From: Candidatus Gastranaerophilales bacterium
GTDB lineage: Bacteria; Cyanobacteriota; Vampirovibrionia; Gastranaerophilales; Gastranaerophilaceae
Length of the DNA stretch: 64,000 bases
Reading direction: 5' to 3'
NCBI GenBank assembly: GCA_944326555.1
Contig: CALVEK010000005.1
Span: 1 to 64,000 of the forward strand
How positions within the stretch are numbered: the stretch's first letter is position 1; each line of letters begins with the position of its first letter. Position numbers and translations under genes: made by a program. Below, piece by piece: positions 1 to 64,000 of this stretch. The notes under the pieces are model-generated. The model did not search any database. It was not told the origin of the DNA and saw nothing but the letters and a program-made list of their open reading frames with translations.

Positions 1-60
1 CAAATCAGATTTTCTTGCTGTTAATAATAATAATCTTGCTTGAGATGCTGCTAAACCCAT
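1..60 (-). CDS. ASQAR-family protein of unknown function (5' end only)
   Basis: The first 20 codons of a minus-strand gene are visible before it runs off the left edge. ATG is at 60..58, preceded by AAGGAG six bases away. The N-terminus begins MGLAASQARLLLLTARK, and 13 of these 20 residues match the N-terminus of the gene at 16981..17652, so both belong to one family. I do not recognise a named family. No function can be assigned from 20 residues. Confidence 0.75.
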   Translation of the reverse strand, partial: MGLAASQARLLLLTARKSDL

Positions 61-243
61 TGTCGGCTCCTTACATATTTACTTTATTTACCACACACTT
101 ATATAAAAACATTTCGGTATATACAAATTCAATACTTGATATATATTGTTACAAAACTTAATATATTAAATTTTTCAAAACAGTTTTGAGCATAAATTAT
201 TAATGCTAAAATAAATGTGTAAGTTATGGAGAGAAATTTTTAA

Positions 244-1572
244 ATGAATAGTGCAAATCAATCAGTAAAACCAATTACAACAAAAATTAATGAAAACGGA
301 AATTTAGAAATAGGTGGTTGCGATTTAGTTAAATTGGCAGAAAAATACGGAACTCCGTTGTATGTTTTTGATGAAGAAACAATACGAACTATAGCTCGTG
401 AGTACAAAAAAGCATTTTCTTCATACCCAAAAGTAGGTTTGTTATATGCATCAAAGGCTTTTATGACAAAAGCTATAGTAAGAATACTCGATGAAGAAGG
501 TTTTGGGTTTGATATGGTTTCAGGCGGTGAAATCTATACGGCTTACAAGGCAGGTGCAGATTTAAAAAAATCTCTTTTTAACGGTAATAATAAATCTTTT
601 GACGAATTACAAATGGCTGTAGAGTTGGGTGTAGGACTTATTTCTGTAGATAATTTCTTTGAATTGGCTTTGCTTAATGATATCGCGAAATCAAATGAGA
701 AAAAAGTTGATATTTTGTTAAGAGTTACCCCAGGTATTGAATGTCATACACACGAATATATCCAGACAGGTCATCTTGATTCCAAGTTTGGTTTTGACTT
801 AACTCAGGTTGATGATGCAGTTGAGCTTATTGTTGATGAATATAAGAATTTGAATTTGGTTGGTTTGCATGCTCATATAGGTTCTCAAATTTTTGAAACT
901 TCCATTTATTACGATGAGGTTGAAATCTTAATAAAAGAAATGGCAAGAATAAAAGAAAAATATGGCATTGACTTAACTCATATTAATCTTGGTGGCGGAT
1001 TAGGTATTAAATATACAGAAGAAGATGTTCCTCCATCAGTTTTTGAAATTTCGTCAAAAATCATAGACTCAGTTAAAGAAAATTCTTCAAAGTACAATCT
1101 TGAGTTGCCGGAAATTCATATAGAACCAGGTAGAAGTATAATAGGTACTTCTGGAGTAACTCTTTATACAGTAGGTAGCAGCAAACAAGTTCCAAACGGT
1201 AAAAAATATGTTGCAGTTGATGGGGGTATGGCTGATAATCCTCGTCCCAGTCTTTATCAGGCTGTGTACACTGCAGAGGTGGCTAATAAACCAAATATTG
1301 TGTCTCAAGAGAAAGTTACAATTGCCGGCAGATTCTGTGAATCCGGTGATATTCTTATTCAAGAAACAATCTTACCTGAGCTTGAAGCGGGAGATATACT
1401 CTGCTTTTATGACACAGGCGCTTATGGATACTCTATGTCAAGTAATTATAACAGGGTATTAAAACCTGCCGCGGTACTTGTAAATAACTCACAATCTGAT
1501 ATTATTATAGATAGAGAAAGTTATGAGCATCTTGTTTCATTGGATGTTATACCGGATAGATTGAAGAAGTAA
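244..1572 (+). CDS. lysA: Diaminopimelate decarboxylase
   Basis: A PLP-dependent group IV decarboxylase that converts meso-diaminopimelate to L-lysine and CO2, the last step of lysine synthesis. The PLP lysine is K71 in LLYASKAF. HAHIGSQ near residue 208, the glycine-rich phosphate-binding stretch (NLGGGLG), EPGRS near residue 292 and CESGDIL near residue 363 are the family's barrel and dimer-interface motifs. The length of 442 aa is normal for LysA. GGAGAG lies upstream of the ATG. The diadenylate cyclase gene follows after 15 nt on the same strand, so lysA probably heads the lysA-cdaA-eda transcript. Confidence 0.95.
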   Translation: MNSANQSVKPITTKINENGNLEIGGCDLVKLAEKYGTPLYVFDEETIRTIAREYKKAFSSYPKVGLLYASKAFMTKAIVRILDEEGFGFDMVSGGEIYTAYKAGADLKKSLFNGNNKSFDELQMAVELGVGLISVDNFFELALLNDIAKSNEKKVDILLRVTPGIECHTHEYIQTGHLDSKFGFDLTQVDDAVELIVDEYKNLNLVGLHAHIGSQIFETSIYYDEVEILIKEMARIKEKYGIDLTHINLGGGLGIKYTEEDVPPSVFEISSKIIDSVKENSSKYNLELPEIHIEPGRSIIGTSGVTLYTVGSSKQVPNGKKYVAVDGGMADNPRPSLYQAVYTAEVANKPNIVSQEKVTIAGRFCESGDILIQETILPELEAGDILCFYDTGAYGYSMSSNYNRVLKPAAVLVNNSQSDIIIDRESYEHLVSLDVIPDRLKK

Positions 1573-1587
1573 TACTGAGGCTATAAA

Positions 1588-2520
1588 TTGATTGGAGCAA
1601 TAAAAGAAAGTTTGATATCTCAACTGAGTTCTTTGCATCTTACTTTTACTTGGGTAAACTTGCTGGAAGTCTCTATTATTGCTGCATTTTTGCTTTTGTT
1701 ATACCAAAAATTTATCAAAGGTACGCAATCAGAAAAACTGGTGAAAGGGATTTTTATTCTTCTTTTGGCTTGGTTGTTTTCTGAAATACTCATAAAGTTT
1801 AATCTGCTGATTTTAGGTGTTTTCTTAAGAACTATGGTCAGCGTGATTATGTTTGGTGCCGTTATCATATTCCAACCCGAGATAAGAAAGTTCCTTGGCT
1901 ATTTGGGACAATCAAATTTCTTTCATTCTCATTTTAATTTAAGACGTAAAAATCTTAAAGAAACGCAGAAAGTGAATGTTTTAAAAGAATTGATTGAGTC
2001 TGTAAAATATCTTTCTAAAACACGAACTGGTGCGTTGATGGTTTTGGAAAGAGCTGATGATGTTAACAGTTATTCCGATGTTGGAACTCAGTTAGATGCA
2101 ACATTGTCTACGGAACTTTTGCTTACTATATTTCACCCGAACACTCCTTTGCATGATGGAGCTGTTGTAATTTCCGGTGATGTAATTAAATCTGCGGGAG
2201 TTTTACTTCCATTGACAGAAGATCCAAAGCTCAGTTGGAAGTACGGTACAAGACACAGAGCGGCTATTGGAATGAGCGAAGTTTCTGATTCTGCTTGTTT
2301 AGTTGTTTCGGAAGAAACCGGTGATGTTTCTATAGCCTTGGATGGTGCTCTTAAAAAGTATGAAGACATTACTCAACTAAAGAAAGATTTGGAAATTCTC
2401 TTGGGTTATGAGGATGAAGATTTAGTTGAAGAAAATAAAACGGTATTTAATTTTATAAAAATAAAAACAAAAAAACAGGTTTCTCACTCAGACAAAAAAA
2501 ATGATAAGATGTCGAAATGA
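1588..2520 (+). CDS. cdaA: Diadenylate cyclase, membrane type (CdaA)
   Basis: Makes cyclic di-AMP from two ATP at the inner face of the membrane. The TTG start at 1588 follows GAGG. Three hydrophobic helices span roughly residues 25-95, followed by the DAC (DisA_N) domain with both hallmark motifs: DGA at about 190-192 and RHRAAIG at about 226. It is 310 aa, slightly longer than typical CdaA (about 275), with a lysine-rich tail. It overlaps eda by 4 nt (ATGA), which indicates translational coupling. In Firmicutes c-di-AMP governs potassium and osmotic balance. No cognate phosphodiesterase or CdaR is adjacent here. Confidence 0.93.
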   Translation: MIGAIKESLISQLSSLHLTFTWVNLLEVSIIAAFLLLLYQKFIKGTQSEKLVKGIFILLLAWLFSEILIKFNLLILGVFLRTMVSVIMFGAVIIFQPEIRKFLGYLGQSNFFHSHFNLRRKNLKETQKVNVLKELIESVKYLSKTRTGALMVLERADDVNSYSDVGTQLDATLSTELLLTIFHPNTPLHDGAVVISGDVIKSAGVLLPLTEDPKLSWKYGTRHRAAIGMSEVSDSACLVVSEETGDVSIALDGALKKYEDITQLKKDLEILLGYEDEDLVEENKTVFNFIKIKTKKQVSHSDKKNDKMSK

Positions 2521-3134
2521 AAATTTTTAATCCCATAGAGTCTATTAATAAAAATAAGATAGTTGCTGTTGTTAGAGCAGAAGATGCAAAAGAGGCCATT
2601 GAGAAAGCCGATGCTCTTTCTTGCGGCGGACTAAAGGTTTTTGAAATAACTGTTGAAAAGGATTCTATTCTTCCGGCTATTGAATATTTGAGTAAAAACA
2701 GTGAAATAACTGTTATGGCCGGTGGTATTATTACGTCTATGAGAGCTCAGGCTGCTATAACGGCAGGTGCAAGTGCTATTATTTCTCCTGTTTTTCAAAA
2801 AAATCTGTTGAAATTTTGTTTAGGCAATAAAGTTCCTCATATAGCGACTGTTTCTACTCCAAATGAGGCTTATGATGCTTGGAAATCAAGAATTCCTGTT
2901 ATAAAGATTTTCCCCGCAAAGTCTATGGGACAGGTTGAATATATAGAGGATATGTTAAGACCTATGCCATTTTTAAATCTTATGCCATCAGGCGGTGTAA
3001 CATTGGATGATTTTAAGTTGTATTTGGATGCAGGCGCTGTTGCTGTGGGTCTTGGTCGATGTTTATACAAAGACGCCTCTTTAAAAGAAATTAAAGAGCG
3101 AGCAAAATATGCTGTTTCTCAACTCGAAAACTAG
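2517..3134 (+). CDS. eda: KDPG/KHG aldolase
   Basis: A class I aldolase that splits 2-keto-3-deoxy-6-phosphogluconate into pyruvate and glyceraldehyde-3-phosphate, as in the Entner-Doudoroff or uronate pathways. The Schiff-base lysine is K130 in VIKIFPAKS. The family's Glu (E43 in VFEITVE) and Arg (R20 in VVRAE) are present, and MPSGGV forms the phosphate-binding loop. The 205-aa length is normal. Its start overlaps the cdaA stop by 4 nt, and its 3' end overlaps the convergent glycosyltransferase by 4 nt. A likely KDG kinase is encoded at 37135..38073, far away. Confidence 0.92.
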   Translation: MKIFNPIESINKNKIVAVVRAEDAKEAIEKADALSCGGLKVFEITVEKDSILPAIEYLSKNSEITVMAGGIITSMRAQAAITAGASAIISPVFQKNLLKFCLGNKVPHIATVSTPNEAYDAWKSRIPVIKIFPAKSMGQVEYIEDMLRPMPFLNLMPSGGVTLDDFKLYLDAGAVAVGLGRCLYKDASLKEIKERAKYAVSQLEN

Positions 3135-4255
3135 GTGTCAATTATATCCATAATGCTTTTGGCTCTGTCAGACCATTTGTGTTTTGCTTTGACTATTTTT
3201 GATGCTTCTTTAGCTTTTGCACATCTCTCATCTTCATTTTTTAGGTAGTATTCTGCTTTTTGCGCAATATCTTCGTAATTTACCGGGTTACAAAATTCTA
3301 TTGAATTTCCAAATTCCGATTTTAATGTTGTATTTTGGCCTGTTAAAATCAGTGTTTCAACTGCAGATGCATCCAATATTCTGTCGTGAATGCCTCCTGC
3401 AAGATGGAATGGTTGAGAGTGCAGTGTTATTTTGGATTTATTCATCAAACTTACTGTTTCTCTAATATCTCCACCTTTTACAAGTTTAATATTTCCTGTT
3501 ATGTATTTTTCCCACGGACCTTCGCCAAAAATTGTTACATTAAAATCTTTTAGCGCCTGAATCATTTTTACCCTTTGTTTATAAGTGATTATATAGGAAA
3601 TACTTTTGGACATAAGAATAAATTGGCTTAAATCCAGCTCTATTCCCATTTGTTTTTTAAATAACAAATATATTTCCCACAATGATAGATGTGGAAAATT
3701 AATTGCAACTTCACAAAACTCCATCATTAATTTAAAAACAAGCTCAGGCATAGTGTTTTTTAGTTTTTCTATCATTGCATCGTAATCATCTATTGAGCCG
3801 AAAAAAGTTATATCATATTCTTTTTCTGTGTCTTGTTTCTTCCAAAATTCTAAATCTATACCGCCGGGTATATATCCCTGAATCAATTTAGGCAAGTAAG
3901 TTTTTATTGCTTCCGTGTCTTTTGAACAAGAATTAAATAGTATAAAATTTTTGTATGATGCAAATTGCTGTGCGATTTCAAAATTTTGGTAAAACAATGA
4001 ATCTACACACCACATTATATTTATTATGTTGTTGTTTAAAAAGTTTTGCCATAAAGGCAATCCACTTGCATTAAAAGCTATAGCTATGTTTGGTAGAATG
4101 CTTTTCTCGTGGCATTCTTTTGTGGAATAGCATTTTACACCAATGTCATTAAAGCCTTTTATCAGTCCATTATTAAAACTGGCAATAGCATTATATCTTC
4201 CGCCTACTCCACTGTCATCTCCGTGAATAGCAACTATAACATCTTCTTTGTTCAT
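3131..4255 (-). CDS. Glycosyltransferase (GT-B type, C-terminal Glyco_trans_1_2-like)
   Basis: A 374-aa protein. The N-terminal half resembles the open Rossmann fold of GT-B transferases (GDDSGVGGRYNAI near residue 12). The C-terminal half has the CgeB/Glyco_trans_1_2 pattern FGEGPW ... LMNKSKITLHSQ ... GGIHDRILDASAVET, where an acidic/Gly-rich segment binds the nucleotide sugar. It probably decorates a surface polysaccharide or protein. Acceptor and donor cannot be inferred. The gene stands alone, convergent with eda. The RBS is weak (GGTGGT). Confidence 0.75.
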   Translation of the reverse strand: MNKEDVIVAIHGDDSGVGGRYNAIASFNNGLIKGFNDIGVKCYSTKECHEKSILPNIAIAFNASGLPLWQNFLNNNIINIMWCVDSLFYQNFEIAQQFASYKNFILFNSCSKDTEAIKTYLPKLIQGYIPGGIDLEFWKKQDTEKEYDITFFGSIDDYDAMIEKLKNTMPELVFKLMMEFCEVAINFPHLSLWEIYLLFKKQMGIELDLSQFILMSKSISYIITYKQRVKMIQALKDFNVTIFGEGPWEKYITGNIKLVKGGDIRETVSLMNKSKITLHSQPFHLAGGIHDRILDASAVETLILTGQNTTLKSEFGNSIEFCNPVNYEDIAQKAEYYLKNEDERCAKAKEASKIVKAKHKWSDRAKSIMDIIDT

Positions 4256-4534
4256 TATTTTACCACCAAGCTAGTCATCAAGTATTATAATCCTATATTA
4301 TTAAGGTTTTGTCTAATTAGAAATGTTTTTTAATATTACTGTTAAGGTTTTATTGCTTTATTTTGTAAAAAATCAATTTTATCTTTTTGTTTGCAAAACA
4401 ATTTATTAACTAATCTGGAATTATTAGCTGTCGAAAACTAACCCTTCCTCTCACAAAATAATTCACAGCATTGTTTTGCTTTAAGAGTGGCAAATTTAGT
4501 ATCTATTCTTTTTGCTATTCTAAAACCGGATACT
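4256..4534. other. Intergenic region, no gene recognised
   Basis: Very AT-rich spacer of 279 nt between the glycosyltransferase start and the end of the STAS-like gene. It should hold the glycosyltransferase promoter (minus strand). I see no tRNA, no strong terminator and no credible ORF. Confidence 0.5.
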
Positions 4535-4891
4535 TTAGGCTGTTTTTAGGAGTTTTAGTCTTCTGTATACTATGCAGTTTTTATCTCGATAAAAATCATC
4601 TTCATTCAGATAAATATTGACATATTTATCACACCTTGAGATGAAAAGCATTAAGTATACTTCATTGTTTGCATTGAAGATTGAAAGTTTTTGTTTTTTA
4701 GATGACTTATACAAAAAATCGAGAAAATCAGGCTTCAGGTACAGAACTCTTTGCAAATCTATTCCGATTCGCTTTTTCTCTGCTTTTAGTTTAAACAGTC
4801 TTTTTAGTTCTATAAGGTCTGCTTTTGATATTGAACTATTATCAATATCAACGATGCAAACTTTGCTAACATCCTTGATTTTCATTTTCAT
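4535..4891 (-). CDS. STAS-like domain protein
   Basis: A 118-aa protein whose spacing resembles a single STAS/anti-anti-sigma fold: strand VCIVDIDN, helix DLIELKRLF, strand RIGIDLQRVLYL, a helix DFLDFLYKSS, strand KLSIFNA, then MLFISRCDKYVNIYLNEDDF. The last segment parallels the usual 'l...gl...i.i..s...al' end of STAS domains. The conserved phospho-serine of SpoIIAA-type proteins is not evident, so a partner-switch role is uncertain. It lies 81 nt downstream of tyrA on the same strand and may be co-transcribed. A small unrelated alpha/beta protein is the alternative. Confidence 0.5.
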   Translation of the reverse strand: MKMKIKDVSKVCIVDIDNSSISKADLIELKRLFKLKAEKKRIGIDLQRVLYLKPDFLDFLYKSSKKQKLSIFNANNEVYLMLFISRCDKYVNIYLNEDDFYRDKNCIVYRRLKLLKTA

Positions 4892-4972
4892 CCCTGACTG
4901 TATGTATATGTTTTCCCTAACATTTATATGATAGCAGTTTGTTTTTTTTATTTAATTATATGTAAGTTGACA

Positions 4973-5812
4973 TTATTTACTACTTTGGTTGTATATGTTT
5001 TTGCCATTGGAATTATACATTTTAGAACGCATATTTTTCAGTTTTTCAATTTCTTTTTGGTAATCAGTTGAGTTTATTAGTAATTTTGTGTTTTCCATAA
5101 ATGAAACGAGGGCCTCTGATATATTTGTGCTGTTTAACTCTACCATATCTTTTGCCATTTCCGTATTTGACATTGCTAACCTTGTCATATCTCTAAACCC
5201 GCTTGATGCAAGAGTCAAAGCATTTTTGTCCTCTATAACGGTATTCATAAGAGCTTGAGACAAAATCATTGGCATGTGGCTTATTAGTGCAACTGCTTTG
5301 TCATGTTCTTTTGCAGGCATTGTTATAGGTTTAGCTTTTGTTCTTTCTATTAATGTTTTAATTTTTTGAATATCATCTGCTTCTGTATTTTTGTGTGGGG
5401 TTATTACCCACTTTGCATCTTCAAAAAGATTGTAAAATGAAGCATCAAAACCACTGTTTTCTGTTCCTGCCATTGGGTGTGTTCCTATAAACTTATAGGA
5501 GTATTCTTTTTGCATAACAAACTCTTTTAGGCTGCAAACATCTGACACTATGGTTGTTTTGGGCAAAACATGTTCCAGTTCATCCAATATCTTTAGTGTC
5601 TTGTTCATAGGTGCGCATACAAACACTATGTCGCAATATTTAAGTGTTTGCATATCATCACTTACAAACTGGGTGTATGTTTTTGCTTTGTCTATTGTTT
5701 CAATATTTCTTGTAACAGCGTATATTGTAATATCTTTTTCTTTAGAAAGAGATTTTAGTATTGATCCTCCAATTAAACCGAGTGATACTATTCCTAATTT
5801 TATTGCTGTCAT
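4973..5812 (-). CDS. tyrA: Prephenate/arogenate dehydrogenase
   Basis: NAD(P)-dependent oxidative decarboxylation of prephenate or arogenate in tyrosine synthesis. The N-terminal Rossmann fold begins with SLGLIGGS (about residues 10-17). HPMAGTENSGF near residue 117 carries the catalytic His, and SHMPMILSQAL in the helical dimerisation domain is also typical. The 279-aa length is standard for monofunctional TyrA. There is no fused chorismate mutase or ACT domain. GGAG precedes the ATG. The sequence alone does not settle prephenate versus arogenate preference. Confidence 0.92.
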   Translation of the reverse strand: MTAIKLGIVSLGLIGGSILKSLSKEKDITIYAVTRNIETIDKAKTYTQFVSDDMQTLKYCDIVFVCAPMNKTLKILDELEHVLPKTTIVSDVCSLKEFVMQKEYSYKFIGTHPMAGTENSGFDASFYNLFEDAKWVITPHKNTEADDIQKIKTLIERTKAKPITMPAKEHDKAVALISHMPMILSQALMNTVIEDKNALTLASSGFRDMTRLAMSNTEMAKDMVELNSTNISEALVSFMENTKLLINSTDYQKEIEKLKNMRSKMYNSNGKNIYNQSSK

Positions 5813-6087
5813 ATTTACTCCGATTTGTCATTAAGCAAAAACTGTAAACTCTTCTTTTTAAATCGTCGCTGCTGCTAAGATTCAATTTAACTATAATATT
5901 ATACACTAAGTTTACATTTGTTTATAAATTTGCACCTGATAAAAAAAATTGCCATAATGACCATATTAATAGTCTAACCATTCCTTTCTTGACTTATGCG
6001 GCTTTTGTATTTAAAGGTCGCATTATTTTTTATTTTTTTTTAAGATTATGTTAGTATTGAATATGTAATTGGGGGAGTTATTAATAT
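5813..6087. other. Divergent intergenic region between tyrA and the kinase gene
   Basis: 275 nt, AT-rich, carrying promoters for both flanking genes. A TTGACT at about 5992 is a possible plus-strand -35. A weak inverted pair TGCG/CGCA near 6000-6023 is followed by a T-rich run but is too short for a confident terminator. No ORF or RNA gene recognised. Confidence 0.4.
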
Positions 6088-7236
6088 ATGAATATATTAT
6101 CTTGGCTTTTTGGTAAGAGAAATAATAAGGATGTACTTGGCTACTATCCTGATGCAGTGATAGTTGTTTCTATGTCAGGAGAAATTCTTTATGCAAACGA
6201 AAGACTTTTGAATCTTTTTCGCTTATCTGACGAAGAGCTCTTTGGCATGGAATTGCTTGATATTTTTGATGGCGGGTTTAATCTTGTGAATAATCTCGCA
6301 AAATCTAATGATTCTGCTGTTGTGCGTTCTAAACTTAAACTTGATGAAGATTTGTTTTTTGAAATAAGAGCTTCTGAATACGAAGATGGTGAAACTAAAA
6401 TAATAGTTACAATAAGAGATGTATCAAACAGTCAAAAAATGTTAAATAAACTTTTATTTGAACACGAATATCTCAATAAACTTACTAAAAATAAAAATAC
6501 GTTTTTGAGTAAAATTTCAGGAGAACTTACTTCTCCAATTCATTCGATTAACGGCTTTTCTCAAGCTATATTAGAGGGCTTGGGTGGAGATGTTAATGAA
6601 AAACAAGAGAAGTATCTCAAAATTATAAATAAGAATTCTACTACTTTATTAGAGCTTGTTAACAGCCTTGTTGAGTATTCAAAGTTAGAATCAGGTTTGT
6701 ACGATTATGAGTTTAAGAATTTTGATTTTGTAAACTTGATGACTTCTTTGTTCAATGAATATAAGCCAAAGTGTGATGAGAAAAAACTGATATTGAATTT
6801 TGATTTGAACAGTCTTGCAAAAAGAACTATGTACAGTGATGAAAATGTGCTCAAAAGAGTAGTAGAGTTTCTTGTTCAAAATTCAATTTTAAATACGGAG
6901 TCAGGTTCTATTCAATTGATAGTAAGTCATCCGGATAATGAGTTTTTGGAAGTGGCTGGTTTTAATATTAATCCTGCGACACCTGAAAAATCTTATTTGA
7001 TGATTAAAGTTGTCGATACCGGTATGGGCTTTAATGATTCTGATTTGCAAAATATTTTTGACCCTTATTCAAACATTGAAAAGTATATTGCAAAAAAAGC
7101 TGTATCAAAAAGTTTGGAGCTCGGTATAGCATACAAGTTAGTCAAATTACTAAAAGGTAAAATGTGGGTTGAGTCTGAATCGATGAAAGGCAGTAGTTTT
7201 GCTTTTATAATACCTATTGAAAAATTAAGTATCTAG
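6088..7236 (+). CDS. PAS-domain sensor histidine kinase homologue lacking the H-box histidine
   Basis: A cytoplasmic 382-aa protein. The PAS-like domain spans about residues 18-120 (DAVIVVSMSGEILYANERL ... IRDVSNS), followed by a HisKA-like helix pair and an HATPase_c domain. The H-box reads SGELTSPIHS at 144-153: the position that should be the phospho-accepting His before Glu-Leu is Gly145, and the nearest His is H152. The N-box region retains an Asn (LVQNSI) and the G1 box is intact (VDTGMGF). The G2 region (LELGIAYKL) is poorer in glycine than usual. No response regulator is adjacent, and no transmembrane segment was seen. It may be a pseudokinase or an ATP-binding regulator. Confidence 0.82.
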   Translation: MNILSWLFGKRNNKDVLGYYPDAVIVVSMSGEILYANERLLNLFRLSDEELFGMELLDIFDGGFNLVNNLAKSNDSAVVRSKLKLDEDLFFEIRASEYEDGETKIIVTIRDVSNSQKMLNKLLFEHEYLNKLTKNKNTFLSKISGELTSPIHSINGFSQAILEGLGGDVNEKQEKYLKIINKNSTTLLELVNSLVEYSKLESGLYDYEFKNFDFVNLMTSLFNEYKPKCDEKKLILNFDLNSLAKRTMYSDENVLKRVVEFLVQNSILNTESGSIQLIVSHPDNEFLEVAGFNINPATPEKSYLMIKVVDTGMGFNDSDLQNIFDPYSNIEKYIAKKAVSKSLELGIAYKLVKLLKGKMWVESESMKGSSFAFIIPIEKLSI

Positions 7237-7258
7237 TTGTATTTAAGAGGTTTATCCG

Positions 7259-8320
7259 ATGGCTAAAGTTTCACTTCGAAATGTTATAAAAAAATATGAT
7301 ACAAAAACGATAATTAACGATATTAGTCTTGATATCGAGGATAAGGAGTTTTTGGTATTGGTTGGCTCGTCAGGTTGTGGCAAATCTACAATATTGAGAA
7401 TGATAGCCGGTCTTGAAGATATTACATCAGGTGAAATTTATATCGGTGATAAATGTGTAAATAACGTTCATCCAAAGGATAGAGATATAGCTTTTGTTTT
7501 TCAGAGTTATGCGCTATACCCTCATATGAGTGTGTATGAAAACATTGCTTTTCCTCTAAAGATGAGAGGGATAAAAAAGGATGAAATTGATAAAAAGGTC
7601 AAGGAAGCTGCTGAAATATTGAATCTTTCAGAATATCTTGAACGCAGACCGAAACAGCTTTCCGGCGGACAAAGACAACGTGTAGCTCTTGGCAGAGCTA
7701 TTGTGCGAAGCCCAAAAGTATTCCTGATGGACGAGCCTTTATCAAACCTTGATGCAAAATTAAGGGTACAAATGCGTTCTGAAATAAAAAAATTGCACGA
7801 AAAACTTCAGACAACATTTATTTATGTTACTCATGATCAGACAGAAGCTCTTACGATGGGAGACAGAATTGTAGTTTTGGACAAAGGTGTAATACAACAG
7901 GTAGATAAACCCGAAGAAATTTACTATAATCCGTCAAATACATTTGTCGGCGGTTTTTTGGGTTCACCTTCTATGAACTTTATTGAATGTAATATTGAAA
8001 ATGACACAATAAAATTTAATGACCATGTTATAACTCTTTCAGATAGTCAAAGAGCTTGTGTTGGGCAGAAAGACAAAGTTATTGTTGGTATACGTCCTGA
8101 AAAAATGGATTCTGTTGAATATAATTACGAATTTTCTGTTCCCATTGATATTTCTGAAATGTTGGGCAGTGAAAAAATTGTTTATTTTAATGTAAATAAT
8201 ACCAAATGTTCTGCAAAAATTGATGCTCAAAAGCAGTTTTCAAATGACATTACTCTTAGATTTAATACAAATGATTTTCTGTTCTTTGATGTTGAAACAC
8301 AAAAAAGAATCATGTACTAA
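7259..8320 (+). CDS. ABC transporter ATPase, MalK/UgpC/MsmX type
   Basis: ATPase subunit of a carbohydrate-type importer. Walker A GSSGCGKST is at about 37-45, followed by the Q-loop (VFQSYALYP), signature LSGGQRQRV, Walker B (VFLMDEPLSNLDAKLR) and H-loop (VTHDQTEA). A C-terminal TOBE/OB regulatory region (about 235-353) contains GIRPEKM. The 353-aa length is typical. No permease or binding protein is adjacent, so it may be a shared ATPase serving several permeases, as MsmX does in Bacillus; that is inference. AAGAGG lies upstream of the ATG, 22 nt after the kinase homologue. Confidence 0.93.
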   Translation: MAKVSLRNVIKKYDTKTIINDISLDIEDKEFLVLVGSSGCGKSTILRMIAGLEDITSGEIYIGDKCVNNVHPKDRDIAFVFQSYALYPHMSVYENIAFPLKMRGIKKDEIDKKVKEAAEILNLSEYLERRPKQLSGGQRQRVALGRAIVRSPKVFLMDEPLSNLDAKLRVQMRSEIKKLHEKLQTTFIYVTHDQTEALTMGDRIVVLDKGVIQQVDKPEEIYYNPSNTFVGGFLGSPSMNFIECNIENDTIKFNDHVITLSDSQRACVGQKDKVIVGIRPEKMDSVEYNYEFSVPIDISEMLGSEKIVYFNVNNTKCSAKIDAQKQFSNDITLRFNTNDFLFFDVETQKRIMY

Positions 8321-8430
8321 TTAACATATAATTTTTTAAAATTAATATACTTTTTTCTGTTTAAATATGTAATTCTTTGCGTTAAAATGTTGCTGTAAAA
8401 TGAGAGTATCTAAATAAAAGGATTATATAT

Positions 8431-9252
8431 ATGTGGGATTATACAGAAAAAGTAATGGATCATTACAAAAATCCTCGTAATGTTGGTGAGATAGAAAACC
8501 CTTCTGCTGTTGGGGAAGCGGGATCTTTGGTTTGTGGTGATGCCCTTAAATTATATTTAAAAGTTGATGAAAATGATGTAATAACTGATGCAAAATTTCA
8601 AACTTTTGGTTGCGGTTCCGCAGTTGCTTCTTCAAGTGTTTTAACAGAAATGCTAAAAGGTATGACTATAGAAGATGCGTCTAAAATCACAAATCAGCAA
8701 ATAGCAGATGCTTTAGGGGGGCTTCCTCCTCAAAAAATGCACTGTTCAGTAATGGGTCATGAGGCTTTGGAGTCTGCTATCGCCAACTATAAAGGTGAAG
8801 ATGTTGCAGCACATTGCGATGAAAAAATTATTTGTACTTGCTATCACGTTACGGAAAGTGCTTTGCGTGAAGCTGTTGAACAAAACAATTTAACAGATTT
8901 GGAAGATGTTATGAACTACACAAAAGCGGGTGGTGCTTGTGGACAGTGCCATGTAGCTATACAGAAAATTATTGATGAAATTAAAAATAAAAAAGAAAAA
9001 GTTGATATTAAAAACATGTCTGTAACGCAGCTTGTTTTGAAAATAAATAATGTAATTGAAAAATATATTTCCAATGAATTAAGAAAAGATGGTGGAGATA
9101 TAGAACTTATTGATGTTAAAGAAAACAAGGTTTTTGTTTCTCTTAAAGGAATGTGCAAATCTTGTAAGTTTTCTTCAAACACTTTGAAAAATTTTGTTGA
9201 AGCATCTTTAAAAGAACATATTTCACCTGACATTGAAGTTATAGAGGTATAA
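8431..9252 (+). CDS. nifU: Three-domain NifU-type Fe-S scaffold protein
   Basis: A 273-aa Fe-S cluster assembly scaffold with three parts in order. The IscU-like domain has its three cysteines in LVCGD, FGCGS and MHCSVMGHE. The central BFD-like [2Fe-2S] domain has CTCYHVTE ... GGACGQCH. The C-terminal Nfu domain has MCKSCKFS. All expected cysteines are present. It is followed after 2 nt by the cysteine desulfurase, the usual NifU-NifS pair. No nif structural gene is in view, so general [Fe-S] assembly is the likely role. A TAAAAT -10-like element sits near 8394, with AAAGGA before the ATG. Confidence 0.94.
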   Translation: MWDYTEKVMDHYKNPRNVGEIENPSAVGEAGSLVCGDALKLYLKVDENDVITDAKFQTFGCGSAVASSSVLTEMLKGMTIEDASKITNQQIADALGGLPPQKMHCSVMGHEALESAIANYKGEDVAAHCDEKIICTCYHVTESALREAVEQNNLTDLEDVMNYTKAGGACGQCHVAIQKIIDEIKNKKEKVDIKNMSVTQLVLKINNVIEKYISNELRKDGGDIELIDVKENKVFVSLKGMCKSCKFSSNTLKNFVEASLKEHISPDIEVIEV

Positions 9253-9254
9253 AA

Positions 9255-10454
9255 ATGACCAAAACTGTTTATCTTGATAATAATGCTACTACCATGGTAG
9301 ACCCAAAAGTATTTGAGGCTATGAAACCGTATTTTTGCGAATTGTACGGGAATCCATCCAGTATGCACAAATTTGGCGGACAAGTTGCAAAGGCTGTTGA
9401 AAAGGCAAGAGAACAGGTTAAGAATTTCCTTGGCGCTAATGATTCAAAAGAAATTATTTTTACCGCTTCAGGTTCTGAGGGGGATAACATGGCCATTCGA
9501 GGAATACTCGAGGCTAATAAAAATAAAAAACATATCATTACAACAAAAATAGAACACCCTGCTGTTTTGAATGTGTATAAATATTTGGAAAAACAAGGCT
9601 ATGAGGTAACATATCTTGGCGTTGATTCTTTGGGTAATTTGGATTTGAATGAATTAAAAAATGCAATTACCGATGACACAGCGTTGGTTTCTATGATGTA
9701 CGCAAATAATGAAACAGGTGTTATTTTACCGGTAGAAAAAGCCGCAAAGTTGGTCAAGCAAATTAATCCAAAGATAAAATTTCATGTGGATGCAGTTCAA
9801 GCAGCCGGTAAGATAAAGATTGATGTTAAAAATACTGATATAGATTTGCTGAGTATAGCAGGGCATAAGATTCACGCTCCAAAAGGTATCGGAGCATTGT
9901 ATGTTAAAACAGGAACACTTTTGCCGGCTTTTATAATTGGCGGTCATCAAGAACGAGGAAAAAGAGCCGGGACAGAAAATGTTCCATATATTGTCGGCTT
10001 AGGTGAGGCTTGTGAAATCGCTCAAAATGCTTTGGATTATGAAATGACAGAAGTGAAGCGCCTTAGAGATAAGTTGGAAAATGGCATAGTAAAAAGCATA
10101 TATAACGCAAAGGTTAACGGCGCAACTGAAAACAGAGTCCCCAATACTACAAATATTGGATTTCAATATATCGAGGGTGAGCTTATACTTCTTCACCTCA
10201 GTGATTTGGGTATCTGTGCAAGTTCGGGTAGTGCTTGTACATCAGGAAGTTTGGAACCGAGCCATGTGCTTAAGTCAATGGGTGTGCCTTTTGAATCTTT
10301 GCATGGCAGCATTCGTTTCAGCTTGAGCAGATTCACTACTGAGGCTGAAATTGATTATGTTTTAAAGGTTTTGCCTGATGTTATTACAAAACTCAATGGA
10401 ATTTCACCTTATCAAAAAGAGTTAAATAGGTTGAAGGCACAATTCAATCATTAA
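9255..10454 (+). CDS. nifS: Cysteine desulfurase (NifS/IscS family)
   Basis: A class V aminotransferase-fold PLP enzyme that takes sulfur from cysteine for cluster assembly on the NifU encoded just upstream. Family marks are LDNNATT at the N-terminus, HVDAVQAAGK, the PLP lysine in SIAGHKIHAPKG, GGHQERGKRAGTEN, and the catalytic-cysteine loop SSGSACTSGSLEPS near residue 325. The 399-aa length is normal. The two-base gap to nifU implies co-transcription and probably coupled translation. Confidence 0.95.
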   Translation: MTKTVYLDNNATTMVDPKVFEAMKPYFCELYGNPSSMHKFGGQVAKAVEKAREQVKNFLGANDSKEIIFTASGSEGDNMAIRGILEANKNKKHIITTKIEHPAVLNVYKYLEKQGYEVTYLGVDSLGNLDLNELKNAITDDTALVSMMYANNETGVILPVEKAAKLVKQINPKIKFHVDAVQAAGKIKIDVKNTDIDLLSIAGHKIHAPKGIGALYVKTGTLLPAFIIGGHQERGKRAGTENVPYIVGLGEACEIAQNALDYEMTEVKRLRDKLENGIVKSIYNAKVNGATENRVPNTTNIGFQYIEGELILLHLSDLGICASSGSACTSGSLEPSHVLKSMGVPFESLHGSIRFSLSRFTTEAEIDYVLKVLPDVITKLNGISPYQKELNRLKAQFNH

Positions 10455-10530
10455 ATTTCATATAAATAGCTGTTTGTCGATTTTAAAAATTATCATAATA
10501 TATCTTTGTAAAGAATATTTTTCGTAAATT

Positions 10531-11352
10531 ATGATATTTTTTAGACTTTTGCCCTATATTCTTATTGCTGTATTTAGTCTTATTGTTGAATATTCAAGAG
10601 TAAGAATGCTTAACGACGGTTCTTCTTATGAGCAAAATCCTTTTACTTTTTTAACTTCGTTTTTTGAAAGGAGAAATAGACGTATTTCTGCATTAAATAA
10701 GGCTGTTAATTATGTTAAACCTTATGAAAAAATCTTTGGAAATTTGGTACTTTCAAATAAATATTGTACTTTTGCAATTAATTCCGACAGAAAAACAATA
10801 ACATGTATGAGCAGTGTTTATAATTCTTTTGGAAAAAAAATGATGCTTGTTGCCAAGGATTTCTCTCCAATGGATGTTGATGAATATTTTGATATGATTT
10901 GCGAAGTTTTTTCTTACAATACAAAATATGAAGATATATATAACTCTTTGACCTCTGTTGCTACCATAAAAGATAGTGTATACAGTACAAAACAGGTTGA
11001 CACTAATTTAAAAAATAATGAAGATGTAAAAAAATCGAGTGATTGCGAGGTCATTAGTATAAATGAGAATATTCCAAGTGTTGATAATGATGTTGCTTCG
11101 CTAGATTTAGTAGATGTAAACCATTCTTCCGAGGCTGAATTGACTGCACTACCCGGTATTAGTATTGTTATGGCTAAGAAAATTATTGCTTTTAGAGATC
11201 AGCAAAGACCATTTAAGTCTGTCGATGATTTTTTGGCTGTTATGAAGATAAAGCCTCATTTTTCGAAACGGTTGAAGCCAATGTTGAGTGCAAATAAAAT
11301 CAATATGAGAAGAGTAAAAAAAGCAAGAACGGAGCGTATAATTGATTTGTAA
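10531..11352 (+). CDS. Membrane-anchored helix-hairpin-helix protein
   Basis: A 273-aa protein with one N-terminal hydrophobic segment (FFRLLPYILIAVFSLIVEY), a middle region of unknown fold, and a C-terminal ComEA-type HhH pair at about 205-262: VDVNHSSEAELTALPGI ... AKKIIAFRDQQRPFKSVDDF. ComEA-like HhH domains often bind double-stranded DNA, but here the domain follows a long linker and the topology is unknown. The radical SAM gene starts inside its last codons, so the two are coupled. No clear Shine-Dalgarno sequence precedes the ATG. Confidence 0.72.
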   Translation: MIFFRLLPYILIAVFSLIVEYSRVRMLNDGSSYEQNPFTFLTSFFERRNRRISALNKAVNYVKPYEKIFGNLVLSNKYCTFAINSDRKTITCMSSVYNSFGKKMMLVAKDFSPMDVDEYFDMICEVFSYNTKYEDIYNSLTSVATIKDSVYSTKQVDTNLKNNEDVKKSSDCEVISINENIPSVDNDVASLDLVDVNHSSEAELTALPGISIVMAKKIIAFRDQQRPFKSVDDFLAVMKIKPHFSKRLKPMLSANKINMRRVKKARTERIIDL

Positions 11353-11965
11353 GACTCCAAAACTTAATGTATTCAAAATATTAAAAAAAACATCTGCAGA
11401 GGGACCTGGGCAGAGGTTCTGTATTTGGGTTCAGGGTTGTAGCCTCAAATGCAGCGGCTGTTTTGCTAAAGCTACTTGGTCTCATAAGGAGAATATTTTG
11501 TATTCAGTTGATGAGCTTTTTTCCTTGATTGAAGAGATGAAAAATCAAATTGAGGGCGTTACTTTTTTAGGCGGTGAGCCTTTTGAACAAGCCGAAGCTC
11601 TTTCTGTCTTGGCAGGCAAAGTTAAGTCAATCGGACTTTCTGTTGTAACCTTTAGCGGTAATACCTATGAAAGTTTAAAGGTTAAAGGAGATATGAATAT
11701 AGATTCCCTCCTTTCAAATACTGATTTATTAATAGATGGACCGTTTGTTCAAGAAAAAATTGATTATTCAAGACCCTGGGTCGGGTCTTCAAATCAAAAA
11801 TACCGTTTTTTGACTAAAAGGTATTCTTTAAAAGATATTCTTATGGCTCATAATAAGGTTGAAATAAGAATTAATAGAAATGGCTCATTCTTTGCCAATG
11901 GAATGGGTGATTTTAGACAATTAGAAGACACTTTGTGTTTACAGGTAAAAGAAAATAATTTATAA
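11342..11965 (+). CDS. NrdG-like 4Fe-4S radical SAM protein
   Basis: A short (207 aa) radical SAM protein resembling the activase of anaerobic ribonucleotide reductase. The cluster motif is GCSLKCSGC (CX3CX2C), followed by ATW as in NrdG, and TFLGGEPFEQ is the SAM-contacting GGE motif. The start is TTG at 11342, 11 nt inside the previous gene, with no better in-frame start before the cluster motif. No nrdD is nearby. Its place directly upstream of the Ycf46 cluster makes a different glycyl-radical or maturation substrate possible. True NrdG is the main alternative. Confidence 0.8.
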   Translation: MICKTPKLNVFKILKKTSAEGPGQRFCIWVQGCSLKCSGCFAKATWSHKENILYSVDELFSLIEEMKNQIEGVTFLGGEPFEQAEALSVLAGKVKSIGLSVVTFSGNTYESLKVKGDMNIDSLLSNTDLLIDGPFVQEKIDYSRPWVGSSNQKYRFLTKRYSLKDILMAHNKVEIRINRNGSFFANGMGDFRQLEDTLCLQVKENNL

Positions 11966-11986
11966 TCAGTTATCAATGGAGTTTGT

Positions 11987-13609
11987 ATGTTTGTAAGAAA
12001 AATATCCAATTTAATTAGAGCTCGTTTCCCATATATATACATAACAACCTATGAGGAAGATAGAGTAACTGCCCTTATAAGACAGACTGTCAGAGAACCA
12101 AAGCTCATTAAATTCCCGCGTGAGTTGTATATATGGACTCAGACGGCAGGCTTTGTAAATGATGAGACGGATGAAGTTGTTTCAGGTACGGTAAATCCTA
12201 CTTCTGCGTTAGACTTTATACAAAAACATGATAAAGATTCGATATTTATTTTTTATGATTTGCACGTTAATTTTGGGTTAAGAAACAGGGCTCCTGATTA
12301 CGAATTGGTTAGAAAGTTAAGGGATTTGGTCGCTGTACTTAAAACCAGTCAGGTTAGAAAAAATGTGTTTTTTATTGCTCCTGAGATGGTTATTCCCGAT
12401 ACTCTGCAAAAAGACATAACTATTTGCGATTTTCCGCTGCCATCTGTTGAGGAAATAAAGAAAAAATTAAATTTGATGCTTTCGCAAAATAAAAAGGTAA
12501 AGACTGATAATCTTTCTGAAGAAGATAAAGATAAACTTTGTAAGGCAGCATTGGGCTTAACCTTACAAGAGGCAGAAAATGCTTTTGCTCTTGCAATGGT
12601 AAATGACGGAAAAATTGATGTCTCTGATTTAAAAATAATAATGAATGAAAAAATGCAGGTAATAAAGAAAACCGGCATTCTTGAATTTGTACAGTCAGAT
12701 TTATCAATTGATGATATTGGTGGGTTAGATAATCTTAAAAGTTGGCTAAAAAAACGAAACAATTCTTGGTCAGAAAACGCAAAAAAATATTGTCTTCCGG
12801 CTCCCAAAGGTGTATTAATTACAGGTGTCCCCGGATGCGGTAAAAGTTTGACTGCAAAGGCAATGAGTGCAATTTGGCAGTTACCGCTTTTGCGTTTGGA
12901 TCTTAGTAAAATTTTTAGCGGTCTTGTCGGTAGTTCCGAGGAAAATATGCGTAGGGCAATATCGACTGCGGAAGCTGTTTCTCCTTCTATTTTGTGGGTT
13001 GATGAAATAGAAAAAGGACTAAGCGGTGTTAATTCATCGAATGATAGTGGTGTTTCTTCAAGAATATTCGGTCAATTTTTGACTTGGATGCAAGAAAAAG
13101 AAGCTCCTGTCTTTGTAATTGCGACTGCTAACAATATTAATAATCTTCCTCCTGAACTTTTAAGGAAAGGTCGTTTTGATGAAATATTCTTTGTGGACAT
13201 TCCAACATTAAGAGAACGAGCAGAAATATTTAAGTTGCATTTGTCAAAACGTTTAAAAAATGAAGCTGTTGCAAAATCGATAAATCTTTGTGATGAATTG
13301 TATTTTAAATTGGCAGAAATGACAGAGGGCTTTATTGGGGCTGAAATTGAACAGGTCGTTATTTCCGCGTTGTATGAAGCATTTTTTGAAAACAGAGAAT
13401 TACTTGTACAGGATTTAGAAAAGACTATTCATAACACTGTTCCTCTTTCAACCACACAAAAAGAACAAATATTGGCGCTGAGAGCCTGGGCAAATGTGCG
13501 CGCTGTTGCTGCGACCAGAAAAGATGATTTGAATGAATATAAATCATCAGAAAACACAAATAACGATGATGTATCAATGTCTCGTGGTGGAAGAGCTTTA
13601 GATTTTTAA
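11987..13609 (+). CDS. ycf46: Ycf46-like AAA+ ATPase
   Basis: A 540-aa AAA+ ATPase of the Ycf46 type known from cyanobacteria and red-algal plastids. The N-terminal ~240 residues (RARFPYIYITTYEEDRV ... IFYDLH) resemble the inactive P-loop-like domain of Ycf46. The C-terminal AAA+ domain has Walker A GVPGCGKSLTAKA at about 279, Walker B ILWVDEIEKGL, sensor 1 in IATANNINNLP and the arginine-finger region LLRKGRFDEIF. GGAG precedes the ATG. The DUF1257/Ycf35-like and DUF2997 genes follow closely. The function is poorly defined; in cyanobacteria the family has been linked to CO2-uptake regulation, which is unlikely to apply here. Confidence 0.9.
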   Translation: MFVRKISNLIRARFPYIYITTYEEDRVTALIRQTVREPKLIKFPRELYIWTQTAGFVNDETDEVVSGTVNPTSALDFIQKHDKDSIFIFYDLHVNFGLRNRAPDYELVRKLRDLVAVLKTSQVRKNVFFIAPEMVIPDTLQKDITICDFPLPSVEEIKKKLNLMLSQNKKVKTDNLSEEDKDKLCKAALGLTLQEAENAFALAMVNDGKIDVSDLKIIMNEKMQVIKKTGILEFVQSDLSIDDIGGLDNLKSWLKKRNNSWSENAKKYCLPAPKGVLITGVPGCGKSLTAKAMSAIWQLPLLRLDLSKIFSGLVGSSEENMRRAISTAEAVSPSILWVDEIEKGLSGVNSSNDSGVSSRIFGQFLTWMQEKEAPVFVIATANNINNLPPELLRKGRFDEIFFVDIPTLRERAEIFKLHLSKRLKNEAVAKSINLCDELYFKLAEMTEGFIGAEIEQVVISALYEAFFENRELLVQDLEKTIHNTVPLSTTQKEQILALRAWANVRAVAATRKDDLNEYKSSENTNNDDVSMSRGGRALDF

Positions 13610-13628
13610 TGATAAGAAGAGGTTTAAT

Positions 13629-14180
13629 ATGTCAGTTTCTATAGGTGCATTACCTGTTTTACTTTTGTTCGGTGCTATATCCAGTCTTACAAATAATTCA
13701 TTATTTGATGTCTCTGCCAATTATTCTGAGTCATCTAATAGTGAATTCTTTAAAAATCAGGTGCAATCAGCTTTAAAAAACTCTGATGGCGTTGTTTCTG
13801 AAAGTTTTCTAAAATCTATTTGCAAAGAGTATAAGACAGTTTTTATGGATAAAGAATTGCTAATGAAAACTCTTGAAGAACATGGCTTTTATGATTTTTC
13901 TGATGATAAGGTTAACGATTCTCTTAGCTGTAAAATGGATGGGTTTACTTTAGACTTTTTAAGACAAGATGCTACTCAACCATATATGATGAAAATTTCT
14001 TGCTCACAAAGCTGCGCTGAAACTGAATTGGTTAATGAAATAAATTCTGAATATGCACTTAATGTTCAGGAAGAAACTTATATAAAAATAAAAGAAAGAC
14101 TCGCTTCTAAAAATTTGAAAATAGATGAGGAAGAAATCCTTGAAGACGATTCTATATTACTAACTATAAATATTGATTAG
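13629..14180 (+). CDS. Ycf35/DUF1257-like protein
   Basis: A 183-aa protein directly after the Ycf46 ATPase (19 nt, AGAGG RBS). The C-terminal part (YALNVQEETYIKIKERL ... IDEEEILEDDSILLTINI) resembles the end of DUF1257/Ycf35 proteins. The middle (SFLKSICKEYKTVFMDKELLMKTLEEHG) also fits the family. The N-terminus is longer and more hydrophobic than in cyanobacterial Ycf35 (about 130 aa): VSIGALPVLLLFGAISSL could be a membrane anchor. The assignment rests on weak similarity plus the gene order AAA+ - DUF1257 - DUF2997. The role is unknown. Confidence 0.65.
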   Translation: MSVSIGALPVLLLFGAISSLTNNSLFDVSANYSESSNSEFFKNQVQSALKNSDGVVSESFLKSICKEYKTVFMDKELLMKTLEEHGFYDFSDDKVNDSLSCKMDGFTLDFLRQDATQPYMMKISCSQSCAETELVNEINSEYALNVQEETYIKIKERLASKNLKIDEEEILEDDSILLTINID

Positions 14181-14195
14181 CACTATGAGGTGAAT

Positions 14196-14405
14196 ATGTC
14201 AAAGAAAAAATTAAAAATAAAACTTTTACCAAATGGAGAAATACAAGCCCATACAGAAGGAATTAAAGGTAAGAAATGCCTTGATTATATTCAGCTCATT
14301 GAATTACTTACTGATGCTAAAATCACATCTCAAGAGTTGACTCAGGAATACTATGAACCTGAAGAACAAGAATATATCCAAGACAATGCTTATAATAACA
14401 ACTGA
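14196..14405 (+). CDS. DUF2997-family small protein
   Basis: A 69-aa protein from the ATG at 14196 (GAGG just upstream); a GTG two codons earlier is possible. The pattern KLKIKLLPNGEIQAHTEGIKGKKC followed by a helix and an E-Y-Y-E-P-E end matches DUF2997, which is commonly encoded beside DUF1257/Ycf35. It is 15 nt after the Ycf35-like gene and is the last gene before a strong terminator, so the five genes from 10531 form a unit. Function unknown; the conserved GxKGxxC core suggests a small partner or substrate of the AAA+ ATPase (inference). Confidence 0.78.
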   Translation: MSKKKLKIKLLPNGEIQAHTEGIKGKKCLDYIQLIELLTDAKITSQELTQEYYEPEEQEYIQDNAYNNN

Positions 14406-14417
14406 TTTTGATTCAAT

Positions 14418-14449
14418 AAAAAAAGGATGGATTTAATCCATCCTTTTTT
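14418..14449. terminator. Bidirectional intrinsic terminator
   Basis: Perfect 8-bp stem GGATGGAT/ATCCATCC (14425-14432 with 14436-14443), loop TTA, flanked by A7 and T6. It closes the Ycf46 cluster on the plus strand and the TPR/propeller gene on the minus strand. Confidence 0.92.
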
Positions 14450-14466
14450 GTTTAATAAATATTCAA

Positions 14467-15312
14467 TTAGTACAATTTGTATCTTATAACAGTATTGTTT
14501 CCTTGTTCTGTAATATATAGGTTATCGTTTTTAATTATAAGATAATATGGATTTGTTACATTTTTTATGAACGTATAAACTTGCCCTGCTTTGTTGATTT
14601 TTAAGATATTGTTTTTTGCATAGTTTGCAACATACAGATTATCCATAGAGTCAAAAGCCAAACCTATCGGACCACCTAGCATAGGGCTTTTTGAGTATAG
14701 ATATGTTTGACCGTTAGGCATAATTTTATAAATGCTGTTATCAGTATAGCTTGCAACAAAAAGTACACCTTGAGAGTTCATTGCAAGACCTGTAGGTCCT
14801 GAGAATTTGTCTATAATTTTTTTGTTTGCTTCATTAGCTGTATTTACGTTTGCCAGTGAGCTTTTTGCAGCAGCTTTTTGTTGAGCTACCACTATTTGAT
14901 TTTTGATACTTTTTGCTTTTCCGTAAAAATCATCAGTGTCTTTTATTTTTGTTATGTAAAATAAAGCTCTTTCATAATTGCCAATGTTGTAATAAAGTTC
15001 AGCCAATTTTACGATTGTTTCAGAATCATTGGGATCAAGTTGATTTATTTTTGAGAAACAAGCAATAGCTGAATTATAGCTTTTTAAATATTCAAATAAT
15101 GCACCCATATTGTAATATGCATCTATAAAATCAGGGTCTTTTGCAACAGCCGTTTTAAACGCTTGTATAGCTTTTGCATATTCTCCTTTTGAATATAAAT
15201 CTAAGCCTTCATTATAATACATTGCACCTTCCGTAGAGTAAGCCTGAGCGGTATTTGCAAAACCTACTCCCAAGAAAAGTGATAATCCCAAAATAATAAA
15301 TAATCTCTTCAT
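14467..15312 (-). CDS. Secreted TPR and NHL-like beta-propeller protein
   Basis: A 281-aa exported protein from the ATG at 15312 (GGAG at ideal spacing; a GTG two codons upstream is less likely). The signal peptide RLFIILGLSLFLGVGFANTAQA is followed by about three TPR units (34-residue period, YNEGLDLYSKGEYAKAIQAF type) over residues 25-135. About 100 residues of NHL/SMP-30-like strands follow, such as GPTGLAMNSQGVLFVASYTDN and GPIGLAFDSMDNLYVANYAKN. Only about three propeller blades are present, so the propeller is incomplete or oligomerises. Probably a periplasmic scaffold. The terminator lies just downstream, and gatA is 26 nt upstream on the same strand. Confidence 0.8.
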   Translation of the reverse strand: MKRLFIILGLSLFLGVGFANTAQAYSTEGAMYYNEGLDLYSKGEYAKAIQAFKTAVAKDPDFIDAYYNMGALFEYLKSYNSAIACFSKINQLDPNDSETIVKLAELYYNIGNYERALFYITKIKDTDDFYGKAKSIKNQIVVAQQKAAAKSSLANVNTANEANKKIIDKFSGPTGLAMNSQGVLFVASYTDNSIYKIMPNGQTYLYSKSPMLGGPIGLAFDSMDNLYVANYAKNNILKINKAGQVYTFIKNVTNPYYLIIKNDNLYITEQGNNTVIRYKLY

Positions 15313-15338
15313 ATTCACTCCAGTTATTCTTTTGTTAA

Positions 15339-16802
15339 TTATATCTTTGGTTGTACTGATTTAAAATCAGTTGCTTTTTCAAAATTATACGCCATATTGA
15401 ACAATTTGTCTTCTCCTAAAGCCGGTGCCAAAATTTGAAGACCTATCGGCATTCCATCGGAGTCAAATCCGCAAGGCATACTTAATCCCGGTATACCGGC
15501 AAGGTTTGCACTAATTGTACCTATATCTGTTAAATACATGCTAAGAGGATCTGATATTTTTGAACCGATTTCAAAAGCAGTATTTGGGCATGTTGGAGAA
15601 ACTAAAATATCAACCTTTTCAAATGCTCTATCAAAATCTTCTTTTATCAGTCTTCTTATTTGCTGTGCTTTTTTATAATATGCATCGTAGTAGCCTGCAC
15701 TGAGTGCATAAGTTCCGAGCATGATTCTTCTTTTTACTTCATCTCCAAAACCTTCTGCCCTTGTTTTTGTATACATTTCCAAAAGATTTTTCGGATTTTC
15801 TGTTCTATGTCCGTATTTTACCCCGTCAAAACGAGCCAAGTTTGAGCTGGCTTCGGCAGTTGCAAGTATATAATATACTCCTATAGAATGTTCGAGAAGC
15901 GGTAATGATATTTCAACAATTTCTGCACCCAAATCTTTGTAAGTTTGAATGGCTGCTTCAACCGCTTTTTTTACGTCTTCAGATACACCATCGCCAAGTA
16001 GTTCTTTGATTACACCTACTTTTTTACCTTTTATGTCTTTGTTAAGGCAATCTGAAAATTTTGGAACAGGTATATCTAATGATGTGGAATCATGAGAGTC
16101 GTGTCCTGCAATAGCTTCTAAAAGTAATGCCGTGTCTTCAACACATCTGCCGAATGGTCCGATTTGATCAAGTGAAGAAGCAAATGCTATCAATCCGTAT
16201 CTTGATACTCTACCGTAAGTTGGCTTCATTCCGACAATACCGCAAAAACTTGCCGGTAAGCGGATGCTTCCTCCTGTGTCAGAACCTAATGCTAAAGTTG
16301 CTTCGTATCCTGCAACTGCTGCTGCAGAGCCACCTGAACTTCCTCCCGGTACTTTATTTGTATCCCAAGGATTTCTTGTTATTTTAAATGCAGAGTTCTC
16401 TGTTGATGAACCCATTGCAAATTCGTCAAGGTTAACCTTTCCAAGTATAGGAATTAGATTTTCTTTGAGTTTTTTTGATACTGTTGCATCATATGGTGAA
16501 ACAAAATTTTCTAAAATCTTGCTTGATGCTGTGGTTTTTGTGTCTTTAAGATTTATATTGTCTTTTAATGCAAGAGGAATACCTGCTAATGGAGGTAAAT
16601 CTTCTTTTGCTGCTATCTTTTTATCAACTTCTTTTGCTGTTTCTATAGCTTGTTCTTTGCATAGAGAATTGAATGCACCCAATGTTTCATCGATAGATTC
16701 TATTCTTGCAAATTCTGCATTAACAAGTTCAACGGCGGAAATTTCTTTGTTTAACAGAGCTTTTCTTTGCTCAGATGCCGTCTTTTTTAATAATTCGTTC
16801 AT
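15339..16802 (-). CDS. gatA: Glutamyl-tRNA(Gln) amidotransferase subunit A
   Basis: Amidase-signature subunit of GatCAB, which generates the ammonia used to convert Glu-tRNA(Gln), and often Asp-tRNA(Asn), into the amidated form. The Lys-cisSer-Ser triad is visible: K in PLALKDNIN (about residue 79), Ser in PGGSSGGSAAAV and Ser in LGSDTGGSIRLPA. The 487-aa length is standard. GGGAGA precedes the ATG. gatB and gatC are not in the window. Confidence 0.95.
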   Translation of the reverse strand: MNELLKKTASEQRKALLNKEISAVELVNAEFARIESIDETLGAFNSLCKEQAIETAKEVDKKIAAKEDLPPLAGIPLALKDNINLKDTKTTASSKILENFVSPYDATVSKKLKENLIPILGKVNLDEFAMGSSTENSAFKITRNPWDTNKVPGGSSGGSAAAVAGYEATLALGSDTGGSIRLPASFCGIVGMKPTYGRVSRYGLIAFASSLDQIGPFGRCVEDTALLLEAIAGHDSHDSTSLDIPVPKFSDCLNKDIKGKKVGVIKELLGDGVSEDVKKAVEAAIQTYKDLGAEIVEISLPLLEHSIGVYYILATAEASSNLARFDGVKYGHRTENPKNLLEMYTKTRAEGFGDEVKRRIMLGTYALSAGYYDAYYKKAQQIRRLIKEDFDRAFEKVDILVSPTCPNTAFEIGSKISDPLSMYLTDIGTISANLAGIPGLSMPCGFDSDGMPIGLQILAPALGEDKLFNMAYNFEKATDFKSVQPKI

Positions 16803-16980
16803 ACTTCTCCCATACTAATTACTTCTCTCTGTAAATCATTATAATCTAAAAACAAGTTAGTGTTTAGCTTTTAAAAGCAAATAGTGTGTAAATGTAAATA
16901 TTTGTTAAAAGTTAAAGTAAAATTCTAAAGAAATGTCATTAGAAAGTCGATAGTCTCTATGTAAAAAGGAGTATCAGATT

Positions 16981-17652
16981 ATGGGAATGTCCGCCTCTCA
17001 GGCCAGATATTTATGTCTAACAGCAAGAAAGAACAACGTGGAGTTTGAAGTTCAACAAACTACACAAGCAAAGATGTTGTTAGCTCAGCAACTTGATACA
17101 GAAGCTCTTTTGTGGAGCAACGGCATGAATATTCAACATCTTTATTATTCAAAAGATGGAGACGGTTCAAGCACTCAAGATATGCAAAGACTTTCTTATA
17201 GTTTGGTAACTGCTTCTGTTGAAGATGGTGGTCTTGGTATGCAGGTCCGTGATTCTTATGGCAGATTGGTTGTATCAGAGCTGCCTGATCCTATGCCAGA
17301 AGGAAAAACCATAAAGGATTATGTTGTTGAACCTTATTGCGGTCAGGCTGATTATTTTGAAACAAACTTAAAAACTGGTAACTGGACTATCCAAAAACTT
17401 ACAGGTGAGGGTTGGACTGATCAAACTATTGACGGTGCCAGCTTTATATACACCGGTGTTGACTCAGGCGATTTGGCTATTGCTGAGGCTGAATATGATG
17501 CAAAAGTTGAAAAACTTGAAAGACAAGACAAACAGTTTGACATGCGTATTCAACAGTTATCAACTGAACAAAAGGCCATAGAAAATGAAATGGATTCTGT
17601 TAAAAAAGTTATAGACAAAAACATCGAAGAAACATTCAAGACTTTCGGTTAA
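16981..17652 (+). CDS. ASQAR-family protein with coiled-coil tail
   Basis: A 223-aa protein of a family I cannot name. The N-terminus MGMSASQARYLCLTARK is shared with the truncated gene at the left edge and is followed by an amphipathic helix (EVQQTTQAKMLLAQQLDTEALL). The middle region is globular. The C-terminal ~55 residues (LAIAEAEYDAKVEKLERQ ... KKVIDKNIEETF) are a predicted coiled coil. There is no signal peptide. The N-terminal helix is reminiscent of the unstructured export-competent N-termini of flagellar hook/filament-type proteins, but that is only a resemblance. AAAAGGAG lies upstream. Confidence 0.8.
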   Translation: MGMSASQARYLCLTARKNNVEFEVQQTTQAKMLLAQQLDTEALLWSNGMNIQHLYYSKDGDGSSTQDMQRLSYSLVTASVEDGGLGMQVRDSYGRLVVSELPDPMPEGKTIKDYVVEPYCGQADYFETNLKTGNWTIQKLTGEGWTDQTIDGASFIYTGVDSGDLAIAEAEYDAKVEKLERQDKQFDMRIQQLSTEQKAIENEMDSVKKVIDKNIEETFKTFG

Positions 17653-17668
17653 TCAATTTGGAGTTTTT

Positions 17669-17773
17669 ATGGAGTTGAATCTTATATATACAGGTGCTTT
17701 TCTTACAATTTTATCTTGCATTTTATGGCTTAATATTCCGTATTTGAAACCTTGTTGTTGCATTGCTCGTTAA
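17669..17773 (+). CDS. Small hydrophobic cysteine-tailed peptide (34 aa)
   Basis: A 35-codon ORF with GGAG seven bases before the ATG, 16 nt after the ASQAR gene and on the same strand. It has one hydrophobic helix (LIYTGAFLTILSCILWLNI) and a tail KPCCCIAR with three consecutive cysteines. The good RBS and close spacing favour a real small membrane peptide or leader peptide. Short length leaves chance possible. Confidence 0.45.
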   Translation: MELNLIYTGAFLTILSCILWLNIPYLKPCCCIAR

Positions 17774-17803
17774 TTTGTAACTTTTTCATACTTGTTGTAA
17801 ATT

Positions 17804-18562
17804 TTATTTTTTCTTGTTCTGAATATTAAAAATAGCTCTTAATTTTTCTTTTAAAAGATTATTTTCCTGTGTAAGTTTTTGTATTCTTTGCAACAATTCT
17901 TGTTGATTAATAGTGTTTGTTTGACTGGTTGAAGTTTGTGCATTGTTTGTGGAAACAATGAACCTCTTTTTTGATTCGTCTTTAATGTACAAAATTTTGT
18001 CAATATCTTGGTTTGCAACATATCCCATATTGACGAGTAGTTCTCCTATTTTCATTTTTGAATTTGGATTTTCTTCATTATGAATCTTTTGTTTTCTCAA
18101 GACGTCATCAAGCTCTTTTACATTAATTTTATCAAGCCTTTTTACATATTCTCCCAACCTAATTTGGTTGCCAAGGTAAAATATAATGGCACTGACAACA
18201 GGATTTTGCGGCGTTTGAATAAGCTCATTTTTTATACCTTCCGCAAGGTGTAATGATGTTTCTTCGAGTGTCCAAAAATTATTTAATGTAATATCTATTA
18301 CTCTTAGCCCTTGGCTTATTCCTGTTAAACATCTGTAAAAATTAAAGTCGTACCCGTGGTCATGTGTTTCAAGTTCTTTTTTTCCTTTAAATGTTAATGT
18401 AGGTGTGTAGGCAGGATAAATTTCTTCTTCTTTTTGTGGGTTTGTGATGTTTTCAAATTTTTCTTCAAGTCTTTTTCTCATGTCTGTAAATATAACTTCT
18501 TGAACCCATAAAGGTGCATTAAAAATCATTTCAGTAAGATTATCAAGATAATTCTTGCTCAT
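17804..18562 (-). CDS. Protein with tandem MshEN-like repeats and a C-terminal coiled coil
   Basis: A 252-aa protein of unknown function. Two adjacent 24-residue segments resemble the RLGxxL...G(L/I)I....L..AL..Q repeats of MshEN (type II secretion/pilus ATPase N-domain). The first is residues 135-158, beginning RLGEYVKRL and ending LRKQ. The second is residues 171-194, beginning KIGELLVNMGYV. The C-terminus (about 214-246) is a short coiled coil preceded by a Ser/Thr/Gln-rich linker. There is no ATPase domain. MshEN domains bind cyclic di-GMP in known cases; binding here is inference. It is transcribed toward the ASQAR gene. Confidence 0.6.
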   Translation of the reverse strand: MSKNYLDNLTEMIFNAPLWVQEVIFTDMRKRLEEKFENITNPQKEEEIYPAYTPTLTFKGKKELETHDHGYDFNFYRCLTGISQGLRVIDITLNNFWTLEETSLHLAEGIKNELIQTPQNPVVSAIIFYLGNQIRLGEYVKRLDKINVKELDDVLRKQKIHNEENPNSKMKIGELLVNMGYVANQDIDKILYIKDESKKRFIVSTNNAQTSTSQTNTINQQELLQRIQKLTQENNLLKEKLRAIFNIQNKKK

Positions 18563-18660
18563 AAACTTCTACAAACTCCACTTCTCTGTTTATTATATAT
18601 AGGTTATGTATTATAATATCATATATGATTGGATAATGATAGTTTTGAAAAGAGGTTGCT

Positions 18661-19116
18661 TTGGGTATAGATGGTTTTTCAATGTCAAATTTGGGTTTGC
18701 AACGTAATATGACGTCTGCTCAATTGGCTAATGAAGCAGAGGTTACAGCCAGACAAAGTTTGGAAAATCAAATTGCTGATGTTGATGGTGTAGGTAAAAG
18801 AGAAAAAGTCGGTAAAAAAGATGAGGATGCCGCATTTAACGGTATGGTCCCTTTTATACCAAACGATGAAAACAACAATGAATCTCCAAATGAAGGCGGT
18901 GAAAATAAAAATCAGCAGCCTCCCGTAGATTACTCTGCTCTTGTTGATGATGAAGAAGTTGATAAATATCATTTTAGGTTTAATGCAAATGATATGATAG
19001 AAATTTGGGATACAGAAACAAATGAAATAATCAAAACAATATCTCCTGATATGGCGAGGAAAGTTATCGGTAATATAGAGGAATTGCCGGGAGTGTTAGT
19101 TAACAGAAAAATTTAG
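18661..19116 (+). CDS. FlaG-like small protein
   Basis: A 151-aa protein. TTG at 18661 has AGAGG upstream; the next in-frame ATG is at 18682. The N-terminus is helical (LQRNMTSAQLANEAEVTAR) and the middle is low-complexity and Asn/Pro-rich. The C-terminal ~50 residues (YHFRFNANDMIEIWDTETN, then IIKTISPDMARKV) resemble the FlaG domain, whose core reads like 'V.V.D.eTgEVIR.IPpee'. FlaG is a filament-associated protein, but no flagellar genes are visible. It converges with rqcH, overlapping by 4 nt. The similarity is short. Confidence 0.5.
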   Translation: MGIDGFSMSNLGLQRNMTSAQLANEAEVTARQSLENQIADVDGVGKREKVGKKDEDAAFNGMVPFIPNDENNNESPNEGGENKNQQPPVDYSALVDDEEVDKYHFRFNANDMIEIWDTETNEIIKTISPDMARKVIGNIEELPGVLVNRKI

Positions 19117-20813
19117 TTCACGACAATTTCAGTTTCATTTTTATATACAACAAATCCTGATTTTGTGTTATTGGGTCTTTTTATATATTTTCTTAGAGTG
19201 TACACTACAGGTACTTTTGTAGAGTTTTTTGCTGATGAAAATTCTTTTGCTATTTGTGCTACTTTTAATATAGTTTCATCTTTTACTATTTGTGAAGATG
19301 CTGATTTTTTTAAAATTATGTGTGAACCCGGTGTGTTTAGTGTGTGAAACCATAAATCTTCAGGTGATGATATTTTTGAATACAAATAATCGTTCTGTTT
19401 ATTATTTTTCCCTATGTATATTGTGATATTGTCAATTTCTCTTTTCTCGACATTTATTTCTTTATTCTTCTTTTTAGATTTATTTGGCGCTTCTTCTTTT
19501 GTGAATTCTTCTGCAATATCTTGCAATTCGCTATATTGTGAACATATTTCTATATCAAAAAGGATTTGTTTTAAGTAATCGATTTCTTCTTTAGTTTTTT
19601 CTGACATTTCTTTTGCGACAATAAAAGATTTTTTGCCTTTGTTGTATAGTGCAAAATACCTTTGAGCGTTTTCAATGGCTGTTTTTTCTTCGTCAAGCTC
19701 TATCTCGATATACTCATTTTTTTCATAATCTAAAAGAGATATCTTTTTTATACCCTTTTTTATTGCGTAACAATTGGCTGTTAAAAGTTCTCCTTTTTTC
19801 TGATATAAGTCAATTTTTTCTTTTCTTTCAAGCTGCTTTTTTTGTTTTTCGTATGTATTTTCCAGTTTTTTTATCTCTTTGTTAATTCTTGTTTTTAGAT
19901 TTGATTTTAAATTTTCAATCAAATTTTTGTTTATATTTGTAGAATAATAGTCATCAATCATATCATTTATTGTTGAATATTTTATTTCGTAATTATTTAC
20001 GCAGGAATATTTTGTGTAATCCTTTGATACCGAAAATATTTTGTTATTCTTTTCCATAAATTCATGCAGAGAGATAAACAAAATTTGCGCTTCTTCTTTT
20101 GTTATTTCTTTTGCAATTTTTTCTGCATTTACATTTTTGGTGTTGCAAATTTCTTCAACCATAAATTGAGAAAGTGAAAAATATCTTTGGCTTATTGATT
20201 TTTTTATGGACTCATTTGATTTTAATAATGCAGATTCAAACCAATCAAAGCGAGTTTTTAAAATATCTTTTTTATCTTGCTTGGGGGGATAAATATATGG
20301 CAGACCTCCTGATAATTCTCTTTCTTTACTTTTTTCCTCTCCAATATTATGGGCACAACCGAGAATTATGTTGTTATCTGTATTGTAAAGTACGATATTA
20401 CTGTGTTTGCCCATTAATTCAATACTTAGGCATTCTTCAATTCTGTCGCCTATTTCGTTATAGTTTTCAAAGTAGAGTTCAATTATTCTTTCATTTTCTG
20501 GTTTGTTTGCTTTTACAATTTTTGCACCATCCATGTGTTTTCTTAAAAGCATACAAAACATTGGAGGTTGATTTGGTATTATCAAATTTCTTTTTGCTTC
20601 TGTTTGGCTATTTACAAAACAAATGTGATAGTGCTGGGGATTGATATTTATGTAGAGTTTTTTTGTTTCTGCTCCGTTTGGTGTGTTTTTTCGTAACTGA
20701 ATCAACAGCTCTTTTCTTGTTGGCTGTTGTATTTTTTGAACCTTTGCATTTTCAAAAAAATCTTTGTTTTCTAAATAAAAGGCTTCAAGTAAAAGTGAAT
20801 CAATTTGAAGCAT
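19113..20813 (-). CDS. rqcH: Rqc2-family ribosome quality-control factor RqcH (NFACT/FbpA)
   Basis: A 566-aa NFACT protein that binds stalled 50S subunits carrying peptidyl-tRNA and directs alanine tailing. The N-terminal NFACT-N domain is clear (DSLLLEAFYLENK ... LRKHMDGAKI ... CLSIELMGKHSNIVLYN), followed by a long coiled-coil middle (about 300-350). The C-terminal NFACT-R/DUF814 domain follows (SPEDLWFHTLNTPGSHIIL ... VPVVYTLRKYIKRPNN). The length is typical. The CHASE2 gene ends at the adjacent base, so the two are probably one transcript. Confidence 0.92.
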   Translation of the reverse strand: MLQIDSLLLEAFYLENKDFFENAKVQKIQQPTRKELLIQLRKNTPNGAETKKLYININPQHYHICFVNSQTEAKRNLIIPNQPPMFCMLLRKHMDGAKIVKANKPENERIIELYFENYNEIGDRIEECLSIELMGKHSNIVLYNTDNNIILGCAHNIGEEKSKERELSGGLPYIYPPKQDKKDILKTRFDWFESALLKSNESIKKSISQRYFSLSQFMVEEICNTKNVNAEKIAKEITKEEAQILFISLHEFMEKNNKIFSVSKDYTKYSCVNNYEIKYSTINDMIDDYYSTNINKNLIENLKSNLKTRINKEIKKLENTYEKQKKQLERKEKIDLYQKKGELLTANCYAIKKGIKKISLLDYEKNEYIEIELDEEKTAIENAQRYFALYNKGKKSFIVAKEMSEKTKEEIDYLKQILFDIEICSQYSELQDIAEEFTKEEAPNKSKKKNKEINVEKREIDNITIYIGKNNKQNDYLYSKISSPEDLWFHTLNTPGSHIILKKSASSQIVKDETILKVAQIAKEFSSAKNSTKVPVVYTLRKYIKRPNNTKSGFVVYKNETEIVVN

Positions 20814-22973
20814 TTAAAATGTCCCCTCGTCCTTTATATTGTCTTCGTACGGAGGTAATTTTAACTCAAATATTTTTAGTTTTACATCACTGTTCTTTAA
20901 CCTGATTTGTCCGAGGTACTCTGTTAACGGCTCTTCATCAAGCAAGTGTAAAGTGTTTTCTGTAATTATTATATTTTTATTAAATTCTGAGCAAATATTT
21001 TCAATACGCTCAACTGCATCAACTGTTTCACCTAAGACCGTAAAATCAGATACATTTGAGGAACCGATTTGTCCAATTAGTGCTTCACCTGAGTTTATTG
21101 CAATTTTTACATCAAATGAAAAATCACAAGGGTTTGCTTCTTCAAAAGTTTGTTCATCGTATTCTTCAAAATCAATATCTTTAATATTCAAATTTAAACT
21201 TGAATTAAATTCATCAATTTTTTGAGCAATTTCAATAGCTGCATTAATTGCATTTTGGGAATCTTTTCTTGATTGTATCGGATATCCCCAATAAACGAGT
21301 ACGGAGTTACCAACAAATCTGTTAATTGTTCCGTTGTATTTAAATATAATTTGTTCAATGGCGTTAAAGACGTTGTTAATCAGTTTGACATATTTTTCAG
21401 GTGGCATTTCTTCTGATATTTTTAAGTTGTTTGATATGTTGCAAGACATAACTGTTACTCTTTGTACGGAAGATTTTAAGTTTAGTCTGTGAGGTTTGTT
21501 TACAAGCTGTTTTAAGACATTTTCCGAAACAAGATTTCCAAAAATTGTCTCTATTTTCTTTTTCTTTTTGTACTCATGGTGAGCTTTTAGTGAAAAAGAA
21601 ATTATGAAAGTAGAAATAATAAAGTAAAGTGGCATTGCCATGTCTAAAATTATTCTGAATTTTGGATGACAAAACAAAAATATACTTAGCATTATGTATG
21701 CCAAAGTTATAAGCGAGCCGTTAAAAAATGCCAATATCATATTTGTTGCAATAAGCATTGCGGTGATAATTGCCAAGCAAAATACAATGGTAATTATTAC
21801 GCCCTTGTATTCTGTAATTTTTTTGGGGAAAGACTTTCTATATTTATTGTTTATGTCAGAGTCATTTAAGTAATTATCAATAATTGTTGCTTTTATTTGC
21901 GCATCAGGTAAATCTTTTGCCACAGGGGTATTGTGGGTTTCAGTTGCGGTGTATGTCTGTGCAAGTATTATGATTTTATCTTTAAAGAAATTTAGCGGAT
22001 AATTTATTTTGTTATACTCAAAGTAATTCGTTCCCCTTACCATACTTAGCAGTATCGAGTTGATGGGGATATCTGTATATGAAGCGTTATGGCTATGCCA
22101 ATTTATCAGCGTTTGTCCGTTGTCATCAACTCGTATAAAATGTTTACCCACTTTTAGAATATTATTTTCTATTGGTATTTCTTCTGCAAGTTTTCCAATG
22201 CCTTCGTATTTTAATAAAGCAGCAAGTGCCAAAGATGGTATGTAGTATTCTTTGTTTCCTTTAATAAGTTTATAAAGCGGTTGTGAATATCTTACGTTTT
22301 CTTCTCTGTTTTTTGATGTTACAAGATTTGTAACTCCCATAGTTGTGCTGTTAGTGAAAATGTTGGGGATTGGTGTGTGTGAATAGTAAGATATATTGTT
22401 ATCTAACTCTTTATTTGTGATGTACATGTTGAGAGGATCACTTGATGGAACGTATGGATTAGCAAAATTATCAAGAATTTTTGCGGAGTCCATGTTCATT
22501 GTTTCTTTGTATGGGGTTCTTAAAGCTGTTGCCAGAACAATGTTGTCATAATAGCCGATAGTGTCTGCTAAAATCATGTCTGGTGATGTGTAGTTTCTCG
22601 ATAAATCTTCGTAATTGGAAAAGTTTAAGTCAACTACTATGACCTTAGGTTTTTGTTTTTCAAGAAAGTTGATAACTTTTGCCCAAACTTCTCTTGACCA
22701 AGGCCACCTTGTCAGGTTTAATTCGGTTGAATTAGCCGCCTCGTATTGAGTAAGGTCATTTACTGACAAAATGACAATATTCTTGTCAGCTTGTTTGTAT
22801 TTTGCCGAAAATAATCCTCTGTCTGTACTCAAATTTGTTCTTAAGTCAATGAATTTGTTTTCAAAATATGAAAATAAATCTTTGAAAAAATATGCAAAAA
22901 GAGATATCAATATAACAAGGATTACAGTGATTACAATTTTTAATCTGTTAATATACTCAACCTTAAAATTCAT
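20814..22973 (-). CDS. CHASE2-domain adenylate/guanylate cyclase homologue with altered catalytic site
   Basis: From the ATG at 22973 the protein is 719 aa; a TTG at 23036 would add 21 residues, and neither start has a clear RBS. It has an N-terminal TM helix, an extracytoplasmic CHASE2 domain (about 35-350; DLRTNLSTDRG, RWPWSREVWAKVINFL), then TM helices around 375-455 and a class III cyclase domain (about 500-700). Both metal-binding aspartates are Asn: VTVMSCNIS (N512, codon 21440..21438) and FVGNSVLVYWG (N556, codon 21308..21306). The transition-state Asn is Asp (GETVDAVERIE, codon 21020..21018); the Arg is kept. Probably not a conventional cyclase. Confidence 0.85.
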   Translation of the reverse strand: MNFKVEYINRLKIVITVILVILISLFAYFFKDLFSYFENKFIDLRTNLSTDRGLFSAKYKQADKNIVILSVNDLTQYEAANSTELNLTRWPWSREVWAKVINFLEKQKPKVIVVDLNFSNYEDLSRNYTSPDMILADTIGYYDNIVLATALRTPYKETMNMDSAKILDNFANPYVPSSDPLNMYITNKELDNNISYYSHTPIPNIFTNSTTMGVTNLVTSKNREENVRYSQPLYKLIKGNKEYYIPSLALAALLKYEGIGKLAEEIPIENNILKVGKHFIRVDDNGQTLINWHSHNASYTDIPINSILLSMVRGTNYFEYNKINYPLNFFKDKIIILAQTYTATETHNTPVAKDLPDAQIKATIIDNYLNDSDINNKYRKSFPKKITEYKGVIITIVFCLAIITAMLIATNMILAFFNGSLITLAYIMLSIFLFCHPKFRIILDMAMPLYFIISTFIISFSLKAHHEYKKKKKIETIFGNLVSENVLKQLVNKPHRLNLKSSVQRVTVMSCNISNNLKISEEMPPEKYVKLINNVFNAIEQIIFKYNGTINRFVGNSVLVYWGYPIQSRKDSQNAINAAIEIAQKIDEFNSSLNLNIKDIDFEEYDEQTFEEANPCDFSFDVKIAINSGEALIGQIGSSNVSDFTVLGETVDAVERIENICSEFNKNIIITENTLHLLDEEPLTEYLGQIRLKNSDVKLKIFELKLPPYEDNIKDEGTF

Positions 22974-23196
22974 AGACGTATTATAATTAATAATAGAGAA
23001 TCTCGCAAATAACATTGAAATTGTTAACTTGCTCAAGAGATTAATTTTGAAAATACTAAACTAACGATACAAGAGTTAGATTGGCGAAAAATTAAGAAAA
23101 TATTAGTTTTTAGTCTCAATTACTTTTTGAATAAATTTTTATTTATAAACTTTTGTAAAATTTTAAAAAATTGTCAAAAAAAGCATAAAAATAGTG

Positions 23197-23223
23197 TTGA
23201 CGTGTAATTTTGTTTAATATAAG
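23197..23223 (+). promoter_or_regulatory. Candidate promoter of the S10 operon
   Basis: TTGACG at 23197-23202 and TATAAG at 23218-23223, spacer 15 nt, followed by a GC-richer leader. The spacing is shorter than ideal, but it is the best sigma70-like match upstream of rpsJ. Confidence 0.5.
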
Positions 23224-23246
23224 GTAGTTAATACACTAGCTGGTTA

Positions 23247-23269
23247 TGCGCATAAATGTGCACTTTTTT
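23247..23269 (+). promoter_or_regulatory. Terminator-like hairpin in the S10 operon leader
   Basis: TGCGCA/TGTGCA stem (23247-23252 with 23257-23262, one G-U pair), loop TAAA, then CT6 at 23263-23269. It sits between the candidate promoter and rpsJ and could act as an attenuator. The stem is short, so a passive role is possible. Confidence 0.4.
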
Positions 23270-23338
23270 AAAAGTATGCTCATCACCGCGTCTCCGGCAG
23301 GTTAAAAAAGATAAGTAAAAGCAAAGGAAGTATAACAA

Positions 23339-23659
23339 ATGAGTACATCTCAAAAGAGACAAAGAATCAGAGTTTGCTTAAAAGCATATGATCATAAACT
23401 TATTGATGTTTCAGCAGAAAAAATTGTTGAAACAGCAAAAAGAACTGATGCTAAGGTTGCAGGTCCTATTCCTCTTCCTACAAAAAGAAGATTGTATTGC
23501 GTTTTAAGATCACCTCACGTTGACAAAAAGTCAAGAGAACATTTTGAAATGAGAATTCACAAAAGAATTATCGACATCTATGACCCGACTCAACAGACAA
23601 CTGAAGAGTTGAGCAGAATGGATTTACCTGCAGGTGTTGATATCGAAGTTAAACTTTAA
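23339..23659 (+). CDS. rpsJ: Small ribosomal subunit protein S10
   Basis: Head of the ribosomal-protein operon. 106 aa, normal length, with [16 protein letters not shown] at the N-terminus, PIPLPTKRR in the extended loop and [16 protein letters not shown] at the end. AAAGGAAG precedes the ATG. In most cyanobacteria rpsJ sits with tufA rather than here, so this order is the general bacterial one. It is separated from rplC by an unusually long structured spacer. Confidence 0.97.
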
Positions 23660-23936
23660 GGTGTGTGAAGGTTTTAGGACTTTCAGAACTGAAAGGTCAA
23701 AACCGAACCGTTCCAATCCGCCGTTGTGGAGTTAACCAAGTTAACGGAACGAACAAATCTCAGATTTGACAGGCGGAAATAAAAAACTTCGATTTCAAGG
23801 GTCAAGAAATCCGAAACAAATAACACATTAACAATTGAATATGATTGAATGTGATCTACAGTCCGTAACAAAAGGGAAGCGGCAGGGACATCCGCTCAAA
23901 GTAACACAGTAGCGCTCACAAGGAGAAAGGTAGAAA
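23660..23936 (+). ncRNA. Structured RNA region between rpsJ and rplC (candidate r-protein cis-regulator)
   Basis: A 277-nt spacer, less AT-rich than other gaps, full of complementary segments. CGTTCC 23709-23714 pairs with GGAACG 23746-23751. TCCGCC 23717-23722 pairs with GGCGGA 23772-23777. These two helices cross, as in a pseudoknot. Hairpins GTTAAC/GTTAAC (23731-23745) and CAAATCT/AGATTTG (23754-23768) lie inside, and a bulged hairpin near 23678-23699 precedes them. It is placed where an L4- or L3-responsive leader could act, but matches no element I recognise. Confidence 0.5.
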
Positions 23937-24602
23937 ATGACTACAAACGCTAAAAGCGCGTCTAAATCCAGATTAGGCGTTGTCGGTAAAAAATTAGGAA
24001 TGACACAAGTCTTTGATGAACAAGGACTGGCAATTCCTGTAACAGTTATCAAAGTTGATCCGTTAACAGTTACTCAAGTTAAGACAATAGATACTGACGG
24101 ATACAATGCTATACAGGTCGGTTTTGAACCTGCTAAGGAAAAACACCTTACAAAAGCTCAAATCGGACACTTTGCTAAGAACGGTCTTGATAACTTCAGA
24201 AATTTGCAGGAATTCAGAGTTGAAAACTCTGCTGAATATAAAGTTGGACAACAAATCGACTTATCAATTCTTGAAAACGTTGAAAAAGTTGACGTAACAG
24301 GAAAATCAGTTGGTAAAGGTTTCCAAGGTACTGTTAAGAGATGGAATTTCTCAAGAGGTCCAATGGGCCATGGTTCAAAGAACCACAGAGAACCCGGTTC
24401 TATCGGTGCAGGTACTACTCCTAGCCGCGTAATAAAAGGCAAGAGAATGGCTGGAAACATGGGAAATGAAAAAGTAACTATTACCAAATTAACAGTTGTT
24501 CAGGTTGACAAAGAAAGCAATTTGCTTTTGGTTAAAGGTTCAGTTCCTGGACCTGAAGGTAAAATGGTTACAGTAATCCCTTCAAGAGTTAAATGGAATT
24601 AG
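23937..24602 (+). CDS. rplC: Large ribosomal subunit protein L3
   Basis: 221 aa. VVGKKLGMTQVFDEQGLAIPVTVI at the start is diagnostic (shown in parts: KKLGMTQVFDE), and SVGKGFQGTVKRW with GPMGHGSKNHREPGSIGAG forms the peptidyl-transferase-proximal loop. AAGGAGAAAGG precedes the ATG. First gene after the structured spacer, followed after 45 nt by rplD. Confidence 0.97.
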   Translation: MTTNAKSASKSRLGVVGKKLGMTQVFDEQGLAIPVTVIKVDPLTVTQVKTIDTDGYNAIQVGFEPAKEKHLTKAQIGHFAKNGLDNFRNLQEFRVENSAEYKVGQQIDLSILENVEKVDVTGKSVGKGFQGTVKRWNFSRGPMGHGSKNHREPGSIGAGTTPSRVIKGKRMAGNMGNEKVTITKLTVVQVDKESNLLLVKGSVPGPEGKMVTVIPSRVKWN

Positions 24603-24647
24603 TCCTTAAATCTTGAAAATAACAAATTTAATTGAGGTTAAAGAAAA

Positions 24648-25283
24648 ATGACAAAAGAAGTTTCAATACTAAATACAAAAGGAAGTGCAGTAGGACAAAT
24701 CGCCCTAGACGAAAAAGTTTTTGGCGTTGAACCTAACTTGCATGTTATGCATCTTGCCCTCAGACGCCAATTAAATAACGGCAGAGCAGGAAGTGCAAAT
24801 ACAAAAACCAGATCTGAAGTTTCAGGCGGCGGAAGAAAACCTTGGAAACAAAAAGGAACAGGTAGAGCCAGAGCAGGTTCTTTACGTTCACCTTTGTTTG
24901 CAGGTGGTGGTGTAATCTTTGGACCAAAACCAAGAGATTACGGTTTTTCAATGCCATCTAAAGCTAGAAGATTGGCTCTCAAATCTGCTTTATCTGCAAG
25001 AATTGAAAATACAGTTCTTGTAAAAGATTTTTCAGAAATCAATGAGCCAAAAACTAAGTTAATGGTAGAAACATTAAAAGCTCTTAAAGTTGAAGGTAAA
25101 GTTCTTATCATTGCTGACGTAAAAGCTGCTGAGAATGCTTATCTTGAATTAAGTGCAAGAAACTTACCAAATGTAAGAATTATCTTACCATCTAACTTGA
25201 ACGTTAAAGATTTGCTAGAAGCAGATAACGTTATTATCACAGAAGCAGCAATAAAAGAAATAACTGAAAGGTTGTCAAAATAA
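24648..25283 (+). CDS. rplD: Large ribosomal subunit protein L4
   Basis: 211 aa, with the tunnel-loop signature TKTRSEVSGGGRKPWKQKG and GTGRARAGSLRSPLFAGGG near residues 60-95. In many bacteria L4 represses its own S10 operon. Its stop overlaps the rplW start by one base (TAATG). Confidence 0.97.
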   Translation: MTKEVSILNTKGSAVGQIALDEKVFGVEPNLHVMHLALRRQLNNGRAGSANTKTRSEVSGGGRKPWKQKGTGRARAGSLRSPLFAGGGVIFGPKPRDYGFSMPSKARRLALKSALSARIENTVLVKDFSEINEPKTKLMVETLKALKVEGKVLIIADVKAAENAYLELSARNLPNVRIILPSNLNVKDLLEADNVIITEAAIKEITERLSK

Positions 25284-25591
25284 TGAGCAACATGAAAAAC
25301 AATACAGAAAGACTTTACGACATTATTAAAAGACCTATCATTACAGAAAAGTCTATGGAAGCAACAACTTTGCAACAATACACTTTTGAAGTTGTAAAAG
25401 ATGCAACAAAAGTTGAAATTGCTCAAGCTGTCGAATTGGCTTTCCCGGGCAGAAAAGTAAAAAGCGTAAACACTGTATATATGCCATCTAAATCAAAAAG
25501 AGTTGGTTACAGTGCTGGTAGAACTCAATCAGGTAAAAAAGCAATCGTTACTATCGAAGGTGATCCGATTGAAGAACTGATTGGTGCATAG
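25283..25591 (+). CDS. rplW: Large ribosomal subunit protein L23
   Basis: 102 aa; IIKRPIITEKSMEATTLQQ at the start and VKSVNTVYMPSKSKRVG are typical L23, the tunnel-exit docking site for trigger factor and SRP. One-base overlap with rplD. A 74-nt spacer with a GCACAGC/GCTGTGC hairpin separates it from rplB. Confidence 0.96.
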   Translation: MSNMKNNTERLYDIIKRPIITEKSMEATTLQQYTFEVVKDATKVEIAQAVELAFPGRKVKSVNTVYMPSKSKRVGYSAGRTQSGKKAIVTIEGDPIEELIGA

Positions 25592-25603
25592 TATGACACA
25601 CAC

Positions 25604-25638
25604 GCACAGCGGTGGTAAAGATTAACCGATGGCTGTGC
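25604..25638 (+). promoter_or_regulatory. Intergenic hairpin between rplW and rplB
   Basis: Perfect 7-bp stem GCACAGC (25604-25610) with GCTGTGC (25632-25638), loop of 21 nt. No T tract follows, so it is not a terminator; it may affect mRNA processing, stability or r-protein binding. Confidence 0.55.
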
Positions 25639-25665
25639 TAACCCAAAAGAAACAGGAGCAAAAAA

Positions 25666-26499
25666 ATGGGTATAAAAGTAATAAATCCGACTTCACCAGG
25701 ACAAAGAGGAATGACAAAGAGTGATTTTGCAGAAATCACTACTTCTACTCCTGAAAAATCCTTGTTGAAGCCTATCAGAAAAACAGCAGGAAGAAACAAT
25801 ACAGGTAGAATTACTTGTCGTCATAAAGGCGGCGGTGTAAAAAAAGCATACCGTGTAATTGATTTCAAACGTGAAAAATTCGGTGTACCTGCTACAGTTA
25901 AAACTATCGAATACGATCCAAACAGAAACGTAAGAATTTCATTAGTGTTCTACGCAGATGGTGAAAAGAGATATATCTTAACTCCACAAGGATTGAACGT
26001 TGGTGATACTATCGTTTCAGGACCTAACGCAGATATCATTACAGGTAATGCTTTACCTTTGGAAATGATTCCGCTAGGTACAATGGTACATAACGTTGAG
26101 ATGATACCTGGTCGTGGTGCTAAATTAGTCAGAACAGCAGGTGCTGCTGCACAGTTAATGGCTAAAGAAGGTAACTACGTTACGATTAAATTACCAAGCT
26201 CAGAAATGAGAATGATAAGAAAAGAATGTTTGGCAACAGTAGGTGTACTTGGTAACGCTGAACAGAAAAACATGAAAATTGGTAAAGCAGGTCGTAAGAG
26301 ATACATGGGTATCAGACCTACAGTTCGTGGTGTAACAATGAACCCTTGTGATCACCCACACGGCGGTGGTGAAGGTAAAACAGGTCCCGGCGGACATCCT
26401 AAGACACCTTGGGGCAAACCGGCTCTTGGTTATAAGACTAGAAAATCTAACAAGCACTCTGACAAATATATTGTAAGAGGCAGAAAACGTAATAAGTAA
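25666..26499 (+). CDS. rplB: Large ribosomal subunit protein L2
   Basis: 277 aa, standard. [20 protein letters not shown] near residue 50 and the C-terminal loop [16 protein letters not shown], which carries the conserved peptidyl-transferase-centre histidine region, are clear. AGGAGC precedes the ATG; rpsS follows after 11 nt. Confidence 0.97.
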
Positions 26500-26510
26500 G
26501 GAGATAATGA

Positions 26511-26792
26511 ATGGCTCGTTCGCTAAAAAAAGGTCCATTTGTACAAGAATCACTTCAGAAGAAAATCGCTAAGATGAACGAAGCTGGAGAGAAAAAAGTA
26601 ATCAAAACTTGGTCAAGAGCATCAATGATTGTACCTGACATGTTAGGTCATACAATTGCTGTTCACAATGGCAAAAGCCATGTACCGGTTTATGTTACAG
26701 AACAAATGGTTGGTCATAAATTAGGTGAATTTGCACCTACAAGGTTATTCAGAGGCCATGCAGGTCAAGATAAAACAGCTAAAAGGAAGTAA
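26511..26792 (+). CDS. rpsS: Small ribosomal subunit protein S19
   Basis: 93 aa. [18 protein letters not shown], then [20 protein letters not shown] and [11 protein letters not shown] are characteristic. AAGGAG precedes the ATG; rplV begins 3 nt after the stop. Confidence 0.97.
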
Positions 26793-26795
26793 ATT

Positions 26796-27137
26796 ATGCA
26801 AGAATCAATGGCAAGACAAACTAATATAAGCATGCCTGCTCGCAAATTACGCAGAGTAATCAACGAGTTGAGAGGCAAAACTGCTTTAGAAGCAGCTAAA
26901 ATCTTAAAATTTATGCCATACTTCGCAGCAAGAGTTGTTGAAAAAAACTTGGTAGCAGCTATTGCAAATGCTAATGAAAAATTTGGTGCAAGTGCTGAAG
27001 ACCTTAAAATTTCAGAAATTTTCGCTGATGAAAGTTCGACATATAAGAGAGGTAAACCGAGAGCTCAAGGCAGAATCTACAGAAGACTCAAAAGAACTTC
27101 TCATTTAACAGTTAAATTAGCAAGTAGTAAGAATTAA
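26796..27137 (+). CDS. rplV: Large ribosomal subunit protein L22
   Basis: 113 aa. [20 protein letters not shown] and the tunnel beta-hairpin region [19 protein letters not shown] identify L22. ATG at 26796 follows AAGGAAG; an internal ATG at codon 5 is also possible. Confidence 0.95.
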
Positions 27138-27148
27138 GGAGGCTGACC

Positions 27149-27880
27149 TTGGGACAAAAGACACATCCAAAAGGATTCAGAGTAGGTATAATCGAACCTT
27201 GGGAAAGCACATGGCATGCTAAGAAGAAAGATTATCCCGAATTTGTAGCAGAAGATGCTAAACTTAGAAAATATATCAAGAAAAGACTATATGCAGCTGG
27301 CATTTCTAAAATATTAATTGCCCGTAAAGCTCAAAACGTTAATATTACAGTAGTTACAGCAAAACCTGGTATTGTAGTAGGACGTGGCGGACAAGGTATT
27401 GAAGATCTTAGAGCTGATGTAGCTAAACTTGTTAACAGAACAGTATCTATTGATGTTGTTGAAGTAGCAAGAATTGATGCAGATGCACAATTAGTTTCAG
27501 AATCTATTGCATTGCAATTGGAAAAACGTATTGCATTCAGAAGAGCAATGAAACAAGCTATCCAACGCACAATGAGATCAGGCGTTCAAGGTATCAAGAT
27601 AATGGTATCAGGTCGTTTGGGCGGTGCCGAAATTGCAAGAAGCGAATGGGTAAAAGAAGGAAGAATTCCTCTTCAAACTCTTAGAGCTGATGTAGATTAC
27701 GGTTTTGCTGAAGCAGATACTATCATGGGTAAAATTGGCGTAAAAGTTTGGATATTCAAAGGTAATTTGATGCCTGGTGAAAAAGCTGACATGAATATCA
27801 AAGCCAAAAAAGCCTCTGGACACGAAGAAAAACCGGTTGCAGGAAGAAGAAGAAAAAGAGCTTCTGAATCAGCTGAGTAG
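27149..27880 (+). CDS. rpsC: Small ribosomal subunit protein S3
   Basis: 243 aa. TTG start at 27149 with an excellent [27 protein letters not shown] at the N-terminus, the KH domain with [13 protein letters not shown], and [19 protein letters not shown] in the C-terminal half are all canonical. The tail is rich in Lys/Arg. rplP follows after a 38-nt gap. Confidence 0.97.
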
Positions 27881-27918
27881 TAAGTTAATACAAAGAAATA
27901 ATTAGGAGCGACATAAAA

Positions 27919-28338
27919 ATGTTAATGCCCAAGAAAACTAAATATCGTAAAAAAATGAAAGGCAGAATGAAAGGACATGAAACTCGTGGTACAAAGCTCG
28001 AGTTCGGTAATTTCGGATTGATCGCTTGCGATCCTGCTTGGATTACATCCAGACAAATTGAGGCTGCAAGACGTGCGATGACTCGTAACATCAAAAGAGG
28101 CGGTAATGTTTGGATTAAAATATTCCCTGATAAACCTATCACTGCAAAACCTGCTGAAACTCGTATGGGTAAAGGTAAAGGTAACCCTGAATACTGGGTA
28201 GCTGTAGTAAAACCGGGCAGAGTTCTCTTTGAACTTGAATTCCCTCAAAGAGAAGTAGCTATCGAATCATTGAAACTGGCTGCTCAAAAACTTCCTATTA
28301 AAGTAAAAATTATTGAAAAGGAAGCTGCTGAGGCTTAG
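27919..28338 (+). CDS. rplP: Large ribosomal subunit protein L16
   Basis: 139 aa, beginning [19 protein letters not shown], the classic L16 start. [20 protein letters not shown] and [20 protein letters not shown] follow. AGGAG precedes the ATG. Confidence 0.97.
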
Positions 28339-28379
28339 TTTTAGTGAATAATTACCAATCGTAATTAAAGGAAATAACA

Positions 28380-28574
28380 ATGAAATTACAAGAACTAAAA
28401 GAAAAAACAATAGATGAGCTTAATTCGTTGATTGTTGATACGAAAAAGCAGTTGTTTGACTTGAGATTACAAAAATCTTTGCAAAAGTTAGAAAATACTG
28501 CACAAATTCGTCAATTAAAGACTGTTATTGCTCAGGCTAAAACGTTAATTAAAGAAAAGTCAGAGGTAAAATAA
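28380..28574 (+). CDS. rpmC: Large ribosomal subunit protein L29
   Basis: 64 aa, two-helix protein: KLQELKEKTIDELNSLI, LFDLRLQKSLQKLENTAQIR. Correct length and position between rplP and rpsQ; AAAGGAAA upstream of the ATG. Confidence 0.95.
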   Translation: MKLQELKEKTIDELNSLIVDTKKQLFDLRLQKSLQKLENTAQIRQLKTVIAQAKTLIKEKSEVK

Positions 28575-28575
28575 G

Positions 28576-28821
28576 ATGCCGAAGAAAGAAAAACAAGGCG
28601 TTGTTGTAAGCAACAAAATGGATAAAACAGCTGTTGTTAAGGTAGCTGAATATAACAAACACCCTAAATATCATAAAATCATCGAAACTCACAAAAATTA
28701 CAAAGCACACGATGCTCAAAATGTTTGTGGCGAAGGTGATGTAGTAAGAATCGTTGAATCAAAACCGATTTCCGGTGATAAAAGATGGGTTGTTGCTGAA
28801 GTAGTTGAAAAAGCTAACTAG
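28576..28821 (+). CDS. rpsQ: Small ribosomal subunit protein S17
   Basis: 81 aa OB-fold protein: QGVVVSNKMDKTAVVKV, KIIETHKNYKAHDAQN, GDVVRIVESKPISGDKRW are diagnostic. It starts 1 nt after rpmC. A structured spacer follows. Confidence 0.96.
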   Translation: MPKKEKQGVVVSNKMDKTAVVKVAEYNKHPKYHKIIETHKNYKAHDAQNVCGEGDVVRIVESKPISGDKRWVVAEVVEKAN

Positions 28822-28872
28822 GCAAAAAAATAAATCTTTTGCCGTTAAGTTAATTAAGCTATTAATTTAACG
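28821..28872 (+). promoter_or_regulatory. Two hairpins between rpsQ and rplN
   Basis: GGCAAAA (28821-28827, starting on the last base of the rpsQ stop) pairs with TTTTGCC (28837-28843). CGTTAA (28843-28848) pairs with TTAACG (28867-28872). Neither is followed by a T tract. The GGCAAAA/TTTTGCC stem recurs after rplN. Confidence 0.55.
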
Positions 28873-28935
28873 TTGTAGTGAAATTAGCAGCGGTAAAATT
28901 AATTTCTGAAAATTAGAAATAAAGGATAAAAGACA

Positions 28936-29304
28936 ATGATACAACAAGAAACCAGATTAGTCGTAGCCGACAACACAGGTGCAAAGGAACTTCTTTGTAT
29001 CCGTGTAATGGGTAGCTCAAACAAAAAGTTTGCTCATGTTGGAGACGTAATTGTAGCTACTGTTAAGGATGCTACACCTAATATGGCTGTAAAAAAATCT
29101 GATGTTGTTAAAGCTGTTGTTGTTAGAACTAAAGCTGACATCAAACGTGCTGACGGCTCTGTAATCAGATTTGATGAGAATGCAGCTGTTATTATTAACA
29201 AAGATGGCAACCCAAGAGGAACTCGTGTATTTGGACCTGTTGCCAGAGAGTTAAGAGATAAGAACTTTATGAAGATTATTTCTTTAGCTCCGGAAGTTAT
29301 CTAA
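28936..29304 (+). CDS. rplN: Large ribosomal subunit protein L14
   Basis: 122 aa: [39 protein letters not shown], and [20 protein letters not shown] are textbook L14. AAAGGA upstream. It is preceded by a 114-nt and followed by a 105-nt structured spacer, unusual for this tightly packed gene set. Confidence 0.97.
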
Positions 29305-29314
29305 CGTTTTCCGT

Positions 29315-29358
29315 ATGGGCACGCAGTTGCCCATGTGTGGCAAAACCGCGCTTTTGCC
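29315..29358 (+). promoter_or_regulatory. Tandem hairpins between rplN and rplX
   Basis: Stem 1 ATGGGCA/TGCCCAT (29315-29321 with 29328-29334), loop CGCAGT. Stem 2 GGCAAAA/TTTTGCC (29339-29345 with 29352-29358), loop CCGCGC. Both are perfect 7-bp stems with 6-nt loops and no terminal T run, so a processing or protein-binding role is more likely than termination. Confidence 0.6.
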
Positions 29359-29409
29359 GAACGTCGGTAAAACAAGACTAAAATCTTAATCAACATTAAG
29401 GAAAGAACA

Positions 29410-29760
29410 ATGAAAAATAAGAAAAAACCAGTAGAAAAGCATGATTTACACGTTAAAACCGGAGACCGTGTTATCCTTACTTCAGGTAAAGATAAAGGTA
29501 AAATCGGTAACGTAAAGAAAATCATTGCATCTGAAAACAAAGTTATTGTTGAAGGTGCAAATATGATTACTAAAGCACAGAAACCTAACCCAATGGCAGG
29601 AATACAAGGCGGTTTAAATAAAATTGAAGCTGCTGTTGATTCTTCAAAAGTTATGGTTTACTGCTCATCTTGCGAAAAAGCAACAAGAATCAAACATGAT
29701 ATTGTTGATGGCAAGAAAGTCCGTGTTTGCAAAAAATGCGGCGAACAATTAGACGCTTAA
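29410..29760 (+). CDS. rplX: Large ribosomal subunit protein L24 with zinc-ribbon tail
   Basis: 116 aa. The KOW motif region HVKTGDRVILTSGKDKGKIG is at about residues 15-34. The C-terminus has CSSC ... CKKC, a four-cysteine zinc-ribbon-like extension seen in a subset of bacterial L24 proteins. AAGGAAAG precedes the ATG. Confidence 0.96.
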   Translation: MKNKKKPVEKHDLHVKTGDRVILTSGKDKGKIGNVKKIIASENKVIVEGANMITKAQKPNPMAGIQGGLNKIEAAVDSSKVMVYCSSCEKATRIKHDIVDGKKVRVCKKCGEQLDA

Positions 29761-29785
29761 TCTCAGCGTTCCGTATTACATAAGT

Positions 29786-29807
29786 ATGGGTATCTTATTT
29801 CCCATAA
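29786..29807 (+). promoter_or_regulatory. Hairpin between rplX and rplE
   Basis: TATGGG and CCCATA form a 6-bp stem in the 98-nt spacer, with a 10-nt AT-rich loop. Continues the pattern of structured spacers through this operon; no terminator T tract. Confidence 0.4.
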
Positions 29808-29858
29808 ATCTTGTGTTTGTGAGAAAATGAAGATACATTCTACGAAAAGGAAAGAAAA

Positions 29859-30422
29859 ATGACAACATTAACTAAAGACTTAAAAGTAAGATACGAAGAA
29901 GAAGTAAAAGAATCTTTAAAATCTCAGTTTGGTTATGAAAATGTTCACCAAATTCCTAAATTGAACAAAATTGTTATCAACATGGGTGTTGGTGAGGCTT
30001 GCCATAACTCAAAACTGGCTGAAACAATAGTAAAACAATTAACAAAAATTGCCGGTCAAAAGGCAGTTATTACAAAAGCTAAACAATCTATATCTTCTTT
30101 CAAATTAAGAGAAGGTATGCCGGTTGGTTGTATGGTTACATTGCGTGGTGAAAGAATGTATGATTTCTTACAAAAACTCATCTGCGTAGTTCTTCCAAGA
30201 ATACGTGACTTTAGAGGTATTTCTTCTAAGAGTTTCGATGGTAGAGGTAATTATACTCTCGGCTTAAAAGAACAAACATTGTTCCCTGAAATCTCTTATG
30301 ATGAAGTTGATGCAGTATTTGGTATGAATATTTCTATCATTACTACAGCTAATACTGATGAAGAAGCAAGAGCATTGCTTACTGAGTTGGGTATGCCGTT
30401 TAAAAAGAAATCACAGGCTTAA
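29859..30422 (+). CDS. rplE: Large ribosomal subunit protein L5
   Basis: 187 aa. [57 protein letters not shown] and [11 protein letters not shown] are characteristic of this 5S-rRNA-binding protein. AAGGAAAG upstream of the ATG. Confidence 0.97.
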
Positions 30423-30491
30423 TTAATTATTAAGATTTAATATAAAATATAATTACAATGCAAAAATATATTGCATAAAAAGGAGAAAATC

Positions 30492-30698
30492 GTGGCTAAA
30501 AAATCTATGATAGCTAAAGAACAAAGAAGACAATTGCTCGTTTCAAAAGGAAAATATCCTAGAGTAAGACTTCACAACAGATGTTCTATATGCGGCCGTC
30601 CTCACGGATTTCACAGAGATTTCGGTCTTTGCAGAATCTGCTTGAGAAAAATGGCTCATGAAGGTTTGTTACCCGGTGTAGTTAAAGCTAGCTGGTAA
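30492..30698 (+). CDS. rpsN: Small ribosomal subunit protein S14, zinc type
   Basis: 68 aa from the GTG at 30492. AGGAG is centred ideally before it; an upstream in-frame TTG at 30471 would place the Shine-Dalgarno inside the coding region and is rejected. CSIC and CRIC form the zinc-binding four-cysteine motif of type-Z S14, and [19 protein letters not shown] is diagnostic. The usual position between rplE and rpsH. Confidence 0.95.
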
Positions 30699-30818
30699 TT
30701 ACCGGATATGCTTAACTATACTGCCTGACAATAAAGTAACAAAATTTGTTCAAGTAAGTAGTTAAGGGCTTGTTGGAATTTTTGATTTCTGCCTGCCCGT
30801 TGAAAGAAGGAAAATATT
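30699..30818 (+). promoter_or_regulatory. Spacer hairpin between rpsN and rpsH
   Basis: CTTAACTA and TAGTTAAG near both ends of the 120-nt spacer (about 30709-30768) form an 8-bp stem around a 40-nt loop. S8 is the classic spc-operon repressor in E. coli and this spacer directly precedes rpsH, so a regulatory role is possible. No match to the known S8 site was recognised. Confidence 0.4.
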
Positions 30819-31214
30819 ATGTTTACAGATCCGATAGCAGATATGCTGACAAGAATAAGAAACGCTAACATTGTTTCTCATGCTGAAGTTGAAATGCCAT
30901 CATCTAAATTAAAGTTGGAATTAGCAAAGGTTCTTAAAGAAGAAGGCTATATTTCTGACTATTCAGAAAAAGAAGTTGGAAAATTCAAAGTACTTGTTAT
31001 TACTTTAAAATATGATGAAAGAAACAAACCGGTTATTTCTAACTTAAAAAGAATATCTAAAACAGGTTTGAGAGTATATTCTAAGGCAAAAGATTTACCA
31101 CAAGTATTTGGTGGTTTAGGTATTGCCATTATATCAACAAGTAAAGGTTTGATGACTGACAGAAAAGCAAGAAAAGAAAATCTCGGTGGAGAAGTTCTTT
31201 GCTACGTATGGTAG
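30819..31214 (+). CDS. rpsH: Small ribosomal subunit protein S8
   Basis: 131 aa. [14 protein letters not shown] at the start and the C-terminal [20 protein letters not shown] ... CYVW are canonical. AAGGAAAA upstream. Confidence 0.97.
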
Positions 31215-31272
31215 TGATACAGTTAAAAACCTGAATTAAGTAAAAGATAATAATTAAATTGGAGAATAAAAA

Positions 31273-31815
31273 ATGTCACGTATAGGTAAAAAACCTGTTG
31301 TAATTCCGGAAGGCGTCGAAGTAAAAATCGATGGTCAGGTTGTAACTGCTAAAGGTCCTATGGGTACTGAGACAGTTGAACTTCGTCCGGAAATATCAGT
31401 AAAAGTAGAAAACAATGAAATCATTGTTGATGTTGTTAATCACGATGATAGAAAAGCAAGAGCTTTGTGGGGCTTATCCAGAACTCTTGTTGATAACGCA
31501 GTTCAAGGTGTTAAGCATGGATTTACTAAAAAACTGGAAATCCAAGGTGTTGGATACAGAGCTAACATGGAAGGTTCTAATTTGAATCTTGTTTTAGGTT
31601 ACTCTCATCCGATATTGATTACACCTCCTGAAGGTATCAAAATTGCTGTTGAAGCAAATACAAAGATTACTGTTTCCGGTGCAAATAAACAATTAGTTGG
31701 TGATGTTGCTGCAGAAATCAGAAGCAAACGTCCACCTGAAGTTTACAAAGGAAAAGGCGTCAGATACGAAGGTGAATACGTAAGACGTAAAGCCGGTAAA
31801 ACTGGTAAAAAATAG
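31273..31815 (+). CDS. rplF: Large ribosomal subunit protein L6
   Basis: 180 aa. SRIGKKPVVIPEGVEVK, ALWGLSRTLVDNAVQGVK and the C-terminal RPPEVYKGKGVRYEGEYV are diagnostic. TTGGAG upstream. The next gene is an unknown ORF instead of rplR. Confidence 0.97.
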   Translation: MSRIGKKPVVIPEGVEVKIDGQVVTAKGPMGTETVELRPEISVKVENNEIIVDVVNHDDRKARALWGLSRTLVDNAVQGVKHGFTKKLEIQGVGYRANMEGSNLNLVLGYSHPILITPPEGIKIAVEANTKITVSGANKQLVGDVAAEIRSKRPPEVYKGKGVRYEGEYVRRKAGKTGKK

Positions 31816-31826
31816 GAATTAAGTGA

Positions 31827-32135
31827 ATGAGTTTAAAATCTGTTTCATTTGGTAATGTTATAGATATCAAATATTCAAGTTTTGATGTAAAACACGGATT
31901 AAAAAAATTGGATTTTGAAGAGGTTACCAAAATTGATAAAAAGAGAAAAGATGATTTTTCTCGTTTTCAAAAAGAAATAGGTGTTAAACATGTTCAGAGT
32001 ATTAGTCATGATATTTTAAGAATATTCACTGGCGATTCTTATAAAGAATATCAGCTTTTACAAAGGAATCTTGGCAATATTGCAGCAGCTAATTATGCTC
32101 GTCAAAAAGCCACAGTTGTAAATGTTACTGTATAG
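31827..32135 (+). CDS. Unknown 102-aa protein inserted between rplF and rplR
   Basis: Starts 11 nt after the rplF stop with AGGAA upstream and on the same strand, so it is expressed with the ribosomal proteins. The N-terminus reads SLKSVSFGNVIDIKYSS. The rest is charged and probably helical (FEEVTKIDKKRKDDFSRF ... LQRNLGNIAAANYARQ). No signal peptide, membrane segment or recognised motif. Bacteria normally have rplF directly followed by rplR. It could be a lineage-specific ribosome-associated protein or an inserted unrelated gene. Confidence 0.75.
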   Translation: MSLKSVSFGNVIDIKYSSFDVKHGLKKLDFEEVTKIDKKRKDDFSRFQKEIGVKHVQSISHDILRIFTGDSYKEYQLLQRNLGNIAAANYARQKATVVNVTV

Positions 32136-32218
32136 TTAAAAGCCGACATAAGCCCTTATAGAACTTTTGTATAAAATCAAATTTCGCAGTAAGAAGGCTT
32201 CGGTGAAAGGAAAGAAAA

Positions 32219-32587
32219 ATGATTAAAACAAAAAACAGAAAAGAACAAACAAGAAAAAGACACTTGCGTGTTAGAACTAAAATCTCAGGAACTGCTGAGT
32301 CTCCAAGATTGGCTGTTTACAGAAGTACAAAACACATCTATGCTCAATTAATTGATGACGTTGCTAAGGTAACACTTTGCTCAGCTTCTTCAATTGATAA
32401 AGACTTGAGAGAAAAACTTTCTCATGGCGGTAATGTTGAAGCTGCTAGAGTAGTAGGTGAAGCTATTGCTCAAAAAGCTCTAAAAGCCGGCATAAAAGAA
32501 TGTGTTTTTGACAGAGGCGGTTTCTTATACCATGGTAGAGTTTCTGCTCTGGCTGAAGCTGCAAGAGAAGCTGGTTTGGATTTCTAA
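32219..32587 (+). CDS. rplR: Large ribosomal subunit protein L18
   Basis: 122 aa. [36 protein letters not shown] and the end [20 protein letters not shown]-type sequence identify this 5S-rRNA-binding protein. AAAGGAAAG precedes the ATG. It is followed by a terminator, not by rpsE. Confidence 0.97.
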
Positions 32588-32607
32588 TTTTTGAATAATC
32601 AATACAA

Positions 32608-32638
32608 AAAAGTCTCTACTAAAAAGTAGAGGCTTTTT
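32608..32638. terminator. Intrinsic terminator ending the ribosomal operon
   Basis: CTCTACT/AGTAGAG stem with loop AAAA, extended by A6/T6 flanks on both sides. It ends the operon after rplR and can also serve the convergent membrane-protein gene. Confidence 0.9.
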
Positions 32639-32657
32639 TGTATAATATTTTGTTTAG

Positions 32658-33116
32658 TTATAGCGTTTGCATATATTTATCAATTGTATTGAGTATTGCG
32701 ATTGTCATTACAACTATCACTATAAATTCAAATATAACCGAACCAATTGCCCAGTTTCTTTGTACTTGATGAAATTGTTTTAAATCAACCCATTCTTTGT
32801 TAGTCCACGCCCATTCATTACCTTTTATTCCGCAGTAAATTGAAAATATCATTGCAAGTAACCAGCCTACGTAAGGTATTAATCCTATTAATAGAATTAG
32901 GCAAGCTATTGGCGAGTTGTTAAAAAGCCCCCATATTGGAGGTATTATACAAGCACCCCAATTAAATTTATTGATTTTTTCAGGAAATGCTTGTCCATCT
33001 ACTTTGTATCTGTTTTCCTGTTTTAATTTTTCTGTATCATATTGAAACGACAACGATGACTGGCTGTTTTTTGCATCAAGAGCATTTTTTATATTTGGTC
33101 TATATTCGTCAGACAT
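32658..33116 (-). CDS. Membrane protein of unknown function (DUF2628-like topology)
   Basis: 152 aa from the ATG at 33116, which has AGGAGAG upstream; an in-frame extension to 33143 is less likely. A polar N-terminal ~55 residues leads into FNWGACIIPPIWGLFNN, then two or three membrane helices (CLILLIGLIPYVGWLLAMIF and VIFEFIVIVVMTIAIL). The pattern W-G-A-x-x-x-P-P-x-W resembles small bacterial membrane proteins of the DUF2628/YMGG-like sort; function unknown. Confidence 0.7.
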   Translation of the reverse strand: MSDEYRPNIKNALDAKNSQSSLSFQYDTEKLKQENRYKVDGQAFPEKINKFNWGACIIPPIWGLFNNSPIACLILLIGLIPYVGWLLAMIFSIYCGIKGNEWAWTNKEWVDLKQFHQVQRNWAIGSVIFEFIVIVVMTIAILNTIDKYMQTL

Positions 33117-33152
33117 GAACTCTCCTTTTTTACAGTATAGCAAATTTTTAAC

Positions 33153-33183
33153 AAAAAAACGAAGATTTGAATCTTCGTTTTTT
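33153..33183. terminator. Bidirectional intrinsic terminator downstream of minE
   Basis: CGAAGATT/AATCTTCG stem (33160-33167 with 33170-33177), A7 on one side and T6 on the other. On the minus strand it ends the minCDE transcript. Confidence 0.9.
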
Positions 33184-33221
33184 ATTTTACGTTTATTTTG
33201 TTAGACATCTACTGATTTTTT

Positions 33222-33854
33222 TTATTGTTTTTTTTTAGGTTTGTCGTCTTTGTTTTCTAAAGAGTCCTCGTTTTGTTCTTCTGTTTTATTAGAATTTTCA
33301 TCAGTTGATTCATCTGTGTTCTCGGCACTTTCATTTTCTGAGTGTTCAACTTCAGATTCTTCTGCATCTTCTGATTCGTGGTTTTCTTGTGTATTTTCGT
33401 TTTCTCCCTGTTCAGCAGATTCTTCAGATTCATCAGATTCATCAGATTCATCAGATTCATCTTTACCTGATTCGATTTCTTTAAGAGCTTCTTCTATAGC
33501 AGCTTTTTTTGCTTCTTCCAGTTCTTGTTGTTCTTTTTCTTCTATTTCTTGAATTTCTTCGGGAGTTCTTGCTCTTATGACTGGTATATTAAGCATTAAT
33601 GCTATTTCTTCTCCGGCACCTTCCAAGTTCAAATCGAGAGCTTCTGTGTCTATTTCTATGTATTTTGATATAACAGAAATTAATTGTTCTCTCATTTTTT
33701 GCATAGTAGCACCGTCAAGATTTGACCTGTCTTGCATCAAAACGAGTTTTAGTCTGTTGGATGCTGTATCTCTAGCGGATTCTCCTTCTTGTTTATTTGA
33801 AGCAAAGAAGTTTAAGACTTTTGTATAAAAATTAGAGAAAATGTTATCTTTCAT
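33222..33854 (-). CDS. minE: MinE with a long acidic C-terminal extension
   Basis: Topological specificity factor that stimulates MinD ATPase to drive oscillation. Residues 1-105 are MinE: NFYTKVLNFFAS (membrane-targeting helix region), ASNRLKLVLMQDRSNLD (anti-MinCD helix), then MREQLISVISKYIEID. The remaining ~105 residues are not in standard MinE (80-100 aa): a Glu/Ala-rich helix, then a Ser/Asp/Glu-rich tail containing a DES repeat and a KPKKK end. It lies 15 nt after minD with AAAGGGG as RBS. The tail is presumably disordered. Confidence 0.9.
   Translation of the reverse strand: MKDNIFSNFYTKVLNFFASNKQEGESARDTASNRLKLVLMQDRSNLDGATMQKMREQLISVISKYIEIDTEALDLNLEGAGEEIALMLNIPVIRARTPEEIQEIEEKEQQELEEAKKAAIEEALKEIESGKDESDESDESDESEESAEQGENENTQENHESEDAEESEVEHSENESAENTDESTDENSNKTEEQNEDSLENKDDKPKKKQ
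33426..33461 (-). repeat. 9-bp tandem repeat in minE
   Basis: Four consecutive copies of CAGATTCAT on the plus strand, coding on the minus strand for the repeated Asp-Glu-Ser tripeptide in the MinE tail. Such a tract can change length by slippage without frameshift. Confidence 0.9.
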
Positions 33855-33869
33855 GTCTTTTACCCCTTT

Positions 33870-34682
33870 CTAGCCTTTTGCTCCAAAGAGTTTTTTAACT
33901 TTTGCTATAAAAGCCGCAAAACCCTTAGGTTCATTAATATCAAGAAAAGGAACTTCTTCTCCTTGTATACGTTTTGCTACATTGAGATAAGCCTTACCTG
34001 CAAGAGAATTTTCATCATTAACAATAGGTTCACCTCTGTTTGTTGATGTAATAATTCCTGTATCTTCTGGGATTATGCCTATTAAATCGCAAGACAAGAT
34101 ATCAACTACATCTTCAACACTCATCATGTCGTTGGCTTGAATCATATTTGGTCTTACTCTGTTAACAAGCAATCTGTATGATTTTATCTCTTCTTTTGCT
34201 TCAAGCAGGCCTATAATTCTGTCAGCATCTCTAACTGCAGACATCTCAGGAGTTGTTACAACAATTGCTTCTGTTGCGCCTGAAATAGCAGTCTTAAATC
34301 CGTCTTCTATACCGGCAGGACAGTCTACAAGTATATAATCAAAATCTTCCTTGAGTTGTTCTGTTATATCTTTTAGTTGTTCTGCTGTTACTGCAGATTT
34401 ATCTCTTGTTTGTGCAGCAGCTAAAAGACATAAATTGGGGTTCTTTTTATCTTTTACAAGAGCTTGTTTAAGTTTGCATCTTTCTTCTACTACGTCGACA
34501 AGAGTGTATACGATTCTGTTTTCAAGTCCTAATAACAAGTCAAGGTTTCTCAATCCTATATCTGTATCTATAAGAACAACACTCGAACCGTTTTTTGCAA
34601 GTGCTGTACCAATATTGGCACTGGTAGTGGTTTTACCTACACCGCCTTTGCCGGAAGTAATTACAATTACTCTCCCTGTCAT
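33870..34682 (-). CDS. minD: Septum-site-determining ATPase MinD
   Basis: 270-aa ParA-family ATPase that recruits MinC to the membrane. The deviant Walker A GKGGVGKTTTSANIG is at about 10-24, switch DTDIGLRNLDLLLG and Walker B DYILVDCPAGIE follow. The C-terminal amphipathic membrane-targeting helix is visible in the last residues (FAAFIAKVKKLFG). AAGGAG upstream. It lies between minC and minE. Confidence 0.96.
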   Translation of the reverse strand: MTGRVIVITSGKGGVGKTTTSANIGTALAKNGSSVVLIDTDIGLRNLDLLLGLENRIVYTLVDVVEERCKLKQALVKDKKNPNLCLLAAAQTRDKSAVTAEQLKDITEQLKEDFDYILVDCPAGIEDGFKTAISGATEAIVVTTPEMSAVRDADRIIGLLEAKEEIKSYRLLVNRVRPNMIQANDMMSVEDVVDILSCDLIGIIPEDTGIITSTNRGEPIVNDENSLAGKAYLNVAKRIQGEEVPFLDINEPKGFAAFIAKVKKLFGAKG

Positions 34683-34710
34683 TTAATATTACTCCTTATT
34701 TTCTTTCTCT

Positions 34711-35919
34711 CTATTTGTCGTTAATTTTTAAAATTACAATACTTCCGTTAATATTTCTTGCTTCTTCGGGAGTATATGTGTTTGTTTTTTCAACATAAAT
34801 ATTTTTTATGTGGTCTGGTCTTCTTGCGTAAGAATCAGCGATTCTTAATTGTATTGCATTGAGGTTTAGTGCCCTGATTCTTGCTTTTGTGTTACCATTA
34901 CATCCTGCGTGAGCTATTCCTCCTAATATGCCCCACACTGTTATGTCTCCGGCTGCGTGTATTTCGCATCCCGGATGGCAATCACCAATAATTACCACGT
35001 TGCCGTTAGATTTTATTACTTGACCTGAACGAACTGTTTGTTTGTGATATTGAGTGTTCATTTGAAGAATTTCGTAATCTTCATCGGTCATAACTTCTTC
35101 AGGAATTTCAAAGTCTTCATCTTCACTTGCTTCTTTTGTAAGCGGCCAATTTTGCATTTTTGTCAAATCTTGTTCTTCGCTCAATATATTTTCAAGTTTA
35201 GTCTCTGAATCAAAAATGCTATCTAATTGTTCTTGAATTTCTTCATCAGGTGGAATATTTGAAGGTTCATTTGATTCGTCAAATTCTCCTGTTTGTATGT
35301 TTTCTTCTTCTGATGATGAAATAGTTGTGTCAGTTATACTCTGTAATTCGTCTGATTGAGTGTTTTCAGAATCAGATGCTTGCGGGTTTTTATCGCTTTC
35401 TTCTTTTACTTCTGTATTTATATCTAAATTATCTTTGTTATCAGAAACATTTGCTTCTGTTTCTGTCTTTGTTTCGATTTCATCCCTAGAGTCTTCAGTA
35501 TAATTTTCTTCCTTGTTTTCTGTATCATTGTCTATATGATCAGTCATTGGTATATATTGTTCTGACGGTGTTTCGTTTTCTGTGTTAAGAGGAGCTTCCG
35601 GTGTATTTTCTTCAAGCTCGTTTTTTATTTCTTCCTCAACATCTTTTGTGCAAATACCCAAAGTAGCAGCAGCAAGTTCTGTTTGCTGTGATTGTGATTC
35701 TATAAGAGAAAGTTTTGAATTTATGCTGTTTATAAGTGAATTGATACTTAACAGTTGAGATTGGTTTAATGTAATATCACCCAATTTTAGCCATATATGC
35801 TGATTTGCGGCTTCTTCTTTTTCTATGATATTACTTAACTCAAAAACGATGTCTGCAGGAGTTTTTGCCTGAGACAAATCAATAATATATCTTTTATTTA
35901 AATCCATATCCTTTAACAC
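34711..35919 (-). CDS. minC: MinC with an unusually long acidic linker
   Basis: 402 aa, versus about 230 for E. coli MinC. The N-terminal ~90 residues (RYIIDLSQAKTPADIVFELS ... IWLKLGDITLNQSQLLSI) fit the MinC_N FtsZ-inhibiting domain. The C-terminal ~110 are a clear MinC_C beta-helix (VRSGQVIKSNGNVVIIGD, AAGDITVWGILGGIAHAG, ARIRALNLNAIQLRIAD). Between lie about 200 residues rich in Glu, Asn, Ser and Thr. GTG at 35919 or ATG at 35907 could be the start. First gene of minC-minD-minE. Confidence 0.9.
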   Translation of the reverse strand: MLKDMDLNKRYIIDLSQAKTPADIVFELSNIIEKEEAANQHIWLKLGDITLNQSQLLSINSLINSINSKLSLIESQSQQTELAAATLGICTKDVEEEIKNELEENTPEAPLNTENETPSEQYIPMTDHIDNDTENKEENYTEDSRDEIETKTETEANVSDNKDNLDINTEVKEESDKNPQASDSENTQSDELQSITDTTISSSEEENIQTGEFDESNEPSNIPPDEEIQEQLDSIFDSETKLENILSEEQDLTKMQNWPLTKEASEDEDFEIPEEVMTDEDYEILQMNTQYHKQTVRSGQVIKSNGNVVIIGDCHPGCEIHAAGDITVWGILGGIAHAGCNGNTKARIRALNLNAIQLRIADSYARRPDHIKNIYVEKTNTYTPEEARNINGSIVILKINDK

Positions 35920-36040
35920 CCGTTTATTTTTAAATATTGGTATTTGACTTGTAATTAAAGGATATACGAAATATTTATCAAATACAATTATTTGTAATTT
36001 ATTGTATCAATTTTTATCAAATCAATTTATTACAAAAATA

Positions 36041-36068
36041 AGACGAGAAAATATCTGTTTCCTCGTCT
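36041..36068 (-). terminator. Intrinsic terminator after the coiled-coil membrane protein gene
   Basis: Read on the minus strand: AGACGAG, a 14-nt loop, CTCGTCT, then TATTTTT. Plus coordinates of the arms are 36041-36047 and 36062-36068. Confidence 0.75.
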
Positions 36069-36070
36069 CA

Positions 36071-36988
36071 TTAATCATCGTTTCTCTTTTTGATTTTATC
36101 ATCAAGTTGTTTTTTAGCTTTATTGGCTTCTTTGATTTGTGAGTCCAAATCTTTTATTTTTTGTTCATTTTCTGCAATAAGTCTTTCCTGCTCTGCTATT
36201 CCTTCAGTATTTTGTTTTACTTGGTTTGCAAGTTCTTTTCTTTTTGAATCAGGATAGTTTTTCTTTAAACTTTCTTCGAGTGTTTCGATTTGTTTCTTTA
36301 TAGCTGTTTTCTGTTCTTCTGTTAAATCAGGATTTGTTAATTTGTTTTTTAAACCTGAAATATCACATTCTATAGCTTGTTTTTCTGTATCAAAAGTCTG
36401 TAGTGCATTTATTAATGCAGGTCTTTTTTCTTCAAGTGTATTTTTTGTATGTTCCGCTGTACTTTTGTCTCTTACTGCATCATGTTGTTGCTTAGTAGCA
36501 GTTGTAATCGCTCTTCCGAGACTTGTTGATGTATCTGCTATATCTGTTAATGTGCTTTTATCGTCATAGCTGTTTGCTGTTCTGATTAAATCAGACAAGG
36601 ATGTTTCTACATCCGGGTTAAAGTTTTTAGATGCATCTTCTTTGCTCTTTTTGCCAAATAAATTTTTTGCCATTGCGTATATGTTGAAACTTGTTACACC
36701 CAAACCAAGTACTGCTGCTGTAATCCCAATAGCTTTGCTGGCTGTTTCTGCTGTTGATGTTCCTGTTGAACCATAGGCAATTCTATCTTTAGTGTAAGGG
36801 TAACACCAGTTTGTTGTATTGTATTTTTGAGCACCTGCCCAGATGTTATTGTAGGACGTTGAGCCTCTCCATCCATCCATTGGCTTTTGTGTCGCTTCGT
36901 GGTTACGGTTGAAATTGTTTGAGGTATTACCCGTACCAAGAAAAAGCGATTTATTATAACTTTTTAAGCTATTTTCGTTAGGTGCCAT
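36071..36988 (-). CDS. Coiled-coil membrane protein of unknown function
   Basis: 305 aa. The N-terminal ~75 residues are Asn/Tyr/Trp-rich with no signal peptide. A single hydrophobic segment follows (KAIGITAAVLGLGVTSFNIYA, about 85-105), then a Ser/Thr-rich region and a long coiled coil (about 160-305) containing EQKTAIKKQIETLEESLKKN and ending in a basic tail. GAGAGA precedes the ATG. Its leader shares sequence with that of the LysM/EF-hand gene at 53757..54554. No known family recognised. Confidence 0.7.
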   Translation of the reverse strand: MAPNENSLKSYNKSLFLGTGNTSNNFNRNHEATQKPMDGWRGSTSYNNIWAGAQKYNTTNWCYPYTKDRIAYGSTGTSTAETASKAIGITAAVLGLGVTSFNIYAMAKNLFGKKSKEDASKNFNPDVETSLSDLIRTANSYDDKSTLTDIADTSTSLGRAITTATKQQHDAVRDKSTAEHTKNTLEEKRPALINALQTFDTEKQAIECDISGLKNKLTNPDLTEEQKTAIKKQIETLEESLKKNYPDSKRKELANQVKQNTEGIAEQERLIAENEQKIKDLDSQIKEANKAKKQLDDKIKKRNDD

Positions 36989-37020
36989 GTTCGTCTCTCT
37001 TTTTATACTCTTGTATATAT

Positions 37021-37064
37021 AAAGTATATATCTTTTTTAAAATTGCCAAAATAGTATATACTTT
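37021..37064. promoter_or_regulatory. Inverted repeat in a divergent promoter region
   Basis: AAAGTATATA (37021-37030) and TATATACTTT (37055-37064) form a 10-bp inverted repeat with a 24-nt spacer, between the coiled-coil gene (minus) and the sugar kinase (plus). It could be an operator or simply paired -10-like elements. AT-richness makes chance plausible. Confidence 0.35.
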
Positions 37065-37134
37065 GTTTACATTTCTTAATATTAAGATTTGACCGTATTT
37101 ATGCATTGTGATAGATTCTTTTTAGGGTATTTTT

Positions 37135-38073
37135 ATGGGTGAAAAATTAGATATCATAACTATTGGTGAAAGTCTTATTGAACTTTCGAGTCCTCAGAGT
37201 CTTGCTTATGCTCAGACTCTCGATAAATATTACGGCGGTGATACCTTGTGTACTGCAGTCGCTGCAGCAAGACTGGGGTCTAAAACAGGATATATAACGA
37301 GAGTTGGCAATGATCCGTTTCGTGAATTTTTGATGGATAGTTGGCAGCTTGAAGGGCTTGATATTTCGCAGGTTAAGTTGATAGACGGCTTTAATGGTGT
37401 TTATTTTATCGGACATCCAGAGTTTGCAGATAAGGAATTTGTTTATTATCGTAAAAAAACAGCTGCAACTAAATTATCCATTGATGATATTTCTGCAGAT
37501 TATATTCTTTCTGCTGACGTCTTTTATTCTACAGGCGTAACACAGTCATTGTCTTTGTCTGCAAAAGAAGCAGTGAAAAAGGCTTTCAAAATTGCAAATG
37601 AGCAAAATATGCTTACAGCCTATGATATAAATTTTGATAACAGATTGTGGTCTGAACAGGATGCAAAAGATGCCCTTGATGAAGTACAGGATTATTTACA
37701 AATAATATTCTTAAGTCTGGAACATGATCTTGTAAGGCTTTTTGATATGGGTTCTGCAGATAAATGTATAAAATATTTTTGGGATAAGGGGATTAATACC
37801 GTTGTAGTCAAGTCTGCTAAGGATAGAGGGTATTTTGTCGGTGTAGAAGGTGATATTACTTTTACTAAGTTTTATACTGATGAAGTTGTTGATTCAACAG
37901 GGTCGGGTGATGCTTTTAACGGAGCGTTTTTACATGCTCTAAATTCTGGTATGACACCTATTGAAGCATCGAGATTGGCTTCTATTGCTGCTGGTCTTCA
38001 ATGTCATCAAATGGGTGCTATAAAGTCTACACCATATAAAGAACAGGTTTATTCAGCTTATTATGGGCAATAG
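37135..38073 (+). CDS. PfkB-family sugar kinase, probably 2-keto-3-deoxygluconate kinase
   Basis: 312-aa ribokinase-fold enzyme. ITIGESLIELSSP at the N-terminus, YYGGDTLCTAVAAARLG (substrate loop with GG), YYRKKTAATKLS (a KDG-kinase-like arrangement) and the catalytic DSTGSGDAFNGAF near residue 255 are visible. The closest type is KDG kinase, which with the KDPG aldolase at 2517..3134 would allow ketodeoxygluconate use. Fructokinase is the alternative. csaB begins 2 nt after its stop. Confidence 0.82.
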   Translation: MGEKLDIITIGESLIELSSPQSLAYAQTLDKYYGGDTLCTAVAAARLGSKTGYITRVGNDPFREFLMDSWQLEGLDISQVKLIDGFNGVYFIGHPEFADKEFVYYRKKTAATKLSIDDISADYILSADVFYSTGVTQSLSLSAKEAVKKAFKIANEQNMLTAYDINFDNRLWSEQDAKDALDEVQDYLQIIFLSLEHDLVRLFDMGSADKCIKYFWDKGINTVVVKSAKDRGYFVGVEGDITFTKFYTDEVVDSTGSGDAFNGAFLHALNSGMTPIEASRLASIAAGLQCHQMGAIKSTPYKEQVYSAYYGQ

Positions 38074-38075
38074 GT

Positions 38076-39104
38076 ATGGAAAGTAAGAGTAAAATTATTG
38101 CAATTTCAGGATATTATGGTTTTGAAAATTTTGGTGATGAAGCTATTTTAAAGGTTTTGACATCAGAACTGAAAAATCAGGGACACTCGTTAACAGTTTT
38201 TTCCAAAAGTCCTATTGTAACATCTGCTAAGTTGGGCGTAAATTCTATTTACACATTTGATATACCAAAGTTAATTGGTTTTATAAAAAATGCCGATGTT
38301 TTAATCAGTGGTGGAGGCAGTCTTTTGCAGGATGCAACAAGTATTAAGAGTCTTTTATATTATCTCTTTGTTATTGCTGTTGCTTTATTTTATAAAAAAG
38401 ATGTTATTATTTTTGCGCAGGGTATTGGTCCTCTTAAAAATTTCATTGGACGTTTATTGACAAAGATGCTTTTAAAAAGGTGCAAATATATTACGGTAAG
38501 GGATGAGAAAAGTTTGTTCCTTTTGCGAGGATGGAAATTGAATCCAGAATTGGTCTCTGATCCTGTATGGAATATTGATATAAAAGAATCTGTTTCTATG
38601 AAAAGAATTGGTATTCAGCTTCGCAGTTGGAAAGGACTTTCTCAAAAATACCTTATGGCTTTAGCTAGAGAGGTTGCAACAAGTTTTGCTGATTTTGAAA
38701 TTTATATATATTCTTTTCAGGAAGCATTAGATTTGTCTTTGTGCAATCATTTTGAAGCGCAATTGAAGTTGGTAAATCCAAATTTAAAAACTAAAGTATT
38801 GAATAATTTGACTATAGATGAGACTATCCAGTCTTTTGCAAATATAGATTATTTAATTGGTATGCGTTATCACGCTTGTCTTTTGGCTTTAAAATACGGA
38901 ATTCCTACTTTGGCTCTCAGTTATGATATAAAAGTAGATAAAATTGCGCAAAGATTCGGGTTGCCTTGTTCTCATTTAGATGCATCGGAAAATATATCAG
39001 ATCTGATTGCTGAAATGAAAAGTCTTAATCGTACTGAGTTAAGAAACAAAGCCGCATCTTGTAGATTTGATTTTTCAAACGTAATTAAAGCAATTGATAA
39101 TTAA
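38076..39104 (+). CDS. csaB: Polysaccharide pyruvyl transferase CsaB
   Basis: 342 aa, adds pyruvate from PEP as a ketal to cell-wall polysaccharide, which creates the attachment site for SLH-domain proteins. The N-terminal GYYGFENFGDEAILKVL, middle DVLISGGGSLLQDATS and IIFAQGIGPLKN, and the C-terminal GMRYHACLLALKYGIPTLAL are family hallmarks. It overlaps the translation zone of the sugar kinase (2-nt gap). SLH-domain porins are common in cyanobacterial relatives; none is encoded in this window. Confidence 0.92.
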   Translation: MESKSKIIAISGYYGFENFGDEAILKVLTSELKNQGHSLTVFSKSPIVTSAKLGVNSIYTFDIPKLIGFIKNADVLISGGGSLLQDATSIKSLLYYLFVIAVALFYKKDVIIFAQGIGPLKNFIGRLLTKMLLKRCKYITVRDEKSLFLLRGWKLNPELVSDPVWNIDIKESVSMKRIGIQLRSWKGLSQKYLMALAREVATSFADFEIYIYSFQEALDLSLCNHFEAQLKLVNPNLKTKVLNNLTIDETIQSFANIDYLIGMRYHACLLALKYGIPTLALSYDIKVDKIAQRFGLPCSHLDASENISDLIAEMKSLNRTELRNKAASCRFDFSNVIKAIDN

Positions 39105-39223
39105 TGACAGTGTTTTTATTTGTACAAAAATATAAATTTTTATATTTTTTAATAATTGTTTCCTGTATAATATAAACACTTGCAGATTGTAAGTATTAGT
39201 AAGTCTTATTGAAAGGTTTTTTG

Positions 39224-39868
39224 ATGTTAGAACATATACATGCATTTTTGAGCTATTTTTCAAAATTGTTTGTTACCTTAGATGGAATCGGTTTAGCTCC
39301 TGTATTTATTGCATTGACGGCAAATTCCAAACAAAAGTGGCGCAATATTATGATGAATAAGGCAGTTGTTATTGCTTTTTTTATCCTTTTATTCTTTGCC
39401 TATACTGGTTCCGTAGTGCTGGATTTGTTAGGAATAAGTCTAACTGCTTTGAAGTTGGCAGGTGGTATATTGCTGTTGATTATGGCAATTGATTTAGTTT
39501 TGGGTAATCCTGAACCTGCTATGAATAACGAAAATAAAGAGGAAAGAAAAGAATCTATGAAAAGGACAGATATTTCTGTATTTCCTCTCGCTATACCGTT
39601 ATTGTCAGGTCCTGCAACAATAACAATGTTAACCATTTGTATGAAAAATGCGGTTGGAAATCCTATTGACCGTTCTTTAATTATTGCTGCATTAGCGGTT
39701 AATTTGGTAGTTTGCTGGTTGATACTGAAATTTGCTTCAAAAGTAAGTCAAATCCTTGGTAAGACAGGAGTCAGCGTAATTAATCGTATAGTAGGAATAT
39801 TGTTGGCAGCAATGTCTTGTGAGTTCTTGATGACAGGGCTTATTGAGATATTAAAAAGTATAAAATAA
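39224..39868 (+). CDS. MarC-family integral membrane protein
   Basis: 214 aa from the ATG at 39224 (AAAGG upstream); an in-frame TTG 15 nt earlier is less likely. Six predicted membrane helices; LDGIGLAPVFIALTANSKQK, GGILLLIMAIDLVLG, VFPLAIPLLSGPATITML and VGILLAAMSCEFLMTGL match the MarC/YhgN family. Substrate and role are unknown despite the historical 'multiple antibiotic resistance' name. nadA follows 16 nt later. Confidence 0.88.
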   Translation: MLEHIHAFLSYFSKLFVTLDGIGLAPVFIALTANSKQKWRNIMMNKAVVIAFFILLFFAYTGSVVLDLLGISLTALKLAGGILLLIMAIDLVLGNPEPAMNNENKEERKESMKRTDISVFPLAIPLLSGPATITMLTICMKNAVGNPIDRSLIIAALAVNLVVCWLILKFASKVSQILGKTGVSVINRIVGILLAAMSCEFLMTGLIEILKSIK

Positions 39869-39884
39869 CTTTGAATAAAAGAAA

Positions 39885-40814
39885 GTGATTGTGAAATTGG
39901 ATAACAAAGCAGAAATAATCAATAAAATTAATAAATTAAAAAAAGAAAAAAATGCAATAGTTCTTGCTCATACGTACCAAAATGTTGAGATAGATGAGGT
40001 TGCGGACTTCTCGGGAGATTCCTTATATTTGAGCAGGATGGCGGCTTCTACTGATGCTGATATTATTGTTTTTGCAGGTGTATATTTTATGGCAGAAACT
40101 GCAAAGATTCTTTCTCCTAAAAAAACTGTTTTGCTTCCTAATTTAGAAGCCGGTTGTGCAATGGCTGATAAGATTAATCTTAAACAGTTGAGGGAGTTTA
40201 AGGAAAAATATCCTGAAATACCGGTTGTTTGCTACGTAAATTCTACAGCGGAAGTTAAATCTGAATCTGATATATGCTGTACAAGCGCAAATGCTGTTAA
40301 TGTTGTAAAATCTCTAAATTCTGAGAAAGTTTTGTTTGTCCCTGATCAGCATTTAGGCTCTTATGTTGAGTCTCAGTTAGATGGTGTAAAGGTAATTACG
40401 TACTCTGGATTTTGTCCTATTCACCATGAAATAACGGTTGAAGATGTAAATACTAAGAAAAAATTATACCCTAATGCAAAGGTAATGGTTCATCCGGAGT
40501 GCACAAGTGATGTTACCGCATTGGCTGATTTTGTCGGTTCTACTACCGCAATAATAAAAGAGGTTAAAAATAGTAAGGATAATGAGTTTATAATTGTTAC
40601 AGAAAAAGGTGTTGTTGACAGATTGAAGAGAGATTGTCCTCAAAAATCATTTATACTTGTTAACGAAAGAGCTATTTGTAACTCTATGAAGCTAATTACT
40701 CTTGAGGATATATTGGCTGCTTTAACAGAGGAAAAGCATAAAATAGAAGTTGATTCGAATATTGCACAAAAGGCACTTGCTGCAATTGATAGAATGGTTA
40801 AAATTAACGGATAA
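39885..40814 (+). CDS. nadA: Quinolinate synthase
   Basis: A 4Fe-4S enzyme that condenses iminoaspartate with dihydroxyacetone phosphate to quinolinate in NAD synthesis. 309 aa; GTG at 39885 or 39891. AHTYQNVEIDEVADFSGDS (with T where most have Y before YQ), the three cluster cysteines in NLEAGCAM, a Cys in DICCTSANA and VHPECTSDV are visible. A conserved VPDQHLGSYV segment is also present. nadB and nadC are not adjacent. A strong terminator follows. Confidence 0.93.
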   Translation: MIVKLDNKAEIINKINKLKKEKNAIVLAHTYQNVEIDEVADFSGDSLYLSRMAASTDADIIVFAGVYFMAETAKILSPKKTVLLPNLEAGCAMADKINLKQLREFKEKYPEIPVVCYVNSTAEVKSESDICCTSANAVNVVKSLNSEKVLFVPDQHLGSYVESQLDGVKVITYSGFCPIHHEITVEDVNTKKKLYPNAKVMVHPECTSDVTALADFVGSTTAIIKEVKNSKDNEFIIVTEKGVVDRLKRDCPQKSFILVNERAICNSMKLITLEDILAALTEEKHKIEVDSNIAQKALAAIDRMVKING

Positions 40815-40823
40815 GAATAGAAC

Positions 40824-40860
40824 AAAAAATCCTGAGTTAAATATAAACTCAGGATTTTTT
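40824..40860. terminator. Bidirectional intrinsic terminator between nadA and ispF
   Basis: Near-perfect palindrome: AAAAAATCCTGAGTT (40824-40838) with AACTCAGGATTTTTT (40846-40860), loop of 7 nt. Serves convergent nadA and ispF. Confidence 0.95.
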
Positions 40861-40872
40861 ATATTTTACTTT

Positions 40873-41358
40873 TTATACAGCAATTTCTTCCAGTAAAACA
40901 ATTGCATCAACTGCTAAGCATTTCCCCTCACCTATTGGCCCCATCCATTCCATGGATTTTGCTTTAATTGAAACTTGATTCATATTGAGGTTTAGTATAT
41001 TTGCTAAGTTCTTTTGTATATCTCTGATAAATGGTCCTAATCTTGGTTGCTGTGTTTTGATTGTTGCATCTATATTATTGATTTTGTAACCTTCTTTTAC
41101 TACAAGATATAATGTTCTTTCCAATAATTCGGTACTGTCGCAACCGTAATACTGAGGGTCATTGTCAGGAAAATGTTGACCTATATCTCCTAATGCTAAC
41201 GCACCAAGTAGTGCATCAATAATTGCGTGGCAAAGTGCATCTGCATCAGAATGCCCTAATAAACCTTTATTGTGTTCGATTTTTACTCCACCTAAGATTA
41301 AATCTCTATCCACTGCAAATTGATGTAAATCAAAACCTTGTCCAATTCTATATTGCAT
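40873..41358 (-). CDS. ispF: 2-C-methyl-D-erythritol 2,4-cyclodiphosphate synthase
   Basis: 161 aa MEP-pathway enzyme. RIGQGFDLHQF (metal-binding Asp and His), LLGHSDADALCHAIIDALLG (second metal His and substrate loop), IGQHFPDNDP, and the C-terminal EGKCLAVDAIVLL are canonical. AGGGG upstream. It overlaps the end of the upstream HAD gene by 11 nt. Confidence 0.96.
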   Translation of the reverse strand: MQYRIGQGFDLHQFAVDRDLILGGVKIEHNKGLLGHSDADALCHAIIDALLGALALGDIGQHFPDNDPQYYGCDSTELLERTLYLVVKEGYKINNIDATIKTQQPRLGPFIRDIQKNLANILNLNMNQVSIKAKSMEWMGPIGEGKCLAVDAIVLLEEIAV

Positions 41359-42166
41359 ATTTTTCCCCTATAAATTTAGAAACAGCAACGGCTACACCGT
41401 CGTTGTCCACTGTTTCTGTAATATAATCCGCTATTTTTTTTAAATCTTCTGTTGCATTACCCATTGCAACCTTTATACCTGCAGCAAGAAGCATTTCTAT
41501 ATCATTATCCTGATCTCCGCAGGCCATAATCTCTTCCTTTTTTATATTCCACATATCAGCAAGGAATCTGACAGCATTACCTTTTGTTGCATCTATACTT
41601 GAAAATTCACAAAAACGTGGTGTAGACCTTATAACATATAACTTATCTTTATACTTTTTAGACATTTCATTTTGCAAGTTTGCTATTAATTCTGTATCAT
41701 CATCAATAGCAAGAATTTTATTCAAACCTTTTAAGTCAAGATTATCGCAGTTTCCAATGATTTTGTAAGAAAGATTTCTTGCGTCTACGTACTGTCTTAT
41801 AAGTGGTGAGTCATTTTCTACCATCAAAACATCATTGATGTACAAATTGAAAAATACATTTCTTGCTTTTAAATCTTTTATTACTTCTCTGGCTATCTCT
41901 GTAGGCATTGTTTTTTCGCAGAGAGTTTTGCTGTCTTCATAAAAGTTTTTTACGAGGCCTCCTTGGTAACAAATCACAGGGGTTGTGAGTCCAAGTTCTT
42001 TGGCAATAAATTTTGTAGCGGCATACATTCGACCTGTACACAGTACAACTTTTATTCCGTCATTTGCCAAATTTTGTAAAGTTCTTTTAACCCTTTCGGA
42101 TGCAGTATAATCTTTTTTGAATATTGTACCGTCTATATCTAAGACGAGCATTTTGATTTTGTTCAT
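41348..42166 (-). CDS. Cof-type HAD phosphatase
   Basis: 272 aa HAD hydrolase with a C2-type (Cof) cap. Motif I LVLDIDGTIFKKD, motif II VLCTGR (the Thr), and the C-terminal motifs K-GNAVRFL and ACGDQDNDIEMLLAAG with AMGNATEDLKKIADYIT are all present, so it is a likely active sugar-phosphate or nucleotide phosphatase of unknown substrate. It overlaps ispF by 11 nt and follows the Nudix gene by 29 nt. Confidence 0.9.
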   Translation of the reverse strand: MNKIKMLVLDIDGTIFKKDYTASERVKRTLQNLANDGIKVVLCTGRMYAATKFIAKELGLTTPVICYQGGLVKNFYEDSKTLCEKTMPTEIAREVIKDLKARNVFFNLYINDVLMVENDSPLIRQYVDARNLSYKIIGNCDNLDLKGLNKILAIDDDTELIANLQNEMSKKYKDKLYVIRSTPRFCEFSSIDATKGNAVRFLADMWNIKKEEIMACGDQDNDIEMLLAAGIKVAMGNATEDLKKIADYITETVDNDGVAVAVSKFIGEKYAI

Positions 42167-42195
42167 CTGATTTTTATTCTTAATTCTTTTAGATA

Positions 42196-42738
42196 CTATA
42201 TCTCTTTACTTGCTCTCAATATTGCACAAATAGTTTTTGCGTCATTTATTGTACCATTTTTTATTAAATTGTGCACTTCTCTTAACGGAAGTTCAAAATA
42301 ATCAAGAACTTCTCCCTCGTCAGGACAAGGTTTATCAAATGAGAGATTTTCTGCATGGAACAGATAAAGTTTTTCATCGCAAATTCCAAAAGTAGTAAAT
42401 ATGTAACCCAGAGATTTCCAGTTTTTTGCTACATATCCAGTTTCTTCTTTCAATTCTCTTTGTGCTGCAAACAAAGGATCTTCTCCTTTTTCCAGTCTGC
42501 CTGCAGGCAATTCTGTTTGAACAGATTTAACTGCGTAGCGGTATTGTTTCACCAACAATACGTTACCATTATCTTTTTGGGCAAAAATTACAACACCGCC
42601 GGGGTGATGAATTATTTCTCTGTTTCTGTGATATTCTTTTTCACCGTCGGATAATATTATTTCATCATTTGTAATATCAAAAATCCGTCCTTGATAGACG
42701 GTTTTTGATGATAAAGTTTTTTCTTCAAATTTATCCAT
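42196..42738 (-). CDS. Nudix hydrolase, ADP-ribose pyrophosphatase type
   Basis: 180 aa. A complete Nudix box GRLEKGEDPLFAAQRELKEE then TGY (GX5EX7REUXEEXGU) lies near residues 80-103. VKQYRYAVKSVQTELPAG upstream of the box is typical of ADP-ribose pyrophosphatases (NudF-like). It overlaps the aspS stop by one base (TAATG), so translation is coupled to aspS. Confidence 0.9.
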   Translation of the reverse strand: MDKFEEKTLSSKTVYQGRIFDITNDEIILSDGEKEYHRNREIIHHPGGVVIFAQKDNGNVLLVKQYRYAVKSVQTELPAGRLEKGEDPLFAAQRELKEETGYVAKNWKSLGYIFTTFGICDEKLYLFHAENLSFDKPCPDEGEVLDYFELPLREVHNLIKNGTINDAKTICAILRASKEI

Positions 42739-44528
42739 TATGCTTTTACTTCATGTCTTACAGTAGATTTTAGATGAAGTTCCATCAATTGTTCTTCTGA
42801 CGCGTATGTCGGTGCATTGGTCATTAAACACTTGGCTGCTGAGTTTTTAGGGAATGCAATAACTTCTCTAATTGATGTATTGTGAGTTAATAAAGCAACC
42901 AATCTGTCTAATCCTATTGCTAATCCGGCATGTGGAGGTGTTCCGTATTGGAATGCCTGCAACATAAAGCCGAATTTTTGTTGTACTTCTTCTTCTGTAA
43001 GTCCAAGTGCATCAAACACTTTTCTTTGTACATCCGTTGAGTGAATTCTAACTGAGCCGCCACCAAGCTCTGTACCATTGTATACAATATCGTATGCAAT
43101 GGAACGCACTTTAAGAGGTTCTGTCTTCATTTTATCTACGTCTTCCAAATTTGGTGAAGTGAACGGATGGTGCATTGCCATTACTCTGTCAAATTCTTTG
43201 CTGTATTCAAACATTGGGAAATCAACTACCCATAAAAGAGCATGTTTGTTTTCATCAATCAAGTTAAGTTTTTCACCGAAGAACAATCTGAATCTGCCCA
43301 TTACATCGTAAGTTGTCTTTTTGTCGTCAGCAACAAAGAATACAACATCTCCCGGTTTTGCATCGGCTTTTACTCTCAATGCTTCAATTTGTTCTTCTGT
43401 TAAGAATTTTAATATAGGAGATTTAACGGTTCCGTCTTCCATATATGTAATCCAAGCTATACCTTTAGCCCCAAAAGAAATAGCGGTTGAACGAACATCA
43501 TCCATTTCTTTTCTTGAATAACCTGCAATACCTGGGATTTTTATAGCTTTGGCAATACCGCCATTTTTTAGAGTTTCTTTAACAGGTTCAAATGTTGATT
43601 CCATCATAATATCTGAGATATCAAACAACTCTAAGCCAAAACGTGCATCAGGTTTGTCTGAACCGAATCTGTCCATTGCTTCTTGCCAGCTGATTCTTGT
43701 AAATGGTGCTTTTACTTCAACATTAGCTGCTTTGAATGCTTCTTCTATGAGACCCTCTGTCAATTCAATTACATCATCTTGAGTTGCAAAAGACATTTCC
43801 ATATCTACTTGTGTGAATTCGGGTTGTCTGTCAGCTCTCAAGTCTTCATCTCTAAAACATTTAGCTATTTGGTAATATTTTTCTATGCCGCCGACCATCA
43901 AAAGTTGCTTAAATATTTGTGGAGATTGTGGCAAAGCGTAGAATTTACCTTCTTGAACACGGCTTGGAACAAGGTAATCTCTTGCACCTTCCGGTGTTGT
44001 ATTGATAAGAATTGGTGTTTCTACTTCCATAAATTCCGCATTATTGAGGTAATTTCTTATTGCTGTAACAATCTTGTGTCTTAATTTAAGATTGTTTGCC
44101 ATTTGCGGTCTTCTTATATCAAGATATCTGTATTTAAGACGAAGGTCTTCTTTTGTGTCCTCGGAAGATAACTCAAATGGTAAAAGTTTTGCTTCAGAGA
44201 ATATTTTTACATCACAAGGATACATTTCAATTTCACCTGTAGCCAAATCAGGATTATATGTTTCAGGAGGTCTTTTGGAAATCTTTCCTGTAACCTGAAT
44301 TACATATTCATCTTTTAATTTCGAAAATACTTCATGAACATTGGGATTAATTTGAGGGTCTGCAACTACCTGAAAAAATCCTGTTTTATCTCTTAATTCA
44401 ACAAAAATAATTCCACCAAGGTCTCTAACCGCAGATACCCATCCTGCAAGAGTTACTTCTTGATTTATGTTTGATATGGTTAAATCCTCGTTGTAATGTG
44501 TTTTCATTTTCGAAAATGTTTTCATCAT
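42738..44528 (-). CDS. aspS: Aspartyl-tRNA synthetase (bacterial type)
   Basis: 596 aa from the ATG at 44528 (AGGGAAG upstream; an in-frame extension to 44591 lacks one). An N-terminal OB anticodon-binding domain (VTLAGWVSAVRDLGGIIFVE) is followed by class II motif 1, motif 2 (YQIAKCFRDEDLRADRQPEF), an inserted GAD domain and motif 3 (GLAIGLDRLVALL). With GatA also encoded, it may be non-discriminating and charge tRNA(Asn), but this cannot be read from sequence alone. Confidence 0.95.
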   Translation of the reverse strand: MMKTFSKMKTHYNEDLTISNINQEVTLAGWVSAVRDLGGIIFVELRDKTGFFQVVADPQINPNVHEVFSKLKDEYVIQVTGKISKRPPETYNPDLATGEIEMYPCDVKIFSEAKLLPFELSSEDTKEDLRLKYRYLDIRRPQMANNLKLRHKIVTAIRNYLNNAEFMEVETPILINTTPEGARDYLVPSRVQEGKFYALPQSPQIFKQLLMVGGIEKYYQIAKCFRDEDLRADRQPEFTQVDMEMSFATQDDVIELTEGLIEEAFKAANVEVKAPFTRISWQEAMDRFGSDKPDARFGLELFDISDIMMESTFEPVKETLKNGGIAKAIKIPGIAGYSRKEMDDVRSTAISFGAKGIAWITYMEDGTVKSPILKFLTEEQIEALRVKADAKPGDVVFFVADDKKTTYDVMGRFRLFFGEKLNLIDENKHALLWVVDFPMFEYSKEFDRVMAMHHPFTSPNLEDVDKMKTEPLKVRSIAYDIVYNGTELGGGSVRIHSTDVQRKVFDALGLTEEEVQQKFGFMLQAFQYGTPPHAGLAIGLDRLVALLTHNTSIREVIAFPKNSAAKCLMTNAPTYASEEQLMELHLKSTVRHEVKA

Positions 44529-44632
44529 ATTCTTCCCTATCCTTGTAATGTTTCGTACTACAAATTTATTACAAACAAACAAGATAATCAATTTTTATGC
44601 TAAAATACCCTTGGAGAACTATAGGGTTAAAA

Positions 44633-45556
44633 ATGATAAAATACGCTGTAAATCTAATAAAGAATACTTTTCATCCGTTGCAGGTGCCTGATGGTGTTCA
44701 GGTAGAGCATGGTCAGCTTGTTCTTGTGAGAACTGAAAAAGGTGAAGAAGTTGCAAAAGTTTTTTTAGTTAATGATAAAATTGCAAAAATTTGGCAAAAA
44801 AACAGGCCTGAATTTTTGCCGTTAGTTAGAGTTTTGAATCAGAATGATTTGTCTGTATTAGATGATCTCAAATTCGCAGAAGAAGAGGCTTTTAAAACGT
44901 GTAAAGAGCTTGTTGCTCAACATAATTTGTGTATGAATCTTGTTCAGACTAAGTATACGTTTGATAAGAAAAAGATAACTTTTTATTACACAGCTCCTGA
45001 AAGAGTTGATTTCAGAGGTCTTTTAAAAGATTTAACTCAGGTATTTAAAAGAGTTCGTATTGATTTAAGACACATTGGAGTCAGAGACGAAACCTCATTG
45101 CTTGAAGGCAACGGATTGTGCGGGCGTCCATTTTGTTGCTGTACTTTCTTAAGAAAGTTTGACTCTATAAATATAAAATTGGCAAAAGATCAGGGTATGC
45201 CGATTACTCCCGGAAAAATATCAGGTACTTGCGGAAGACTCTTGTGTTGTCTTAATTATGAGTACAAAAATTATTTGGATGCAGCAAAAGACATGCCTCC
45301 AATCGGTTCGGGTGTTATGACTCCTGATGGTTTGGGCAGAGTTTGTTCTTTGCATTTTCTCAGTAATGAACTTTCCGTAAAAACTGAAGACGGTAAAATA
45401 AAAAATTATAAAAAAGATGAAATTGAAATGGTTGACGGTGATGTAAACATTGATATTGATATTCAAGACACATCGGCTTATCAGGAACAATCTGATTACA
45501 ATGTTGACATAAGACAACTGGAAGACGATAGAAACAGTTCTACGGGAAATGTTTAG
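44633..45556 (+). CDS. PSP1-domain protein (RicT/YaaT family)
   Basis: 307 aa from the ATG at 44633 (TAGGG upstream; a longer reading from 44597 has its start within a -10-like element). PSP1 domain: VQVEHGQLVLVRTEKGEEVA ... VDFRGLLKDLTQVFKRVRID. A cluster of cysteines follows (GLCGRPFCCCTFL, GTCGRLLCCLNYEY), which in Bacillus RicT helps bind Fe-S clusters with RicA and RicF for RNase Y regulation. The FlhA-domain gene lies 29 nt downstream. Confidence 0.88.
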   Translation: MIKYAVNLIKNTFHPLQVPDGVQVEHGQLVLVRTEKGEEVAKVFLVNDKIAKIWQKNRPEFLPLVRVLNQNDLSVLDDLKFAEEEAFKTCKELVAQHNLCMNLVQTKYTFDKKKITFYYTAPERVDFRGLLKDLTQVFKRVRIDLRHIGVRDETSLLEGNGLCGRPFCCCTFLRKFDSINIKLAKDQGMPITPGKISGTCGRLLCCLNYEYKNYLDAAKDMPPIGSGVMTPDGLGRVCSLHFLSNELSVKTEDGKIKNYKKDEIEMVDGDVNIDIDIQDTSAYQEQSDYNVDIRQLEDDRNSSTGNV

Positions 45557-45585
45557 TTTATATAATTACGGGGAATATTGACATT

Positions 45586-47049
45586 ATGAAAGATACAAGA
45601 ATGCAATATTGTATAAAATCTGTACCAAGTGATGATACTTTTCAGATGGAATCTCTTCTGAATGAAATGTCTGCTTTGGGTTGGGAATTGTATACCATGC
45701 ATGAAGTTGAAGCTGATGATGGATACAATTACAACTGCATTTTTGTAAAAGAAGTTGATAATTTGGAGACTGAAATTGCAGATGAAGTAGATGAACCGTT
45801 TGGTTTCCACTCACAGATGCACAAGATGATATCTGCTCAAAATGAGCCGTATGAAAAGTGTGTTGATATTCAACACAAGATTAAAGATAAAAGAAAAAGA
45901 ATTAATAGCATAAAATCTTTAATTGATGAGACGAATGAAACACAACGTCAAGAGTTAAATGATGAAATGTTTAAAAACCTTGAAGAGTTAAAAGAACTTA
46001 GAAAACAGCTTCAGGTTACGATTTCGCCGGATATTATGATAGACAAAATCGGTGAAGACAAAATTAAAATTAAACTTAGCGAAGAAAATATCGATCTTGT
46101 AAATCCTGATATGGATGCAAGTCTTGTAGCTCAAAGTGTAAAGGTAAGGCAGAATCTTGCCGAAAGCCTCGGTTATATCATTCCTAAAATTAAATTTGAA
46201 AATGATGAGTCTTTACAGGCAAATGAATTTGAAATCGACGTAAGGGGTGTCTGTGCCGCTAAGGGCGTGTGTTATTGCGGGTATTTGATGTTTTTTAAAG
46301 ACGATTTAAATATAAATAAAGCTCCTAAAGATGCGATTAAAGACTCAGATCCGATTACGGGAAAGACTGTTTATTGGATTCCTGTAGAAAAAACCAAAGA
46401 TTTTTGGGTAAAAGGTTTGGATGCATCTTCTTATATTGCAAGAATACTTGAATACGTGTGTATAAAATTTGTTGAAGAAATTTTTGATTATAACGATATT
46501 AACAGATATATAGAAATTGTCAGTGAAGATAATTTGTATCTTATTGAAAATATTATTCCTGACTTTGTTTCTGTTGCTGAGTTGAAATTTATTTTGACAA
46601 GTTTGATTAAAGAAAAAGTTTCCGTAAAAGATATTGTCTATATTTTTGAAAAAATTAACGACTTTGCTGATGAAGAAACAAAAGAAGATTTGTTAAGCAG
46701 AGTCAGACACTCTCTTTCAAGACAGATTTCAAAAAGCATTGCAAATGAAAATAATTTGATACAGGCTTTTGAACTTTCGCAAGAGTCTTTAAAATACCTT
46801 GAATCAAAAATATCATCAAAAAATACCGTTATTAGAATCGACAATAATAAAGTTAAGACGATAGTTTCTAATATTTACAAAGCTGTTGATAAGTTTTCTA
46901 TCAATTCTGAGGAAATTATATTGTTAGTTCCAATTGAACTCAGACAAGTCATTAGTATAATTTTTTCTCAATTGATGCCGAACATTAAGGTTGTTGCAAA
47001 AGAGGAAATTTCAGCAGGCTATACGATGGAAATAGTTGATAGAGTATAG
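45586..47049 (+). CDS. Soluble protein with an FlhA/SctV cytosolic (export-gate) domain
   Basis: 487 aa with no membrane segment. Residues ~5-65 resemble DUF4177 (YCIKSVPSDD ... LNEMSALGWELYTMHEV). About 85-150 is charged and helical. From ~155 on the sequence follows the C-terminal domain of flagellar FlhA / type III SctV: QNLAESLGYIIPKIKFEND, NEFEIDVRGV, ITGKTVYWIPVEKTKDFWV, YIARILEYVCIKFVEEIFD, then LIENIIPDFVSVAELKFIL and KEKVSVKDIVYIFEKINDF, ending LLSRVRHSLSRQIS. The eight-helix membrane half of FlhA is missing and no flagellar gene is adjacent. It sits 29 nt after the PSP1 gene. Confidence 0.78.
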   Translation: MKDTRMQYCIKSVPSDDTFQMESLLNEMSALGWELYTMHEVEADDGYNYNCIFVKEVDNLETEIADEVDEPFGFHSQMHKMISAQNEPYEKCVDIQHKIKDKRKRINSIKSLIDETNETQRQELNDEMFKNLEELKELRKQLQVTISPDIMIDKIGEDKIKIKLSEENIDLVNPDMDASLVAQSVKVRQNLAESLGYIIPKIKFENDESLQANEFEIDVRGVCAAKGVCYCGYLMFFKDDLNINKAPKDAIKDSDPITGKTVYWIPVEKTKDFWVKGLDASSYIARILEYVCIKFVEEIFDYNDINRYIEIVSEDNLYLIENIIPDFVSVAELKFILTSLIKEKVSVKDIVYIFEKINDFADEETKEDLLSRVRHSLSRQISKSIANENNLIQAFELSQESLKYLESKISSKNTVIRIDNNKVKTIVSNIYKAVDKFSINSEEIILLVPIELRQVISIIFSQLMPNIKVVAKEEISAGYTMEIVDRV

Positions 47050-47136
47050 CTAAAACTAATTTATTTGAACTATTGTTTTGTATTTGGAATATTTGATAGA
47101 CTGTCAATTGTGTTAGTAATGAAATAAGGAGTTTAT

Positions 47137-47697
47137 ATGTTTGAAACAGTTTTGTTGGTTGTTGGTATAGCTATAGTAGTTGGTTTGTATTTTGTATACG
47201 CAAATGTGATAAAAGCAAAAAACAATGTACTTGAAGCACTATCCGGTATTGATGTTCAATTAAAAAAACGTCATGATCTTGTTCCTAATATTTTAACAAT
47301 TGCTAAAAAATTTATGGAACATGAGAACGAACTTTTTGAAAAGGTAACAGAGCTTAGAACTCAAGCAATGAATGCTCCATCAGGTTCAAAGGCAAAATTT
47401 GCTGCTGAGGGGATGTTGGATAATATGATGAGCAAGTTGCTTGTTTCTGTTGAAAATTATCCTGAGCTTAAATCCAACGATACAATGGTGCAGGCTATGC
47501 GCACATATAATGAAGTGGAAGAACATATTGCAGCTGCTCGTAGATTCTACAATTCGGCTTTAACTCAGGTTAGAAATACTGTTCAGATTTTTCCGGGTTC
47601 TTTATTTGCAGGTCTTGCAGCCGATGTTATTGGCTATAGTTATTTTGAAGCGAGTGAGGCTGACAGAGCTTCTGTTGATGCTAGCCAGTATTTGTAA
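47137..47697 (+). CDS. LemA-family protein
   Basis: 186 aa. One N-terminal membrane helix (ETVLLVVGIAIVVGLYFVY), then the LemA helical bundle with ALSGIDVQLKKRHDLVPNIL, AEGMLDNMMSKLLVSVENYPEL and AARRFYNSALTQVRNTVQIFP, which are the family's conserved segments. AAGGAG precedes the ATG. Function is poorly defined; a membrane-bound periplasmic or surface-exposed role is usual for the family. Followed by a strong terminator. Confidence 0.93.
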   Translation: MFETVLLVVGIAIVVGLYFVYANVIKAKNNVLEALSGIDVQLKKRHDLVPNILTIAKKFMEHENELFEKVTELRTQAMNAPSGSKAKFAAEGMLDNMMSKLLVSVENYPELKSNDTMVQAMRTYNEVEEHIAAARRFYNSALTQVRNTVQIFPGSLFAGLAADVIGYSYFEASEADRASVDASQYL

Positions 47698-47716
47698 TAA
47701 AAAAAATATTACGGAG

Positions 47717-47753
47717 AAAAGGTCATATCATTTTATTATGATATGACCTTTTT
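47717..47753. terminator. Bidirectional intrinsic terminator after lemA
   Basis: GGTCATATCA (47721-47730) pairs with TGATATGACC (47739-47748), with A4 and T5 flanks. Serves lemA and the convergent synthase gene. Confidence 0.92.
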
Positions 47754-47775
47754 ATATGATTAACGTGTTTATTTA

Positions 47776-50160
47776 TTAATCAGTTCTTCCTGTTTTGAGG
47801 AGGTTTATGTATTTGTCTAAAGCTCCGCCTTGTTTATCCCAGCTAAAGTCGTTTTCCATAGCTGTTTTTTGCATTTGTTTGAATTTGTCCTTATTATTGT
47901 AGTATGTGTCAAGGCTTCTTTCCAAGGCTTCACAGTATGCATCATAGTTGTTAGAGAATCCTCCACCATATAACAACTGTTTGTTTCCGACTTCATCAAA
48001 GAAGGCTTTTGTTCTGAATCCGTCAACATCCTGTCTTATTGTATTAACAAGGCCACCTGTTGATGTTGCAATAGGTAGAGCTCCTTTTGCCATTGCTTCA
48101 AGTTGTGTTAATCCGCAAGGTTCAAATACTGATGGAACAATAAACATATCTGCTGCTGTTGCAACAAGATTTGTATTCAAAAAGTCGTGGATTAAAATTA
48201 TTCTCTTACCGACATTGGGGTAGAATTCTGTCATATAGTGCTTGAATTCTTTCATCTTGTCGTAAGTGCCTTTTTGCGAAATTGTTCCGCCTATAATGAA
48301 TACAGGTAATTTTTCAGGAGGTGTGTTTTTATTGTGTTCTGCAAATTTCCACATAGCTTCTTTAAATATAGAATCCAAACCTTTTTGCGGATCTAAACGA
48401 CCTGAGTAAGCAATTACCGGAACATTTGAAAAGTCAGTGTCGTTTATTTCTGTTCTTTCCGGTTCAAAGAGCATATATTTTCTTGCAGATTTGCTTAGTT
48501 CATTTTCATAAGGTAATTGTCTTTCTCTTTCGATAAGCTGTTTGAAAACGTTCATAATGGCGTTTTTATTTTGAATTTTCTTATCAAGAGAATTTTCGTC
48601 ATAGGCTTTAAGTTTAAAATCTTTGAAGTCTATCTTAGGAGCATTGGGGTCAGCTAATGTGAAGTCTTTTATTGTTGCCTTTGTCAATGCATCCATATTC
48701 TTTTCGTTCGGTTCTATTAGTGATTTAGAATAGCCGTTTGTGATAGGTGTCAATGTATGTCCGGGACCGTAGAATCTTGCTTTCATTAAGTCCAAGAGTC
48801 CGTTTGCTTTTATGTTAGATTGAACAAGTTCTTGTGCGTAGTATTCGGAAACAGGAACTACCCTATCGACAAGAGACATACCCGTTTTTGATGAGTTAAA
48901 GTTAGCGTATCTTAGTAAAGAGCTTTTATCTTCGTTAAATGCCTCATTCCAACTTTTTGAATTTTGTATTATCTCTGCTCCATAGGCTCCAAAAAGTGTG
49001 CCGAATATATTCGTTCTGTTCCAGTCATTTCCGTCAGTTGCACCTTGGTGTTCGCAGTTATGAGCAATATAGATTGTAGGAATTTCATCAAAATATCTGC
49101 CAGTTTCTTTTGAAATTGCTCCTGTATCTGCTTCTGCATTGGCTGTATAGTGCATTAGAGCAGCAAGTGAGCCGGCATGCCAATCATTTAACAATACGGA
49201 GTTTGGTGCCTCAATACCTTTTAAATCACCCTCTTTTATGCTCTTCATCAGTTCATATACACCTTTTGAGAAGAATGCCATTCTGTATACTGGGTCAGAA
49301 AATTCTGAATTTGCATAAGGTGTGTTGTTATTTACGGCATTACGATCTCTATCCACTATATTAAAGAATTGGTTAAAGGTTGTATATTGATTATTTGCAT
49401 CTTTACCATCTTGGGGAATTTCAAGAAGTATGTGTTTTGTTGGCTTTTTATCTTTATCATTTTGTAAATCAACAGAGAAAACTCTAACATCAATATCTTT
49501 TAGTCTGCTGTTGTGTGGATAGAAATACATAGGAACGTTAACTGTTCCTTCATATTTTACTTCTTTTTCTTTTTCTCCTCTTTTTCCGTAATGGTAAATA
49601 AACTTGCCATCTTTTTCTTCTAATCTGTATTCTTTACCGTTTACGTACATTGGAGTAACTACAGACATAAAGTTTTTATTGTCTTTTTTAAATCTTTTGT
49701 TAAAGCTGTTTGGAAGGTCAGCCGCAACTTTGCCCAAACCTCCGTCGGATTTAAATTCGTCGGTTTCAGCTGTAACCATCCAAGCATTTATATAGTCCAT
49801 TTTTGGCCATGGTCTTGTGCCGTTAATTCGCGTAGAGGCTTCATTATAAATTTTGTTTTTGCAGTAATCAGAGAGTGTAGGAGTAAATGCTTTTACCTGT
49901 AGACCAGGCACCGGTGTGTTTACTATTGTTTCTGACATAGGAATTACAGGAACAAATTCTTTGTTTTCTGTACCGTGTTTTGTCGGTGCATATCCAAATG
50001 AGACTTGAGATTTATTGCTTAGTCCCATAAGTCCTAAATAGTTTTCCAGCAATTTAGAATCGCTGTTTAATTGAACTATACTTTTGTTTTGAATTGTTTT
50101 TTTGTTGTTTTCTTTCCCTGTGTTTAGGTTGACAACGTTAATTGGTTTTACTGATGCCAT
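47776..50160 (-). CDS. Long GT5-type glycogen/starch synthase
   Basis: 794 aa, about 300 longer than standard GlgA. After a ~120-residue Asn/Lys-rich N-terminal extension containing VSFGYAPTKHG, the GT5 N-domain begins with NAWMVTAETDEFKSDGGLGK (the K-x-G-G-L nucleotide-sugar site, here with an inserted residue), then an insert-rich region and VLLNDWHAGSLAALMHY. The C-domain has YSGRLDPQKGLDS and FEPCGLTQLEAMAKGALPIA (E-X7-E motif). It is transcribed alone, with no glgB, glgC or glgP nearby. Donor ADP-glucose versus UDP-glucose is not determined. Confidence 0.85.
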   Translation of the reverse strand: MASVKPINVVNLNTGKENNKKTIQNKSIVQLNSDSKLLENYLGLMGLSNKSQVSFGYAPTKHGTENKEFVPVIPMSETIVNTPVPGLQVKAFTPTLSDYCKNKIYNEASTRINGTRPWPKMDYINAWMVTAETDEFKSDGGLGKVAADLPNSFNKRFKKDNKNFMSVVTPMYVNGKEYRLEEKDGKFIYHYGKRGEKEKEVKYEGTVNVPMYFYPHNSRLKDIDVRVFSVDLQNDKDKKPTKHILLEIPQDGKDANNQYTTFNQFFNIVDRDRNAVNNNTPYANSEFSDPVYRMAFFSKGVYELMKSIKEGDLKGIEAPNSVLLNDWHAGSLAALMHYTANAEADTGAISKETGRYFDEIPTIYIAHNCEHQGATDGNDWNRTNIFGTLFGAYGAEIIQNSKSWNEAFNEDKSSLLRYANFNSSKTGMSLVDRVVPVSEYYAQELVQSNIKANGLLDLMKARFYGPGHTLTPITNGYSKSLIEPNEKNMDALTKATIKDFTLADPNAPKIDFKDFKLKAYDENSLDKKIQNKNAIMNVFKQLIERERQLPYENELSKSARKYMLFEPERTEINDTDFSNVPVIAYSGRLDPQKGLDSIFKEAMWKFAEHNKNTPPEKLPVFIIGGTISQKGTYDKMKEFKHYMTEFYPNVGKRIILIHDFLNTNLVATAADMFIVPSVFEPCGLTQLEAMAKGALPIATSTGGLVNTIRQDVDGFRTKAFFDEVGNKQLLYGGGFSNNYDAYCEALERSLDTYYNNKDKFKQMQKTAMENDFSWDKQGGALDKYINLLKTGRTD

Positions 50161-50275
50161 CTGTTTTTCCTTATATGTTTGTTGCTTTTGTTATACAAAG
50201 CCCGTAATAAAAATTTTTGTTACTTTAATTTTTGAAAATATTTAAAAGTTACAAAATTTAATATAATATTGTTCT

Positions 50276-51895
50276 ATGAGTTTGATGGAGAACGTTAAAA
50301 ATAAAGTTAGTCTTATAACAGGGGATTTCCTTGGTGGTATTAATTCTGCAATAATTACATTACCTCAGGCTTTAGCTTTCGGAGTAGCGACAGGTTTTGG
50401 TGCGTCAGCAGGTATTTGGGGAGCAATTATTCTGTGTTTTGTTGCAGGTCTTTTGGGTCCAAAAATACCTTTGATATCAGGTGTAACAGGTCCTGTTGCT
50501 ATTGTTACGGCTTCTGTTATGATGTCGTTAAACAATGATATCAAGGCTGCAATAACAGTAATTTTACTCGCTGCAATTTGTCAAATTGTTGCTTCTTTTA
50601 CTAATTTACCGTCAATGGTAAAGTATGTGCCTTACCCTGTTATATCGGGGTTTATGAACGGTGTTGGGGTTATAATTATAATTTTGCAATTAAACCCGTT
50701 ATTGGGTCATTGTGCTATGCCATCAACAGTATCTACTGTTTTGTCATTGCACGATTCTTTGTTGTCTCTTAACAGAGCTGCTTTGTTTATTGGTATTTTA
50801 ACTTTGTTTATTGTTTTTTCTATTCCAAAGTCTGTTAATAAAATTATTCCATCGCAAATTGTTGCATTGGTATTTTGTACATGGTTGTCTATTAAATTGG
50901 GGCTAAATATTGAAAGGATAAACGAGGTTTCGGTTGGTTTACCCACGTTAGTAAGTCCTGATTTGAATATTTCTAATATTGTAAAATATTTACCTTATGC
51001 TCTTACATTAGCAGTTGTGTTTTCTGCAGAGAGTATGATGACAGGGTTGGTATCGGATTCTTTAACAAAGACAAGACATAATCCTAAAAAACTTCTTGCA
51101 TCTCAGGGTATTGGCAATATTTTTTGTGCATTAACAGGTTCAATCGGCGGTTCTGCTGCCACTATGCGTAGTGTTGCTGCTTTGAATTCCGGAGCAACTA
51201 CTAAGTTATGTACGGTTATAAATCCTTTATTGTTATTGATTTTGCTTTTTAAATTTTCAGGATTTGTTGCTCAGATTCCATTGGCTGTTCTTGCCGGTAT
51301 TCTTATAAAGATTGGATATGACATTATAGATGTAAAACTTTTGAAAGTTTTAAAATATGCCCCAAAAGATGATTTATATGTTCTTTTATTGGTGTTTTTA
51401 TTAACCGTATTTTACAATCTGATATTTGCTGTTGGGGCAGGTATAACACTTGCTGCACTATTGTACGCCAAACGTTTGGCTGATAAAGCTGATATTATTC
51501 ATAAACCTGTTTACGACATTGACACGATGGAAATGGAAAAAGCTCTTGAGCAGAATTATCATCATAAAATACGTGTAGTTCATATAGCGGGGCAGTTTTT
51601 CTTTGGTTCTGCTACGCAGCTGATTTCAAAATTTGAAGATATGTTGGGTACAAGATATCTGATTTTGAACTATGAGTCTGATGATTTATTGGATATCTCT
51701 GCAATTTTTGCTTTGGAAGATATCATTATGCGTTTAAAATCTCAAGATGTTGAGATTATTCTTGTTATAAAAAATGAGAATGTTTTAAAACAGCTGGCTG
51801 ACCACTCAATTACGGCACAGATTGGTGAAAAAAATGTTTTTTATACAGAGATAATGGCAATTGACTATGCTAAAGAGCAATTAAAATTATCTTAA
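50276..51895 (+). CDS. SulP-family anion transporter with STAS domain
   Basis: 539 aa. A multi-helix SulP membrane domain (GDFLGGINSAIITLPQALAF, PLISGVTGPVAIV, FSAESMMTGLVSD, GSIGGSAATMRSV) spans about residues 15-400. A C-terminal STAS domain follows (about 430-539, ILNYESDDLLDISAIFALED). Substrate could be sulfate, bicarbonate or another anion. A TATAAT lies only 8 nt before the ATG and no RBS is visible, so a leaderless start or use of the ATG at 50285 is possible. Confidence 0.92.
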   Translation: MSLMENVKNKVSLITGDFLGGINSAIITLPQALAFGVATGFGASAGIWGAIILCFVAGLLGPKIPLISGVTGPVAIVTASVMMSLNNDIKAAITVILLAAICQIVASFTNLPSMVKYVPYPVISGFMNGVGVIIIILQLNPLLGHCAMPSTVSTVLSLHDSLLSLNRAALFIGILTLFIVFSIPKSVNKIIPSQIVALVFCTWLSIKLGLNIERINEVSVGLPTLVSPDLNISNIVKYLPYALTLAVVFSAESMMTGLVSDSLTKTRHNPKKLLASQGIGNIFCALTGSIGGSAATMRSVAALNSGATTKLCTVINPLLLLILLFKFSGFVAQIPLAVLAGILIKIGYDIIDVKLLKVLKYAPKDDLYVLLLVFLLTVFYNLIFAVGAGITLAALLYAKRLADKADIIHKPVYDIDTMEMEKALEQNYHHKIRVVHIAGQFFFGSATQLISKFEDMLGTRYLILNYESDDLLDISAIFALEDIIMRLKSQDVEIILVIKNENVLKQLADHSITAQIGEKNVFYTEIMAIDYAKEQLKLS

Positions 51896-51914
51896 ATTAT
51901 GATAGATTCAGATT

Positions 51915-53756
51915 ATGACAAAAAGAAGATTATACATATTATTTATATTTGTTTTTATTATAGTTGTTTTATCAAGTTGCATAAGGGTTGATAATCCTGG
52001 TGAGGATTTGACTCAAAAAAATGTCGAAAAATTTGTACAAGATGAATTTACACCGTATCCTGTTGGAACAAAAACAATTGATGGAGTTGATTATCTTTTA
52101 TCAAGGTCTCCTGCCGGAAAATATGGAGGAATTCTTGTATCAAGTACAATTGGAGAAGGTCCTAAAACCTTTAACAGTTGGAACTCTATGGATGCAACAT
52201 CTTCGCTTGCATCGGATATAATGTTTGATGCTCTTGTCGGAACTGATCCTTATACAGGAGAGGTTTTTCCAAAACTTGCCAAGAGCATTAAAGTTTTACC
52301 TGACAAAAAAACTTATACAATTGAGCTCAGGCATGGTTTAAAATGGTCTGATGGCAAGGAAATAACAGCTGATGATGTTTTCTTTACATGGAATACCATC
52401 ATATTTGGAGGTTTTGGTAATACCAGTACAAGAGATGCGATGTATATCGGTGATAAGCTACCTGTTATTGAAAAATTGGACAAGTATACCGTAAAATTCA
52501 CTACACCTAAGCCGTTTTCACCTTTCTTGAGGCAATTATCAGTCCCTATAGCTCCAAAGCATATTCTTGAACCTGTTACCAAACAAGGAAAAAGAGCTTT
52601 TGCTTCTTTTTGTAGTTCAAGTGCTGACCCAAAAACTTTTGTTACAAGCGGTGCATTTAGATTAAAAGAATATGTTCCTGCTCAGAGATTGGTTTATGAA
52701 AGAAATCCTAACTATTATATGATCGATGAAAAAGGACAAAAACTTCCTTATCTTGATAAGTATATTATTTTGATAGTTGGTGATTTGAATAATGAACTTT
52801 TGAAATTTAAATCAAAAGAGCTTGATACAGTGAGCCTTAGGGGAACTAACGTTGCTTTATTTAAAGAAAAAGAAAAATTTTCCGATTATAAAGTTTATAA
52901 TTTGGGACCTGATACTGGTACGATGTATTTTACTTACAACTTGAATACAAGAAAAAATGACAAAGGTAAGTATTATGTTAATCCTGTAAAACAAAAGTGG
53001 TTTAATGACAAAAATTTCAGGGCTGCTACGGATTATGCTCTTGATAGAGAAAACATGGTGTTTAATATAGCAAGTGGTGTTGCTGCACCATTGTTTACTC
53101 CAGAGCCGTTATCTTCAATTTATTTGAATGAAACTGTTGCAAAAGGTCATCCCCAAGATATGCAAAAAGCAAGAGAACTTCTTAAAGCGTCAGGCTTTTA
53201 TTGGAAAAATAAAAAGCTGTACGATAAAGAGGGAAATAAGGTCGAGTTTGATTTGTATACAAATGCCGGTAATACCGAACGTGAATCAATTGGTGTTATG
53301 GTTAAGCAAGACTTGGAAGAACTGGGTATGACAGTTAATTTTAAACCGATTGAGTTTAATACTCTTGTCAGCAAGTTGGTTAATTCAAACGATTTTGATG
53401 CTGTTATTATGGGCTTTACAGGTAGTCCGCTAGAACCTTATGGAGGTAAAAACGTTTGGTATTCAAATGGTACATTGCATGTTTTTAATATGAGAAAAAC
53501 TCCGCATGAAAACATTAATCTTTTTGCTTGGGAAAAACAGCTTAATGATATTTTTGATAAAGCATCACTGGAACTTAATTTTGAAAAAAGAAAAACTTTA
53601 TATGAACAGTATCAGCAACTTGTTTATGACGAAAAGCCAATTATATACCTGTATTCACCAATAAGGGTAACAGCTGTAAGAAATAAGTTTGGAAATATTC
53701 ACCCTACAGAATTAGGTGGAGTTGTTCATAACCTTGAAGAAATATATGTAAAGTAA
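51915..53756 (+). CDS. Peptide-type ABC transporter substrate-binding lipoprotein
   Basis: 613 aa SBP_bac_5 family. A lipoprotein signal (LYILFIFVFIIVVLSSC) has its lipobox Cys at about 23. YTIELRHGLKWSDGKEITAD ... DVFFTWNTI is the family's conserved region, followed by NPNYYMIDEKGQKLPYLDKY and FRAATDYALDRENMV. It probably binds oligopeptides or similar solutes outside the inner membrane. No permease or ATPase genes are adjacent, so its partners are elsewhere. Its stop codon abuts the stop of the convergent LysM gene. Confidence 0.9.
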   Translation: MTKRRLYILFIFVFIIVVLSSCIRVDNPGEDLTQKNVEKFVQDEFTPYPVGTKTIDGVDYLLSRSPAGKYGGILVSSTIGEGPKTFNSWNSMDATSSLASDIMFDALVGTDPYTGEVFPKLAKSIKVLPDKKTYTIELRHGLKWSDGKEITADDVFFTWNTIIFGGFGNTSTRDAMYIGDKLPVIEKLDKYTVKFTTPKPFSPFLRQLSVPIAPKHILEPVTKQGKRAFASFCSSSADPKTFVTSGAFRLKEYVPAQRLVYERNPNYYMIDEKGQKLPYLDKYIILIVGDLNNELLKFKSKELDTVSLRGTNVALFKEKEKFSDYKVYNLGPDTGTMYFTYNLNTRKNDKGKYYVNPVKQKWFNDKNFRAATDYALDRENMVFNIASGVAAPLFTPEPLSSIYLNETVAKGHPQDMQKARELLKASGFYWKNKKLYDKEGNKVEFDLYTNAGNTERESIGVMVKQDLEELGMTVNFKPIEFNTLVSKLVNSNDFDAVIMGFTGSPLEPYGGKNVWYSNGTLHVFNMRKTPHENINLFAWEKQLNDIFDKASLELNFEKRKTLYEQYQQLVYDEKPIIYLYSPIRVTAVRNKFGNIHPTELGGVVHNLEEIYVK

Positions 53757-54554
53757 TTATTTTTGTTCATTCGGGTAGAGAAATTTAAACATTTCTCTCA
53801 ACTTTTGTCCAGCTTTTTCATGTGCAAAGTTTGTAAAAACAATTGATTCGTGGTCTATTTTTCCATTTATTTTTCCGCTGTTTTCATCAGTGCCTTTGCT
53901 TATGTCCATAAATGCAAACGTAGTTGATAATTCTTTTGTATCAATTTTTTTGTTTCCATCTATATCTAAGTTATTAAATATTGTTCTGATAACTTCTTCA
54001 GATGGTGTATCTAATCCGAACGATTCGGCATCTTTTTTCTCTTTTGCATAAAACTCTTCAAAAGTCAGAGTTGACGTATCTTCATCTGTATTTGCGTTTA
54101 GTATATTAGATTGTGAAAATTTTAAAAGACCGGATGTATAGGTCTGTGCTTTTTGTTCTGAAGGAACTTTTGTCATATCCGTTCCAAGAAAATCAAAATC
54201 TTCTACAGGAGGTTTTCCTTGTTGATTTTCACTTATTGCATATTGGTATGTTTTTTCAATGTTTTCTTTATCAAACGCCCATTTTTCATAGTTTTGTGCT
54301 TGTTCTGTTGTTACTTGTGTTGTGGGTGTTGTGTTTTCTCCTTGAGTTGGATTTGTATTTCTTTCCAATGTATCTGTTGCATCGCTCAATTCTATCTTTT
54401 TGCCTGCAAATATGAGATTTGGGTTGCTTATTCCGTTAGCTTTTGCAACTTCATTAACTTTTTTAGCTATATCTGCGTTATTACTGAGGTTGAATTGCCT
54501 TTTGCAGATGTTCCAAAGGTTGTCGCCTGATTTTATTGTATAGCTGTGCGTCAT
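53757..54554 (-). CDS. LysM and EF-hand protein without a signal peptide
   Basis: 265 aa. An N-terminal LysM domain (SYTIKSGDNLWNICKRQFN ... GISNPNLIFAGKKIEL, residues 4-53) starts almost at the first residue. A Thr/Gln-rich linker follows, then a C-terminal calcium-binding EF-hand loop DIDGNKKIDTKE near residue 195, and a second, weaker candidate near DEDTSTLTFEEF. LysM would bind peptidoglycan, yet no signal peptide or membrane helix is visible, so export would need a non-Sec route or the protein is cytoplasmic. Convergent with the peptide-binding lipoprotein. Confidence 0.82.
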   Translation of the reverse strand: MTHSYTIKSGDNLWNICKRQFNLSNNADIAKKVNEVAKANGISNPNLIFAGKKIELSDATDTLERNTNPTQGENTTPTTQVTTEQAQNYEKWAFDKENIEKTYQYAISENQQGKPPVEDFDFLGTDMTKVPSEQKAQTYTSGLLKFSQSNILNANTDEDTSTLTFEEFYAKEKKDAESFGLDTPSEEVIRTIFNNLDIDGNKKIDTKELSTTFAFMDISKGTDENSGKINGKIDHESIVFTNFAHEKAGQKLREMFKFLYPNEQK

Positions 54555-54679
54555 ATTACTCTCTCTTTTCTATTTATATATATAAAGGTAATTTATTAAT
54601 AAAAATTGCCTTTGATTTTCTTTTCTGTAAAAAAGTTGTATAATTGTTTGCATTAGTTGAGTTTAAAGGGGAGTTTTTA

Positions 54680-56272
54680 ATGAAAGTTTTAATTACTGAT
54701 AAGATAAATGAGTTTGCAAAAAAAATTGTTGATGATGTCGCTGAGGGTGTTTTGTTACCTACAATGAGTGAAGATGAATTGTGTTCTGTTATTGGTGAAT
54801 ACGATGCTTTGATGGTTAGAAGTCAGACTAAGGTTACAGAAAAGGTAATTGAAGCAGGTAAGAATCTCAAAATTATTGGTAGAGCCGGTGTTGGGGTTGA
54901 TAATATTAATCTCGAAGCAGCAACAAAAAAAGGAATTATTGTTGTAAATTCACCTGATGGAAATACCAATGCTGCCGCAGAGCATACAGTCGCTCTTATG
55001 CTTTCTATGTCGAGAAATATTGCGAAAGCTGCTGCTTCTACAAAACAGGGGCTATGGGAACGTTCTAAATTTACAGGGCATGAGGTATTTGGAAAAACTC
55101 TCGGAGTAATTGGTTTTGGAAAAATTGGTCATCACGTTGCCGAAGCTGCAAAGGCTCTTGGCATGAAGGTTGTTGTTTTTGACCCTTATACAACTAAAGA
55201 AGTTGTTGAAAAATTTGGTGCTAAATATTATGAAAATTTGGATGATTTGTGGCCTGTATGTGATTATATTACTGTCCATGTTCCAAAAACAAAAGAAACA
55301 ATGCACATGATTAATAGTGAAACAATTGCAAAAATGAAAAAAGGTGTGCGCCTGATTAACTGTGCAAGAGGCGGTATAATTGACGAAAAAGCACTTGTTG
55401 AAGCCCTCGAGTCAGGGCAAGTCGCTCAGGCTGCTATTGACGTTTTTGAAAATGAGCCTAACATTGCTGAATCTCCGCTTGTCAAAACAACAGGAGACAT
55501 TTTGTTGACACCTCATTTGGGGGCAAGTACAGAAGAAGCTCAACTTAATGTTGCTATTGACGTTGCTCAACAAATTAGAGATGTTTTAGCGGGAGGTTCT
55601 GCTCGTTCAGCTGTAAATATTCCATCTTTAAAACCTGCTAAACTTGAGCCTGTTAAAGATTACATGCAATTGGCAGAAAATATTGGCGAGCTCGCAATGC
55701 AGATGTCTTCAGGTAATTTAAAAGGTATCTATATTACTGTTAAAGGTTCTCTTGCAGAGTTGGATGTTTCTCCACTTGAAACAGCAGTTGTAAAAGGTGT
55801 TTTAAGTTCTTTTATGACAGATGTGAATTATGTTAATGCACCTGTTATTGCAAATAACAAGGGACTTGATGTTTCTACAACTAAGTCCAAAACGTCAACT
55901 GATTATATCGGTTCAATAACATTGAAATTGGTTACAGATAAGCATACAAATACTGTTTCCGGTGCCTTAATTGCAGAAGATATGCCAAGAATAGTCAAGA
56001 TTAACGGCTATAATGCAAGTATAGAACCTGAAAAACACATGTTGTTGATTCCGCACGAAAACAAACCTGCTATGGTTGCAAAGGTTGCAACTGTGTTGGG
56101 TAACAAAAATATTAATATTACAAGAATGAATGTTGCCCAAAATAGAGCTGAGGCAGACAACATATCAATTATGATTATAAATACAGGAAGCGAAGTTGAT
56201 GAATCTGCTCTCAAAGAAATTTCTGCAATAGATGGAATCGGTACGGCAAGATATATTAAATTAAGTTTGTAG
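54680..56272 (+). CDS. serA: D-3-phosphoglycerate dehydrogenase
   Basis: 530 aa from the ATG at 54680 (AAAGGGGAG at good spacing). First enzyme of phosphorylated serine synthesis. The substrate/NAD-binding domains include GRAGVGVDNINLEAATKKGI, the Rossmann motif GVIGFGKIGHHVAE, NCARGGIIDEKAL and the catalytic His in TPHLGAST. An intervening ASB-like domain and a C-terminal ACT domain (about 455-530, GTARYIKL end) make it the long, serine-regulated type. Confidence 0.95.
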   Translation: MKVLITDKINEFAKKIVDDVAEGVLLPTMSEDELCSVIGEYDALMVRSQTKVTEKVIEAGKNLKIIGRAGVGVDNINLEAATKKGIIVVNSPDGNTNAAAEHTVALMLSMSRNIAKAAASTKQGLWERSKFTGHEVFGKTLGVIGFGKIGHHVAEAAKALGMKVVVFDPYTTKEVVEKFGAKYYENLDDLWPVCDYITVHVPKTKETMHMINSETIAKMKKGVRLINCARGGIIDEKALVEALESGQVAQAAIDVFENEPNIAESPLVKTTGDILLTPHLGASTEEAQLNVAIDVAQQIRDVLAGGSARSAVNIPSLKPAKLEPVKDYMQLAENIGELAMQMSSGNLKGIYITVKGSLAELDVSPLETAVVKGVLSSFMTDVNYVNAPVIANNKGLDVSTTKSKTSTDYIGSITLKLVTDKHTNTVSGALIAEDMPRIVKINGYNASIEPEKHMLLIPHENKPAMVAKVATVLGNKNINITRMNVAQNRAEADNISIMIINTGSEVDESALKEISAIDGIGTARYIKLSL

Positions 56273-56275
56273 TTC

Positions 56276-56707
56276 TTACCAGCAGGATCCTACGGATCCT
56301 GCTCCACAAACTTTTCCGTTCACCCAAATTGCATATTCCAGTTCTGTATTTTTAAAGTAGGTGTTCTTTATTTTGGCATTCAATAGAGAAGTCTCTTCAA
56401 GGTCTGCATTTTCGAATGTTGCATTCTCAAGATTAGCATTTTCAAATGTTGCTTTTTCTATGTCTGCTCCTTTAAAGTTTGCTCCTTTTAGATTTGCACC
56501 TTTAAAATTTGCTTCATCAAGTCTTGCTTTTTCAAAATTGAAACCTTCTAAATTCATTCCAGAGAAATTGAATTTTTCAAAATTTGCTTTTTCATAATTT
56601 TTTATTTTTATGTCAAATTTTGTTTTGTTGCAATCATCATCAGCAAAGGCATTATACGTGATTGTCAACAAGGAAAATATAGCAACAATTGTAATAAGTT
56701 TTTTCAT
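56276..56707 (-). CDS. Secreted pentapeptide-repeat protein
   Basis: 143 aa from the ATG at 56707 with AAAGGAG at ideal spacing (a longer reading to 56782 overlaps the upstream gene and is rejected). Signal peptide KKLITIVAIFSLLTITYNAFA. About 80 residues of A(D/N)LxxA-type pentapeptide repeats follow (ANFKGANLKGANFKGADIEK), predicting a right-handed quadrilateral beta-helix. A C-terminal tail has two cysteines (VCGAGSVGSCW). It lies 19 nt after the beta-barrel-like gene; probably periplasmic. Function unknown. Confidence 0.85.
   Translation of the reverse strand: MKKLITIVAIFSLLTITYNAFADDDCNKTKFDIKIKNYEKANFEKFNFSGMNLEGFNFEKARLDEANFKGANLKGANFKGADIEKATFENANLENATFENADLEETSLLNAKIKNTYFKNTELEYAIWVNGKVCGAGSVGSCW
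56281..56303. repeat. Perfect 10-bp inverted repeat at the pentapeptide gene end
   Basis: AGCAGGATCC and GGATCCTGCT separated by TAC, within the last codons of the pentapeptide gene and 8 nt after serA. No T tract on either side, so it is not a typical intrinsic terminator, but it would form a strong hairpin in both transcripts. Confidence 0.85.
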
Positions 56708-56726
56708 ATAATTCTCCTTTAATTCT

Positions 56727-57449
56727 TTAAAGTGATTCATCAGGTTCATCTTTAACTTTTTCGGGCAAGATTTTGCCGACATATTTTGATAAAGAGATTG
56801 AAAATGCTACTCTATCTTCATTATTGTTTGGTATAACAACAGCCGTTGTTATTGATGTAGTTGGCTCAGGTCTTATTTTTAAACCTGCCGCAAAGGCTCC
56901 CCAAGACTCATCTCTTGATACCCAATCTGCAACTACACGAAGTTTGTTTGGAATGATTGTTTGGTCAATACCAAGCATTACTCCGGTAAGAGATGGCATT
57001 TCACTTTTGCCACCAACAAAGCCCCCTGCTGTTAGGGTTGTCTTAGTTTTTCTTATAAGATAGGAGCCATGAGCATATATCATACTGTCAGGATTCTTTC
57101 CCTCCGTAAGTGATGGGGTTAATGTACCTCCTACTGTAAATCTTGTTGAACGCTTTATTTTAAATACTTTTTTTGCTGTTAAGTTTAATTTTACTTCGGT
57201 TTTGTCATCTATAGTTGTTCCTGCTCCAACTGATATTTCTGTGCCTTTGCCGGTACCAATAATTGCTTGTGGTGTAAGTGATACAAATCCGTTACCAAAT
57301 GGTGAAAACCTGTTTGATTGTTTTAAAATAACTTCTCCACCCGGTAATACATCTGATGATGGCACAGTAATAATAGTTTGTTGGGCCATAACTGTGCTTC
57401 CTGTTATAAGTAATAAAAATGTAATGAAAAATTTTAATAAAGTGTGCAT
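56727..57449 (-). CDS. Outer-membrane beta-barrel-like exported protein
   Basis: 240 aa. Signal peptide LLKFFITFLLLITGSTVMAQ. The rest is a series of alternating beta strands typical of small barrels: GNGFVSLTPQAIIGTGKGTE, TEVKLNLTAKKVFKI, STRFTVGGTLTPSLTEG, AFAAGLKIRPEPTTSITTAVV, and VAFSISLSKYVG near the end. It does not end in the usual terminal aromatic, since a charged tail follows. Probably an outer-membrane protein. It forms an operon with the pentapeptide gene. No clear RBS; the leader contains a terminator-like hairpin. Confidence 0.7.
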   Translation of the reverse strand: MHTLLKFFITFLLLITGSTVMAQQTIITVPSSDVLPGGEVILKQSNRFSPFGNGFVSLTPQAIIGTGKGTEISVGAGTTIDDKTEVKLNLTAKKVFKIKRSTRFTVGGTLTPSLTEGKNPDSMIYAHGSYLIRKTKTTLTAGGFVGGKSEMPSLTGVMLGIDQTIIPNKLRVVADWVSRDESWGAFAAGLKIRPEPTTSITTAVVIPNNNEDRVAFSISLSKYVGKILPEKVKDEPDESL

Positions 57450-57500
57450 GCAAACATTATGATTTAAATATTAGTTTCTGTAAATCCTTGTTTAATAAAT

Positions 57501-57541
57501 AAAAAAAGTATCTCCGGCAAAAATTACCTTGTGAGATACTT
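57501..57541 (-). promoter_or_regulatory. Terminator-like structure in the leader of the beta-barrel operon
   Basis: On the minus strand, AAGTATCTC and GAGATACTT form a 9-bp stem (arms at 57533-57541 and 57506-57514) followed by further Ts. An inner GGTAA/TTGCC helix lies within. A TATAAT (57570-57565, minus) just upstream would start transcription about 20 nt before the structure. Located 50-90 nt before the barrel gene's ATG, with no minus-strand gene behind it, it looks like an attenuator. Confidence 0.55.
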
Positions 57542-57681
57542 AAATTAATAACCTTTCGTATCTTATTATAAAAATTTTTTTTTAATTAATCAATACAATT
57601 AATTAGTTTGTAAAGATTAGATAAGATTCTTGAAAAATTTTTTTGATTTTTTTAGACTATTATTTGCACTGGTACGGAATA

Positions 57682-58377
57682 ATGAAAATAAACTTGGTAG
57701 GAAAACAGGCTTGTTGCAGTGATGCATCACAGATTAATTTTAAAGCCAGAGATTATGCTGATGTAAAAACATTTGTCTCTGGTTCTGTTTCTAGTCTTAA
57801 ATTATACGAGCTGGATTCTTATGATTCAAAGTTTTTGGATGTTGTTGCAAATAGGATTAATTTGCGTCAACTTTCTGATTTAAAAAATGTTACTCGTAGG
57901 CAGTTTAACTTGTGGAAAAATGTAATAAACAATGCTATTTTAATGTCAGGTTTTTCTGATCCCCAACGTTCATTTTTACTTACAAAAAATAACAGACCTT
58001 GTGGGATTCTTTCATTTAAGGATTTGCAGGAAGAGTCATATATCGATTATATTTCTACTTGGCCTATTAGTAAGGGGAAAAATGTTAAACTTGCGGGGAC
58101 AGTTCTTATGAAGACTGCTTTTGATATTGCTAAAGAAAATGATACAAAAAAAATATCTCTTACTCTCTTATCAGATAGTCCTTTTGACCTTACTAAATTT
58201 TATAAAAATTTGAGTTTTCAAGATATGAAGACAAAATCTGTTTATGATGCAGACCTTGTTTCTTACAAATCGGATTATGTTGAAAAATCAAAAGAATTGG
58301 AAAAAATCATAGAAATCAATAAATCAAAATCTTCTGAAGATGTTGATTTGAAAAGGATTTTGGATATTAACTATTGA
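57682..58377 (+). CDS. GNAT-like acetyltransferase fold protein
   Basis: 231 aa from the ATG at 57682 (an upstream in-frame ATG at 57643 has no RBS). The N-terminus reads KINLVGKQACCSDASQINFK. The C-terminal half has a GNAT-like arrangement: RPCGILSFKDLQEESYIDYI, AGTVLMKTAFDIAKEN as the acetyl-CoA loop/helix, and KKISLTLLSDSPF leading to LTKFYKNLSF, resembling the 'fYeklGF' end. The canonical Q/RxxGxG/A is weak, so substrate and activity are uncertain. Confidence 0.6.
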   Translation: MKINLVGKQACCSDASQINFKARDYADVKTFVSGSVSSLKLYELDSYDSKFLDVVANRINLRQLSDLKNVTRRQFNLWKNVINNAILMSGFSDPQRSFLLTKNNRPCGILSFKDLQEESYIDYISTWPISKGKNVKLAGTVLMKTAFDIAKENDTKKISLTLLSDSPFDLTKFYKNLSFQDMKTKSVYDADLVSYKSDYVEKSKELEKIIEINKSKSSEDVDLKRILDINY

Positions 58378-58733
58378 TAATAGTGTTTTTTGCAAAAAAA
58401 ACGAGGGGATTTGTAAAGTCTAGCTCATCTTGCGATGTATTCGATTTTACAGCCCAACCCTCGTAAGGTTTTTACACTAGCCGAAACATTAATAACATTA
58501 TAATTATAACACTTTTTTTAACATTATGCAAATACTATGCTTTGTTTGTTAACTAATATTACAATATCTTAATATATGAAAACTCTTTGTACAAAGGCAT
58601 TTTAAGACTAGTTTTAGTATATTTGTTAAAAATTTAGTCTAAATTCTTTATTTTTTTGCATGCCTTTTCACTATTTTGCTATAAGAAATATGAATTTATT
58701 GAAAAAAATCACTAATTTGAATAATATACAGTT
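58378..58733. other. Intergenic region with a candidate small RNA
   Basis: 356 nt between the GNAT-like gene and ribF. The left third contains the minus-strand small-RNA candidate, listed separately. The rest is very AT-rich and should hold the ribF promoter. No ORF or known riboswitch (including the FMN element) recognised. Confidence 0.55.
58394..58490 (-). ncRNA. Candidate stand-alone small RNA
   Basis: Minus-strand unit of about 97 nt. Two TATAAT boxes (58508-58503 and 58502-58497) lie just upstream, and it ends in a U8 tract (58401-58394). The 3' stem ACGAGGG (58464-58458) pairs with CCCTCGT (58407-58401). Inside, TGTAAA/TTTACA (58451-58446 with 58417-58412) encloses CATC-GCAA-GATG, a GNRA tetraloop hairpin at 58437-58426. 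No gene lies downstream on that strand. It matches no RNA family I can name. Confidence 0.55.
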
Positions 58734-59666
58734 ATGCAAGTTTTTTATGAACTTAATAAGAATCAGGATTTGTCATTGTGCCTTGGCTTTTTTGATGGTG
58801 TTCATCAGGGCCACAAGGTTGTTTTGCGAAATGCCGTTAATCTTGCGAAACAAAATGGAATTTCATCGGCAGTAGTTACTTTTAAAGACCATCCGTTGTG
58901 TTATTTGCAGAATCGAAAACCTCAGTATATTCTGCCTATTTCTGAACGATTAGAGTTGTTAGCTGCTCAGGGTATTGATTATGCGTATGTTCTGGATTTT
59001 GATGAAAATATAGCGGATGCATTGGCTGCCGATTATTTGAAAGATTTTATTGTTGAAAATTTGAAGCCAAAATTTATTACAACAGGCTTTAATCATTATT
59101 TTGGTGCTAACAAACAGGGGGATGCTTCTTTTTTAATGGCAAATCAACAAACCTATGGGTACAAGTTTTTTGAGGTTCCCCCAATTACATTCAATAACAC
59201 TCTTATTAGTAGTTCTAAAATAAGACAAATGATAAAAGATGGTTTTGTTGATAAAATTCCTAATCTTTTGGGTACATATTTTTATGTAAAAGGCAGGGTT
59301 GTTACAGGACAAAGAATTGGTCGAACTATTTCTTTTCCTACCGCAAATCTGAAGTATCCGTCTGATGTTGTACCCGTTTCTAAAGGTGTGTATGCTGCTG
59401 TTGTCTCATTTGATGGAAATACGTACAGGGCTATAGTCAATTATGGAAAGAAACCTACTATTGCAACAAATTTGACTTCGACTTTGGAAGCTCATTTACT
59501 CGATTTTAGCGATAATATTTATGACAAAGATATAAAAGTCAGCTTTGTAAAAAAATTAAGAGATGAGAAAAAATTTGAGTCTTTGCCTGACTTGAAATCT
59601 CAAATAGTTAGAGATGAGCAAGCCGCTATTTCTTACTTTGATAATAACAAACTTATGAAGTTGTAA
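58734..59666 (+). CDS. ribF: Bifunctional riboflavin kinase / FAD synthetase
   Basis: 310 aa. An N-terminal nucleotidyltransferase domain (LCLGFFDGVHQGHKVVL with the HxGH-type site, SSSKIRQMI near residue 160) is followed by a C-terminal riboflavin kinase domain (GRTISFPTANLKYP, GVYAAVV, HLLDFSDNIYDKDIKVSFV). It converts riboflavin to FMN and then FAD. Start ATG at 58734; no strong RBS. ribH lies 282 nt downstream. Confidence 0.94.
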   Translation: MQVFYELNKNQDLSLCLGFFDGVHQGHKVVLRNAVNLAKQNGISSAVVTFKDHPLCYLQNRKPQYILPISERLELLAAQGIDYAYVLDFDENIADALAADYLKDFIVENLKPKFITTGFNHYFGANKQGDASFLMANQQTYGYKFFEVPPITFNNTLISSSKIRQMIKDGFVDKIPNLLGTYFYVKGRVVTGQRIGRTISFPTANLKYPSDVVPVSKGVYAAVVSFDGNTYRAIVNYGKKPTIATNLTSTLEAHLLDFSDNIYDKDIKVSFVKKLRDEKKFESLPDLKSQIVRDEQAAISYFDNNKLMKL

Positions 59667-59948
59667 TTATTTTTTATAATAATTTAGTTATACAGATTAA
59701 CAAAATGCTGTATATGAATGAAATGTAAGCTGTACTGATTAGAAGTCTCGGATTTTTTCTGATAAAATACACTATACTCTCTCCCTGCTCTATTTCTATC
59801 TTATTTACGATTCTCACTAATAATTTTAGATTTTTGTATTAGACACATGGAAAATATTGGGCTAAATTTGTAAAAATGCAGTAATATTCCTTTTAAAGAT
59901 AGTTTTTGTATTGTAAAATTTAGTAAACTGTTATTAAAGGAGAATAAA
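59667..59948. other. Intergenic region upstream of ribH
   Basis: 282 nt, AT-rich. It contains the ribH RBS (AAAGGAG at the right end). No FMN riboswitch, tRNA or convincing ORF recognised. Confidence 0.45.
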
Positions 59949-60413
59949 ATGGCAAATATTATACAAGGTAAGTTGACTACTAATGGTGAAAAATTCTGTA
60001 TTGTAATATCAAGATTTAACGAATTTATCGGTTCGAAACTTCTTTCCGGTGCTATTGATGAATTGACAAGACATGGAATTGATGAAGAAACTATCGATGT
60101 AATATGGACGCCTGGTGCTTTTGAGATACCTGTGATTGCGAAAAAAGCTGCATTGTCAAAAAAATATAATGCAATCATTACTCTTGGAGCTGTTATAAAA
60201 GGTTCAACAGGACATTATGATTTTGTTGCCGCAGAAGTATCTAAAGGTATTGCCCAAGTGTCTCTGGAAACAGGTATTCCTGTTATCTTTGGTGTCTTAA
60301 CTACAGACAATTTGGAACAGGCAATTGAAAGAGCAGGTACGAAAGCCGGTAACAAGGGCTCTGAAGCTGCAAAAACTGCCATAGAAATGGCTAACTTGAC
60401 AAAACTGCTATAA
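59949..60413 (+). CDS. ribH: 6,7-dimethyl-8-ribityllumazine synthase
   Basis: 154 aa. Penultimate riboflavin synthesis step. [54 protein letters not shown] and [20 protein letters not shown] are the family motifs. AAAGGAG precedes the ATG. With RibF nearby, the cell makes and activates its own flavins; ribBA, ribD and ribE are elsewhere. Confidence 0.97.
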
Positions 60414-60462
60414 ACTTTTAATATTGACTGAGTGTTTATAGTTTAGTTTATGGAGTTTTTGT

Positions 60463-61086
60463 ATGAGTTTTGATTTTGTGAAGGCTTTGAAAGCCCCGTT
60501 GAATGTTAATGGTTGGTTTGTTAAGCTGCTTATTGGCGGTATTTTGCTTTGTGTGCCGATTGCTAACTTTATTGTTATCGGGTATTGTGTTAAGTATTTA
60601 AAGAAACTTATAAACAAAGAAGACTCGTTACCTGATTATGGTGATTTGGGCGGCTTATTTGTTTCCGGTTTTAAATTTTTTGTTGGTTCAATTGTTTATA
60701 TGATTCCATTTGGATTGATAATTTTTATTTTATCAATGCTACTTACTAAGGCTCCTGTGGCTGCTGGATTTCTTACATTACTTATTGAATTAGTTGCAGG
60801 GATACTTATTTTGCCAATGATTATTAATTTTGCATTGGATGAAAAGATTTTGTCTATGGTGAATTTTGAAAATGCATTTAATTTCTTAAAAAACAGTATA
60901 AAAGATTTTCTTTTTATGCTTTTGTATATTGTATTGTTGTATGTTGTCTACTTTTTTATAATTTTTGTATGCTCAATAACATTGGTTGGGGTTATTTTGA
61001 TTCCATTTTTGGCTTATGCAATGAGCTTATCTCTTTATAATTTGCTTGGTCAATATGCTCATTCAATGCCGAATTTAAAAAATTAA
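60463..61086 (+). CDS. DUF4013 membrane protein 1
   Basis: 207 aa integral membrane protein with about five helices. KALKAPLNVNGWFVKLLIGG, GYCVKYLKKLINKEDSLPDY (a conserved basic/acidic loop with a LP(D/x)Y-type end) and LGGLFVSGFKFFVGSIVYMI fit DUF4013. It is paralogous in plan to the protein at 61267..62016. Function unknown. A terminator follows. Confidence 0.82.
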   Translation: MSFDFVKALKAPLNVNGWFVKLLIGGILLCVPIANFIVIGYCVKYLKKLINKEDSLPDYGDLGGLFVSGFKFFVGSIVYMIPFGLIIFILSMLLTKAPVAAGFLTLLIELVAGILILPMIINFALDEKILSMVNFENAFNFLKNSIKDFLFMLLYIVLLYVVYFFIIFVCSITLVGVILIPFLAYAMSLSLYNLLGQYAHSMPNLKN

Positions 61087-61110
61087 CCAATAGTTGAGAT
61101 TAGGTTTTCT

Positions 61111-61157
61111 GGTGAGAAGAGGCTCTTAAAAAGTTTCTTCTCACCTGTTTTGTTTAT
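61111..61157 (+). terminator. Intrinsic terminator between the two DUF4013 genes
   Basis: GGTGAGAAGA (61111-61120) pairs with TCTTCTCACC (61136-61145), loop of 15 nt, followed by TGTTTTGTTT. The T tract is interrupted but adequate. Confidence 0.8.
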
Positions 61158-61266
61158 TTGATATTTTTTCGTTTTTTTCTAAAAAAATCAGTAAAAACAC
61201 TATCTTTTTTATTGAAAAAGTGCTACAATGATAGTGTGTTTATTATTTTATTTTAGGAGCGTGCTA

Positions 61267-62016
61267 ATGGGTATTAGTCTGAAGCAGGCGTTTGTTTTTG
61301 TGCCGAAAAATGAAGAATGGATTCAAAAAACTTTTGTAGGTGGTTTATTACTGTTTTTTCCTGCTTTTTTCTATATATTCCCGGGGATAAAAAGGTTAAT
61401 ATTTGATCCGATTAATTATTATTTGTTAGCCTTATTTATTATGTTTTCTGCTGTTGTTTTTCTTGCTGTGAGCGGATATTTCTTTAAAGCGATTCACAAC
61501 AGAGTTGTACATGACAAAGAAGGCCTGCCTTCTTGGAAGTATTTTAGCTATTATGTCTTCGTTGGATTAAAATCTTACGTGGGTGGCTTTGTCTTTTCTA
61601 TACCTTTTATTGCATTTGCTTTTTGTTTATTTACTTTTGCGCCGTTAACTGTTTCTAAAGAACTTATTCCTTTTGTCTTGGTTGCTTCTATAGTTCATGT
61701 AATATATAGTGCCTTGTATATTATGCTTGCTCTTAATTTTTGCGTTGATTTTAAAATTTCTTCATTTTTAAACGTTAAAAAAGCATACAGTATGATAAGC
61801 GACAATATTATTAACTTTGTTGTTTTGGTTGCTTATTGCATTGTTGTTAGCATTGTAAGTTTGGTTATTAATGCAATTCTTGTCAATGGACAAATATTGT
61901 CTTTACTTGTTCCGTTTTTTACTTTTTATATTTATCTTGTTTATACGGATTTGTTTGCACAGTTTATGTTAAGTGAGCCTAAGGATGTAAGAGATGAAAA
62001 TGAATGTGTTGCTTAG
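61267..62016 (+). CDS. DUF4013 membrane protein 2
   Basis: 249 aa from the ATG at 61267 (AGGAGC upstream; an in-frame ATG at 61228 lacks one). Similar plan to the previous gene: a short amphipathic N-terminus (SLKQAFVFVPKNEEWIQKT), then about six helices. The VHDKEGLPSWKYF loop and GLKSYVGGFVFSIPF correspond to the conserved DUF4013 segments of its neighbour. Probably arose by duplication, but sits behind its own promoter after a terminator. Function unknown. Confidence 0.8.
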   Translation: MGISLKQAFVFVPKNEEWIQKTFVGGLLLFFPAFFYIFPGIKRLIFDPINYYLLALFIMFSAVVFLAVSGYFFKAIHNRVVHDKEGLPSWKYFSYYVFVGLKSYVGGFVFSIPFIAFAFCLFTFAPLTVSKELIPFVLVASIVHVIYSALYIMLALNFCVDFKISSFLNVKKAYSMISDNIINFVVLVAYCIVVSIVSLVINAILVNGQILSLLVPFFTFYIYLVYTDLFAQFMLSEPKDVRDENECVA

Positions 62017-62107
62017 AAAAATGGTGAAATGGAAAAAAACTTGCCCCTTTGCTGAACATTTGATGGAATATTGGGCAAAATTTATGATTATTTGCTAAGT
62101 GAGTCTT

Positions 62108-62413
62108 CTACATTCTTATTATCAATGTTTTTGTATTCTCAATGACTTTGATAGTGTATGCACTTGTTTTTGGGACTAGTAACATTTCGCCTGCTTTGAT
62201 ATCAAATACCTTTTCATCCATAGATATTTCAAGATTACCCTCTATTATGTAAAAGCATATATTCTGTGGAGATATTTGGGTTGGTATTTCTTGATTTTTT
62301 GGTAATGCATAAAGACTTAACGACCTGTCCCCTTCATTTATTAGGTAGATATTTTCAAAACCATCTAATCTGTAGTGCAAATCTGTAGAGGGGCATATAA
62401 TTTTTTTATACAT
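62108..62413 (-). CDS. Small cupin-domain protein
   Basis: 101 aa single-domain cupin. The two conserved cupin motifs are degenerate: CFYIIEGNLEISMDEKVF (motif 1, lacking the usual metal His pair) and AGEMLLVPKTSAYTIKV (motif 2, lacking the His). With metal ligands missing, it is more likely a binding or structural protein than a metalloenzyme. GGAGAAA precedes the ATG. Alone on the minus strand. Confidence 0.75.
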   Translation of the reverse strand: MYKKIICPSTDLHYRLDGFENIYLINEGDRSLSLYALPKNQEIPTQISPQNICFYIIEGNLEISMDEKVFDIKAGEMLLVPKTSAYTIKVIENTKTLIIRM

Positions 62414-62676
62414 AGATTATTTCTCCATTTTTTTTATTATCTTGTTTATCTTATGTTTTTTTCATCCCCTGTTTTTTGAGTAGAGTGGCTAATATTACTA
62501 ACAGTTAAAAATTATTTAATTTTCTCTCGTAACATATATTAAAAAATACTGATTTAAAAATCTTCTTTAATTATAATGTTACCAGTATATTAGTTATTTT
62601 GTATTGCAATGATTTTGTGTAAAACTAAAACTATTGTTTTTGTTGATTAGCAATGTAATTGTAAAGAGGTAAGCAA
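62414..62676. other. Divergent intergenic region upstream of dnaB
   Basis: 263 nt, very AT-rich, with promoters for the cupin gene (minus) and dnaB (plus). No ORF, RNA gene or clear replication-origin element was recognised. Confidence 0.45.
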
Positions 62677-64000
62677 TTGGCAAACAGCTTGGTAAAATCA
62701 TCAGACGGTAAAATACAAAAACTTCCTCCACAGAATATAGATGCAGAAGAGGCTATTCTTGGTGCAGTGTTGAGTAATCCTATTTGTCTTAATAAGATTG
62801 CTGATATGATACGTCCTGAGAGTTTTTATAAACCTGCTAACAGACAGATATATTCGGCGATAGTTGAGCTTTTTGCTCGTAACCAAGCTATAGACATAGT
62901 TACTGTATCAGAAAAACTCAATGAAGAGGAAAAACTTGAGTTAGTTGGCGGAAGAGCCTACATAAATGATTTGGTTCTGAATGTTATAACAACGGCAAAT
63001 ATTGAATATTATGCAAAAATTGTTCAGGAAAAATCAATAAAAAGAGAGTTGATTAATGCCGGTTCGGAAATTGTTGAGATGGCATATGATAATCAGTCAA
63101 CAGAAGCAACCTTGGATAATGCAGAAAAACTGATTTTTAATATTGCACAGAAAAAAAACACAACGGATTTGGTTTCTGTAAAAGATTTGGTAATTACAAG
63201 TTATGAGCAAATATCATACAGATATGAGCATAGAGATGAACTTGTAGGAGTTCCTACCGGATTTTATGATTTAGATGCTATGACCTCAGGGCTTCAAAAA
63301 TCAGATTTGATTGTTTTGGCTGCTCGTCCTTCCATGGGTAAAACTGCATTTGCTTTGAATATTGCTCAAAATGTCGGGTTGAGAGCTAAAAAAGCTGTGG
63401 CAATTTTTTCTTTGGAGATGCCTAAGGAACAGCTTGTTCAGCGTATGTTATGTTCTGAGGCAGAAGTTGACAGCCAAAAATTAAAAACAGGTAATATGCA
63501 GGCAAAGGATTGGGAAAAACTAACAAATGCAATGAATCTTTTTGCTGATGCCCCGATATACATAGACGATTGTGCCGGCGCCACTGTTATGGATATTAGG
63601 GCAAAGTGCCGACGTCTTGCTATGGAAGAAAAAAATCTTGGACTTGTTGTTATCGATTATTTACAATTGATGGAAGGTTCTGGAAATAAGGATGATAGAA
63701 ACCAGCAAATTTCAGGTATTTCAAGAGGCTTGAAATTACTTGCAAGAGAACTTGGTGTTCCTGTTATAGCCTTGTCTCAGCTATCTCGTGCTGTTGAACA
63801 GCGTACCGACAAGAGGCCAATGCTCTCAGATTTGAGAGAATCGGGTGCGATTGAGCAGGATGCTGATATTGTTATGTTTATATATAGAGATGAGTATTAT
63901 AACAAAGAAGATACGGAAAACAGAGGAAAAGCAGAAGTAATACTGGCGAAACACAGAAACGGTTCTGTCGGTTCAATCGATTTACTGTTTCAAGGCAGCA
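62677..64000 (+). CDS. dnaB: Replicative DNA helicase DnaB (3' end cut by window)
   Basis: 441 codons are visible from the TTG at 62677 (AAAGAGG upstream). The N-terminal DnaB domain (LPPQNIDAEEAILGAVLSNP) is followed by the RecA-type C-terminal domain: GVPTGFYDLDAMTSGLQKSD, Walker A ARPSMGKTAFALN, FSLEMPKEQLVQRML, Walker B LGLVVIDYLQLM, and SQLSRAVEQRTDKRPMLSDL with RESGAIEQDAD. No intein is seen in the visible part. Only a short C-terminal end is missing. Confidence 0.95.
   Translation, partial: MANSLVKSSDGKIQKLPPQNIDAEEAILGAVLSNPICLNKIADMIRPESFYKPANRQIYSAIVELFARNQAIDIVTVSEKLNEEEKLELVGGRAYINDLVLNVITTANIEYYAKIVQEKSIKRELINAGSEIVEMAYDNQSTEATLDNAEKLIFNIAQKKNTTDLVSVKDLVITSYEQISYRYEHRDELVGVPTGFYDLDAMTSGLQKSDLIVLAARPSMGKTAFALNIAQNVGLRAKKAVAIFSLEMPKEQLVQRMLCSEAEVDSQKLKTGNMQAKDWEKLTNAMNLFADAPIYIDDCAGATVMDIRAKCRRLAMEEKNLGLVVIDYLQLMEGSGNKDDRNQQISGISRGLKLLARELGVPVIALSQLSRAVEQRTDKRPMLSDLRESGAIEQDADIVMFIYRDEYYNKEDTENRGKAEVILAKHRNGSVGSIDLLFQGS

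What the first reader, a model, noticed from the sequence alone, without database searches (positions are those of the whole stretch)
45586..47049. Soluble, stand-alone FlhA/SctV cytosolic domain fused to a DUF4177-like head
The C-terminal two-thirds follows the FlhA_C pattern through several consecutive segments, but the eight-helix export-gate membrane domain is absent and replaced by a DUF4177-like domain and a helical linker. No flagellar or type III gene is adjacent. FlhA_C normally docks chaperone-substrate complexes at the gate. A detached version paired with a PSP1 gene suggests a repurposed substrate-docking or regulatory module. The FlaG-like and ASQAR proteins in the same window carry faint flagellar echoes.
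Basis: partly seen in the sequence, partly recalled or inferred. Interest (0 to 1): 0.75.

Follow-up and report, generated by a model that had tools for sequence, protein, structure and literature searches.

The report
Soluble FlhA tail protein, gut cyanobacterial order
Nearly every member of one order of non-photosynthetic gut relatives of Cyanobacteria carries a free-floating copy of the cytosolic half of the type III export gate protein FlhA, with its membrane half replaced by a new small domain and its known cargo-binding and switching residues changed, which points to a repurposed accessory part of a second, non-flagellar export machine.

Summary
The 487-aa ORF at 45586-47049 is an FlhA cytosolic domain (FHIPEP E=2.3e-51, profile 321-654 of 657; AlphaFold model vs solved FlhA_C Z about 31). 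It has no membrane half, a DUF4177-like head and a helical hairpin. It is no accident: 143 of 144 sampled order (Gastranaerophilales) genomes carry it at about 490 aa, it is under purifying selection, and it was not found in other orders of the class.

The genome holds two export gates: a flagellar one (C) and a second, non-flagellar one (B), with FliE/F/H/I, FliMN, FliOPQR, FlhB and FlhA-B. The protein groups with FlhA-B, not with flagellar FlhA, and persists in 8 of 10 genera that lack flagellin and gate C. PSP1 (RicT) linkage is confined to the genus and its nearest kin.

A detached docking module is unlikely. The cargo dimple is lost (F459 to T/S in 99 of 103, T490 mostly R/K) and the GYXLI switch is replaced by a near-invariant 'SEE'; the ring-forming subdomain D3 stays conserved.

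Best reading: an order-specific soluble FlhA_C paralogue acting as accessory or regulator of gate B. The partner is inferred. New variant of a known kind.

The parts
45586..47049 (+). Soluble FlhA_C paralogue (called A), 487 aa
45598..45756 (+). N-terminal DUF4177-like head, residues 5-57 (beta-alpha-beta-beta), motif LLNxMxxxGWELYxxxE...YNCIF; as conserved as the FlhA_C core
45757..45837 (+). Low-confidence variable loop, residues 58-84
45838..46023 (+). Helical hairpin, residues 85-146, in place of the membrane half
46024..46059 (+). FlhA-type linker, residues 147-158 (SPDxM), resembling NPNxMYE of FlhA-B rather than the C-type linker
46060..47046 (+). FlhA_C fold, residues 159-487 (D1-D4)
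   Evidence: Z about 31 to 6ch1/7amy
46078..46086 (+). Residues S165-E166-E167, replacing G368-Y369-R370 of the GYXLI switch (S 101/103, E 94/103, E 101/103)
46348..46359 (+). Dimple site: D255 kept (D456), T258 in place of F459
46441..46443 (+). Dimple site: R286 in place of T490
44597..45556 (+). ricT (PSP1 family), upstream neighbour in the genus and nearest kin only; not considered part of the system
47137..47697 (+). LemA-family gene, downstream neighbour in a few genus members; not considered part of the system

Best explanation
A is an order-specific paralogue of the cytosolic domain of FlhA-B, the export-gate protein of a flagellum-derived, non-flagellar type III system (B) present throughout Gastranaerophilales. 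It arose on the B side of the FlhA family, lost the eight-helix membrane domain and gained a DUF4177-like head on a helical hairpin. It probably works as a soluble accessory or regulator of gate B. The D3 (ring-forming) fold is retained, so it could form its own ring, co-assemble with, or cap the FlhA-B ring. The conformational switch (GYXLI) and the chaperone-cargo dimple are replaced, so it would not cycle or dock late cargo as FlhA does. The conserved head would bring in a partner or signal. Shown: fold, missing membrane half, grouping with B, order-wide conservation, independence from the flagellum, loss of dimple and switch residues. Inferred: partnership with gate B, ring formation, role of the head, direction of regulation.
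For: Unrooted ML tree: A is one group (100/100); C plus reference flagellar FlhAs form one group (100/100); A lies on the B side. A and B share the (N/S)PxxMY linker motif that C lacks. A is in 143/144 order genomes and in 8 of 10 genera that have no flagellin, no long FliP and no FlhA-C, but keep gate B. Purifying selection: pN/pS 0.14-0.19 overall and 0.06-0.11 in the head. D3, which forms the SctV_C ring (PMC8223533), is conserved as strongly as the D1 core, D4 least. F459, T490 and GYXLI are replaced; GYXLI drives FlhA_C domain motion and the dimple binds chaperone-cargo (PMC9431611).
Against: A is never in an operon with B genes in the loci read (nearest about 15 kb, G041). B exists without A in G024 (98% complete), G025 and in sister orders f9/f14/f15, so A is not obligatory for B. 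B is almost universal in the order, so co-occurrence carries little statistical weight. Ring formation and binding were not tested. Descent from B does not prove working with B.
Confidence: 0.42

Rival explanations
1. A has left export altogether. The FlhA_C fold serves as a cytosolic scaffold (possibly a ring) for an unrelated process, with the DUF4177-like head as the active or sensing part.
For: No linkage to export genes; neighbours change freely between genera. Dimple and switch are lost and D4 diverges. The head is the most constrained part between close relatives.
Against: Only found in genomes of an order where gate B is near-universal; the fold core and D3 are kept.
Confidence: 0.3
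2. One reading: a detached docking platform that collects chaperone-substrate complexes for a gate.
For: The FlhA_C fold is complete. Substrates of B may exist (ASQAR proteins). A might use a new site.
Against: F459 to T/S (99/103) and T490 to R/K/other, whereas flagellar FlhA-C keeps F and T, and FlhA-B keeps T with Y at 459. No chaperone gene is linked in the loci read.
Confidence: 0.12
3. A regulates the flagellum (gate C).
For: The window's own genome is flagellate by gene content (8 flagellin hits, gate C).
Against: Kept in 8 of 10 genera without flagellin or gate C; in the tree it lies away from C.
Confidence: 0.05
4. A decaying relic or assembly artefact of a split flhA.
For: Fast evolution relative to B (tree branch lengths).
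Against: Intact about 490-aa frame in nearly all of 143/144 order genomes, pN/pS below 0.2, invariant head motif, no adjacent membrane half.
Confidence: 0.02

Closest known systems
FlhA cytosolic domain (FlhA_C; Salmonella, B. subtilis, Vibrio structures 3a5i, 3mix, 7amy)
   Same: Four-subdomain fold over about 330 residues, linker position, conserved core residues (R391, G399, W465, D553)
   Different: No membrane domain; DUF4177-like head plus hairpin; GYXLI replaced by SEE; dimple F459/T490 lost; not in an export operon
SctV (injectisome export gate)
   Same: Same fold (Z about 23-30)
   Different: Weaker sequence match (2.7e-28 vs 1.7e-47 for FlhA); no membrane half
FlhA-B, the second full-length FlhA in the same genomes
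   Same: On the same side of the tree; shared PxxMY linker motif
   Different: Full-length, in the fliE-fliF-fliH-fliI operon, dimple T490 kept
H. pylori HP1575 (FlhB2/FlhX), a FlhB homologue (listed in PMC2864241; that it is a detached FlhB C-domain usable as a spare part is from my own knowledge)
   Same: A free-standing paralogue of an export-gate cytosolic domain
   Different: FlhB, not FlhA; no added head domain that I know of
DUF4177 (PF13783) / RraB (PF06877)
   Same: Weak profile hits of the head in 28/48 and 14/48 relatives; GWE motif
   Different: DUF4177 below its curated cut-off in this genome; function of DUF4177 unknown

Membership tests
FlhA export gate protein (FHIPEP) | Eight-helix membrane domain | tested here: not met
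   only profile 321-654 matched; no membrane half in or near the gene
FlhA export gate protein (FHIPEP) | FlhA_C fold with subdomains D1-D4 | tested here: met
   Z about 31, 326-338 residues
FlhA export gate protein (FHIPEP) | GYXLI switch motif | tested here: not met
   S 101/103, E 94/103, E 101/103 at 368-370
FlhA export gate protein (FHIPEP) | Hydrophobic cargo dimple (D456, F459, T490) | tested here: not met
   D kept (100/103); F459 is T84 S15; T490 is R68 K10
FlhA export gate protein (FHIPEP) | Homononameric ring | not testable with these tools
   Monomer prediction only; D3 conservation is compatible
FlhA export gate protein (FHIPEP) | Gene lies with export/basal-body genes | tested here: not met
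DUF4177 (PF13783) | Profile match above curated cut-off (25 bits) | tested here: inconclusive
   14.2 bits in own genome; 28/48 relatives weakly, best 0.0064
SctV of an injectisome | Membrane domain | tested here: not met
SctV of an injectisome | Secretin and needle genes in the genome | not tested

The most novel reading that the evidence does not exclude
A whole bacterial order runs a type III export gate with two kinds of FlhA_C subunit: the membrane-bound FlhA-B and a soluble, switch-dead, dimple-less paralogue whose added head reads a cytosolic signal, forming a heteromeric or stacked ring that gates a non-flagellar secretion system of gut bacteria.
Probability: 0.2. Interest if true: 0.85.

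Novelty: new variant of a known kind. Interest (0 to 1): 0.6.

Why it matters
FlhA_C is regarded as a working part of the membrane gate. An order-wide soluble paralogue offers a natural separation-of-function variant: fold kept, switch and dimple replaced. It also draws attention to a second, near-universal, non-flagellar export system in Gastranaerophilales, including members that earlier papers counted as having only partial flagellar gene sets (PMC3787301, PMC4040986, PMC5877343). If A works with gate B, it would give a handle on what that system exports in gut bacteria.

Tried and rejected
PSP1/RicT as partner: adjacency limited to the genus and nearest kin. An adjacent broken membrane half: none in 120 loci. 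Flagellum-specific role: fails on phyletic pattern. Relic: fails on conservation. Solved-fold match for the head: Foldseek gave nothing at E<=0.001; VIA-align matches of the head alone stay at about Z 5-6 (KCTD5 C-domain, GNAT, ACT), i.e. common arrangements, so the head's fold family is undecided. The hairpin matches only generic coiled coils (Z about 8). Paralogues of the head+hairpin elsewhere in the genome: none by profile. Literature searches for a soluble FlhA_C paralogue or for type III secretion in Melainabacteria returned nothing on point in the open-access library; absence there is weak evidence.

Full report
Observation. The ORF at 45586-47049 encodes 487 aa. The C-terminal part is FlhA cytosolic domain: FHIPEP E=2.3e-51, residues 134-477 to profile 321-654 of 657; NCBIfam FlhA 1.7e-47 over SctV 2.7e-28; FlhA_C chains in the PDB by sequence to 3.5e-27. 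An AlphaFold2 model from 48 sequences (pLDDT 84) aligns to FlhA_C structures over 326-338 residues at Z about 31. There is no membrane half in the protein, nor anywhere in 120 relatives' loci. Residues 5-57 form a beta-alpha-beta-beta head with a GWEL motif; DUF4177 is hit weakly in 28 of 48 relatives, below cut-off in the window's own protein. A helical hairpin (85-146) joins head and FlhA_C.

Distribution. The host is a Candidatus Gastranaerophilales bacterium, judged by the titles of its nearest relatives. The protein (A) is in 54 of 58 order genomes of the first sample and in 143 of 144 order genomes of a class-wide sample (162 genomes with a match, less 18 of other orders and G024; one of the 143, G268, lacks the head in the assembled frame). 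In other orders of the class only full-length FlhA was found and the head+hairpin profile gives no match better than E 0.01. It is under purifying selection (pN/pS 0.14-0.19 against six congeners; synonymous sites near saturation).

Genome context. The genome carries two full-length FlhAs. Type C goes with canonical FliP-FliQ-FliR-FlhB gates (L045, L145, L052) and type B with FliE/FliF/a FliG-position protein/FliH/FliI (L044, L051, L049); B has its own FliMN, FliO, FliP, FliQ and FliR (L144, L146). The FliG-position protein is not recognised as FliG by Pfam (only MgtE_N, 0.0014). In more basal families the B locus also holds FlgB/C/F/G-like rod genes and a transglycosylase (by reading; SLT by Pfam). 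The short (B) FliP is in 57 of 58 order genomes; FlhA-B is listed in 54, the four others being 75-88% complete assemblies. Ten genera of the window's family (G023, 24, 25, 27, 28, 30, 31, 33, 34, 35) lack flagellin and the long FliP and show no FlhA-C, but keep B (FliF counts). Eight of these ten keep A. So A is not a flagellar gene; gate B is the only export gate it always has beside it in the genome. Sister orders with both gates lack A, so A is probably younger than the two-gate state.

Origin. In an unrooted maximum-likelihood tree of FlhA_C domains, A is one group (100/100), flagellar references plus C another (100/100), and A falls on the B side. A and B share the PxxMY linker motif. Long branches in A mean the exact attachment to B is not resolved.

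Function. On Salmonella numbering (G368, D456, F459 and T490 fall in register), A keeps D456 but has T/S for F459 in 99 of 103 and mostly R/K for T490, and replaces G368-Y369-R370 by S-E-E almost invariantly. C keeps GYXLI apart from V at 372; B keeps G368, L371 and T490, with Y at 459. GYXLI drives open-close motion and the dimple is where chaperone-cargo binds (PMC9431611). A therefore should neither cycle nor dock cargo as FlhA does. D3, the ring-forming subdomain in SctV (PMC8223533), is as conserved as the D1 core (mean top-residue frequency 0.64 vs 0.65), D4 least (0.44), and the head 0.66. This suits a ring-competent, conformationally different accessory subunit with an added head, most simply acting on gate B. 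Binding, ring formation and the head's ligand are not shown.

PSP1. The upstream gene is ricT. Adjacency holds across the genus and its nearest relatives (18-112 nt) and nowhere else in the loci read; in other genera A sits by a Skp/BamA/nucleoside phosphorylase block (named by reading) or unrelated genes. It is a neighbour, not a shown partner.

Related oddities. A few congeners (G002, G008, G011, G013) encode another rearranged form, D: the FliG-position head domain of system B, about four predicted membrane helices and FlhA_C, which supports the idea that FlhA_C modules are being reused around gate B. The ASQAR protein of the window (16981-17652) shares a 36-aa N-terminus with many otherwise different proteins in all 14 sampled genomes of the lineages that carry the close B type, and none in eight genomes outside them, five of which have a more distant B-like FlhA and three no FlhA. 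This is confounded with phylogeny but makes these proteins candidate B substrates.

Verdict. New variant of a known kind; interest 0.6.

Noticed in passing
window 16981-17652: 'ASQAR' protein: its first 36 residues recur at the N-terminus of many unlike proteins in all 14 sampled genomes of the lineages with the close B-type gate (up to 9 per genome, also non-flagellate ones) and in none of 8 others. Candidate type III export signal; confounded with phylogeny.
   Followed up: partly
L055:9892-11976, L056:8221-10305, L156:1333-3453, L157:1498-3600: Chimera D: FliG-position domain of system B, about four predicted membrane helices, and FlhA_C (altered dimple in the two checked), next to an enolase-like gene in at least three of the four loci.
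   Followed up: partly
L044:5706-12625, L051, L144:6677-10691, L146: Second, order-wide, non-flagellar export system (B), kept in genera without flagellin; earlier papers describe such genomes as having partial flagellar gene sets.
   Followed up: partly
L144:9556-9912, L146:7491-7859: Small exported-looking protein of unknown family between fliQ and fliR of gate B (no Pfam hit).
   Followed up: no
window 18661-19116: FlaG-like protein, just under Pfam cut-off (23.0 vs 23.8 bits, E=9.2e-5).
   Followed up: no
L044:12698-19354: Prophage-like gene block directly downstream of fliI of the B operon in the window's genome (by reading).
   Followed up: no
G000:C9:45611-46015 and similar: Flagellin_N domains in unusually long open frames (about 600-1400 aa) in several genus members.
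   Followed up: no
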